Part shown: positions 1-34,954 of the stretch, piece after piece
How the letters are laid out: each line of letters begins with the position of its first letter
How positions within the stretch are numbered: the first letter of the stretch is position 1
The notes under the pieces: model-generated
Told to the model about the DNA's origin: nothing
The model's database searches: none
What the model saw: only the letters and a program-made list of their open reading frames with translations
From: a virus
IMG/VR virus record: IMGVR_UViG_3300042945_001115
Span: 1 to 34,954 of that record
Length of the DNA: 34,954 bases
Direction: 5' to 3' (one strand)
Program-made: the position numbers and the translations under genes

Positions 1-127
1 GATCTCGTGGATGAACGGTGGTATTGGAAGTTCACGAGCGCGATTCAGGTGACGGGAACGACGAGCACGCCGTTGGCACCGCTTCGGTCATCGGACGGCA
101 GGTATCTCGTCAATACGGTGGGATCAC
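1..127. repeat. 127-bp direct terminal repeat (circular contig overlap)
   Basis: Bases 1-127 are identical to bases 34828-34954. The right-hand copy lies inside an open reading frame that continues in frame into the left-hand copy and on to base 1506, so the overlap joins one gene rather than duplicating it. An overlap of exactly 127 bp equals a common maximum k-mer of short-read assemblers. The best reading is a circularly closed genome of 34,827 bp (circular or circularly permuted), not a biological terminal repeat. Confidence 0.95.
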
Positions 128-1506
128 CGACCCCGATCACGACCACCTCTGAACTGTATTCCGCCATAACCTCGGCGGTCGCGGCCAGCGGCATGACGAT
201 GCCGACCGGGACGATCACGAGCGGGAACATCCGCCGGATGTCGGATCTGGTGGCATCCCCGAATGTTTCCCTTGCCCTGCTTCTCGACACGATGGCGGTC
301 ACCGCGCAGAGCGTTGCCATCAGCACGGGAGGCGGCATGGCGTGGAAGGCAATCAGCACGCTGAAGTCGGAATACGACACGCGGATGAACGCCTACAAGC
401 GTGCCATGCGCGGCGGTATGCAGCCCGTGAACGGCGCGGCTGGCGGGACGGACGCCCTCGTCGGGCTGTGGAACGCGACGGGGTTTCAGGCCCGCGCGCC
501 ACGGAAGTGCAATGTCGTGATGCCGCAGCGCATGATCGAAGGTCTGACGCAGTACGACAACTGCCCGATCCCTTCGATGGCAGCGGGTCAATTCCACTTC
601 AACCAGACGCAGATGTACCAATCCACGATCACCCCGTCGTGGACGCGCCAGCCCAACGACAAGGGGTTCGGGTACGCGACCGAGGCATCCGTGGCGGTCC
701 TGAACTGCACGGGCAGCGTCTTGACATCAGCGCCGGGGTGGCCTGTTGCGGCGATGGCTACCGCTGTCGGAGCGCAATACCAGAGCCGATATGAGAGCGT
801 GCCGTTCGGTCGGACGGTGTGGGCCGGGTGGATTCCGTTCTACGAGTCGAGCCTGACCATCGGGCAGATCGGCAATGTGTCGTACCGCTTGGCGGTCGTG
901 GACGGCGAGTGGTCGCCGTACACGATCTCGGAGTGCGACGAGGCCGATTGGCGGTTCAGCTTGCAGGGCGCGTCCGAGATGGAGCCCGCGAATGTGGTGA
1001 CCGCGAAGGGAAAGGCGCAGGTCTATCGCAACTGCGTCGGCACGAGCATCATTGATGTGCCGCCGCCGAACACGCGGATCTTCCCTGCCGTCATCACGGG
1101 CAACGAGGTCTGCACCGAGAACTACCCGTGGAGATGGTTCTATTCGTGGGAAGAGGTGGAGCCGAACCCTGACCAACAGGATCCAGATGTGAAGTGCAGT
1201 CCGGGTCTTGATCTTCAGGAATGCTCTCGGACGGGCGTATTGAATGCCCGCAACATGGCAGAAGGCGGCAACAACTATGTCGGGATCAACAACCCCGCCA
1301 ATGTCATCGCCCCCGGCGTATATCAGCAGGACTACCCCACGGCCATCATTTCTCCTCGACCAATCAGCAACGGCACGATAGTGATGATGTGCGAACAGAT
1401 GAATGTCGTGAACGATCCGACCAGCACGGGTCCGCAGTATTGGTTCTCAATGCCGAACGCCGTGTTCGTAGAATGCGAACCGCCGCAGATCATTGAAGGC
1501 GAATAA
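1..1506 (+). CDS. Tail structural protein, C-terminal part (5' end at 34507)
   Basis: This frame is open from base 1 without a start and ends at TAA 1504-1506. Joined across the circular junction to the frame starting at 34507, it gives a 608-residue protein: 107 residues before the junction and 501 after. I recognise no catalytic motif, signal peptide or membrane segment. Residues after the junction are rich in Thr, Ser, Ala and aromatics, with scattered cysteines near the C-terminus, as in beta-rich virion proteins. It lies directly after a 611-residue tail protein and before a small tail-associated protein and the fiber gene, so a distal tail or baseplate role is likely. The GTG at base 7 is an internal Val codon, not the start. 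Function is inferred from position only. Confidence 0.75.
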   Translation, partial: DLVDERWYWKFTSAIQVTGTTSTPLAPLRSSDGRYLVNTVGSPTPITTTSELYSAITSAVAASGMTMPTGTITSGNIRRMSDLVASPNVSLALLLDTMAVTAQSVAISTGGGMAWKAISTLKSEYDTRMNAYKRAMRGGMQPVNGAAGGTDALVGLWNATGFQARAPRKCNVVMPQRMIEGLTQYDNCPIPSMAAGQFHFNQTQMYQSTITPSWTRQPNDKGFGYATEASVAVLNCTGSVLTSAPGWPVAAMATAVGAQYQSRYESVPFGRTVWAGWIPFYESSLTIGQIGNVSYRLAVVDGEWSPYTISECDEADWRFSLQGASEMEPANVVTAKGKAQVYRNCVGTSIIDVPPPNTRIFPAVITGNEVCTENYPWRWFYSWEEVEPNPDQQDPDVKCSPGLDLQECSRTGVLNARNMAEGGNNYVGINNPANVIAPGVYQQDYPTAIISPRPISNGTIVMMCEQMNVVNDPTSTGPQYWFSMPNAVFVECEPPQIIEGE

Positions 1507-1862
1507 TGACCGACCAACTGAACATCGTCGTAGCGCAGGGCGCGGAGTTCCAGACCACGATCACCATCGCATCGTGGCCGAATGACTATCCCTCGCTCAT
1601 CACCGCAGCGGAATGGCGTCTGACCGTTTCGCAGCCGGAGGCTGTCGCGTTCCTGACGGCCAGCAGCCTCGGCGGAAGCCCCATGATCGTCCTTAACGGC
1701 GCAAAGACGGTCGGCACGATCACCATCCCGTCCGCGAACACGGCTGCGTTCCCTCTTGGGTCGGCCCGGTATGACTTCGAGATCCGGTGGGCGGGCAACG
1801 TCGTGAAGCGGCTCATCTCGCTCGGCTCGTTCCAAGTCAACACTTACGCGGGAGCGATCTGA
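1506..1862 (+). CDS. Small tail-associated beta-sandwich-type protein
   Basis: This 118-residue protein begins at ATG 1506, overlapping the previous stop in a TAATG junction, and ends at TGA 1860-1862, which overlaps the fiber start. It opens with a short segment typical of small phage proteins placed before fiber genes (VVAQGAEFQTTITI). It then alternates predicted beta strands and ends with an aromatic, charged strand (DFEIRWAGNVVKRLISL). The pattern resembles small beta-sandwich proteins that connect fibers or baseplates in many siphoviruses; I recognise the type, not a named family. Start and stop overlaps on both sides imply translational coupling with the tail protein and the fiber. Confidence 0.7.
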   Translation: MTDQLNIVVAQGAEFQTTITIASWPNDYPSLITAAEWRLTVSQPEAVAFLTASSLGGSPMIVLNGAKTVGTITIPSANTAAFPLGSARYDFEIRWAGNVVKRLISLGSFQVNTYAGAI

Positions 1863-3583
1863 TGGCGGACATCGAACTGAACATCATCGATCCCGGCATC
1901 TCGCTGCAGGTCGGCGCGTTGTCGGCCATCACCGCCGGGACGGGCCTGACGGGCGGGACGATCACGGGCACAGGGACCATTGCGGCAGACTTCTCGGCTG
2001 ACGGCGTGGCGACGAGCGGCAAGATCGTGCAGGCCACGGACAGCAGGCTGTCGAACGCCCGTACCCCGACCGCTCATGCGGCAACGCACGCCGCCGCCGG
2101 GAGCGATCCCGTCACGCTGGCGCAATCGCAGGTCACGGGATTGACGGCTGCGCTTGCCGCGAAGGCAGACGCAAGCACCACTTATACGGCTGGCGACGGC
2201 CTGATCGGCAGCGGGACGCTCGGTGGCGGCGTGTTCTACGAAGTCTCGTTTGGAACGCTGTCCTCGACCGTTTGCGAAGGGGACGATGCCCGTCTGTCAA
2301 ATGCGCGGACGCCAACGGCGCACGCATCGACGCACGGTGTGGCCGGAAGCGACCCCATCACCGTCGCGCAGTCACAGGTGACGGGTTTGACCGCCTCGCT
2401 TGCTGGCAAGGCTTCGACCACGCACGCGGCGACTCACGCAGCTGCGGGTTCCGATCCGCTGACGCTCTCGCAGTCGCAGATCACCAACCTGACCACGGAC
2501 CTCGCTGGCAAGGTGCCGACCACGCGGCTCGTTTCCGCCGGGACGGGATTGTCCGGCGGCGGCGACCTGTCGGCGGATCGCACGCTGTCGGTAGTGTTCG
2601 GGACGAACACGGGTGAGGCGTGCGAGGGCGACGATGCCCGCTTGAGCGATGCGCGCACCCCGACCGGGGCAGCTTCCGGTGACCTGTCCGGCACCTACCC
2701 CGGCCCCACGGTCGCCGCGATCAACGGCGTGTCCGTCGAGGCGGGTGCTCCCGCGACCGGGGAATCGCTCGTGTACCTGTCCGGCACCGGGCTGCTGACC
2801 TATCAAGCGCAGACGGATGTGCAGGTGTTCACGGCAGGAGGCACATGGACGAAGCCAGAGGCGTGCAAGGCGGTCACGATCCTGTGCATCGGCGCGGGAG
2901 GCGGCGGCGGAAGCGGTCATGCCCACGCAAGCGGTAATCGTGGCGGCGGCGGTGGTGGCGCAGGCGGAGGCATTTCGCAGGTCATGTACCGCGCCGTTGC
3001 GCTTCCAAGCACCCTGACGGTCAGCATCGGGGTGGCTGGTGCTGGCGGCGCGGGCGTTGCGGCCAACAACGACGGCAACCCCGGCTCGGCGGGCACGGCC
3101 ACAACCGTGGCGAACGGCGGCGTGACCTACGCCTACGCGGCTGGCGGCGCGGGCGGAGCGCAGGGAACGAACTCTGGCGGCGCGGGCGGAGCGGCGGGAA
3201 CGGCAGGGGTTTCGCTGTGGACGGGCGGGGCTGGCGGCGCAGGAGGCACGAGCGGTGCCAATGGCGCGGACGCGGCCTCTGCGGCGGGCGCACCGGGCGG
3301 CGGAGGCGGCGCAGGCATGGCGGCGGCCAATGTCCCCTTCACGGGCGGAAACGGCGGACAGAGGCTTTCTAGCGGCCCTGTGGCGGGCGCGGGCCAGAAC
3401 GGCTCCTCGTTCGGCTTCTGGGGCAACGGCGGCGGCGGCTCGTCCTCCATTGTGGGTACAAGCGCGGCAGGCGGCAACGGCATCTACGGCTCGGGGGGTG
3501 GCGGCAGCGGGGCGGCAACGGTCGCCACGGGCAACGGCGGCACGGGAGGCGGTGGCTTGGTCGCCATCATCTCGGAGTGGTAA
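1862..3583 (+). CDS. Tail fiber with GSDP repeats and a glycine-rich C-terminal domain
   Basis: I place the start at ATG 1862, which overlaps the TGA of the previous gene, giving 573 residues. A longer upstream start at 1787 would overlap that gene heavily. The N-terminal third contains two full and one partial copy of a roughly 40-residue repeat with the motifs ARTPTAHA, THAAAGSDP and AQSQVTGLTA, seen in phage fibers. The sequence then reads VFTAGGTWTKPEACKAVTIL, a typical lead-in to a glycine-rich fiber domain. About 230 residues of Gly/Ala-rich sequence follow, with runs such as GGGGGGAGGG. Glycine-rich tips of this kind form polyglycine helices in known adhesins. This protein is the most likely receptor-binding fiber. 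Proline-rich frames on the opposite strand are shadows of this region. Confidence 0.85.
   Translation: MADIELNIIDPGISLQVGALSAITAGTGLTGGTITGTGTIAADFSADGVATSGKIVQATDSRLSNARTPTAHAATHAAAGSDPVTLAQSQVTGLTAALAAKADASTTYTAGDGLIGSGTLGGGVFYEVSFGTLSSTVCEGDDARLSNARTPTAHASTHGVAGSDPITVAQSQVTGLTASLAGKASTTHAATHAAAGSDPLTLSQSQITNLTTDLAGKVPTTRLVSAGTGLSGGGDLSADRTLSVVFGTNTGEACEGDDARLSDARTPTGAASGDLSGTYPGPTVAAINGVSVEAGAPATGESLVYLSGTGLLTYQAQTDVQVFTAGGTWTKPEACKAVTILCIGAGGGGGSGHAHASGNRGGGGGGAGGGISQVMYRAVALPSTLTVSIGVAGAGGAGVAANNDGNPGSAGTATTVANGGVTYAYAAGGAGGAQGTNSGGAGGAAGTAGVSLWTGGAGGAGGTSGANGADAASAAGAPGGGGGAGMAAANVPFTGGNGGQRLSSGPVAGAGQNGSSFGFWGNGGGGSSSIVGTSAAGGNGIYGSGGGGSGAATVATGNGGTGGGGLVAIISEW
2047..2513 (+). repeat. 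In-frame GSDP-type tandem repeats in the fiber gene
   Basis: Two full units lie at about 2047-2166 and 2294-2413, and a third unit lacking its first part lies at about 2418-2513. Each encodes THxxAGSDPxTxxQSQ followed by a short helix ending AGK or AAK. The units differ at many third codon positions, so the repeat is kept at the protein level and is not a recent duplication. Confidence 0.8.
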
Positions 3584-3586
3584 CCC

Positions 3587-3850
3587 ATGACGCAGGCACA
3601 GACGGACTTTCTGGATCGTGCGCTCAAGTGGGGGCAGTTCGCCCTTGCGGTGATCGCCCTGATCGGTGCGCTTGTCTACGCCGGAAGGCGGTCGGAGCGG
3701 GACGAGCAGCAGACTGTTGCGCTCGACAAGATGGCAAGCGAACTAGGCAAGATCCAGCAGCAGGCCACGACTGCAAGTGCAGAGCTGCGCGTGTTCGGGG
3801 AACGCCTCCGAATGCTGGAAGAACGGGTCGCACGGATCGAATCGCGGTGA
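3587..3850 (+). CDS. Small membrane protein with coiled coil (inner spanin-like)
   Basis: This 87-residue protein starts at ATG 3587, three bases after the fiber stop, and ends at TGA 3848-3850. Residues about 15-32 form one membrane segment (WGQFALAVIALIGALVYA), followed by Arg-Arg. Residues about 40-87 form a charged helix with heptad-like Leu/Met spacing, probably a coiled coil. This N-in membrane anchor plus helix fits an inner-membrane spanin or a holin-like protein. The next gene starts inside its stop codon (GTGA) and encodes a lipoprotein, which strengthens the spanin reading. No lysin is found nearby, so the lysis assignment remains an inference. Confidence 0.6.
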   Translation: MTQAQTDFLDRALKWGQFALAVIALIGALVYAGRRSERDEQQTVALDKMASELGKIQQQATTASAELRVFGERLRMLEERVARIESR

Positions 3851-4344
3851 GCAGGCTCCTGCTCCTGTGCGTGGTGATCGCCGTCCTGCTGATGTGCGGG
3901 TGCGACCCCGTGCAGCGGATCGCGTCGAACACCAACGAGATCCGCACGGAGGCGAAAGCCCTGATCGACCACGGGCAGCAGACAGGGGACGCGGAGGTGG
4001 TACAGCGGGCCAGCCGGATCGACGGTCTGGCAGCGGGCATCCACCACGAGCTGCCGAAGGTCGAGGCCAAGACGCCGGAATGGCTCTCCACGCTCAAGTA
4101 TTGGGGGATCGCGGTGGCGGCCCTTGCCGTGGCGTTTGTCCTATGGAATTCGGGAATCCTCGGTTCCATCCGTATCGCCCTTGGCTGGTTGCCCCGCAGG
4201 AAGGTCGTGGACGCCGAGATGGCGGTGGCGGTCTTGGACGAGGACAAGAGGGAGCAGGCCCGCGAGATGATCGCCGCCCGGAGGGCGTCCGACCCCATGT
4301 TCGACGCGGCTTACCGGAAGGTGAAGAAGGCCGACAAGGGCTGA
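3847..4344 (+). CDS. Lipoprotein with a second membrane segment (outer spanin-like)
   Basis: I choose GTG 3847, which overlaps the previous stop as GTGA and gives 165 residues. An upstream start in the same frame at 3577 would run through the previous gene. The N-terminus is a signal peptide (LLLLCVVIAVLLMCGC) ending in a lipobox-like cysteine. A charged helical stretch follows, then a second hydrophobic segment at about residues 76-103 (YWGIAVAALAVAFVLW). The C-terminus is charged and helical. A signal lipoprotein coupled to a membrane coiled-coil protein resembles a spanin pair, but outer spanins rarely carry a second membrane segment, so the role is uncertain. Confidence 0.6.
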   Translation: MSRLLLLCVVIAVLLMCGCDPVQRIASNTNEIRTEAKALIDHGQQTGDAEVVQRASRIDGLAAGIHHELPKVEAKTPEWLSTLKYWGIAVAALAVAFVLWNSGILGSIRIALGWLPRRKVVDAEMAVAVLDEDKREQAREMIAARRASDPMFDAAYRKVKKADKG

Positions 4345-4358
4345 CGCCGCGATATCAT
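4331..4358 (+). promoter_or_regulatory. Candidate promoter before the small membrane and Cys-rich genes
   Basis: CCGACA (4331-4336) and TATCAT (4353-4358) are separated by 16 bases, the same spacing as the other promoters in this genome. Transcription would begin near 4365, giving a leader that carries the ribosome site AAAGGA before ATG 4386. It partly overlaps the end of the lipoprotein gene. Confidence 0.4.
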
Positions 4359-4385
4359 GGCGGGACACCTCAAGAAAGGACCGTC

Positions 4386-4523
4386 ATGCCGATTCTCGCA
4401 GACTTCTCCTCGTTCCTCGGCTCGTTGTGGTTCGCGGGCCTGACCTTCCTCGCCGGGTATGTCGCGGGCCATGTTCTGCCCATCGGCAAGCTGACGGATC
4501 GCTTCGGCAAGGGCGGTCGCTGA
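4386..4523 (+). CDS. 45-residue membrane protein
   Basis: ATG 4386 follows the ribosome site AAAGGA at a good distance. The protein is MPILADFSSFLGSLWF, a continuing hydrophobic stretch (AGLTFLAGYVAGHVLPIG) and a basic tail ending in FGKGGR. The single membrane span with a positively charged C-terminus would suit a tiny holin or lysis regulator, given the spanin-like genes just upstream. I recognise no family. Its stop overlaps the next start as TGATG. Confidence 0.55.
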   Translation: MPILADFSSFLGSLWFAGLTFLAGYVAGHVLPIGKLTDRFGKGGR

Positions 4524-4567
4524 TGCGCCTGTTCATCCTCGTGATCTGCATCGTCATCGTCGCATGA
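4523..4567 (+). CDS. 14-residue hydrophobic mini-ORF
   Basis: The frame ATG 4523 to TGA 4565-4567 reads MRLFILVICIVIVA. Its start overlaps the upstream stop (TGATG) and its stop overlaps the start of the Cys-rich gene (ATGA). It may be a minimal membrane peptide, or simply a reading relay that couples ribosomes into the large gene downstream. Its length makes chance hard to exclude. Confidence 0.3.
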   Translation: MRLFILVICIVIVA

Positions 4568-6681
4568 GCGGCGAGACTGCGGCATCCTGTTGCTGCCAAC
4601 CGGGGGAGAAGGCGATCATCATTGACATCTGCTACGAGGCAGCGGTCAACCGGATGTATTCCAACCAACTCATGGGGTTCTATGAATGCGCTGACCAGCG
4701 TGGCAAGTGCGTTCCCCCATGCGACGAGATTTGGGGGCCGTCCCCGAAGCTTGAATGGAACTGCGGACTCTCGTATTACCTCGGGGACTTCATCCAAGAC
4801 CCGAACAAGTGGATGTTTCCGTCCTCATGGACTTGCCTGACCTGTGGTCCGCAGAACATCGGAAACTGCGGCTGCGGGTATGACGATGACGGCAACCCCA
4901 CGGAGTGCTGTGGGCCGGAATGCAATCAGGTCGGCCAATACACCGGGTGGGGCTGCGTGTTCCCCGGCGAACGCGAATTCGTTTCCTGCAACGGGGGCTG
5001 CAGCTGCGGGTGTGTTTCATACGACGCCACCTGCTGTTTCGACAACTGCTGTCCGGGTCAGAGTGAACTGGACTGCATCTGCAAGCCACCATGCAACGAC
5101 CAGATGTGCAAGGTCGGGCCGGGCGAAAGGCAGAGCGCATGGCACCTTGGTTCGTGGTGGTGGAAAGCGAAGAGCCACATTGAGCGATGCAGGCAATACC
5201 GATTCGATTGGTATGCAACGGAAATCATCGATGAGGACCGTTCGATGTCCGTCACGGGATGCAATGGCAACCCGGCCACGGTGACGGTGCAGGTTCGATA
5301 CACGGCGGATGTGTATATCGCGCCGCCGCTTGGTTGGGCTGCGGAACGGACCACGCCGACGCCTTGCGAAACATACGGATGTTGGGACAGGAAGCCGGGA
5401 CCGAACATTGGGGCGGATACGGGGGCTGGTCTTGGCTTCTGCAACGATCCGGCGGCTCCCGGTTCGCAATACATCAAGTTCTTGCCGCAACCGACCGTCC
5501 GCACGACTTACGGCATTTCTTTGCGTCAGACCAATACCGCCGGGGTCTGCAACGCCGTGTACGAGGCGGTGGTGGCAAACGGGCAAGACCTCGACATCTA
5601 TCGAAACGGCGTGCTGCTCGGCACGGTCAATTTGCTGCAGACGCGCACTCAAGTTGCTGCAGATGTTGCCGCGCTCACCAACAACTGCGTGACTGCCGTG
5701 GTGGGGCTGTTGAGTCCGGGCGCGTTGTGCCTTGGTCCGGTCCTGAACTTTGCCTTGACCGTCATTCCGGCGGCTGGATCGCTTGACATCGTGAAGCAGG
5801 GGATGCAGGCCGGGGACACGCTGGACTCGTCAATTTTCGGGATTCAGTCGGAGTACCGAGCTTGCACGCACGGGTACGCGCCGACAGACCAGATCGCCGC
5901 CACGGATGATCCTGCGATCTGTGACTTCTATCAGGTCGGAAGCGGTCCCTTGCCGTTCTTCTCGTACTCGTATGTCGATACCGCTGGCACCTACGGACAA
6001 TGGCAACAGGGATTCGAGGCCAAGATCCCGACGCCCGTTGGCTGTTTCAACATGGATTCGTGTCTTGGAATTGATCCGGTGTGGCAGATCGTCGGGTTCC
6101 CGAACATCAAGCCGGATGGGTTTTTGCTGCCGGATGTCAATGTCGTGGTGGGCGACGATGGCATCCCGTATCTGGTGTTGCTCGACGGATGCACCGATCC
6201 GAGCTGCTTGTCCCCGCGAATCCCAGCTGGCGGGAACACGCCGAACGAGGCGTACAACATCCCGTGCCCGTGGAACGGAACGGAAGCGGACAAGGCGAAG
6301 GTGCAGCCCATCGGAACGAACTCCGTGTCCGAATTGATCTACAGCGATTTCGGATGCTGCGATGCAAGAGATGGAAACTGCAACGGCACGAACTACGACT
6401 GCACGAAGAACATGGAAACGGATGTCTGCTGCCAGCAGGACGCGGAGTGCCCGAATTGCCCCACGACCAACAACTGCCAGCAAAATGAATGGCCGCAGGT
6501 CTGTTACCCGATTGCCGCAAGCCCCGCGTGCGAAGCGGAGATCCCCGGTTACTGCAATTTCCATTGCTGCTGCACCTGTTTGAAGCCGTGGTACAGGAAC
6601 ATGAACCCGGAGAATCACGGGTGCCTGCCTGCGTCGATCATGGGTTGGCGGCTCAAGTGGCACCTTCGGAGACTCGGATGA
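4564..6681 (+). CDS. Cysteine-rich virion-type protein, 705 residues
   Basis: ATG 4564 lies four bases into the end of the mini-ORF (ATGA). The protein holds about 60 cysteines by my count. They cluster in residues 1-190 (about 28, including CCC, CCGPEC, CSCGC, TCCFDNCC) and in the last 100 (NFHCCCTC). The middle is Thr/Val/Asn-rich and probably beta-structured. No signal peptide or membrane segment is visible, so any disulfides would form after lysis, or the cysteines bind metal. I recognise no family. Its place after the fiber and lysis-like genes, and before a protein with a zinc-ribbon-like end, suggests an accessory tail or receptor-binding protein; this is inference. Confidence 0.7.
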   Translation: MSGETAASCCCQPGEKAIIIDICYEAAVNRMYSNQLMGFYECADQRGKCVPPCDEIWGPSPKLEWNCGLSYYLGDFIQDPNKWMFPSSWTCLTCGPQNIGNCGCGYDDDGNPTECCGPECNQVGQYTGWGCVFPGEREFVSCNGGCSCGCVSYDATCCFDNCCPGQSELDCICKPPCNDQMCKVGPGERQSAWHLGSWWWKAKSHIERCRQYRFDWYATEIIDEDRSMSVTGCNGNPATVTVQVRYTADVYIAPPLGWAAERTTPTPCETYGCWDRKPGPNIGADTGAGLGFCNDPAAPGSQYIKFLPQPTVRTTYGISLRQTNTAGVCNAVYEAVVANGQDLDIYRNGVLLGTVNLLQTRTQVAADVAALTNNCVTAVVGLLSPGALCLGPVLNFALTVIPAAGSLDIVKQGMQAGDTLDSSIFGIQSEYRACTHGYAPTDQIAATDDPAICDFYQVGSGPLPFFSYSYVDTAGTYGQWQQGFEAKIPTPVGCFNMDSCLGIDPVWQIVGFPNIKPDGFLLPDVNVVVGDDGIPYLVLLDGCTDPSCLSPRIPAGGNTPNEAYNIPCPWNGTEADKAKVQPIGTNSVSELIYSDFGCCDARDGNCNGTNYDCTKNMETDVCCQQDAECPNCPTTNNCQQNEWPQVCYPIAASPACEAEIPGYCNFHCCCTCLKPWYRNMNPENHGCLPASIMGWRLKWHLRRLG

Positions 6682-7325
6682 CGATGAACAATCAGGGCGT
6701 GACGGGATACTCGCAGTCGGTCATGGCAACGCACCACGGGAAGTGGGTTGTCAATTTGCACGAGGATGGCCGATTGGAGGTCGTGGAGTTCACACCGTAT
6801 TCGTCCATCGAAGAGGCGAAGGACGGCATTCGGATGACGGAGAATGTCCGGCGCACGATGGCGGCAATGGCATCCTTCTCCAAAGAGCGTCAGGCCGAAT
6901 ACATGAAGGCGCAGCAAGACCTGACCAGCGACGATGAAGCCGCTCGGATGTGGGCATACAAGGTGCTTCGTTGGCCGCAGGCGAACATCGACAAGGCAGA
7001 AGAGCGAAGGGCCAATCTGGGAGGCAGGTCTGCAGATACAGGCGGACAGGCTTCAACGCTCACCGGGTTCATCGAAAAGGCGAAGTCGTGGATCAAGGCG
7101 GAGGCCAGCGTGGTCACGCAGGGCAAGCTGCCGGACGAGCAGTACGAGGCCCGCATCGCCGCGTGCCGCGCCTGTGAGCATCTGGATGTCCGTGCGGAGC
7201 CGCAGGTCGGCTTCTGCAAGGCGTGCGGATGCGGTACGGGAAGCCGCGCGGAACTGACGGTCAAGGGCCGGATGCCTGCCGCCAAGTGCCCGAAGGGCAA
7301 GTGGCCCGCGCTGCCTGCCAAGTGA
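6678..7325 (+). CDS. Hypothetical protein with C-terminal zinc-ribbon-like cluster
   Basis: I choose ATG 6678, which overlaps the previous stop (ATGA), giving 215 residues; a longer frame from 6489 lies inside the Cys-rich gene. The N-terminal half contains a beta segment followed by a helical region (MAAMASFSKERQAEYMKAQQ). The C-terminus carries CRACEH, then FCKACGCG, and ends CPKGKWPALPAK. That arrangement is a short metal-binding module seen at the end of various phage and bacterial glycan-related proteins. It closes the rightward late transcription unit and converges on the leftward early operon at the hairpin 7329-7370. Confidence 0.65.
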   Translation: MTMNNQGVTGYSQSVMATHHGKWVVNLHEDGRLEVVEFTPYSSIEEAKDGIRMTENVRRTMAAMASFSKERQAEYMKAQQDLTSDDEAARMWAYKVLRWPQANIDKAEERRANLGGRSADTGGQASTLTGFIEKAKSWIKAEASVVTQGKLPDEQYEARIAACRACEHLDVRAEPQVGFCKACGCGTGSRAELTVKGRMPAAKCPKGKWPALPAK

Positions 7326-7328
7326 AAA

Positions 7329-7370
7329 CCCCCGCCCGGTGGGCCAACATCATGCGGCCTCGGGCGGGGG
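7329..7370 (-). terminator. GC hairpin terminator between convergent operons
   Basis: CCCCCGCCCG (7329-7338) and CGGGCGGGGG (7361-7370) are perfect reverse complements around a 22-base loop. Read on the minus strand, the stem is followed by TTTT, so it best fits an intrinsic terminator for the leftward early operon that ends at 7391. It may also stop rightward late transcription, although no T-run follows on that side. Confidence 0.75.
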
Positions 7371-7390
7371 GAGAGGATGGCTCGGCAAGG

Positions 7391-7900
7391 CTACTTGATG
7401 CGCAGGCTCGTCCCGCGCGGAAGCAGGCGGCAACCGGGGATTTCCATGCCGCTCTCCAGCGCGATGCGGATGGCCTCGCGGTTCGGTTCCACGACGGTGG
7501 TGACGAACGGTGCTTCCCATTGCGGGCTGAAGGCAACATCCACCTCCATTGCCTGCTTTCCGCCGACCCCGGCAACCCGCAGCCGGAAGCGAGGGGTGTC
7601 AATGGCGGTGCGGCCCGCCTGCTCCATCGCCTCCTTCAGTCGGTCCTTGAGGCGGTCGGACAGCGCGTGGTCCGCGTCGGCCAGCCGCTTGATGCGCTTG
7701 GCCTCCTCGGCGCGCGCGTTGCCGCGCAGCTCCAATTCGCGGATCAGGCCCGCGTACCGTTCTGCCTTGTCCTCAAGGGCCGCGTCGAGGCCCGCGAGGT
7801 GCTGGTTCAGCGCGTCCTGTGCCTCGGGGGAGTCGGCTCCCCCGTCAAGGATCGCGTCGAGGATTGCGTTCATCTCGGTGCTGATGGCGTAGAGGCTCAT
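7391..7900 (-). CDS. Siphovirus Gp157 family protein
   Basis: This 169-residue protein matches the Gp157 pattern: a short N-terminal segment (MSLYAISTEMNAIL), a long charged coiled coil at about residues 40-95 (EEAKRIKRLADADHALSDRL), then a beta-rich end with TPRFRLRV. Gp157 proteins occur in phage recombination and replication modules and have been linked to phage resistance in Streptococcus; their biochemical role is unclear. A strong ribosome site (AGGAGA) lies just before the start. It is the last gene of the leftward operon, after the RecT-like gene, which is common for this family. Confidence 0.8.
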   Translation of the reverse strand: MSLYAISTEMNAILDAILDGGADSPEAQDALNQHLAGLDAALEDKAERYAGLIRELELRGNARAEEAKRIKRLADADHALSDRLKDRLKEAMEQAGRTAIDTPRFRLRVAGVGGKQAMEVDVAFSPQWEAPFVTTVVEPNREAIRIALESGMEIPGCRLLPRGTSLRIK

Positions 7901-7922
7901 GGGTGTCTCCTATGGGCGACGG

Positions 7923-8897
7923 TCAGAAGGGAACCTCGTCAGCATCGACCGGGCGCGGGTCAATGGGGCCAATGACGCGCATCACCGTCAGGGCACCGCC
8001 GACGCGCGCGAGGTCGAGCTTCATCGCCTTCCCGATGTTGCTGCGGGCCATGTCGGCGTACTCCGTGACGGCGGTAGCGATCCAGACCTCGCCGTGCTCC
8101 CCCTCCCCGTGGATCGCGTGCGGGCGACCGGGGCGGTCCACGACCCGCAGCACCTTGAACTCCCCCTCGTACTCGTCCGGGTAGCGGTCGGTCGGCTTCG
8201 GGGCTTCCGGCGCGGGCGCAGCGGCCTCCTGCGGGGCCGTAGCGGCCTCCTGTGCCTTCCGGGGCTTGCGGGCGGGCTTCGGGGCGGCTGACGGCTCCTG
8301 CGCCTCTGCGGGCATCGTAGGGGCCGGGGCGGGCAGGGCCGCAGCCGGGGTGGCCTGCACGGTCACGGGAGCGTCCTCCGTGATCTCCATCTCGCCGTGC
8401 GCCTCGACATACACCGGGGCAGCACCGAGCGCGTCAGGGCAGAACGCCTTGTACCCGTTGGAGATGCAACGCGCGAACAGCATATTGCGCGGGTACTTGC
8501 GCCAATTGTCGCTGCCGAGCTGCGCGCGGCGGGCATCGTCCATCGTGAAGGTCGTGGTCCCGATCTCCTCCCAAGCCCGCGCATCGTTGCGCTGGAAGAA
8601 GGTGATCTCGCACATCGTGTCGGTGACCGTCGCGCGATAGTCGTACTTGCCTGTCGCGCGCTTGATCGACGCGGCCATCAGGTTCGCGGCCAGCACGGCC
8701 TTGCCCTTGATGATGTGCAGCCCGGTCATGGCGTCGAAGTCGGTCAGGCCCAAGCCGCGCCCGATGATGATCTTCGCGCAGGCCGCTGCCTCACTCTGGA
8801 TGTCGGGGAACATCCCGGAAGCCTTGAACACCTGCGCGACGGTCATGGGGTCCATCTGCGTCCCCACGGCGGGGCCAATGCGTGTCATCTCGTTCAT
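7923..8897 (-). CDS. RecT-like ssDNA annealing protein with SSB-like C-terminal tail
   Basis: I place the start at ATG 8897 (MNEMTRIGP), eight bases after AGAGGAC, giving 324 residues; the longer frame from 8990 would run through the promoter. Residues 1-180 match the RecT-like family of actinophages and related viruses: repeated Ala-rich helices with IIIGRGLGLTDFDAMTGLHI, KAVLAANLMAASIKRA and NWRKYPRNMLFARCI. A Pro/Ala/Lys-rich linker of about 70 residues follows. The C-terminal 85 residues look like a small beta domain (EGEFKVLRVVDRPGRPHAI) and finish in DADEVPF. That ending resembles the acidic tip of SSB (DDDIPF), which recruits host repair proteins. Its role would be strand annealing in phage recombination, beside RusA and Gp157. 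Confidence 0.75.
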   Translation of the reverse strand: MNEMTRIGPAVGTQMDPMTVAQVFKASGMFPDIQSEAAACAKIIIGRGLGLTDFDAMTGLHIIKGKAVLAANLMAASIKRATGKYDYRATVTDTMCEITFFQRNDARAWEEIGTTTFTMDDARRAQLGSDNWRKYPRNMLFARCISNGYKAFCPDALGAAPVYVEAHGEMEITEDAPVTVQATPAAALPAPAPTMPAEAQEPSAAPKPARKPRKAQEAATAPQEAAAPAPEAPKPTDRYPDEYEGEFKVLRVVDRPGRPHAIHGEGEHGEVWIATAVTEYADMARSNIGKAMKLDLARVGGALTVMRVIGPIDPRPVDADEVPF

Positions 8898-8937
8898 GTC
8901 ATGTCCTCTTTGTGCGCGGAACGCCGCGCTCGGCGGT

Positions 8938-8950
8938 CGGCAACGCGCCG
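8938..8950 (-). promoter_or_regulatory. Leader hairpin (GCGTT loop) before the RecT-like gene
   Basis: On the minus strand the leader reads CGGC-GCGTT-GCCG, a 4-bp stem with a five-base loop. The same loop occurs in two other early leaders (11313-11331 minus and 14521-14533 plus) with different but still paired stem bases. It sits between the promoter and the ribosome site. Confidence 0.5.
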
Positions 8951-8962
8951 TCCGCAGCAATA

Positions 8963-8990
8963 CGGTAACGCCGGGGTATAGCCCCGTCAA
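8963..8990 (-). promoter_or_regulatory. Internal early promoter for the RecT-like and Gp157 genes
   Basis: On the minus strand TTGACG (8985-8990) is followed by a -10 region at 8963-8968 (TTACCG, 16-base spacing) or 8962-8967 (TACCGT, 17-base spacing). The spacer contains TATACCCCGG, shared with the promoter at 11345-11372. On the plus strand, CGGGGTATAGCCCCG at 8972-8986 is a perfect 5-bp inverted repeat and could be an operator. The promoter lies in the gap just after the RusA stop codon. Confidence 0.6.
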
Positions 8991-8995
8991 GTCCC

Positions 8996-9424
8996 CTACA
9001 GGGACATTTCGCGGATTTCGATGGCCGTGCCGGGGGTGTCCCCGTAGTCCTTCGTCGCCTCAAGCCGCACGACCTGCGCGTCATCCCCGTAGACCACCCC
9101 GGTCAGGGCGTCCAACACGGCGCGGCACAGTTTGTCGATATCGGGCTTGCCGGGGAAGTCCGGCGCACCGCTGCGGATCGCGCCCTTGCCCGTGTGGTGG
9201 CTCTTCGGGCGCGCGAATGTGAACGCCACGCGCACATACACCGCCTTCCCTGTTGGCGGGCGGTTCCACGCCTCACGCGCGGCCAGCGCGACCACCGCCC
9301 GGTACGGCTTCACCTTCGCGCTGCTCTCCACGAGCACCACGCGACCGGACCCACGCAGCTTGATGGCGCGCTTGCTGCCTTGCGGTGCCGCTGCGCCGGG
9401 GACGGTGAACCTGCATTCAATCAT
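8996..9424 (-). CDS. rusA: RusA-family Holliday junction resolvase
   Basis: This 142-residue protein has the full RusA pattern: an N-terminal strand with GAAAPQGSKRA, a central KPDIDKLCRAVLDAL and GVVYGDDAQVVRLEATK. Residues D95, D97, K98 and D114 fall where the metal-binding and catalytic residues of RusA lie. The family usually cuts four-way junctions as a dimer and would resolve recombination intermediates or branched DNA before packaging. The start overlaps the end of the preceding 65-residue gene by 8 bp. Length and motifs are normal for the family, so the call is firm. Confidence 0.92.
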   Translation of the reverse strand: MIECRFTVPGAAAPQGSKRAIKLRGSGRVVLVESSAKVKPYRAVVALAAREAWNRPPTGKAVYVRVAFTFARPKSHHTGKGAIRSGAPDFPGKPDIDKLCRAVLDALTGVVYGDDAQVVRLEATKDYGDTPGTAIEIREMSL

Positions 9425-9614
9425 TCCGCACCTTGTGGTTCAGTTCCGGCAAGCGCGACTTCTTGCACCGATCCAATTCGCGCATCGACTTCGCAAGCTC
9501 AAGGCGCAGGTACGCGATCTCCTGCATGGCCTCAAGCACGAGCGGTTCCGTCAGGCCGCTGGCCTTGATGCGATCCACCACATCCTCGTCCCATTCGCCT
9601 CTCCCGAGCCGCAT
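9417..9614 (-). CDS. Hypothetical 65-residue helical protein
   Basis: Starts at ATG 9612-9614 after a GAGGGA ribosome site and ends inside the RusA start. The sequence is charged and helical (VLEAMQEIAYLRLELAKSM), probably a short coiled coil. No family is recognised. Overlaps with its neighbours place it in the coupled chain of small early genes. Confidence 0.6.
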   Translation of the reverse strand: MRLGRGEWDEDVVDRIKASGLTEPLVLEAMQEIAYLRLELAKSMRELDRCKKSRLPELNHKVRND

Positions 9615-9617
9615 GGT

Positions 9618-9791
9618 TCATCCCTCCGTTTCGTACAGGATGTGGTCGATCTTCGCCGGGAGGCAGTTGCGGCACTTACGCAAGTCCTCGCGCACTCGCT
9701 CTATCTCCGACGCGGCCTCAAGGAACAGGTCGCGCGGCCATGAATCAAACACGGATGCGTCACGCAGGCGCACAACGATGTCGGGCTTCAT
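9618..9791 (-). CDS. Hypothetical 57-residue protein
   Basis: ATG at 9789-9791 and TGA at 9618-9620 give MKPDIVVRLRDASVFDSWPR, then an acidic helix (FLEAASEIERVREDLRKCRN) and a short tail with a second cysteine. It fills the gap between the 62- and 65-residue genes in the same direction. I recognise no family. Codon use matches its neighbours. Confidence 0.6.
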   Translation of the reverse strand: MKPDIVVRLRDASVFDSWPRDLFLEAASEIERVREDLRKCRNCLPAKIDHILYETEG

Positions 9792-9800
9792 GGCGTCAGC

Positions 9801-9989
9801 CTACTCCGTGGGTTCCATGCGCTGCCGGGAGATGTTCACCGCCCGGTCGGCCCGCACGACGATGTGGGTCTTGCCCGTGTTCTTGGAGTTCGGCAGGATC
9901 TCCGCGATCACCTCCCCCTGCGCGTCCCGCAGAATGACCGCCTCCATGCGCTTGAGGCTGACCGCGACCGTCCCGATCTTGCTAGACAT
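9801..9989 (-). CDS. Possible CsrA-like small protein
   Basis: This 62-residue protein has the strand pattern of CsrA/RsmA. VAVSLKRMEAVIL could be strand 1, GEVIAEILP strands 2-3, and THIVVRADRAVNISRQRM strands 4-5, aligning with the typical VRIGIxAPxxVxVxRxE ending. The conserved C-terminal Arg is kept, but the N-terminal MLVLxR is diverged and preceded by about seven extra residues. CsrA dimers bind GGA in mRNA leaders and control translation. If the assignment holds, this phage could regulate host or phage mRNAs. The start overlaps the upstream gene by 8 bp. Confidence 0.45.
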   Translation of the reverse strand: MSSKIGTVAVSLKRMEAVILRDAQGEVIAEILPNSKNTGKTHIVVRADRAVNISRQRMEPTE

Positions 9990-10356
9990 GGATGACCCTT
10001 CCTTGCCCGGTCTTGCGGACGAAGGAAATCACCTGCCGCGCGAAATCGTCGCGCACCTCTTCCGCGAGGTCGCCCTGCTCGTGCATCGCCACGCTCGTCA
10101 GCCTGAAGCCGTGGATCAGGTAGTCGGCGCGCGTGACGATCAGGCACCCGACCATCCAGAACCACGCCTTCTCCCCGCCGTCCGGGTCATCGGCGCAATG
10201 CAGCACCGGGTCGGTCGGGACGAGCATGAACGCGCCGTCCGTGGCCGTGTCGAGCGTGCGCCGGACGCGCTCCTCCGAGAACACCGCCGGGAGATCGTCG
10301 TTCATCCATTCCACCTCCGTCATCGTGGGGCGCGCCCACCTGTTTTCCGTGGTCAT
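9982..10356 (-). CDS. Hypothetical 124-residue early protein
   Basis: The start ATG 10354-10356 overlaps the stop of the upstream gene (ATGA). The sequence is acidic at the start (EVEWMNDDLPAVFSEERVRR), has a central aromatic segment (AWFWMVGCLIVTRADYLIHG) and ends EVRDDFARQVISFVRKTGQG. No motif or family is recognised. It belongs to the chain of overlapping leftward genes and is probably expressed early. Confidence 0.6.
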   Translation of the reverse strand: MTTENRWARPTMTEVEWMNDDLPAVFSEERVRRTLDTATDGAFMLVPTDPVLHCADDPDGGEKAWFWMVGCLIVTRADYLIHGFRLTSVAMHEQGDLAEEVRDDFARQVISFVRKTGQGRVIHV

Positions 10357-10730
10357 TCGACCCTCCGGGCCTTCGGCCCCTTTGCTTCAAGCTGATTCCG
10401 AACCCGTGAGCAGAACACCGCGTTCACCACTTTCTGCAGGGGGAGGTCTGTCGGCACATCGGCCTCCGTACGCAGGTGTACCCCGTTCAGGCTGACGGAT
10501 TGCACATCCCAATCCAGCAGCCTCCAATGGAACCCGAACGAGACTTCGCCGTGCTGCGTGAACCGCTCGTCCTCCGTGCGCTGCCAGCGCACCTTGAGAT
10601 GGGCGGTGACATCGTTGCTGGCAAGGTATTCCGCGAGGTCCGGGTCATCGGGGAACAGGTCGCACATCACGGCGTATTCCATTTCGGAGACCATGATGCC
10701 GCGCAGGTCGTATTTCGGCTGGTCGCTCAC
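10353..10730 (-). CDS. Hypothetical 125-residue early protein
   Basis: I choose GTG 10728-10730, which overlaps the upstream TGA as GTGA; the longer frame to 11009 is a shadow of the upstream gene. The product starts MSDQPKYDLRGIMVSEMEYA, followed by an acidic stretch and a beta-rich middle (GEVSFGFHWRLLDWDVQSVS). It ends in a basic tail (RNQLEAKGPKARRVE). Its function is unknown. Confidence 0.6.
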   Translation of the reverse strand: MSDQPKYDLRGIMVSEMEYAVMCDLFPDDPDLAEYLASNDVTAHLKVRWQRTEDERFTQHGEVSFGFHWRLLDWDVQSVSLNGVHLRTEADVPTDLPLQKVVNAVFCSRVRNQLEAKGPKARRVE

Positions 10731-11032
10731 TCGCGGCCTCCCATCGGGAACAGGGTGCGGACGGTGTGGATGGCGCAGATGATGCGGGGTCGCCCCGCCG
10801 CCCCGGCGCGGACGCGCCCGGTGTCGAAGATCATCCCGAGCTGCCGCAGTTCGCTGCACCGCTTCCACCAGCAGCCGCGCACCCCGGCGATATCCGCAGC
10901 CTCCTCGTCGGTCAGGCCGTCCGGGTTGGTGCGGTAGACGGCAAGGATCAGTTCGCGCTGCGTTGCGGCGGTATCGCGGATGCTGCGCTCCGCGTGGCCG
11001 CTCGTCCACGGGTCGGTTGGGCGGACGCTCAC
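10727..11032 (-). CDS. Winged-helix (HTH) phage protein
   Basis: GTG 11030-11032 overlaps the upstream stop (GTGA) and gives 101 residues. RELILAVYRTNPDGLTDEEA, then DIAGVRGCWWKRCSELRQLG and a Gly/Arg wing (RAGAAGRPRIICAI) form the helix-turn-helix and wing pattern of small phage DNA-binding proteins. Such proteins are frequent in siphovirus early regions; their targets are unknown. It could bind the inverted repeats near the early promoters, but the sequence does not show this. Confidence 0.65.
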   Translation of the reverse strand: MSVRPTDPWTSGHAERSIRDTAATQRELILAVYRTNPDGLTDEEAADIAGVRGCWWKRCSELRQLGMIFDTGRVRAGAAGRPRIICAIHTVRTLFPMGGRE

Positions 11033-11286
11033 AGGGTCACCTCCGTCTTGCTGTGGACGCGCAGGAAGGCGGCTTCGGCCTCCGCGACCGCGAAGGCGGC
11101 GGCGTCGAACTCGTGCTCGTTGTCCCGGTCGCACTCCGCAAGGCGGCGGTTCGCCGCGATCAGTTCGCAGGAAACGGCGTCCCCGAGTTCCCTTGCCGCA
11201 GCCAGAAGCAGGTCGCCGTTCTCGTACTTGCGCGCGACCTGCGGGTGGTGATCCAGCAGTTCTCCGATGGTTGCCTTGATCTTCAT
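11029..11286 (-). CDS. Hypothetical 85-residue protein, first gene of the leftward operon
   Basis: I choose ATG 11286 (MKIKATIGELLDHHPQVARK) after the ribosome site GAGAGGA. The longer frame to 11646 runs through the promoter and the phosphoesterase gene. The protein is helical and Ala/Glu-rich (AAAFAVAEAEAAFLRVHSK). No family is recognised. It is preceded by a leader with a conserved hairpin and a clear promoter. Confidence 0.65.
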   Translation of the reverse strand: MKIKATIGELLDHHPQVARKYENGDLLLAAARELGDAVSCELIAANRRLAECDRDNEHEFDAAAFAVAEAEAAFLRVHSKTEVTL

Positions 11287-11312
11287 GTCGGTCCTCTCGT
11301 TGCCTGTCGGTC

Positions 11313-11331
11313 CCCCGGCAACGCGCCGGGG
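11313..11331 (-). promoter_or_regulatory. Leader hairpin (GCGTT loop) of the leftward early operon
   Basis: On the minus strand CCCCGGC-GCGTT-GCCGGGG forms a perfect 7-bp stem around the loop found in two other early leaders. The GTTGCC half could instead pair with GGCAAC located just before the ribosome site of the 85-residue gene, so two exclusive folds are possible. Confidence 0.55.
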
Positions 11332-11344
11332 TACGACCTGCGTA

Positions 11345-11372
11345 GTGTTACCGGGGTATATCGGCGCGTCAA
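11345..11372 (-). promoter_or_regulatory. Main promoter of the leftward early operon
   Basis: On the minus strand TTGACG (11367-11372), a 16-base spacer containing ATACCCCGG, and TAACAC (11345-11350) form a sigma70-like promoter. Transcription would start about 50 bases before ATG 11286, leaving room for the hairpin at 11313-11331 and the GAGAGGA ribosome site. Confidence 0.65.
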
Positions 11373-11424
11373 GGGGGAAACTTGAGTGATTCCGAGAAAT
11401 ATCTGCCGATGAAGCATCTGCTGC

Positions 11425-11430
11425 AATACT
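11425..11430 (+). promoter_or_regulatory. Extended -10 box placing transcription start at the phosphoesterase GTG
   Basis: TGC followed by AATACT (11425-11430) ends six bases before GTG 11437. No ribosome site is visible between them, so the mRNA may be leaderless. Similar TAnnnT boxes precede 14058, 16405, 19675 and 22442. Confidence 0.4.
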
Positions 11431-11436
11431 GCCGCC

Positions 11437-12408
11437 GTGCCGAGGCGCAAGCCACCGACCCGCAGCACGCACCGCCGCAAGGCTGCGGTCGCCGCGCCGC
11501 CGTGGAAGGTCACGCACCACGGGAAGAACATCCACATCATCGACTGCACCGGGACGAGCTTCCGCGAGTGGGAGCAATGGATTCTTTTGCGAAGTGACGC
11601 TCACAGCGATTCGACAAAGTGCGACAGGTCGATGGAGGAGCGACACCTGCAGGAAGCGCGTGATCGGAACGCGATCGTGATCGATGGAGGAGACTGCCTA
11701 GATTTGATGCAGGGGCGGCAGGACAGGCGGCAATGCAAGTCGCAGTTGCGCTCCTCGCAGCTTGCGGCGGCGTACTTCGACCAAGTGATCGAAGAGGCGG
11801 CGGAACGGTACGCGCCGTATTCGCCGTGGTGGGCGGTGCTCGCGCAGGGCAACCACGAGTCCGCATGGCTTGCCCATCACGAGTCGTGCCCGACCACGAA
11901 CCTTGCCCGCGCCGTCAAGTCGATCAACCCGCTTTCCCAGATGGGGCCGAGCGGGTACGGGTCGTGGATCAAGGTCAGGACGCGCATCAACAACTGCGGC
12001 CTGACATGGACGCTCCGCATGGCGCATGGCAGCGGCGGCGGCGCGCCCATGAGCATGGGTGTGCTGGATTCCCGCCGGATGCTCTCGTGGCTTGAGGGCG
12101 TGGACATGATCGCGGTGGGACACAACCACCACAGCAACATCGTCGGCATCGCGCGGGAGTACCTTGAGACCCGCAACGGCATCTACGAGGTGCGGAACCG
12201 CCATTGCGATTTCGTCCGCATGGGGACATACAAGCGCGATTGGGGCGACGGCAGCGGCGGGTGGATCGTGGAGAAGGGCACCGGGCCGACATCGCTGCGG
12301 GCGAAGTGGGTGCGCCTGTTCGTGCGGTGGGAAACGGAAGAAGGCAAGGAAGGCAGCAAGTCGCGCGGCCACCCCCGCATGGCGTGGGATGTCATGGACG
12401 CGCACTAG
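11437..12408 (+). CDS. Calcineurin-like metallophosphoesterase
   Basis: The GTG at 11437 is the first start in this frame after a stop at 11410, giving 323 residues. All metallophosphoesterase motifs are present in order: D54-x-H56 (RSDAHSD), G85-D86 (GGDCLDL), G138-N-H140-E (QGNHESAW), H197 (RMAHGSGG) and G228-H-N-H231. The fold binds two metals and hydrolyses phosphomono- or diesters. It could act as a nuclease (SbcD-like), a nucleotide phosphatase or an RNA 2'-phosphate enzyme; the sequence does not decide. The first 25 residues are basic and Pro-rich and may be disordered. It stands apart from both early operons and is followed by a small HExxH gene whose ribosome site overlaps its stop codon. 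Confidence 0.85.
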   Translation: MPRRKPPTRSTHRRKAAVAAPPWKVTHHGKNIHIIDCTGTSFREWEQWILLRSDAHSDSTKCDRSMEERHLQEARDRNAIVIDGGDCLDLMQGRQDRRQCKSQLRSSQLAAAYFDQVIEEAAERYAPYSPWWAVLAQGNHESAWLAHHESCPTTNLARAVKSINPLSQMGPSGYGSWIKVRTRINNCGLTWTLRMAHGSGGGAPMSMGVLDSRRMLSWLEGVDMIAVGHNHHSNIVGIAREYLETRNGIYEVRNRHCDFVRMGTYKRDWGDGSGGWIVEKGTGPTSLRAKWVRLFVRWETEEGKEGSKSRGHPRMAWDVMDAH

Positions 12409-12417
12409 GAGGCGATC

Positions 12418-12675
12418 ATGCGCGTGCGGCTTGGAGGCAAGAACTGGACGCTCCGGTTCGCCAACATCCGGGACTACGGCGACATGAACGACCCCGGCAA
12501 GGCCGAGGGCCGCGTCATCCGCATTGCAACATGGCAGGGTGACCGGGAGACCTTGGACACCATCATCCACGAAGCCCTGCACGCCTCGCTGCCCCTGCTT
12601 GACGAGGTGGCCGTCCACGAGACCGCCAACGACCTCTCACGACTTCTTTGGCGTTTGGGCTATCGCAAGCAGTAA
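12418..12675 (+). CDS. Small HExxH metallopeptidase-like protein
   Basis: ATG 12418 follows AGGAGG, which overlaps the stop of the phosphoesterase gene. The 85-residue product contains TIIHEALHAS, a zinc-binding HExxH (H51, E52, H55), followed by an acidic helix (LLDEVAVHETANDLSRLLWR) that could offer the third ligand. It is far shorter than standard metalloproteases, but small HExxH proteins are common in phages and their substrates are unknown. Cotranscription with the phosphoesterase is likely. Confidence 0.65.
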   Translation: MRVRLGGKNWTLRFANIRDYGDMNDPGKAEGRVIRIATWQGDRETLDTIIHEALHASLPLLDEVAVHETANDLSRLLWRLGYRKQ

Positions 12676-12812
12676 CATGGGCGGCGCGGAGGCGCAGGTC
12701 TGCGGCTGTCGGAGGCCAACCACCTGCATGGGCTGGCGCAGAAGTCCGGTGACGGTACGCCCGCCAGCGGCGCAACCATTGGTGTAGGAACAGCATCCCG
12801 CCCCGGGGCAGG
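12676..12812. other. 137-bp gap between convergent genes
   Basis: This stretch separates the rightward HExxH gene from the leftward nuclease gene. GCCCCGGGGC at 12800-12809 is palindromic, but no convincing terminator with a T-run is visible on either strand. A short frame beginning ATG 12677 has no ribosome site and is not called. Confidence 0.4.
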
Positions 12813-13250
12813 TCAAGGCGAAGCCTGACGCTGCTCCACCATCTTGAACGATTCGATTGGGATGTGGAGCACGGGTTCGATGTCCATCGGGTCGGCCCGG
12901 TCCTCCCGGCCACCGATGGATTCCGTCATCGTGCATCGGTCAAGGCGCACCCATCCAAGGCGGTTCACCCATCCAACAAGGAGGATCGGCGCGATGTCCC
13001 GGCAGGCGGCATCCCCCACGAGGTGCTGCACCTTGCGCTTGGAGATCATGTAGGTGGGGTACTTTCGCCATCCGCACAGGCGGCACTTGACCTCCACGAG
13101 CGCGACCACCTTGCCGCCCTTGTGCAGCTCGTAGTCCCACCCGCAGAGCATCGGCATCTCGACCGGGAAGCATGGGTACGCCTCGCAGAAGCGGTGGATG
13201 ACCGCGCCTTGCGCGCGGCGGTCCTCGGATCGCTCGTAGATTGGCCGCAC
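12813..13250 (-). CDS. PD-(D/E)XK-type nuclease
   Basis: The start is GTG 13248-13250, giving 145 residues. CGWDYELHKGGKVVALVEVK has the D39...E53-V-K55 arrangement of the PD-(D/E)XK nuclease core. KYPTYMISKRKVQHL after it resembles the helix in VRR-NUC and Holliday-resolvase-like phage proteins. Cysteines flanking the core (CRLCGWRK) could bind metal. It is likely to process recombination or packaging intermediates, alongside RusA. A TAGTCT box lies nine bases upstream and there is no good ribosome site, so the exact start is not secure. Confidence 0.7.
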   Translation of the reverse strand: MRPIYERSEDRRAQGAVIHRFCEAYPCFPVEMPMLCGWDYELHKGGKVVALVEVKCRLCGWRKYPTYMISKRKVQHLVGDAACRDIAPILLVGWVNRLGWVRLDRCTMTESIGGREDRADPMDIEPVLHIPIESFKMVEQRQASP

Positions 13251-13315
13251 GGAGCAAGGAGACTACACATCCCCGCACCTGTGGCAGTTTCGATCCGCGT
13301 TCTGCGGCGAAGCGA

Positions 13316-13394
13316 CCGCTCCGTAAGCGGAAAGAAGAAGTCGTAAGCGTTTCTTACAGGTTCGCCTTCCCGTAAGTGGAAGTTTAGGTTCCAC
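13316..13394. repeat. CGTAAGYG iterons with three short hairpins
   Basis: CGTAAGCG occurs at 13322-13329 and 13342-13349, and CGTAAGTG at 13371-13378, spaced 20 and 29 bases apart. Each copy overlaps a perfect hairpin: CCGCT/AGCGG (13316-13330), GTAAG/CTTAC (13343-13357) and GTGGAA/TTCCAC (13376-13394). The pattern could mark binding sites for a replication initiator or repressor. Confidence 0.5.
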
Positions 13395-13409
13395 ATCCCG
13401 GAAGCGAAA

Positions 13410-13436
13410 CGCCCGCCTGCACAGGCAGGACGGGCG
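13410..13436 (-). terminator. Strong hairpin, possible terminator
   Basis: CGCCCG-CCTGC (13410-13420) pairs with GCAGG-A-CGGGCG (13425-13436), with one bulged A and a four-base loop. On the minus strand it is followed by TTTCG, a weak T-run. It may end a leftward transcript or be part of the structured region. Confidence 0.4.
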
Positions 13437-13539
13437 CATTCCGGGGGCAAGATAGGCAGGGCCGTCCGTGGCCTCTACCGCCGCGCCTACGGCGTCAGAT
13501 CCGCGTGCGAGGCGTGGGGACTATACCGGGAAACGAAAC

Positions 13540-13563
13540 GGGCGCAAGCGTATGCCTGCGCCC
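13540..13563. other. 7-bp hairpin before the non-coding promoter
   Basis: GGGCGCA (13540-13546) and TGCGCCC (13557-13563) form a perfect stem with a 10-base loop. It is preceded by ACGAAAC, a short motif also seen before the hairpin at 13410 (GCGAAAC) and at the start of the predicted transcript at 13612. Confidence 0.45.
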
Positions 13564-13577
13564 ATCTCGCATTCTGC

Positions 13578-13605
13578 TTGCATCTCACGGCGGTGCCGTT
13601 ATGAT
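13578..13605 (+). promoter_or_regulatory. Promoter inside the non-coding region
   Basis: TTGCAT (13578-13583), a 16-base spacer and TATGAT (13600-13605) predict transcription from about 13612. No start codon with a ribosome site follows; instead the transcript folds at once into the nested stem 13623-13674. Confidence 0.55.
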
Positions 13606-13611
13606 GCGCGG

Positions 13612-13860
13612 CGACGAAACCTGCGCTTGCATTCTAGCGAACCTGACCTGCGGGTCAAGAATGCCGCAAGACGCCCCCGGCGCGGTAGGGGGGCATGGAT
13701 GTAGTCGCAGGGAAGCGACCCTACCCTGCGCCACCGAAAGGTGCGCTCACCCACGATTGAGGCGGCTGGCGATCCTCCAGCGAAATGGTGAAATTCGTGG
13801 CATCGACCGAAGCGCGGCTCCGTGCGGGCTGGTTGATCGTGGCCCCATTGCGGGGTCACG
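13612..13860 (+). ncRNA. Candidate structured non-coding RNA
   Basis: From the predicted start the RNA can form a series of stems. A nested stem pairs 13623-13635 with 13658-13674 and encloses TGACC-TGCG-GGTCA (13644-13657). GCCCCC/GGGGGC pairs 13673-13678 with 13689-13694. CGCAGGG/CCCTGCG pairs 13706-13712 with 13724-13730. CACC-GAAA-GGTG (13732-13743) has a GNRA tetraloop and is extended by GCG/CGC. GTGGCCCC/GGGGTCAC pairs 13839-13846 with 13852-13859. Some stems exclude one another. I match no known RNA class. The 3' end is not known and could reach the palindrome near 14000. Confidence 0.45.
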
Positions 13861-13973
13861 CTCCCTCCACGCTCACCATGCGGACTGCAAGCCCTGTACG
13901 GCGCACGCAACCCCCGGCGGTCACGACCTGCGGACTCTGCCCGTATGGGTGCGGTGCGTGCGTCGAGCTTTGA
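13785..13973 (+). CDS. Doubtful 62-residue ORF with CxxCPYGCGxC
   Basis: This frame (ATG 13785) ends in CGLCPYGCGACVEL, which looks metal-binding. There is no ribosome site, codon use differs from that of its neighbours, and the DNA overlaps predicted RNA stems. I list it only as an alternative reading of the region. Confidence 0.15.
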   Translation: MVKFVASTEARLRAGWLIVAPLRGHAPSTLTMRTASPVRRTQPPAVTTCGLCPYGCGACVEL

Positions 13974-13983
13974 CGGGTGCGGT

Positions 13984-14032
13984 CGCCGCCGCGCAGCGCG
14001 CCGTAGGCGCAGCGCGCGCAGCGGCGGCGCGG
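13984..14032. other. Long GC-rich imperfect palindrome
   Basis: GCCGCCGC on the left pairs with GCGGCGGC on the right, and an inner GCGCC-GTA-GGCGC hairpin caps the structure. No T-run follows. It could be a cruciform at an origin, a transcription roadblock or the 3' end of the structured RNA. It lies about 15 bases before the TAGACT box of the next gene. Confidence 0.45.
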
Positions 14033-14045
14033 AAGGGCGACTCGG

Positions 14046-14051
14046 TAGACT
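14046..14051 (+). promoter_or_regulatory. -10-like TAGACT box, possible leaderless start
   Basis: TAGACT ends six bases before GTG 14058, and no ribosome site intervenes. No clear -35 element is visible. Confidence 0.35.
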
Positions 14052-14057
14052 GCCCTC

Positions 14058-14357
14058 GTGAGGCGGAAGCGACGGCCAACCCCGATTCTGTTGGAGGGGA
14101 TGGATGACTGCCTGCTCGGGGTGGCGTACCCCCGCGCGGAGGAGGACGGGATACCCGTCGCCGTATACAGCGCGGACATGATTGCGGCCCGTTTGCGGGA
14201 CAGGGATGGGCTATCAAACCGAGAGGCGCGGGTATTCGTGGCGGATCGGTTGGAGACCAACTGGATGGGGGTGGGTAGTCCCCGGTTCGTCTGGGCGGCG
14301 ACCGTGGAGGACTTTGGGGCCAAGCGCGACCGCCCAGACCCCGAAGAGCGGGCCTAG
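14058..14357 (+). CDS. Hypothetical 99-residue protein
   Basis: GTG 14058 starts MRRKRRPTPILLEGMDDCLL, followed by PRAEEDGIPVAVYSADMIAA and a helical segment (LSNREARVFVADRLETNWMG) before an acidic tail. DREGLS-type spacing with a WxGxGSPRFVW segment is common in small phage proteins of unknown role. It may be translated from a leaderless mRNA. It ends before a hairpin-rich gap and the right early promoter. Confidence 0.6.
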   Translation: MRRKRRPTPILLEGMDDCLLGVAYPRAEEDGIPVAVYSADMIAARLRDRDGLSNREARVFVADRLETNWMGVGSPRFVWAATVEDFGAKRDRPDPEERA

Positions 14358-14371
14358 AACGCCCCGTGGCG

Positions 14372-14431
14372 CGTCCGTGGCCTTCGGACGGCCCCGTAGA
14401 CCCCCCGCGCTCCCCGGCCCCGTAGGGGCCG
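14372..14431 (+). terminator. Two hairpins after the 99-residue gene
   Basis: CGTCCG/CGGACG (14372-14377 and 14385-14390) and CGGCCCC-GTA-GGGGCCG (14415-14431) form stems of 6 and 7 bp. There is no T-run, so they are weak terminator candidates that could insulate the right early promoter from upstream transcription. Confidence 0.4.
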
Positions 14432-14439
14432 TCCTACGC

Positions 14440-14463
14440 AATTTCGGAAATTCTGCCGAAATT
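14440..14463. promoter_or_regulatory. 8-bp inverted repeat upstream of the right early promoter
   Basis: AATTTCGG (14440-14447) and CCGAAATT (14456-14463) are perfect inverted repeats around an 8-base centre. The site is AT-rich in an otherwise GC-rich genome and lies 13 bases before the -35 box. This is a typical operator position for a dimeric activator or repressor. The helix-turn-helix protein at 16405 or the winged-helix protein at 10727 could be its partner. Confidence 0.55.
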
Positions 14464-14476
14464 CCACCCCACCCCC

Positions 14477-14504
14477 TTGCGCTCCGTATACGGCGGGGTA
14501 ATAT
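14477..14504 (+). promoter_or_regulatory. Right early promoter
   Basis: TTGCGC (14477-14482), 16 bases containing GTATAC, and TAATAT (14499-14504) form a sigma70-like promoter. Its transcript would carry the GCGTT-loop hairpin at 14521-14533 and the ribosome site GAGAGGA before ATG 14565. Confidence 0.65.
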
Positions 14505-14520
14505 TCCGATGTCGGTGGTA

Positions 14521-14533
14521 GGGCGCGTTGCCC
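14521..14533 (+). promoter_or_regulatory. Leader hairpin (GCGTT loop) of the rightward early operon
   Basis: GGGC-GCGTT-GCCC has the same loop as the two leftward leaders but a changed stem pair (G-C at the position that is C-G in the others). Pairing is kept, so this is compensatory variation. Confidence 0.5.
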
Positions 14534-14564
14534 GACCCGCCGACCAGCACGAGAGGACACGAAC

Positions 14565-14849
14565 ATGGACACCCGCAAGACCGCCGCCCGCCGCGAAACC
14601 GCCGCCCGCAACGCTTTCCGCGCCGCCTCAAACGCCTGCAACGCGATCAGCGCGATGATCGGGGAAGTTGAGATTGCCCGCCGCGAGTACGAAACCAGCG
14701 ACCAGCAGGCAAGCGAGGCTTACGCGAAGGCGACCGCGCAGCTGCGCGAACTTCACGACCGCCTGATTGACATCGCGGAAACGGCAGACACAGCTTCGGT
14801 GATGGCGGAAAAGCGCGCCTTCTATCGGCAAATCATCACCAACGCCTGA
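14565..14849 (+). CDS. Hypothetical 94-residue helical protein
   Basis: ATG 14565 follows GAGAGGA. The protein is Ala/Arg/Glu-rich and almost wholly helical (KTAARRETAARNAFRAASNA; EAYAKATAQLRELHDRLIDI). It has a basic N-terminus and a likely coiled coil. As first gene of the rightward early operon it may be a host-interaction protein; no family is recognised. Confidence 0.65.
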   Translation: MDTRKTAARRETAARNAFRAASNACNAISAMIGEVEIARREYETSDQQASEAYAKATAQLRELHDRLIDIAETADTASVMAEKRAFYRQIITNA

Positions 14850-14899
14850 CCCGCACGCGGGGCGATGCGACCGCCCCCAAACCACGAGAGGAACCAGCC

Positions 14900-15154
14900 A
14901 TGCGACTCCTGACCGACATCAAGTTCATCATCCGCCAGAGGAACGCCTATGTCGTCGCGCCCCCCGGCTACGCCCGCCGCGAGGCGGACGGCAAGCTCTA
15001 CCGGGACGGCAGCAGCCTGAACGGTGGACCGGAATGGGGGAACCGCGAACACGCCCACCTGTTCAAGTCTCACCGCGCCGCCGCCCGCGTTGCCAACAAG
15101 TGCTGGCCCGCCCTCATCGAACCCGTCACCATCGACATCACGGAAATGGACTGA
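14900..15154 (+). CDS. Hypothetical 84-residue protein
   Basis: ATG 14900 follows GAGAGGAA. The product has a basic start (RLLTDIKFIIRQRNAYVVAP), a loop-rich centre with WGNREHAHLF, and a C-terminal helix then strand ending TIDITEMD. It could bind nucleic acid, but no motif is recognised. Confidence 0.6.
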   Translation: MRLLTDIKFIIRQRNAYVVAPPGYARREADGKLYRDGSSLNGGPEWGNREHAHLFKSHRAAARVANKCWPALIEPVTIDITEMD

Positions 15155-15156
15155 CC

Positions 15157-15312
15157 ATGATCCCCATCGACCAGCCGACCGCGCCTTGCGACGGATGCGA
15201 CAAGGACACCCCCGTCGAGCAGCTCACCTACTGCATCCACCGCGAGCCGGACGGGATGCCGGACGGCTACAACCTCTGCCCCGCTTGCCTGTCCACGGAA
15301 AACGCCCCATGA
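15157..15312 (+). CDS. 51-residue zinc-ribbon-type protein
   Basis: ATG 15157 lies just after the previous stop. Two CxxC pairs, CDGCDK near the start and CPACLS near the end, flank an acidic, Pro-rich middle. A treble-clef or ribbon fold with one zinc is likely. The stop overlaps the next start as ATGA. Confidence 0.6.
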   Translation: MIPIDQPTAPCDGCDKDTPVEQLTYCIHREPDGMPDGYNLCPACLSTENAP

Positions 15313-15395
15313 AGCACCTCCTCAAGCTCATGCTGCTCGTCAGCGCAGGACTGATCGTGTTCGGGGTATGGATGATCCGAAGGAGCAAGCGATGA
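15309..15395 (+). CDS. 28-residue membrane peptide
   Basis: ATG 15309 overlaps the previous stop, and TGA 15393-15395 overlaps the next start. The peptide has a basic head (MKHLLK), a membrane span (LMLLVSAGLIVFGVWMI) and a basic tail (RRSKR). The overlaps on both sides support real translation. Role unknown. Confidence 0.5.
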   Translation: MKHLLKLMLLVSAGLIVFGVWMIRRSKR

Positions 15396-15631
15396 GCGAC
15401 CAAGACACGAAGGTGCATGGCCGTGATTGGGACAAGCGCATCCACGACCAGATCCAATACCTGCGGGGGTGGGTTGCCACCGCAGGGACGGTCACCATCA
15501 ACGCCGAGCTGCTTGAACACATTGCCGACGAGATTGAAATGCTCCGCAGCCGTTCGCTACGGCTGGAGCGTGAAAATGACACCCTGCGAAACCGCGAGAA
15601 GCGGAGGAAGGAACGAGATGCCAAGGCTTGA
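15392..15631 (+). CDS. Hypothetical 79-residue coiled-coil protein
   Basis: ATG 15392 overlaps the membrane peptide stop. MSDQDTKVHGRDWDKRIHDQ leads into a strongly helical C-terminus (LRLERENDTLRNREKRRKER). The highly charged tail resembles small phage coiled-coil proteins of unknown role. Its end overlaps the start of the next gene by 14 bases. Confidence 0.6.
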   Translation: MSDQDTKVHGRDWDKRIHDQIQYLRGWVATAGTVTINAELLEHIADEIEMLRSRSLRLERENDTLRNREKRRKERDAKA

Positions 15632-15953
15632 TTCCCGAGACAGCGACACCTACCCGTACAGCACCAACCACCATCGCGGCCACAGCCGCACGGTGAGCGA
15701 CCTCGCCATCACCGTGCACCGCGACCCAAACTGCGAGGAGTTTCCGTGGTGCGTCCGCATCCACTCGCCGCACGGGATCATGCCGATGTGCATCTGCGAG
15801 GACCGCGTACTTGCGGAGGGAATCGCGGAGGCCATCGACGCCGCCCTGCGCGGATCTATCCCGGCATGGGAATGCGCCATGAAGGCCATCCGCAAGCACG
15901 CCCGCGACAACCACGGGTGGAACCCGTTTGTTCTCGACAAGGCAGGCGCATGA
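15618..15953 (+). CDS. Hypothetical 111-residue protein
   Basis: I choose ATG 15618 after GGAAGGAA; the longer frame from 15417 overlaps the previous gene. The N-terminus is His/Arg/Ser-rich, the centre is beta-like (WCVRIHSPHGIMPMCICEDR), and the end is helical (CAMKAIRKHARDNHGWNPFV). No family is recognised. Confidence 0.6.
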   Translation: MPRLDSRDSDTYPYSTNHHRGHSRTVSDLAITVHRDPNCEEFPWCVRIHSPHGIMPMCICEDRVLAEGIAEAIDAALRGSIPAWECAMKAIRKHARDNHGWNPFVLDKAGA

Positions 15954-16237
15954 GCCAGCCTCCCACCGACATCGTGCGCGAGCTGCACGGCGCAGCCGAC
16001 CGCGCTGGCCTCGTCTGCACCAAGACCGGGAACTTCCGAGCCGCCATGATCGACGCGGCGCACCTACGAGCCGCCGCCGACGCCATCGCCCGCCTCACCG
16101 CCGAGCGCGACGAGGCGAGGCGGGAAATCTGCAAGCGCACTTCAACGACAAGATGGCATCCGCAGTTTCCATTGATGTCGGAAATTGAGTACGCCGAAGC
16201 GCGCGGCTGGGACTGCTTCAAGGAGGTGAAGCCATGA
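15950..16237 (+). CDS. Hypothetical 95-residue protein
   Basis: ATG 15950 overlaps the previous stop. Two Ala-rich helices (AAMIDAAHLRAAADAIARLT) are followed by a basic link and a C-terminal segment EYAEARGWDCFKEV. Proteins of this build are frequent in phage early regions, without a known function. Confidence 0.6.
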   Translation: MSQPPTDIVRELHGAADRAGLVCTKTGNFRAAMIDAAHLRAAADAIARLTAERDEARREICKRTSTTRWHPQFPLMSEIEYAEARGWDCFKEVKP

Positions 16238-16386
16238 CCACCCCGTTGGACGAACTCCGCAGGGAAAACGAACGGCTCAAGCAGGAACTCACACGCCTCC
16301 ACCGCGAGTGCGACGAGCTGCGCGAACGCCTCAAGCAGTCAAATCACGCCCTCGACGCCCTCGCCGGGTATGCGGCCCCGGAGTAA
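16234..16386 (+). CDS. 50-residue leucine-zipper-like protein
   Basis: ATG 16234 follows AAGGAGG and overlaps the previous stop. MTTPLDELRRENERLKQELT and the rest of the chain place Leu at seven-residue intervals with Glu/Arg/Lys flanks, a clear coiled coil. It is probably a dimeric adaptor. Function unknown. Confidence 0.55.
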   Translation: MTTPLDELRRENERLKQELTRLHRECDELRERLKQSNHALDALAGYAAPE

Positions 16387-16391
16387 CACGC

Positions 16392-16397
16392 TATCCT
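16392..16397 (+). promoter_or_regulatory. -10-like TATCCT box, possible leaderless start
   Basis: TATCCT ends seven bases before ATG 16405, with no ribosome site in between. The same TATCCTC sequence with the same spacing occurs before 19675. Confidence 0.4.
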
Positions 16398-16404
16398 CCT
16401 GCGT

Positions 16405-16647
16405 ATGACCGTCAACGACTACGACGATTTCAAGCGCATCGTGACCGAAGCCATTGCCGTCAAGGGTGGCACGCGATCCGCACTCGCACGCCAGATGGAG
16501 GAAAAGGGCATCCTCCGTGCCCATACCGTCAGATGCCTCCTCGGGTCGCCCGGAACCGTCATCGGCAAGCGCAAGCCCACCTTCGACAGCATCCTCGCCA
16601 TCGCCAACGAAGCCGGGTTTGATCTCGTCCTCAAGGAGCGCGCATGA
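16405..16647 (+). CDS. Helix-turn-helix (Cro/XRE-like) protein
   Basis: This 80-residue protein contains GTRSALARQMEEKGILRAHT, then RCLLGSPGTVIGKRKPTFDS and ILAIANEAGFDLVL. That is the five-helix plan of Cro/C1-type DNA-binding domains, with the recognition helix near residues 38-46. It is placed directly before the ParB-methyltransferase gene, whose start overlaps its stop (ATGA). It may control the switch between early and late transcription. No paired opposing repressor gene is seen. Confidence 0.7.
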   Translation: MTVNDYDDFKRIVTEAIAVKGGTRSALARQMEEKGILRAHTVRCLLGSPGTVIGKRKPTFDSILAIANEAGFDLVLKERA

Positions 16648-17840
16648 CCGACCTCCGCATGGCCGTGGAGGACATCCCGGTCACCGACCTCCACAACGAC
16701 CCCGCCAACGTCCGCAAGCATGGCGAACAGAACCTCGCCGCCATCAAGGCATCCCTCGCCCGCTTCGGGCAGCAGAAGCCCATCGTGGTCAACGCGGACG
16801 GCGTGGTCATCGCCGGGAACGGCACCCTCATGGCCGCACGCGCCCTCGGCTGGCGCACCATCAAGGCCGTCCGCACCAACCTCGCCGGGGCCGACGCCAC
16901 CGCCTTCGCCATCGCGGACAACCGCACCGCCGAACTCGCGGAATGGGACGAGGCCGCGCTGCATCAGCAACTCGCCGCCATCGCCATCGATGACGAGGAA
17001 CTCCTTGCGGCGACAGGCTTTGACGAAAAAGAACTCGCCAAACTCGCCGCCGCTGCCGCCCCGGAAGTCACAGAGGACGAGGTTCCCGAAACACCAGCCG
17101 ACCCCATCACCCAACCCGGCGACCTGTGGCTGCTCGGCAAGCACCGCCTTCTCTGCGGCGACAGCACGAAGGCCGAGGATGTCGAACGGCTGATGGACGG
17201 CCAGCGCGCCGACCTCATGCTCACCGACCCGCCCTACAACGTGGACTATACGGGCAAGACGAAGGATGCCCTCAAGGTCGCCAACGACAGCATGGGCGAT
17301 ACCGACTTCCGAAAGTTCCTTGCCTCGTGCTTCAAGGCCGCGTTCGATTCCCTGAAGCCCGGTGCCTCGTTCTATGTATTCCACGCGGACAGCGAGGGTT
17401 ACAACTTCCGCGGCGCGGTCAAGGACTGCGGGCAGGTCGTGCGGCAATGCCTGATCTGGACGAAGGATGTCCTCGTCATGGGACGGCAGGATTACCAATG
17501 GCAGCACGAGCCGTGCCTGTACGGCTGGAAGGAAGGCGCAGCCCACGGCTGGTACAGCGACCGAAAGCAGACCACCCTGCTTCGCTTCGACCGCCCGACC
17601 CGCAGCGAGGATCACCCGACCATGAAGCCCGTGGCGATGTTCGCCTACCTGATGGGCAACAGCACCGCCCCGCAGGGACTCGCCTACGACCCGTTCTTGG
17701 GAAGCGGCACGACCCTCATCGCCGCCGAACAGCTCGGGCGCACCTGCTACGGCATGGAGATCAGCCCCGCGTACTGCGATGTCATCGTCAAGCGGTGGGA
17801 AACCCTGACCGGGCAGAAGGCCACCCGCAAGGAGGTGTAA
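16644..17840 (+). CDS. ParB-like domain fused to a DNA methyltransferase (beta group)
   Basis: The protein has 398 residues. Residues about 5-110 form a ParB/Sulfiredoxin-type domain (VRKHGEQNLAAIKASLARFG; GVVIAGNGTLMAARALGW; IADNRTAELAEWDEAAL). The methyltransferase follows, with DPPY at 195-198 and the AdoMet motif DPFLGSGTT at 349-357. DPPY before the glycine motif defines the beta group of N4-cytosine or N6-adenine amino-methyltransferases. Such fusions are common in phages and probably modify phage DNA against host restriction, although the target site cannot be read from sequence. Its place just before the terminase genes is typical. Confidence 0.88.
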   Translation: MTDLRMAVEDIPVTDLHNDPANVRKHGEQNLAAIKASLARFGQQKPIVVNADGVVIAGNGTLMAARALGWRTIKAVRTNLAGADATAFAIADNRTAELAEWDEAALHQQLAAIAIDDEELLAATGFDEKELAKLAAAAAPEVTEDEVPETPADPITQPGDLWLLGKHRLLCGDSTKAEDVERLMDGQRADLMLTDPPYNVDYTGKTKDALKVANDSMGDTDFRKFLASCFKAAFDSLKPGASFYVFHADSEGYNFRGAVKDCGQVVRQCLIWTKDVLVMGRQDYQWQHEPCLYGWKEGAAHGWYSDRKQTTLLRFDRPTRSEDHPTMKPVAMFAYLMGNSTAPQGLAYDPFLGSGTTLIAAEQLGRTCYGMEISPAYCDVIVKRWETLTGQKATRKEV

Positions 17841-17841
17841 G

Positions 17842-18231
17842 ATGCCACCGGAGGCCAAGATGCCCGACGAACTGGCGGGGAAAGGGGAAAGTGCGGACGC
17901 GCCCCGGCTGTGGCTACGCGCCATCCGCGAGGGGTGGAGCATCCCGGATGTCGTGAAGCGCGCCGCCGTGTCCCGCGCAGCGCAGATCCTTGCCGACCCC
18001 TCCAGCACCCGCCGCGAGGTCACCCGCGCCACGCAGACCCTCGCCATCCTTGAGCGGCTGTCCATTGACGCCGCCGTACACGAGGATCGCATCTCTCGCC
18101 TTGACGCGGGGACGGCCACGGAGAACATCGCGGTCGTGGATCTGCCAGACAGCACCCTCGCGGCGGTCGCCCATAGCATCGCCAATCCTGACACGGCCCC
18201 CTCGTGCCCCCCAAAGCGAAAGCGCAAGTAA
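17842..18231 (+). CDS. terS: Probable small terminase subunit
   Basis: This 129-residue protein starts one base after the methyltransferase stop and ends 28 bases inside the large terminase gene. The N-terminal half has an HTH-like segment (LRAIREGWSIPDVVKRAAVS), then long helices (TRREVTRATQTLAILERLSI) that could form the oligomer core, and a basic end (PPKRKRK). It would recognise phage DNA for packaging. The assignment relies mainly on its position before the large subunit. Confidence 0.65.
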   Translation: MPPEAKMPDELAGKGESADAPRLWLRAIREGWSIPDVVKRAAVSRAAQILADPSSTRREVTRATQTLAILERLSIDAAVHEDRISRLDAGTATENIAVVDLPDSTLAAVAHSIANPDTAPSCPPKRKRK

Positions 18232-19655
18232 CGCCGCAGGAAGCCGTTGCAGCCGCCCGCGACAACCCGGCGGCGTTCGTGGCCCTGTGCATCGGTCGCC
18301 CCGTGTCTGGCCTGCAGCGCGAACTCCTCGCGCACGCCCTGCTGCACCACTCGTGGTACGCGGAGCTGCCGCGCGGACACGCCAAGACCTCGACCCTCTC
18401 CTACCTCGCCGCATGGTGGCTCGGGAAGCGGCCCGCCACCCGGTTCAAACTCATCGGGTCCAACGACGATGCCGCCGCCGCCACCAGCCGCTTCCTGCGC
18501 GACATCATCCGCTCCCCGATCTACCGCGCCGTATTCCCCGAAATCACCCTGAAGCCCGGTGAGGACACCGTGATGGCGTGGAGCATCGTGGCCCCCGGCC
18601 TCGTCGCCCGCCGCGACCCATCCGTGCAGGCGTCCGGCATCTTCGGGCGCACGGGCGGGCGCGCCGACATCCTGTGGCCCGATGACATCTGCGACCTCCG
18701 CAACGCCGTGCTGCAGCCCGCCTTGCGCGCGCAGGTCAAGGAGGCCATGTCGAACATCTGGCTACCCATGCTCGACCCCTCCGCGCCGCACCCCGGGCGC
18801 ATCTGGCGGTCGGCCACCCCCTTCCACACCGATGACATCACGGCGGATTGGAGGCGCGAGTGCGAGGAGGCCAAGACCCTCCTGCGCCGCCCCTGCACCG
18901 GGACGGACAGCCCGTGGCCGGACATCTTCACCCCCGACATCCTCGCCGCCAAGCGGCGCGAGATGGGTGCAATGGCCTACGCCCGCGCATACGAGCTGGT
19001 CCCCCTGTCGAGCGACCTGCTCGTGTTCCGGCCCGAATGGCTCCGCTACCACCGCCGGGATGCCGTCCCGAACGGGTCGCGCACCGTGGCCGCGCTGGAT
19101 TGGGGCTACGGGCGCAAACGGCAGGAGCGCGACGATCCCGACTACTCCGTCTGCATCGTGGGGGAGGTGGACTACGAGCGCAACCTGTACCTGACGGACA
19201 TCCTGCGCGTCCGCGAGTCGTTCCCTGATTTCGCCCGCATGGCGCGGGAACTCGTGGAACGCCGAGGATGCCAGATGGTCATGGCAGAGGCGAACGGGCC
19301 GCAGAAGGGCGTGTTCGACCAATTCCGCGCTTCGTGCCGCCAGCCCGTGATCGCCGTCGAGCGCACCACCGACAAGCACCTTCGGGCCGCGTCCGCGCAG
19401 CCGTTCGTGGAGCAAGGGAAACTGTCCTTCCCAGAAGGACAGAACGGGCAGGTGGAAAACGCCTTCCGGGCGGTGATAGACGAGATGCTGTCCTTCCCCG
19501 CCGGAAGCCACGATGACACCGTGGATGCCGTGGTCGATCTCTGCACCGCCGCCGCCACCGGGACGGTCGTGACATCCGGCGGCGCGGTCACGGTGTCCAC
19601 GCAACCCGGACGGATGTTTGAATCGCGCGGGGTGCGTCGAAGGATGTTCGGCTGA
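18204..19655 (+). CDS. terL: Large terminase subunit
   Basis: GTG 18204 overlaps the small subunit gene; 483 residues. The ATPase part shows Walker A-like LPRGHAKTS at 55-63 and Walker B ILWPDDICD with D160/D161. The nuclease part shows ALDWGYG with D299 and HDDTVDA with D437/D438, metal ligands of the RNase H-like fold. Together these pump and cut DNA at the portal. The Walker A lysine is in the PRGHAKT variant usual in gp17-like terminases next to DUF935 portals. Start codon and overlap suggest coupling with the small subunit. Confidence 0.93.
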   Translation: MPPKAKAQVTPQEAVAAARDNPAAFVALCIGRPVSGLQRELLAHALLHHSWYAELPRGHAKTSTLSYLAAWWLGKRPATRFKLIGSNDDAAAATSRFLRDIIRSPIYRAVFPEITLKPGEDTVMAWSIVAPGLVARRDPSVQASGIFGRTGGRADILWPDDICDLRNAVLQPALRAQVKEAMSNIWLPMLDPSAPHPGRIWRSATPFHTDDITADWRRECEEAKTLLRRPCTGTDSPWPDIFTPDILAAKRREMGAMAYARAYELVPLSSDLLVFRPEWLRYHRRDAVPNGSRTVAALDWGYGRKRQERDDPDYSVCIVGEVDYERNLYLTDILRVRESFPDFARMARELVERRGCQMVMAEANGPQKGVFDQFRASCRQPVIAVERTTDKHLRAASAQPFVEQGKLSFPEGQNGQVENAFRAVIDEMLSFPAGSHDDTVDAVVDLCTAAATGTVVTSGGAVTVSTQPGRMFESRGVRRRMFG

Positions 19656-19661
19656 CGGCGG

Positions 19662-19667
19662 TATCCT
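19662..19667 (+). promoter_or_regulatory. -10-like TATCCT box before the 54-residue gene
   Basis: TATCCT ends seven bases before ATG 19675 and no ribosome site is visible. It matches the box at 16392 in both sequence and spacing. Confidence 0.4.
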
Positions 19668-19674
19668 CTGCCCC

Positions 19675-19839
19675 ATGCCGAAGAAGCTCAAGCCGAACCG
19701 CAAGTCGGCGCGATCCCCGCGTTACATCATGGAATGCACCGCCGGACGCTACGAGGCGGCATCGTGGATCGGCCTCGGGTGGTCGATCCTGAAGCACCGC
19801 GTCTGGCACCTCTTCAAGCACCGCCGCTGGATGGACTGA
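19675..19839 (+). CDS. 54-residue basic protein
   Basis: ATG 19675 starts MPKKLKPNRKSARSPRYIME, with CTAGRYEAASWIGLGWSILK and a basic Trp-rich end (KHRVWHLFKHRRWMD). It is strongly positive and amphipathic, so it could bind DNA or a membrane. It lies between terminase and portal genes with its own possible promoter. No family is recognised. Confidence 0.55.
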   Translation: MPKKLKPNRKSARSPRYIMECTAGRYEAASWIGLGWSILKHRVWHLFKHRRWMD

Positions 19840-19842
19840 CCG

Positions 19843-21327
19843 ATGGCAGACCCCCGCAGCAATCCCCTGATGCCCAACGCCGTCCCCGGCGCGGGCCTTC
19901 CCCCCGCCAAGCGTCCACGCAAGCCGCTCCCGGCCCCGCAGGAGCGCGGCATCACCGGGCCGCTTGCCCTGCCCGTCGAGGTGCAGCGCACCTTCTTCCG
20001 CACCGCGTCCCTGATGCTGCGGAACTCCAGCCTCGCCTACAGGCTGGACCCCAACTACCAAGCGATGATGCGGGCGGACGCCGACATCGAAGGCGTCCTG
20101 CGGTCCCTGCTCGTCACCCTCGGCGGGCTTGAATGGAATGTCGTGGCCGATGACGAGGAGAACCCGCGGCTCGTCAACCTCGCGCAGCGCATCTCCGACA
20201 TCGTGAACGCCATCCCCCGCCGCAGCGACCTCTTCCGGTCGCTCCACGAAGCGGTCTGGTACGGCTGCAGCGCGGCCAACATCGTCTACGAGCGCGATCC
20301 TGTCCTCGGCGTCCGCGTGGCCGAATGGCTCCCGATGGCCTCGGACACCCTCGCCTTCGATCAGCGCGGCAACCTCGCCATGCGCGTCGGCAGCGCGTAC
20401 ATCAACGAGCCGTCCGTCACCGACCTCGGCTTCGACAGCCTCGTCCACCTGTTCACGGAGAACGAGCGCAGGGCCGTCATCCTGCACCGCGTGTTCACGA
20501 CCGCGCCGAACTTCATCGACCCCAACACCTCAGAGGCCATCTACCGTGGCGTCGGCGCGCGCGATGTGTGCTGGTACATCTGGCTGCTCAAGCAGGAGAT
20601 CCTGCAGAACGCCGCCGCATACGCCGAACGCTACGCCCTCGGCATCCGCGTGGGGTACTACCCCGCCGGGAACGATGCCGCCAAGAGCGAGATGCTGACG
20701 GTCCTGCAGAACCTCGTCAACGACAACTCCGTGGTGCTGCCGCGCATCGGCCCCAACGAGTCGATGTACGACATCGACATCAAGGACGCCAACGCGGGAC
20801 GGGCGGCGATTTTCATGGATATGGTCAACTGGCTCTCGGGGAAGCTCAAGGAGGCCATCCTCGGGCAGTCCCTCACGAGCGAGGCCGGATCGACGGGACT
20901 CGGCTCCGGGGTCGCCAACCTTCACGCCGACACCCTCTCCCGCGTCATCCGCTACCACGCGGACGCCCTTGGGGAGAGCATCACCACCGACCTCGTGCGC
21001 GTCCTCGCCGGAATGCTCGGGGCCACGGACGAGGAGGCGCGTTCCCTGCGCTTCGTGTTCGCGCCGGAACGCCCCGACAAGAAGGAACGCCTTGAGGCCA
21101 TCGAACGCTTCGTGACGATGGGCGGACGGGTCGCGGAGCGCGAGGTGCGCGACCTGCTCGGCCTGTCGGAACCGGATGACGGCGAGGCCGTCCTCGGCGG
21201 CGCGAAGAGCGGGGAGAACCCGCTGGCGGCCCTGCTCGGGCAGGGCGGCGAGTCGGAGACCGACGAAGCCCCGGCCCCCGAAGCCCCGAAGGTCGCGGCC
21301 ATGCGGAAGCGCAAGCGGAAGGCATGA
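19843..21327 (+). CDS. Portal protein, Mu gp29-like (DUF935)
   Basis: The protein has 494 residues. The order of segments fits the DUF935/gp29 portal family: YQAMMRADADIEGVLRSLLV, LHEAVWYGCSAANIVYERDP, AAYAERYALGIRVGYYPAGN, IFMDMVNWLSGKLKEAILGQ and SLTSEAGSTGLGSGVANLHA. The C-terminal region is acidic and Pro/Ala-rich, ending in a basic tail (RKRKRKA). As a dodecameric ring at one capsid vertex it would pass DNA and join the tail. Its stop overlaps the gpF-like start (ATGA), the usual gp29-gpF order. Confidence 0.9.
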   Translation: MADPRSNPLMPNAVPGAGLPPAKRPRKPLPAPQERGITGPLALPVEVQRTFFRTASLMLRNSSLAYRLDPNYQAMMRADADIEGVLRSLLVTLGGLEWNVVADDEENPRLVNLAQRISDIVNAIPRRSDLFRSLHEAVWYGCSAANIVYERDPVLGVRVAEWLPMASDTLAFDQRGNLAMRVGSAYINEPSVTDLGFDSLVHLFTENERRAVILHRVFTTAPNFIDPNTSEAIYRGVGARDVCWYIWLLKQEILQNAAAYAERYALGIRVGYYPAGNDAAKSEMLTVLQNLVNDNSVVLPRIGPNESMYDIDIKDANAGRAAIFMDMVNWLSGKLKEAILGQSLTSEAGSTGLGSGVANLHADTLSRVIRYHADALGESITTDLVRVLAGMLGATDEEARSLRFVFAPERPDKKERLEAIERFVTMGGRVAEREVRDLLGLSEPDDGEAVLGGAKSGENPLAALLGQGGESETDEAPAPEAPKVAAMRKRKRKA

Positions 21328-22409
21328 AGCGGGACGCCCTTGACAAGCACCTCCGCAGGGTGCTGCGCGAGGCGCAGCAGTCGTACCGCCGCGCCATAAC
21401 CGCGCAGGTCAGGGGGCAGGAGGACGGTGCGGAGTGGGCGGCGTTCCACGAGGCCGCTGCGGCCCTCCTGCTTGCCTCGTGGCTGGCCGGGGCGCATGGT
21501 GCCGTCCGCAAGGCCAAGATCCCAGCCGACGCCGTGGAGAGCATCGTGGACGCCGGGACGGCCATGACCTTCGACCGCTTGGAGGCTCCCCTGTCCTTTG
21601 AGGGATTCGGGACCAAGTGGATGAAGCCGATCACGGATTGGTTCCGGCGGCGCGTCCCCGTGAGCCGGGACGATTGGGAACTGCTCGTGGAAGCGGCGAA
21701 GCGCAGCTCCGGGGATGTCACCGACCACGAGCGGCAGAACGCCCTGCCCGACATGAGGCGGCGGTCCCCCATCCTCGACAGCCTCCTGCGCGGCGTGACC
21801 CGGCCCACGGAAGGGGCCATCAGCACGGTCAAGCGGATCGTAAATGACACCTTCTTCGTGACCGCCATGAACCCGGAGCAGACGCGGCAGGTGCAGGAAC
21901 TCATCGCGCAGGTCATTGAGGAGAAACCCGGCAAGTCCGTGGTGGGCAAGCGGATACGCATGATGAACCTCGGGGATTTCGTCACCACGGCGCAAGTCCT
22001 GACCGGGACCGCCCTGTCCTCGGCCCGCCTTGAGACCGTGCTACGCACGAATACCAACCGCGCCCTGACGGAAGGGCAGGCGGAGGTGCTGCGGGATGAG
22101 CGGGTGCAGGCGTTCGTGCCGCTGGTCGAATACAGCGCGACGAGGGACAAGCGGACGCGGGAAACGCACCTCGCCCTTGACGGCTATGTCGGGACGATGG
22201 CCGACTTCGACCGGATGGGGATCACGCCGCCCTGCGGGTTCAACTGCCGCTGTGACCTGATCCCGGTGCCAGCGGCGATGGCGGTGGACCGTGGATGGGT
22301 GCGCCCGAACGGCGCGTTGGACTACGCCGCGATCAAGCGGCACAACGGGTCGAGGCAGCGCGTGATCGACGCGCGGCAGATTCCCGACCCCGGTTTCGTC
22401 AACGCATGA
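21324..22409 (+). CDS. Mu gpF-like minor head protein
   Basis: The protein has 361 residues. The C-terminal domain carries the family signature: RDKRTRETHLALDG beginning at R274, GTMADFDRMGITPPCG, and CGFNCRC at 304-310. Upstream, RLETVLRTNTNRALTEGQAE is the typical helix before it. SPP1 gp7/Mu gpF proteins associate with the portal and take part in head assembly or DNA ejection. It is followed by a short gap with a possible promoter before the accessory head genes. Confidence 0.9.
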   Translation: MKRDALDKHLRRVLREAQQSYRRAITAQVRGQEDGAEWAAFHEAAAALLLASWLAGAHGAVRKAKIPADAVESIVDAGTAMTFDRLEAPLSFEGFGTKWMKPITDWFRRRVPVSRDDWELLVEAAKRSSGDVTDHERQNALPDMRRRSPILDSLLRGVTRPTEGAISTVKRIVNDTFFVTAMNPEQTRQVQELIAQVIEEKPGKSVVGKRIRMMNLGDFVTTAQVLTGTALSSARLETVLRTNTNRALTEGQAEVLRDERVQAFVPLVEYSATRDKRTRETHLALDGYVGTMADFDRMGITPPCGFNCRCDLIPVPAAMAVDRGWVRPNGALDYAAIKRHNGSRQRVIDARQIPDPGFVNA

Positions 22410-22429
22410 GAAATCGCAATGCGGAAAGG

Positions 22430-22435
22430 TAGGAT
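22430..22435 (+). promoter_or_regulatory. TAGGAT box before the 419-residue gene (or ribosome site)
   Basis: TAGGAT ends six bases before ATG 22442. AGGA inside it could equally be the ribosome site at seven-base spacing, so a promoter function is uncertain. Confidence 0.3.
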
Positions 22436-22441
22436 GATGGC

Positions 22442-23701
22442 ATGAGCGACATTCGCAAGGCAATTTCGGCGCGTCTGGGTTGGGTTGCTGGCAAGGTTGA
22501 GATGGCGAAGCCAACTCCCGCGCAGGCCAAGCAGATCCGCGAGGCAGCACGCCCGCCCGCCGAAGGCATCCGCAAGATGCAGGAGAACCTTGCTTACCTG
22601 AATCGAGAACTGAAGCAGGCCATCAAGAGCAAGGATCAAGGCCGCGTCAGTCTGCTTGAGGGCGACATCAACGATCTGGAATGGGCGATTGACGGTGCCA
22701 AGTCCGGCAATCGTCAGCAGGTGCTCAAGGCATTCCGCGAAACCGGATCGCGCGACAACTGCCCGTCCGATGTGTGGTATTGGGCCGGAGGCGAAGTGGG
22801 CCGATGGTCAAGGTCAGGCGAGAAGGCTGTGTTTGGCATGACAAACGCGGGATTTGAATTTCTCAAGAAGGTGCTCCGGGAATATGCAAGCCTGAAGGGA
22901 ACAAAACAGTACGACGAAGCGCAGAACATCAAGAACAATCCAACGGAATACACGGATGCCGATGTGATTGCTGCTGTCGGAAATCTCACCATCAAGAAGC
23001 AGATCGCAGGTTTGGAAGAACGACTCAAGTCCTTGTCCTCCCGCCCCGGCGCGAAGGCGAAGATGGGCAGGATGCTTCAGTCGTATGAGGTAGATGAGTT
23101 GGAGGAGTTCTTGGATGCCTATGGCGTCAAGGACTACGACATCATCACGAGCATCGGGCAGGTGAAGGTTCCCAAGTCGCAGGTGGGGAAGGCATTGGAT
23201 GCAATTTCCTCTTTGAACCGCGAGATTCGGAAAGAGGGCATCGGCGGATCTGTTGCGGTGGATGTCGTGCCCTTCTCCCGCCCCGGCGCGAAGGCCACCG
23301 CCGCCAAGGCCACGATGGCAGCGCACCCCGAGAACATCGCGTGGATGCGCTCCCTGCCGACGTCCGTTGTCAATCAGGTGCGAAGCATCCTGCAGAAGCC
23401 CCACAGCAGCGCTCGGGCCAAGGCGTTGCGTGATGCGCTCAAGGCCGGAGGCGTTGGTTTCAACCAGTTCGTGCCAGATGCGAGCGCGGGCGCAGAGGTG
23501 CTTGGGCATCAGTTCCGCGAGGCGTTCGCCAAGCCCGAGTCGCAGGACATCGAATCCGAAGAGGTCAAGGCCGGACTCAAGCTCATGGAGAAGGCCGACG
23601 AGAAGGTCAGCGAGAAGATCCGAACGCTCATCAAGGAAGGCAAGCCGCAGGATCAGGCGGTCGCCATCGCGCTCGACATGAAGCGCAGGGGAGAACTCTG
23701 A
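22442..23701 (+). CDS. Accessory head-region protein with duplicated SRPGAKA linker
   Basis: This 419-residue protein is not a recognised family. It has three helical blocks separated by two copies of SRPGAKA (residues about 200 and 279), encoded by an identical 20-base DNA repeat. The C-terminus (EKVSEKIRTLIKEGKPQDQA, then VAIALDMKRRG) matches a short motif found in many phage proteins of uncertain role. The nucleotide composition looks less GC-rich than the portal and gpF genes. It sits between gpF and the protease, a common place for virion cargo genes. The linker repeats suggest a modular protein assembled by domain exchange. Confidence 0.65.
   Translation: MSDIRKAISARLGWVAGKVEMAKPTPAQAKQIREAARPPAEGIRKMQENLAYLNRELKQAIKSKDQGRVSLLEGDINDLEWAIDGAKSGNRQQVLKAFRETGSRDNCPSDVWYWAGGEVGRWSRSGEKAVFGMTNAGFEFLKKVLREYASLKGTKQYDEAQNIKNNPTEYTDADVIAAVGNLTIKKQIAGLEERLKSLSSRPGAKAKMGRMLQSYEVDELEEFLDAYGVKDYDIITSIGQVKVPKSQVGKALDAISSLNREIRKEGIGGSVAVDVVPFSRPGAKATAAKATMAAHPENIAWMRSLPTSVVNQVRSILQKPHSSARAKALRDALKAGGVGFNQFVPDASAGAEVLGHQFREAFAKPESQDIESEEVKAGLKLMEKADEKVSEKIRTLIKEGKPQDQAVAIALDMKRRGEL
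23039..23295 (+). repeat. Pair of 20-bp direct repeats encoding SRPGAKA
   Basis: TCCCGCCCCGGCGCGAAGGC occurs at 23039-23058 and 23276-23295, 237 bases (79 codons) apart and in the same frame. It is identical at all 20 positions, including silent sites. Confidence 0.9.
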
Positions 23702-23702
23702 A

Positions 23703-24248
23703 ATGGACATCACGACCGCACAGAACAACTTTCGCAAGGTCACCGCGGCATCCGTCCCGGCGACCTACACGGCGGCGAACGCCGTCCTGACGCAGACCGC
23801 ACCCTCCACGGGCCTGCTGTTCGACTACAGCTCCGCGTCCGTCAACGGGCAGAACCCGTCCCTGCTGTACGTCCTCCCCTTCCTCGTGTCCGCGACCACC
23901 GCGCAGACGAGCATCGGGATGCGGATCATCGGGTGGCGGAAGTACCTCCAGACCTCCGACAGCACCTTCTGGTACCTGCCGACGATCCTCGCGGACTTCA
24001 CGCTCGGCTTCACGAGCGGCACCGTCCCGAACTACACCATCGACGGCACGAGCAACACGCGCACCTTCAGCAGCATCACGCAGGTCGCGGGCACCCCGGC
24101 TGGCAACCTTTACTCCCCGGCCACGGCTGCGGGCGCGAATGTGGAGCCGTGCTACGCGATGATCGACCTTGCCGGGGCGCAGTATGTGACCGCGCAGTTC
24201 AAGTCCAGCGGCACCCCTGACATGGGCGCGTTCTGGGCGACCCTCTGA
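23703..24248 (+). CDS. Hypothetical virion protein, 181 residues
   Basis: ATG 23703 follows the previous stop by one base. The sequence is rich in Thr, Ser, Ala and aromatics (TAANAVLTQTAPSTGLLFDY; MRIIGWRKYLQTSDSTFWYL), consistent with a beta-rich structural protein. It has no known motif. It is coupled to the next gene by TGATG and could be a capsid decoration protein or fiber base. Confidence 0.6.
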   Translation: MDITTAQNNFRKVTAASVPATYTAANAVLTQTAPSTGLLFDYSSASVNGQNPSLLYVLPFLVSATTAQTSIGMRIIGWRKYLQTSDSTFWYLPTILADFTLGFTSGTVPNYTIDGTSNTRTFSSITQVAGTPAGNLYSPATAAGANVEPCYAMIDLAGAQYVTAQFKSSGTPDMGAFWATL

Positions 24249-25810
24249 TGAACCGGGCGAACCGTCCACGCCTCTCGCGGATCAGCGGCTCGTCCTACGC
24301 GAGCAAGCTGCTCGGTCGCGCGGGCGACGGCTCCACGCTGACGCTCGACTTCACCACGGGCGTCCTCGACCCGCGCCTGTCGTTCAGTCGAAGCACGGGC
24401 GGGTCTTACGTTCACTCGGATGGGCTGCTGTACGGATTCGATACCTCATCGACCAGCAACACCATCGGCACGGGAAGCAAGACGTTCACGCTCTCGGCGA
24501 CTGCTGGCGTGAACCGCAGATATGCGGTGGGCAACCTCATCATCGCGTCGAGCGGCGCGAACAACATGAGCGGGAGCGTGACTTCTTACGACCCGGCCAC
24601 ACAGGCGCTCGTGTGCAACATCACCGGGACACCTACCGGCAGCGGCACGTTCACGACATGGATCATCGGCAACAGGCAGCCCCGCTTCGACTACGACCCG
24701 ACCACGCTGGCTCCGCGAGGGCTGCTGGTGGAAGGACAGAGTGTCAACCTTGCGCGATACTCGGAAACCATTGAAACCACGGGAGGTTTTTGGGGATACA
24801 ACGCGGCCACAAGAACCGTTGAATCTTCCGATGTCAACCCGACAGGGGGAACTGGCAGCATTTCGTTTGCTCCGACGACGAACGGAGGCAGTCGATACGC
24901 CGGGATATTTCTCACCGGGCAAACGACTGCAAGTACGTATACGTACAGCGTTTGGCTGAAGGGAAAGGGAACGACCGCCTGTGTCATTTCCATCCAAAAC
25001 AGCGCAGGCGGGCAGAACGCAACGATGACGATTCTGTCGCAGCCATCCGGAGCAAACGCATCAGTTACAGGAAATGGCACAGGATTTCCTCGTATCAGCA
25101 ATCTGTCCACAACGGGATGGACGAAAGTGCAGGTAGTGCTATCTGCGAATCTTGGTGGTACAGGAACGCTGAACGTGTTCATGTATCCAAACGAGACAAG
25201 CGGCCAAACGACCGCTGATTCGATCTTCGCTTGGGGCGCACAACTGGAAGCAGGCTCCGGTGCCTCCTCGTACATCCCCACGGGCGCGAGCACGGCGACG
25301 AGGAATGCGGACGAGTGCAGCATGACCGGGACGAACTTCTCGTCGTGGTTCAACGCAGGATCGTCTTATTCGATGTTGTTCCGGTATTCGCTGAACAACC
25401 CAAGCGCATTTGCTGGTGCAAGTGTTGATCGCTGTGCTGGGACACTATCGGTAAGCGGAGGTGGAAACAGGACATTCATCCATGCCGCATATCGCACGAC
25501 CTCCGGTTCCGGCGATGAGGGGCGCTTCGTTCGCGTATTCGATACGGGATCACTTGATCTTTCTCCGGCCACGCTTCCGGCAGCAGCATCAAACACGCGC
25601 TTGGCGTTTGCCGTGGATACCAACAACGCTGGCTTGTCTGCCGCAAACCAGTCTCTCGGAACGGATAGCGGCTGCACGATTCTGACCGGGCAGAACCAGT
25701 TGGAACTCGGCAAAGTTGGATCAAGCCAATTCATCAACGGGTGCATTAGTTTGGTCAAGTATTGGCCGACCCGCCTCCCCAACGCCCAACTCCAGAGCCT
25801 CACCACATGA
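24248..25810 (+). CDS. LamG/jelly-roll-type fiber or decoration protein
   Basis: This 520-residue protein shows a common phage fiber layout: TLTLDFTTGVLDPRLSFSRS, PRFDYDPTTLAPRGLLVEGQ, SVNLARYSETIE, a carbohydrate-binding-like beta domain, AWGAQLEAGSGASSYIPTG, and a C-terminal LamG-like half ending NGCISLVKYWPTRLPNAQLQ. These proteins bind glycans and decorate virions. Middle codons are more A/T-rich than those of its neighbours, and the stretch 24407-25173 holds six of the roughly fourteen ACGT sites in the genome. This suggests recent acquisition. It may be a head fiber, since it lies among head genes. Confidence 0.75.
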   Translation: MNRANRPRLSRISGSSYASKLLGRAGDGSTLTLDFTTGVLDPRLSFSRSTGGSYVHSDGLLYGFDTSSTSNTIGTGSKTFTLSATAGVNRRYAVGNLIIASSGANNMSGSVTSYDPATQALVCNITGTPTGSGTFTTWIIGNRQPRFDYDPTTLAPRGLLVEGQSVNLARYSETIETTGGFWGYNAATRTVESSDVNPTGGTGSISFAPTTNGGSRYAGIFLTGQTTASTYTYSVWLKGKGTTACVISIQNSAGGQNATMTILSQPSGANASVTGNGTGFPRISNLSTTGWTKVQVVLSANLGGTGTLNVFMYPNETSGQTTADSIFAWGAQLEAGSGASSYIPTGASTATRNADECSMTGTNFSSWFNAGSSYSMLFRYSLNNPSAFAGASVDRCAGTLSVSGGGNRTFIHAAYRTTSGSGDEGRFVRVFDTGSLDLSPATLPAAASNTRLAFAVDTNNAGLSAANQSLGTDSGCTILTGQNQLELGKVGSSQFINGCISLVKYWPTRLPNAQLQSLTT

Positions 25811-26118
25811 CCGACTTCATGCTCCGCACCGACACCGAGGCGCAGATGGACGATGCGCTGGAAGCCGCAGGACTGCTGGTCGAGGTCGATCAGGGCGAGG
25901 GCGAGATCGCGCTCATGCCCGTCGCGGGCTGCTATGTGGATTTCATCGGGCCGATCCCGGCGCAGCTCGACCCCGAGGATCCGAGCGTCATCCTGAAGCC
26001 CGGGGACGCCCGCTGGCACACGAACATCCGCGTGACGGTGGAACTGACTCCTGAACAGGTTGCCAGCCTTCCCACCTTCGCGCCGACGCCCGGGATCCCC
26101 TACAGGGTGTTCATCTGA
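25807..26118 (+). CDS. Hypothetical 103-residue protein
   Basis: I choose ATG 25807, overlapping the previous stop (ATGA); an upstream start at 25762 would overlap the fiber gene. The protein begins MTDFMLRTDTEAQMDDALEA, is acidic throughout and ends FAPTPGIPYRVFI. Its position after the fiber gene and its small acidic character suggest a fiber-associated or chaperone role. Its stop overlaps the protease gene start. Confidence 0.6.
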   Translation: MTDFMLRTDTEAQMDDALEAAGLLVEVDQGEGEIALMPVAGCYVDFIGPIPAQLDPEDPSVILKPGDARWHTNIRVTVELTPEQVASLPTFAPTPGIPYRVFI

Positions 26119-27647
26119 TGGACATCGACCTGAAGCCAACCTCCGAGATGGCATCCAACGCCGAACGCGGCCTTGCCCTCCGCGAGAAGCACGGGCGCGG
26201 CGGCACGGCCATCGGCGTGGCGCGGGCGCGGGACATCAAGAACCGCAAGAACCTGTCCCCCGACACCGTTCGCCGGATGCACTCCTACTTCGCCCGCCAC
26301 GAGGTGGACAAGAAGGGCGAGGGGTGGGGGGTTGATTCCGCCGGGTATATCGCGTGGCTCCTGTGGGGCGGCGATTCCGGCAAGGCGTGGGCAAAGCGCA
26401 AGGTGGACGAAATGGAACGCAAGGAGGGCAAGACCGTGAATGCCAAGACCTCGCACAATGTCGAGAACGACGGCGACAAGGTGACGATCCGCCGCGTGGA
26501 GTTGTTCATGGCGTTCGACCCGGCCATTGACGATGCCGAGGCGGACCCGGAACTCAAGAAGTTCGACAACAGGCGGTTGCGCGAGATCGTCGCCAGCACC
26601 CGCAAGCACATGGCGCGTGGATCGTTCCCGCAGCTCGTCATCATGCACGAGAAGGACGGCGACGAACCCAAGAGCGCGGTGGGCCGAATCCCGTCACTTT
26701 CCTACGAGGAGCGTGATGGCGTTGGGTACATTGTTGGCGACATGGAGGTCAACCGACCCATCTTCGACCGCCTTATCGCCACCAACGCTTTCCCCCGGCG
26801 TTCGGCGGAGATTTGGGCTGAATCGAATCACCTGTCGGAAGTGGCGTTGCTCGGGCGCGAGACTCCGCGCCGACCGCTGCCCGACACGCACTTCTCGCGC
26901 AAGGGCGAGAAGATCACCTGCTCAAAGTCCAACTTCGACCTCGCCGGGGTCGGTGGTGGGCTCAACACATTCGTCCCGGCGGAAATCAAGGAGGAAGCCT
27001 CAATGGCATCCGACAAGGACATCCGCGAGGAGATGGAAGCGATGAAGTGCGCGATCTCCGACCTCTCGGAGATGATGAAGCGTCACTTCGGTGACAAGCC
27101 CGAGGACAAGGTGGAGAACGCCGAGGAGTCCGAGGAGAAGGAGGAGAACTCCGGTGCTGGCATGAAGTACGAGGCTGGCGAGGAGGACGCGATCCACATC
27201 GACATCGGTTCGCACGATGTCGAGGGTGGCGTGGAGGCTGGCGAGGAGGACGAGGGCGAGACCGAGGTGGTCGCGTCCCGCAAGGCTTCCTACAGCCTGC
27301 GCGCCGAGAACGCCCGCCTGAAGGCCCGCATGGGTCGCCTTGAGGCCGAGATCAAGCGCGAGAAGTTTGCCCGCGAGATCGACCTGATGGAGCAGGACGG
27401 CTACCGCATCCCGGAGTCGCAGCGCGACAGCCTCGTGGCGCAGCTGCAGTCCTCGACCGACCCGGTGGCCCTGATTGAGTCGTGGCGCGACCTGTTCGCC
27501 CGCGACCCCATCGGCACCAAGATCGACATGAGCCGCGCGGCTCTCCCCAAGACCATGCAGGTCACCGATGTCGGTGATCTGGTCAAGCAGTTCGCTGGCA
27601 AGCCCGAAGAGTTTGCCAAGGCGATCAACGCCCGCATCAAGAAGTGA
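26118..27647 (+). CDS. Head maturation protease-scaffold fusion (Mu gpI-like)
   Basis: The protein has 509 residues in three parts. Residues 1-105 form a basic domain (RGLALREKHGRGGTAIGVAR; LSPDTVRRMHSYFARHEVDK; AWLLWGGDSGKAWAKRK) found in various phage virion proteins. Residues about 110-260 resemble the Mu gpI protease: H177 in QLVIMHEKDG and S229 in FPRRSAEIW are the best catalytic candidates. Residues about 295-509 are an acidic, coiled-coil scaffold that also starts independently at 27003. The protease would cut the scaffold and other head proteins after shell assembly. The exact catalytic residues need comparison with the family. Confidence 0.78.
   Translation: MDIDLKPTSEMASNAERGLALREKHGRGGTAIGVARARDIKNRKNLSPDTVRRMHSYFARHEVDKKGEGWGVDSAGYIAWLLWGGDSGKAWAKRKVDEMERKEGKTVNAKTSHNVENDGDKVTIRRVELFMAFDPAIDDAEADPELKKFDNRRLREIVASTRKHMARGSFPQLVIMHEKDGDEPKSAVGRIPSLSYEERDGVGYIVGDMEVNRPIFDRLIATNAFPRRSAEIWAESNHLSEVALLGRETPRRPLPDTHFSRKGEKITCSKSNFDLAGVGGGLNTFVPAEIKEEASMASDKDIREEMEAMKCAISDLSEMMKRHFGDKPEDKVENAEESEEKEENSGAGMKYEAGEEDAIHIDIGSHDVEGGVEAGEEDEGETEVVASRKASYSLRAENARLKARMGRLEAEIKREKFAREIDLMEQDGYRIPESQRDSLVAQLQSSTDPVALIESWRDLFARDPIGTKIDMSRAALPKTMQVTDVGDLVKQFAGKPEEFAKAINARIKK
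26988..26994 (+). promoter_or_regulatory. Internal ribosome site for the nested scaffold
   Basis: AAGGAGG lies eight bases before the in-frame ATG 27003. It is the best ribosome site in the head module, yet it sits within an open reading frame. This fits the overlapping protease/scaffold design of lambda C/Nu3 and Mu I/Z. Confidence 0.75.
27003..27647 (+). CDS. Nested scaffold protein (internal start of the protease gene)
   Basis: Translation from ATG 27003 gives 214 residues, beginning MASDKDIREEMEAMKCAISD. A very acidic stretch follows (about residues 35-90, rich in Glu), then a long helix (AENARLKARMGRLEAEIKRE) and a basic C-terminal segment ending AINARIKK. Composition and size match capsid scaffolds, whose C-terminal helices bind the major capsid protein. 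Independent initiation would supply many more scaffold copies than protease copies. Confidence 0.72.
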   Translation: MASDKDIREEMEAMKCAISDLSEMMKRHFGDKPEDKVENAEESEEKEENSGAGMKYEAGEEDAIHIDIGSHDVEGGVEAGEEDEGETEVVASRKASYSLRAENARLKARMGRLEAEIKREKFAREIDLMEQDGYRIPESQRDSLVAQLQSSTDPVALIESWRDLFARDPIGTKIDMSRAALPKTMQVTDVGDLVKQFAGKPEEFAKAINARIKK

Positions 27648-27668
27648 TCCAATAGGAGGAATCACACA

Positions 27669-28058
27669 ATGCTTCAGTTCTCTCCCAATCTCGTCGCGGG
27701 TGGCACGATCAACCCGTACCGCATCGTCAAGATGGACACCACGGCCTTTCAGGGCGTGGCCGCAACCGCTGCCGGGGACTATGTGGTCGGTGTGACCGAT
27801 GGTTCCACCCGCCGCTTTGACTCCAGCGCGCACGCGAGCTCCGGCGACCCGATCAGCCTGCAGCCGTCGAACTGCGTGCAGATCGAGGCTGGCGGCGTCA
27901 TCACGCCGGGACAGGCTCTCAAGCCGTCCACGGGTGGCGTGGCGATTGCCACGACCACCTCTGCCGATGTCGCCCTCTTCGTTGCCCTTGAGGGTGCTGG
28001 CGCAAGCGGCCAGATCTTCTGGGCGTACCGTCTCCCCGCCACGAAGGCGATCCCCTAA
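27669..28058 (+). CDS. Head decoration-like protein (DUF2190 type)
   Basis: ATG 27669 follows the ribosome site AGGAGG. The 129-residue protein opens MLQFSPNLVAGGTINPYRIV and continues with a barrel-like pattern: AAGDYVVGVTDGSTRRFD, SGDPISLQPSNCVQIEAGG and VITPGQALKPSTGGVAIA. This glycine-spaced strand pattern fits DUF2190/decoration proteins placed before the major capsid gene. It would form trimers on the capsid surface and stabilise it. Confidence 0.72.
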   Translation: MLQFSPNLVAGGTINPYRIVKMDTTAFQGVAATAAGDYVVGVTDGSTRRFDSSAHASSGDPISLQPSNCVQIEAGGVITPGQALKPSTGGVAIATTTSADVALFVALEGAGASGQIFWAYRLPATKAIP

Positions 28059-28084
28059 TCCTTAACCACTAGGAGGACACAACC

Positions 28085-29116
28085 ATGTCCTATGTGACTG
28101 TCGGCGGCGGGCTGAACACCTACGTCCCGTCCACCAACGCCCTCGCTACGGGCGCTCTGCAGGTCGAGTTCACCCGCGCGGTGAACACCTTTCCCATCAC
28201 CAAGTACGCGCAGATCGTTCCCGTCAACCAGATGACGGGCTACTACCTGCGTCTGAACTCGGATGACAACGTTCGCGTGACGGACGCCAACGAGTTCGCG
28301 TGGCCGCTCGGCAACGACCGCCCGGTCGGCAAGACGAACGAGCACGACTTCGTGTCGTTCGCTTGCGCCCGCTACGCCTACCCCTTCTACATCCCGAACG
28401 AGACTGTCAAGCAGGCTGCGTGGGATGTGGTGGCGCAGCACGCCCGCGCGAAGGCGCAGCTGGCGATGACGGCTCGGTCCATGCGTACCGCGACCGCCCT
28501 CACCACCTCCGCGACCTTCAACGCGGTCGGCAACTACTACGCCACGGGCACGGCGATCTCGGGAGCTGCTTGGACGACCTCCTCGAGCAACATCATCCAG
28601 AAGGGCATCCAGACCGCCCTGCAGCGCATCTCGCTTGCCACGGGCGGCGCGGTGCGCGGCGAGACTGATGTGATGATGGTCATCAGCCCCACGGTTGCCA
28701 ACCTGCTCTCGCAGACCACGGAAGTCCGTGACTATGTGAAGAACTACCCCGCCGCTCTGCCCTTCCTGCAGGGTGCGGACACCTTCGCCAAGTACGGCCT
28801 CCCGCCGAACCTGTTTGGCGTTCAGGTCGTGGTCGATGACAGCGTGAAGGTCACCACGAAGAAGGGCGCGGCCAGCACGACCCGCTCCTTCGTGTACGGC
28901 AACTCGGCGGTGTTCGTGAGCCGTCCGGGCGGGCTGGTCGGCGTGGAGGGCAGCACCTCCTTCGCCACCTGCCAGATTTTCGCGTTCGAGGACATGACGG
29001 TCGAGAACTGGGACGATCCGAAGGATCGCCGCATCGAAGGCCGCGTGATCGACAACAGCACCAGCGAGGTCGTTGCCCCGGTGTCGGGCGTCCTCGTCGC
29101 TGATGTGACCGCCTGA
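28085..29116 (+). CDS. Major capsid protein
   Basis: ATG 28085 follows AGGAGGA. The protein has 343 residues with a beta-hairpin N-terminus (MSYVTVGGGLNTYVP), a spine-helix-like region (VKQAAWDVVAQHARAKAQLA), a Thr/Ala/Ser-rich middle and GETDVMMVISPTVANLLSQT. It ends in strands that form the P-domain sheet (AVFVSRPGGLVGVEGSTSFA; CQIFAFEDMTVENWDDPKDR). The plan matches HK97-fold capsid proteins, and the position between the decoration and connector genes is standard. A stable hairpin follows the stop codon and may protect the abundant mRNA. Confidence 0.85.
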   Translation: MSYVTVGGGLNTYVPSTNALATGALQVEFTRAVNTFPITKYAQIVPVNQMTGYYLRLNSDDNVRVTDANEFAWPLGNDRPVGKTNEHDFVSFACARYAYPFYIPNETVKQAAWDVVAQHARAKAQLAMTARSMRTATALTTSATFNAVGNYYATGTAISGAAWTTSSSNIIQKGIQTALQRISLATGGAVRGETDVMMVISPTVANLLSQTTEVRDYVKNYPAALPFLQGADTFAKYGLPPNLFGVQVVVDDSVKVTTKKGAASTTRSFVYGNSAVFVSRPGGLVGVEGSTSFATCQIFAFEDMTVENWDDPKDRRIEGRVIDNSTSEVVAPVSGVLVADVTA

Positions 29117-29133
29117 TCCGACCCTTCTCCACA

Positions 29134-29171
29134 CAAGGGGGGGTAGTGGCTTCGGCTGCTGCCCCCCCTTG
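29134..29171 (+). terminator. 17-bp hairpin with UUCG tetraloop after the capsid gene
   Basis: Bases 29134-29150 pair with 29155-29171 through 17 positions, including three G-U pairs, around a C(UUCG)G loop, the most stable RNA tetraloop. No T-run follows, so full termination is unlikely. It more likely acts as a partial terminator or 3' mRNA stabiliser, giving more capsid than connector protein. It lies in the 70-base gap before the ribosome site of the next gene. Confidence 0.8.
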
Positions 29172-29186
29172 CCGTAGGGAGCCACC

Positions 29187-29681
29187 ATGCCTGTCTACGC
29201 AACCTATGCCGATCTTGAGACCTCGCTTGATGCACAGGTGATCGCGCAGCTGTGCAGCGATCAGGGGTCGCCCATGCCGGGTGCGAACCCGGTGACGGAC
29301 AATGCCCTAGAGCGCGCTTCGGGCATGGTCGCCGCCTATGCGCGGGTCGGGAACATCTACACGGACACCGACCTGACGGCCCTTGCAGCCGCGTCCGACC
29401 CCCTGCTGCGGTCGATCACCGTGGACTTGGCGGTGGAGTTCCTGTTCCAGCGGCGGGCCATGAAGCTGACGCCTGCCGTGGAGGCCCGCCTGACGCGCGC
29501 TTACGGGTTCCTTGAAGCCCTGCGGGACGGCAAGATGATCTTCGGCGCGCTGCAGAAGGCGGCGGACGCCGGGTTGCCGGAAGTTCGTGCCACCCCCCTG
29601 CAGACCTTTGCGTACTACAACGGCGTATCCACGAGCGGGTTCTTCCCGCCCCGCAAGCCGAACACGATGCCGGGGGGCTGA
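29187..29681 (+). CDS. Head-tail connector, Mu gp36-like (DUF1320)
   Basis: The 164-residue protein opens MPVYATYADLETSLDAQVIA, the DUF1320/gp36 start, followed by ALERASGMVAAYARVGNIYT, LRSITVDLAVEFLFQRRAMK and LTRAYGFLEALRDGKMIFG. It is a helical connector that binds the portal and closes the head. The ribosome site is AGGGAG before ATG 29187. It follows the UUCG hairpin and starts the connector/tail set. Confidence 0.82.
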   Translation: MPVYATYADLETSLDAQVIAQLCSDQGSPMPGANPVTDNALERASGMVAAYARVGNIYTDTDLTALAAASDPLLRSITVDLAVEFLFQRRAMKLTPAVEARLTRAYGFLEALRDGKMIFGALQKAADAGLPEVRATPLQTFAYYNGVSTSGFFPPRKPNTMPGG

Positions 29682-29683
29682 CC

Positions 29684-30367
29684 GTGAACTGGAACGCGCG
29701 GGTGGAGCGTGCGCTTCGTGACCCGCGAATCCGGGACGGCATTGCCAAGGCCATCGCGTCCTACGCGAAGCGGCACATTGCAAACTCCGTGGGGCGCGGC
29801 GAGAACGGGAGCGAAACGGCCCTTGCGCCCCTGAAGCCCTTGTCCGCACGGTTCTGGACGCGCAGGAAGCCGCCGCAAGGCGCGATCCCTCTTCAGACCC
29901 GGACGGTCAAGGTCATCAAGACGGTCAAGCGCAGGAACGGCCAGACCGTGACCAAGACGGTGGATGTCACGGAATACCTGATGGAAGGATCGTCTTACCG
30001 GGATGGCGGCAAGCCACTCCGGGACACGGGAAACCTGCAGCGCAGCCTGTCGGCCCGCGCGGCCCTTTCTGGCCCCAAGCGGGTGTCCGTGACGGTTTCC
30101 GGCGCGCTGTACGGCATCTTCCACGAGCTTGGCTTTGAGACATCCGGCCCGAACTTCATCCCGCTGACGCGAAAGGGCAAGCGCGAACACGCGACGGGTC
30201 GAAACCCGAACGCGGAAGGCTTGACGCGCGGCAAGGATTTCATCATGGCGTGGGGCGGCGTGACCGTCCCCAAGCGGCCATTCCTCGTTCCCACGGGGAA
30301 GGAATGGTCGGACATCGCCCGAACCATTAGAATGGGGCTTGCACGAGTCCTCAAAGGGAGAACCTGA
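29684..30367 (+). CDS. Tail completion protein, Mu gpG / HK97 gp10-like
   Basis: GTG 29684 gives 227 residues. GGKPLRDTGNLQRSLSARAA, VSVTVSGALYGIFHELGFET and VTVPKRPFLVPTGKEW form the signature of the gpG/virion-morphogenesis family. A basic insert with VKVIKTVKRRNGQTVTKTVD lies in the middle. The protein would act at the head-tail joint. Confidence 0.82.
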   Translation: MNWNARVERALRDPRIRDGIAKAIASYAKRHIANSVGRGENGSETALAPLKPLSARFWTRRKPPQGAIPLQTRTVKVIKTVKRRNGQTVTKTVDVTEYLMEGSSYRDGGKPLRDTGNLQRSLSARAALSGPKRVSVTVSGALYGIFHELGFETSGPNFIPLTRKGKREHATGRNPNAEGLTRGKDFIMAWGGVTVPKRPFLVPTGKEWSDIARTIRMGLARVLKGRT

Positions 30368-30856
30368 ATGCCATCCGCAATCTTCGTTTCCGGCCCGACA
30401 GAGATCCAAATCAACACGGGGTCGGGTTTCTCCGTGCTTGGCGAGAGCGACAACGACAACCTTCCGCAGATCACCTACACGGACAATATGCACGAGATCC
30501 GCACGGTTTCGTCCGGTCAGGCACCGGAGGAGATCGTCGTGCAGAACATCACCGCGACCCTGACTTGCACCCTCGTGAAGTGGGACAGCGCGATATACGC
30601 GGGCATGATCGCGGATCTTCGTGGTCAGGCGTACACGGCCACGGTCGGTCGCCTGCTCGTCAACGACGGCGGCGCGTTCGGCGTCAAGATCGTCCCCAAG
30701 ACGGCGGGCAAGACCGCGTACCAGTTCGACCGCTGCTACCTGATCGGGGACGCCACGGTGCTTTCGCAGTTCGGCAATGTCGAGCAGCGTCTTGCGCTGA
30801 CCTTCAAGGCGATCCCGAACCAGTCGAACATCCTCTCCACGACCTCCACCACATGA
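30368..30856 (+). CDS. Probable tail tube protein
   Basis: This 162-residue protein follows immediately after the tail completion gene and has a beta-barrel pattern: PTEIQINTGSGFSVLGESDN, TATLTCTLVKWDSAIYAGMI and NVEQRLALTFKAIPNQSN. Location before the frameshifted chaperone and size fit a siphovirus tail tube subunit. The ribosome site is AAAGGGAG. I rely on context more than on family signature. Confidence 0.68.
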   Translation: MPSAIFVSGPTEIQINTGSGFSVLGESDNDNLPQITYTDNMHEIRTVSSGQAPEEIVVQNITATLTCTLVKWDSAIYAGMIADLRGQAYTATVGRLLVNDGGAFGVKIVPKTAGKTAYQFDRCYLIGDATVLSQFGNVEQRLALTFKAIPNQSNILSTTSTT

Positions 30857-31107
30857 TTGACCTCAACGACCAGAACGACCCCCTGCTGTTCAAGGTGACG
30901 GTCCCGTCCGGTGACCTGATCGTCCAATGGACGGAAGTGATCGCCGCCCTTGCGCCGCAGGCGTCGGAAGCTCCCGGAGTCGGGGATGTGGCGGCTGCGA
31001 TCCGCAAGGTCGCCCGGACGCCGGATGTCGCGGCGAACGCCACGGACGAGATCCTGTTCGCCGTGTTCGCCCGCATCGGCAAGGCGGTCGAGCGCGCGGG
31101 AAACTGA
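30853..31107 (+). CDS. Tail assembly chaperone, short form (G-like)
   Basis: ATG 30853 overlaps the tail tube stop (ATGA). The 84-residue product (MIDLNDQNDPLLFKVTVPSG ... IGKAVERAGN) ends right after the slippery heptamer GGGAAAC. Short, acidic N-terminal chaperones of this kind precede the tape measure in most siphoviruses. They guide tube assembly around it. Confidence 0.75.
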   Translation: MIDLNDQNDPLLFKVTVPSGDLIVQWTEVIAALAPQASEAPGVGDVAAAIRKVARTPDVAANATDEILFAVFARIGKAVERAGN

Positions 31108-31361
31108 CAAGGGGGGCCGCCCTCTTCTTGGCGACCTATGGACGGCTCCCCTCGGAGTTTGATTCGGAGACAGCGATGGGACTCGCGCAGAACATCCCCG
31201 CAGTCGAAGCGCGTCAAACGCTGACGATGGCCCGAGCCATCGGGGTGTCGTTCGGTTCGCCGGAACTCGTTGAGCAGGTCGTGTTTCAGGCCACGGGGGA
31301 CGCGCAGATCGCGTTCCGCGCCCGCGTGCGGGCCATGCACGAGAAGGCGGCGCAGGGCTGA
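30853..31361 (+). CDS. Tail assembly chaperone, frameshifted long form (GT-like)
   Basis: The -1 shift at GGGAAAC joins the 84-residue short form to 85 residues in the next frame (LTRGAALFLATYGRLPSEFD ... EKAAQG), giving about 169 residues. C31104 is read in both frames. The downstream frame has no own start with a ribosome site near its beginning and is rich in charged helices (RQTLTMARAIGVSFGSPELV). Its stop overlaps the start of the next gene. In phage lambda the GT extension recruits tail tube subunits, while G binds the tape measure. Confidence 0.8.
31098..31126 (+). promoter_or_regulatory. -1 programmed frameshift site with downstream hairpin
   Basis: GGGAAAC (31098-31104) reads G-GGA-AAC in the zero frame and is followed at once by TGA 31105-31107. 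Slippage by -1 gives GGG-AAA and continues with CTG into the next frame. A hairpin (AAGGGGG/CCCTCTT, 31109-31126, 4-base loop, one G-U pair) starts four bases after the heptamer. Heptamer, stop and stem are the classic elements of the lambda G/GT type signal. Confidence 0.85.
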
Positions 31362-31822
31362 TGGCCGTGCAATCAAACGCAACCGTGTGGATCGCCCTCC
31401 GCGACGAGATCCGCGATTGGATGGTCACGAGCGGCTACGGCAATGCCGTGTACCTCTCCGAAGCACCGGGTGACGAGGTGCTGTCGCAGTACGCCGTGCA
31501 GATCATCCCGAGCGGCGATGCGGCAAAGCACCCCCGCAGCGGAGTGGGCCTTCTGGAATCGACTGTGCAGGTGGTCGTGTGGTGGCGCGGCCTGATGGAT
31601 TCCACGAACCGCGCCACGGAGCGCATCGCGGGAGACATCGGAATCGAGCAGTTCATCGACGGACTTCGGACGCTGCTGATCCAGAACGACCTCGGCGGCA
31701 TCCTGACGATCCCGATGATCTGGCAGTCCGGCGGTCAGGTCGAATCCGTCGAGGACGCGGTGGGATGGATGCGCGGGACGGAAACCTTCACCTGCTCCTT
31801 TGAGATCACTTGGGAGGTCTGA
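31361..31822 (+). CDS. Hypothetical tail protein, possibly tail terminator-like
   Basis: The 153-residue protein has an N-terminal helix (VWIALRDEIRDWMVTSGYGN) and alternating strands and helices (YAVQIIPSG; LLESTVQVVVWWRGLMDSTN; AGDIGIEQFIDGLRTLLIQN), an alpha/beta layout like that of tail terminators. In most phages that gene precedes the tail tube, whereas this one lies after the chaperone. The assignment is therefore weak. Its stop overlaps the tape measure start (TGATG). Confidence 0.5.
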   Translation: MAVQSNATVWIALRDEIRDWMVTSGYGNAVYLSEAPGDEVLSQYAVQIIPSGDAAKHPRSGVGLLESTVQVVVWWRGLMDSTNRATERIAGDIGIEQFIDGLRTLLIQNDLGGILTIPMIWQSGGQVESVEDAVGWMRGTETFTCSFEITWEV

Positions 31823-32673
31823 TGCAGGATCTCGGAACCATCCACATCGACATCGACGGCGGCGAGGGCGCGCCGATCCCCGCTGGCCGTCCGGGCGGCG
31901 GCAGTCCCGGCATTGCGACCCGCATGACGGACATGGCATCGTCGGCGCAGAACGCGATCAGGACGATCATGTCCGGCCCGTCCGGGTGGTCGGCGTCGAT
32001 CAAGTCGGCAACCTCCACGATGAGCAAGTCGTTCGGGACGGTGGGAACGATGATCGGAGTGGCGTCTGCCGCTCTCGGAGTGATGTCCACCGCCGTGATG
32101 GCCGTGGTCGGCGCGACCATCGCTGCCTACAACGCGCTGCGCAAGTTGCACTCGTTCGTGATGGACTTCGCCAACGAGCTGCGCGACTACAGCCCCGCGA
32201 TCCTCGCTGCGGAGGCGCAGAACGAGGTGGAGATGATGCTCTCCAAGCTGCGGATGGGCGGCGCATACGGTCCTGCCATCGCATCGCAGATCAGGCAGGC
32301 AGGCCGCATCGAACGCGCAGTCCTGCAGATTCAGGGATTCGCCGCCGCCATCGGTGCGCGCTTCCTTGCCCCGATCACGGAGAAGGTGGCCGACCTGCTT
32401 GAAGCGGTCATCTCCAACCGGAACAGCATCTTCGCGTTCGTGAACTCGGCCATCCAGCGCATCGCGGAGATCATGCGCGCGGCTTCCGGCGTGTTCATGT
32501 TCATTCCGGGCACGCAGATTCAGGCTGTCCTGATGCAGAAGATCGCTGAACTGCTCGGCGGCATCAGCATCGACATCGACGGGATTGAACGCAACACGCG
32601 CAAGGATGTGGACTTCTCGGAGGCCAACCGGATGTTCCTGAACGACCTTCGCCTGATGGGAGCGAGGATCTGA
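31822..32673 (+). CDS. Short tape measure protein
   Basis: The start ATG 31822 overlaps the previous stop. The 283-residue protein has a Ser/Ala/Gly-rich helical start, one long hydrophobic stretch at residues about 74-106 (GVASAALGVMSTAVMAVVGA) and helices typical of tape measures (LRDYSPAILAAEAQNEVEMM; RQAGRIERAVLQIQGFAAAI; LEAVISNRNSIFAFVNSAIQ). It is placed correctly after the chaperone. At about 0.15 nm per residue it predicts a tail of only about 40-45 nm, much shorter than for usual siphoviruses. Confidence 0.7.
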   Translation: MQDLGTIHIDIDGGEGAPIPAGRPGGGSPGIATRMTDMASSAQNAIRTIMSGPSGWSASIKSATSTMSKSFGTVGTMIGVASAALGVMSTAVMAVVGATIAAYNALRKLHSFVMDFANELRDYSPAILAAEAQNEVEMMLSKLRMGGAYGPAIASQIRQAGRIERAVLQIQGFAAAIGARFLAPITEKVADLLEAVISNRNSIFAFVNSAIQRIAEIMRAASGVFMFIPGTQIQAVLMQKIAELLGGISIDIDGIERNTRKDVDFSEANRMFLNDLRLMGARI

Positions 32674-32674
32674 A

Positions 32675-34510
32675 ATGCCTATCAGCAACGGGAACACTTG
32701 GCTGGAGTTCGACTACAACTCCGTGACCTACACCCTGCCGTATGTCAACGTCACGGGCTACGAGAGCAAGCCCGTGTTCGCGGAGGACGGCCACACCATG
32801 CAGCGGTACGAGGTGTCGCTGCAGGGAACGGCACTCGTTTCGGACGGCACCTCGACCTTCACCGACCTTGCGACTAAGTTCCGCAACGGCACGGGCACGG
32901 TCGAACGCTTCCGCCTGCGCGTGACCTCCAGCGGAGGGACGAGCGATGTCGTTGACATCAGTTTCCCGGACGCCATGCGCGGCCCGTACCTGTCGCTGAA
33001 TGTTTCTGAGATCAGCGGTCGGCGCGCGGCCATCGTGTCCTTCACCGCGTCCGGCAGCATTTCGCAGCAGGGCGCGAACGGCACCCTGAACCCCAACTAC
33101 CCCGTCCTGTCGCATCGGTGGACGAGCCGCGTGCAGCTCGACGCAAACGGCAACCCCACGCGGACGGTCACCGGGTCGGTGACGGTCGATCTTGGCGCGG
33201 GCGGGTCGAACACGACCGCCCCAAGCGATGGAACGACCGGGAGCATCAGCGGCAAGAAGCCGTGGGCAGACCTGTTCCGGCGGTCAATCCTCCCGGCCAT
33301 TGCTTCAATGCCGGGACTGTGGCGGCGTCAGTCGCAGACATTCGCGTACAACGACGCGGGCAACTCCATGATCTACGAGATCACGGACGAGCAGGTGCGG
33401 ACGGATCTGCCGGACGAAGCGTTCTCGGGCAACGCGGAGTTCACCTACGAGCGAACGCGGCAGAACGCAATGGCGCGTCTGGAGTTCAACTGCGATCTCG
33501 AAGGGCAGGTGAACGGCGATGTCCGAAACCTGATCTGGGCAGCGGTCGTGCTCGCGCAGACGCGCATCTCGTTCGTGAAGTCGCTCATCACGCGCCTCGT
33601 GGTCCGTGAATCGGAAATGCTGTCGAAGGCGAAGATCCGCCTTGAGATCGAAGCGCAGACCCCGGCGGTCGGGACGGACACCCCTTCCTCGTCGCAGATA
33701 TGCGTCCCGCTTGCGCAGCTCGTCGGCAAGTATTTCAGCGTCAGCCGTACCTGCGATTGGTACGCCGACCCGTTCGGGCCGCAGGGTCTTGGCATGGCGC
33801 AGATCCCGCATTGGAACGGGAACAGCACCACGGGCAAGCCGGACGGCATCAACAACCTCGCCGTGGCCGATGTCGTGGCGGTGCTCGTGGCGGATTGCCC
33901 CGCCGGGACGCCGACCACCTCGTTCCTCGGGGATGCCACGGACTTCACCGCCGCGAACGCGCAGATCGCTGTCGGGCCGTTCAACACGCAGACGGCGGAC
34001 TTTCAGGGCAACGACCAGATCGCCACGGTGGAGCGGTCGTTCACCACCACGGCGGTGGTGCAGAACGCTCGGATGCACCGCCTGCAGACGCTCTACACGC
34101 AAGGCGCGGACTTCGTGTTTCAGGCTGGCAAGGCGGCGGTCATCATCGAAGAGACCACGACCGTCAAGCGCGTCAACAACCCGCCGAACCGCGTGTTCCG
34201 CCCAATGCCTCCGGGCTGCATCCTGCTGTCGGACGAATGGCGCGTCAACCACGGCGAGGTGGACGCTGCGGGCAACCGCACATTCACGGGCGTCTATGTC
34301 CGCAAGTTGATGACCTACGACCTCGGCGGCGCGACCTATTACGGGTACTACACGCAGAGCAATCGCCGTCAATGGTGGAACACCACGGTCGCCGCCCCGC
34401 TCACGCTCGGCTTTGACCAGACCTCGCAGCAGACGGCGAACAATGTCCTCGCCGTCACGGGGTCGCAGTCGTACTCCACGGGCACCGCGCAGGATTTCGT
34501 CAGCACATGA
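32675..34510 (+). CDS. Large tail structural protein, 611 residues
   Basis: ATG 32675 follows the tape measure stop by one base. The protein is beta-rich with few motifs: MPISNGNTWLEFDYNSVTYT, RYEVSLQGTALVSDG, VERFRLRVTSSGGTSDVVDI and a long Thr/Asn-rich C-terminal half. Its position after the tape measure fits a distal tail or baseplate protein, replacing the usual Dit/Tal pair. Its stop overlaps the start of the next tail gene (ATGA). I recognise no family. Confidence 0.68.
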   Translation: MPISNGNTWLEFDYNSVTYTLPYVNVTGYESKPVFAEDGHTMQRYEVSLQGTALVSDGTSTFTDLATKFRNGTGTVERFRLRVTSSGGTSDVVDISFPDAMRGPYLSLNVSEISGRRAAIVSFTASGSISQQGANGTLNPNYPVLSHRWTSRVQLDANGNPTRTVTGSVTVDLGAGGSNTTAPSDGTTGSISGKKPWADLFRRSILPAIASMPGLWRRQSQTFAYNDAGNSMIYEITDEQVRTDLPDEAFSGNAEFTYERTRQNAMARLEFNCDLEGQVNGDVRNLIWAAVVLAQTRISFVKSLITRLVVRESEMLSKAKIRLEIEAQTPAVGTDTPSSSQICVPLAQLVGKYFSVSRTCDWYADPFGPQGLGMAQIPHWNGNSTTGKPDGINNLAVADVVAVLVADCPAGTPTTSFLGDATDFTAANAQIAVGPFNTQTADFQGNDQIATVERSFTTTAVVQNARMHRLQTLYTQGADFVFQAGKAAVIIEETTTVKRVNNPPNRVFRPMPPGCILLSDEWRVNHGEVDAAGNRTFTGVYVRKLMTYDLGGATYYGYYTQSNRRQWWNTTVAAPLTLGFDQTSQQTANNVLAVTGSQSYSTGTAQDFVST

Positions 34511-34954
34511 GCGTCACGGCGTACATCACCGCCGGGGCCACGACGATCCCTGTCCTGCTTCCCGACGAGGAGATGCGCGACACGGCTCGGCAGCTCGACC
34601 TCAAGGACTCGGACCTGTTCTGCGTGGATGTCCCGTGCGGCATGACGCGCCATGTCCGCGCCCGCGTCCTGATCGCATCGACGCAGGTGGCCGCGCTGTA
34701 CGCATCACCGACCGTAACCCTCGTGCTGCAGGAGGAGGCTGGGTCGAGCACGATCACCCTGTCATCCCTGTACGCGCGCCCGCAGCAGCCGTTCTTCTGG
34801 CGCGAGGCGGGCGGCGTGGTCATGGTTGATCTCGTGGATGAACGGTGGTATTGGAAGTTCACGAGCGCGATTCAGGTGACGGGAACGACGAGCACGCCGT
34901 TGGCACCGCTTCGGTCATCGGACGGCAGGTATCTCGTCAATACGGTGGGATCAC
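34507..34954 (+). CDS. Tail structural protein, N-terminal part (continues at base 1)
   Basis: ATG 34507 overlaps the previous stop. The frame is MSVTAYITAGATTIPVLLPD and continues open to the end of the window. The last 127 bases repeat bases 1-127 in the same frame, so the complete gene runs 34507-34827 then 1-1506 and encodes 608 residues. The N-terminus is beta-rich with paired acidic residues (DEEMRDTARQLDLKDSDLFC). The role is probably distal tail or baseplate, from context only. Confidence 0.75.
   Translation, partial: MSVTAYITAGATTIPVLLPDEEMRDTARQLDLKDSDLFCVDVPCGMTRHVRARVLIASTQVAALYASPTVTLVLQEEAGSSTITLSSLYARPQQPFFWREAGGVVMVDLVDERWYWKFTSAIQVTGTTSTPLAPLRSSDGRYLVNTVGS
34828..34954. repeat. 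Right copy of the 127-bp terminal overlap
   Basis: This is the exact copy of bases 1-127 at the right edge of the contig. It should be trimmed once when the genome is circularised. Confidence 0.95.

Follow-up and report, generated by a model that had tools for sequence, protein, structure and literature searches.

What is encoded by about 800 bp of phage DNA that appears to hold no gene? The question arises in a linear virus record from IMG/VR, the whole 34,954 bases of which make up the window analysed here, with genes for a terminase, a Mu-like portal and RecT-like, RusA-like and ParB/methyltransferase proteins. Its non-coding region 13251–14057 sits between a PDDEXK_14 gene (12813–13250, minus strand) and a small gene at 14058–14357. 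An earlier note, made from the letters alone, had proposed that the region encodes a new structured RNA with its own promoter, adding in an aside that it might be an origin. Here we show by computation that the plus strand of this locus folds as an RNA, that a predicted antisense promoter and terminator accompany the fold, and that the RNA is exchanged one for one with putative initiator genes.

A conserved non-coding core

As the earlier note had held, 13251–14057 contains no credible gene: neither its 200-amino-acid plus-strand open reading frame (ORF) nor its 103-amino-acid minus-strand ORF has a match in PHROGs. A conserved coding frame, which that note had named as a result that would overturn an RNA reading, fails on the alignment of relatives. 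The plus frame meets stops in 44 of 46 relatives and the minus frame in 28 of 46, variable columns fall evenly across the codon phases (40/48/40), and indels of 1–2 nt occur among relatives within the RNA block. Together with the empty PHROGs search, these features lead us to reject a protein on either strand.

Relatives of the locus were collected through the putative small downstream gene g14058 (14058–14357, plus strand), a synteny anchor; of its 93 relatives in viral contigs, we fetched 80, and further RNA loci came from pattern scans. The block upstream of g14058 shows about 79–93% nucleotide identity between relatives and the window. Its conserved core spans 13624–13887 on the plus strand, about 270 nt, and was found with 76–100% identity at 95 fetched loci in uncultured phages, a count that includes the window and three late finds and in which some loci are overlapping pieces of one contig. 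The structured locus of about 800 bp described in the earlier note thus narrows to this core and two covarying hairpins upstream of it, the remainder not belonging to the core.

The searches for known RNAs were as empty as that note's failure to recognise a signature had suggested. Rfam gave no match over the whole window at the gathering threshold, cmscan of 12600–14100 at E ≤ 10 returned only two chance miRNA matches, and a tRNA and tmRNA search found nothing. blastn gave no match to isolate phages and no real match to plasmids, and two DNA patterns scanned against bacterial genomes found none, the single Nitrincola match being a chance one: its sequence is unrelated, and the overlap covers just about 31 positions of the model. 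Relatives of the window's terminase are only about 25% identical, and identification of the host from them failed.

The plus strand folds as a pseudoknotted RNA

Alignment A2 comprises 47 distinct copies of the core (279–285 nt, pairwise identity down to 76%). RNAalifold on the alignment gave 71 pairs, 11 with changes on both sides, and this fold was refined by hand with a covariation scan to 12 helices and 66 pairs. On A2, standard pairs fill 99.4% of the cells of the 66-pair fold, against 95.8% after shuffling (0 of 500 shuffles as high); 13 pairs have both-side changes (0 of 500) and the covariation score is 0.152 versus 0.085, with the qualification that the shuffles do not keep relatedness. 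Sliding one strand along the other lowers pairing to 30–42%, a control that somewhat favours the structure because it was chosen partly on A2. G-U cells outnumber A-C cells in the fold by 234 to 12, which indicates that the plus strand folds as RNA. Traced on a tree of the RNA itself, the covarying pairs that vary most (17/28, 25/50, 37/46, 65/84, 66/83, 100/121 and 127/138) changed state 3–5 times each; a single inherited event therefore does not account for the covariation.

Covariation across homologous phage contigs was the check that the earlier note had put forward for a new structured phage RNA, and it came out in favour of one in several stems. The hairpin density on which the same note had relied is not evidence in itself: the minimum free energy (MFE) of 13612–14057 is no better than that of shuffled sequences (z = 0.07). 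For the whole 807 nt, z is −2.4 on one strand and −5.7 on the other, and we set folding energy aside as uninformative.

The core begins with a 5′ H-type pseudoknot (13624–13664) made of S1 (13624–13627/13636–13639), S2 (13629–13635/13658–13664) and an inner hairpin S3 (13645–13648/13653–13656), all three with compensatory changes (14 versus 33 sequences in S1, 6 versus 41 in S2). Hairpin P3 (13673–13694) follows, with an invariant GGCGCGGTAG loop and three pairs changed on both sides. The element 13706–13743 contains P4 (13706–13711/13725–13730; compensatory pair at columns 100/121) and P5 (13732–13735/13740–13743; columns 127/138), whose GNRA tetraloop cap is GAAA or GCAA in every copy but one. 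P6 (13751–13756/13795–13800; columns 148/195) encloses P7 (13765–13769/13777–13781; columns 164/174), each with a compensatory pair, and P8, P8b and P9 (GTGGCCCC/GGGGTCAC) occupy 13804–13859, with 95.7% of cells paired in P8, 99.2% in P9 and one both-side change in each of these two. The stems pointed out in the earlier note are all present in this fold, at 13624–13664, 13732–13743 (CACC-GAAA-GGTG) and 13839–13859 (GTGGCCCC/GGGGTCAC).

A long-range GACCCT/GGGGTC pairing proposed by RNAalifold was dropped for hairpin P9, since two loci (L102 and L112) support the latter by covariation. Another possible long-range helix, P11 (ATGGTGA/TCACCAT, 13785–13791/13873–13879, plus strand), is nearly invariant; it varies only as U-A/U-G, which gives it little covariation support, and it competes with GCATGG/CCATGC.

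Promoters and a predicted antisense RNA

The best-conserved promoter of the locus lies on the strand opposite to the one that the earlier note had indicated. It is of the sigma70 type, reads TTGACC-16-TAGAAT (13631–13658, minus strand), lies inside the pseudoknot and was also returned by an independent promoter scan; the pattern TTG[AC][CT]C-16-TA[GC]AAT occurs there on the minus strand in 91 of 92 RNA loci, and 2.48 Mb of sequence contain no further occurrence. The plus-strand promoter-like sequence of the earlier note, TTGCAT-16-TATGAT, is indeed present at 13578–13605, but it falls inside a covarying hairpin, H2, and its −35 is less well kept than its −10: TANNNTG is found in 91 of 92 loci, the full pattern TTGCAN-16-TANNNT in only 58 of 92. 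Hairpin H2 (13580–13607; outer stem GCATC/GATGC, inner stem ACGGC/GCCGT) keeps its pairing while its sequence varies, and its covarying outer stem leans to the plus strand (8 versus 2).

Hairpin H1 (13539–13564), with both-side changes in 8 of 10 pairs, has 13 A-C to 1 G-U when read on the plus strand, which indicates that here the minus strand folds. On the minus strand H1 is followed by TTTCGTTT in the window and by TTTCGTTT-like tails in relatives; this terminator hairpin, kept in 22 of 22 representatives, is a predicted antisense terminator. From promoter and terminator together (22 of 22 representatives), we predict that an antisense RNA some 90 nt long is made, with inferred ends at 13531–13624 on the minus strand.

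How far this RNA would overlap the sense transcript depends on the plus-strand start, and no plus-strand promoter is conserved in all loci. A weak alternative −10-like sequence, TATACC (13522–13527, plus strand; about half of the 22 representatives), could start a longer sense RNA that includes H1 and H2, in which case the antisense RNA would lie across its 5′ end; a start at about 13612 would leave a short overlap only.

The RNA is exchanged with putative initiator genes

The gene order around the locus is g11437, g12418, block B2, optional genes, the slot, WADN and MAWYA (where present) and g14058, and the upstream anchor g12418 (12418–12675, plus strand) keeps its place in RNA-type and protein-type phages. 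In 137 loci, the slot holds the RNA only (92), a protein only (39), both (0) or neither (6), the last being contigs that begin downstream of the slot. The slot proteins match DUF1376 (PF07120, E = 4e-8) or HTH_36 (PF13730), for which the PHROG annotations are 'primosomal protein' and 'replication initiation protein' or 'O-like', respectively. Most slot genes carry internal direct repeats of 11–12 bp (20 bp in L021), which would fit an initiator gene with its origin inside it, as in lambda. Any such repeat occurs in 22 of 26 protein-type slot regions versus 8 of 46 RNA-type ones, and the RNA-type repeats listed are other motifs (GCGTGAATAT, common to some protein-type phages, and GC-rich repeats). 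Annotation and repeats together suggest that the DUF1376 slot proteins are replication initiators. Between the slot genes of L018 and L022 and that of L021, a DUF1376 N-terminal domain and an HTH_36 domain are each found fused to one shared C-terminal region (GVVDI..LRRLVMREPAWRTRIERAEAGD), which indicates that the initiator's N-terminal domain itself has been exchanged.

Sister phages that differ in the slot (L134/L063, L064/L075 and L050/L052) have flanks about 92–99.9% identical; L134 and L063 share 99.9% identity over 2,177 nt upstream of the slot and 92% downstream. Parsimony on flank-gene trees with 65 tips places about 11–12 changes of slot state, against a shuffled mean of 20.5.

Across eight long genomes, the slot is the only consistent difference. 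We compared the ORFs of five RNA-type and three DUF1376-type genomes with no prior choice of gene: those present in at least four of the five RNA phages and in no DUF1376 phage were just two frames that overlie the RNA and are spurious. The sole ORF common to all three DUF1376 phages and missing from every RNA phage (G018, 20034–20552) overlaps the DUF1376 match. DUF1376 has exactly one match in each of 8 long protein-type contigs and is absent from 15 of 15 long RNA-type contigs, in which HTH_36 likewise has none above the cut-off (23 long contigs searched); these contigs are linear metagenome fragments, so the absence of an initiator elsewhere is no proof. Neither type has a detectable integrase or ParA (AAA_31, PF13614; 23 contigs for both) or DnaB helicase.

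The exchange of RNA for protein at one genomic place is a natural experiment, which implies that the RNA would do the initiator's job. A repeated one-for-one swap with an origin-bearing initiator gene makes the RNA the most likely supplier of both origin and initiation. Because the slot is shared with iteron-bearing initiator genes, our leading hypothesis, which we consider likely although well short of certain, is that this locus serves as an RNA-based origin of replication, a module that replaces a gene for a protein initiator together with the origin inside that gene. The origin aside of the earlier note was then probably right, and it is compatible with the RNA reading. Alternatively, the RNA could act in trans, in regulation or host takeover, occupying the slot by chance while an unrecognised initiator elsewhere replaces DUF1376. 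Its C-rich loops CAGUCCU and GGCUCC could pair with Shine–Dalgarno sequences, and the contigs may be incomplete, but the five-versus-three genome comparison revealed no RNA-phage-specific ORF and the repeated one-for-one exchange would be left unexplained; we regard this alternative as unlikely.

A proposed mechanism for RNA-based initiation

ColE1 plasmids use a structured sense RNA II, an antisense RNA I across the RNA II 5′ end and no initiator protein. If the locus is an RNA-based origin, its plus-strand transcript would fold into a compact pseudoknotted RNA (13624–13887, perhaps from about 13530) and start DNA synthesis at the locus, most simply as a template-held pre-primer like ColE1 RNA II. 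The antisense RNA of about 90 nt, running leftwards from inside the 5′ pseudoknot to H1, would set activity or specificity, as RNA I does. What we infer for the locus is that it is transcribed, acts as an origin, primes DNA synthesis and is under antisense control; neither a site for RNase H nor the end of a primer is identifiable in it. A bolder version seems possible but rather doubtful: that a phage family in which no integrase, ParA or DnaB helicase is detectable uses a compact pseudoknotted RNA, not an initiator protein, to start replication, perhaps by direct replisome loading rather than with a ColE1-style primer, the RNA being freely interchangeable with an iteron-binding initiator.

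The hairpins might instead act in single-stranded DNA, as an origin or priming signal of the primosome-assembly or G4 type, with transcription incidental. The exchanged gene is annotated as a 'primosomal protein', single-stranded DNA priming sites are structured, and GNRA-like loops and G-T pairs are found in DNA as well. Twelve helices and a pseudoknot, however, exceed the known single-stranded priming sites in complexity, and the 5′ end has a dedicated, nearly invariant promoter and a terminator; a signal at the DNA level is accordingly improbable too. A leader acting in cis on the following gene, such as a riboswitch or an attenuator, is very unlikely: in many loci a same-strand gene does lie 100–200 nt downstream, but its identity varies (WADN, MAWYA or g14058), in several examples it has its own TTGACA/TATACT-like promoter, and four loci that lack WADN (the window, L029, L078 and L093) still keep the RNA. 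Least credible by far is an overlooked protein or chance stems in GC-rich DNA, since the alignment already contradicts it: a 200-amino-acid ORF spans the region in the window and the MFE is unexceptional, but the small indels, the relatives' stops and the even codon phases speak against coding, and pairing of 99.4% versus 30–42% in the slid controls speaks against chance.

Relation to known systems

RNA-based origins are known from ColE1-type plasmids and from one group of mycobacteriophage prophages. With ColE1 the locus shares a predicted layout, comprising a structured sense RNA, an opposing promoter within it for a short antisense RNA, and no initiator protein; judged by sequence features, the antisense RNA would also end at an intrinsic terminator, a hairpin close to the 5′ end of the sense RNA, where hairpins are hypervariable but conserved in structure. 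Unlike ColE1, the RNA occurs in tailed phages, has no Rfam match to ColE1 RNAs even at E = 10 and no plasmid match, and its priming role is only proposed here.

The functional precedent for alternation of RNA and initiator is found in cluster A mycobacteriophages, some of which have repA and others an origin based on noncoding RNA (Wetzel et al. 2020, PMC7157519), and it supports the RNA-origin reading. RNA-based prophage origins, for which no initiator protein was identified, are present in RedRock, Alma, LadyBird, Et2Brutus and Gladiator; they are linked to parABS and are needed for prophage maintenance, not for lytic growth (PMC7157519). In both cases a noncoding RNA stands where sister phages have an initiator gene, slot occupancy being mutually exclusive here. 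The two differ in that model R1 matches nothing in the Alma and RedRock ori regions (L155 and L156), that the 23 contigs examined here have no ParA and no integrase, and that the exchange partner is an iteron-bearing DUF1376 or HTH_36 gene rather than repA. In lambda O-type origins, the likeness is to the sister phages, whose HTH_36 or DUF1376 slot genes hold internal iterons; the slot in the window has no protein and its RNA no iterons.

GOLLD and ROOL, to which the earlier note had compared the locus, are structured phage RNAs that were likewise found by comparative genomics (PMC12286853). The comparison does not hold further: the core of about 270 nt is far smaller, and it matches neither Rfam family.

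Membership in the ColE1 or mycobacteriophage RNA-origin families is therefore not supported by these comparisons, and the locus is a probable RNA-based origin of a kind distinct from both. Judged by the missing Rfam and plasmid matches, the lack of an R1 match in Alma and RedRock and the missing ParA, the core RNA is a new, previously undescribed RNA family. If the origin reading is true, a large, structured and apparently unrelated RNA in many environmental phages would make RNA-driven initiation a general phage option, and sister phages 92–99.9% identical outside the slot offer a testable system for initiator replacement.

Other conserved elements of the region

Several further elements recur around the slot. 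Window block 13309–13367 is found inverted just after the end of the g12418 gene in L073 (1695–1639), L058, L059 and L029, which suggests a moved or inverted segment. Window 13402–13472, a third conserved non-coding stretch with a GC-rich dyad, is common to L042, L053, L056 and L069. Downstream of the RNA, 13984–14029 forms a very GC-rich hairpin; a similar one lies 3′ of the RNA in L116, L118, L122 and L093, with GGAGCGCAGC-type repeats. A direct-repeat array of the 10-bp GCGTGAATA, about 830–860 nt after g12418, occurs in both RNA-type and protein-type phages (L049, L050, L052, L053, L055, L056 and L068) and may be an array of binding sites.

Block B2 is a second structured element, found at 12680–12840 in the window, at 1950–2095 in L061 and at about 80 other loci, in RNA-type and protein-type phages alike. 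It has no Rfam match and is usually preceded by TATACT. In an alignment of 18 representatives, 19 of its 38 predicted pairs show compensatory changes, and B2 is probably another new small RNA.
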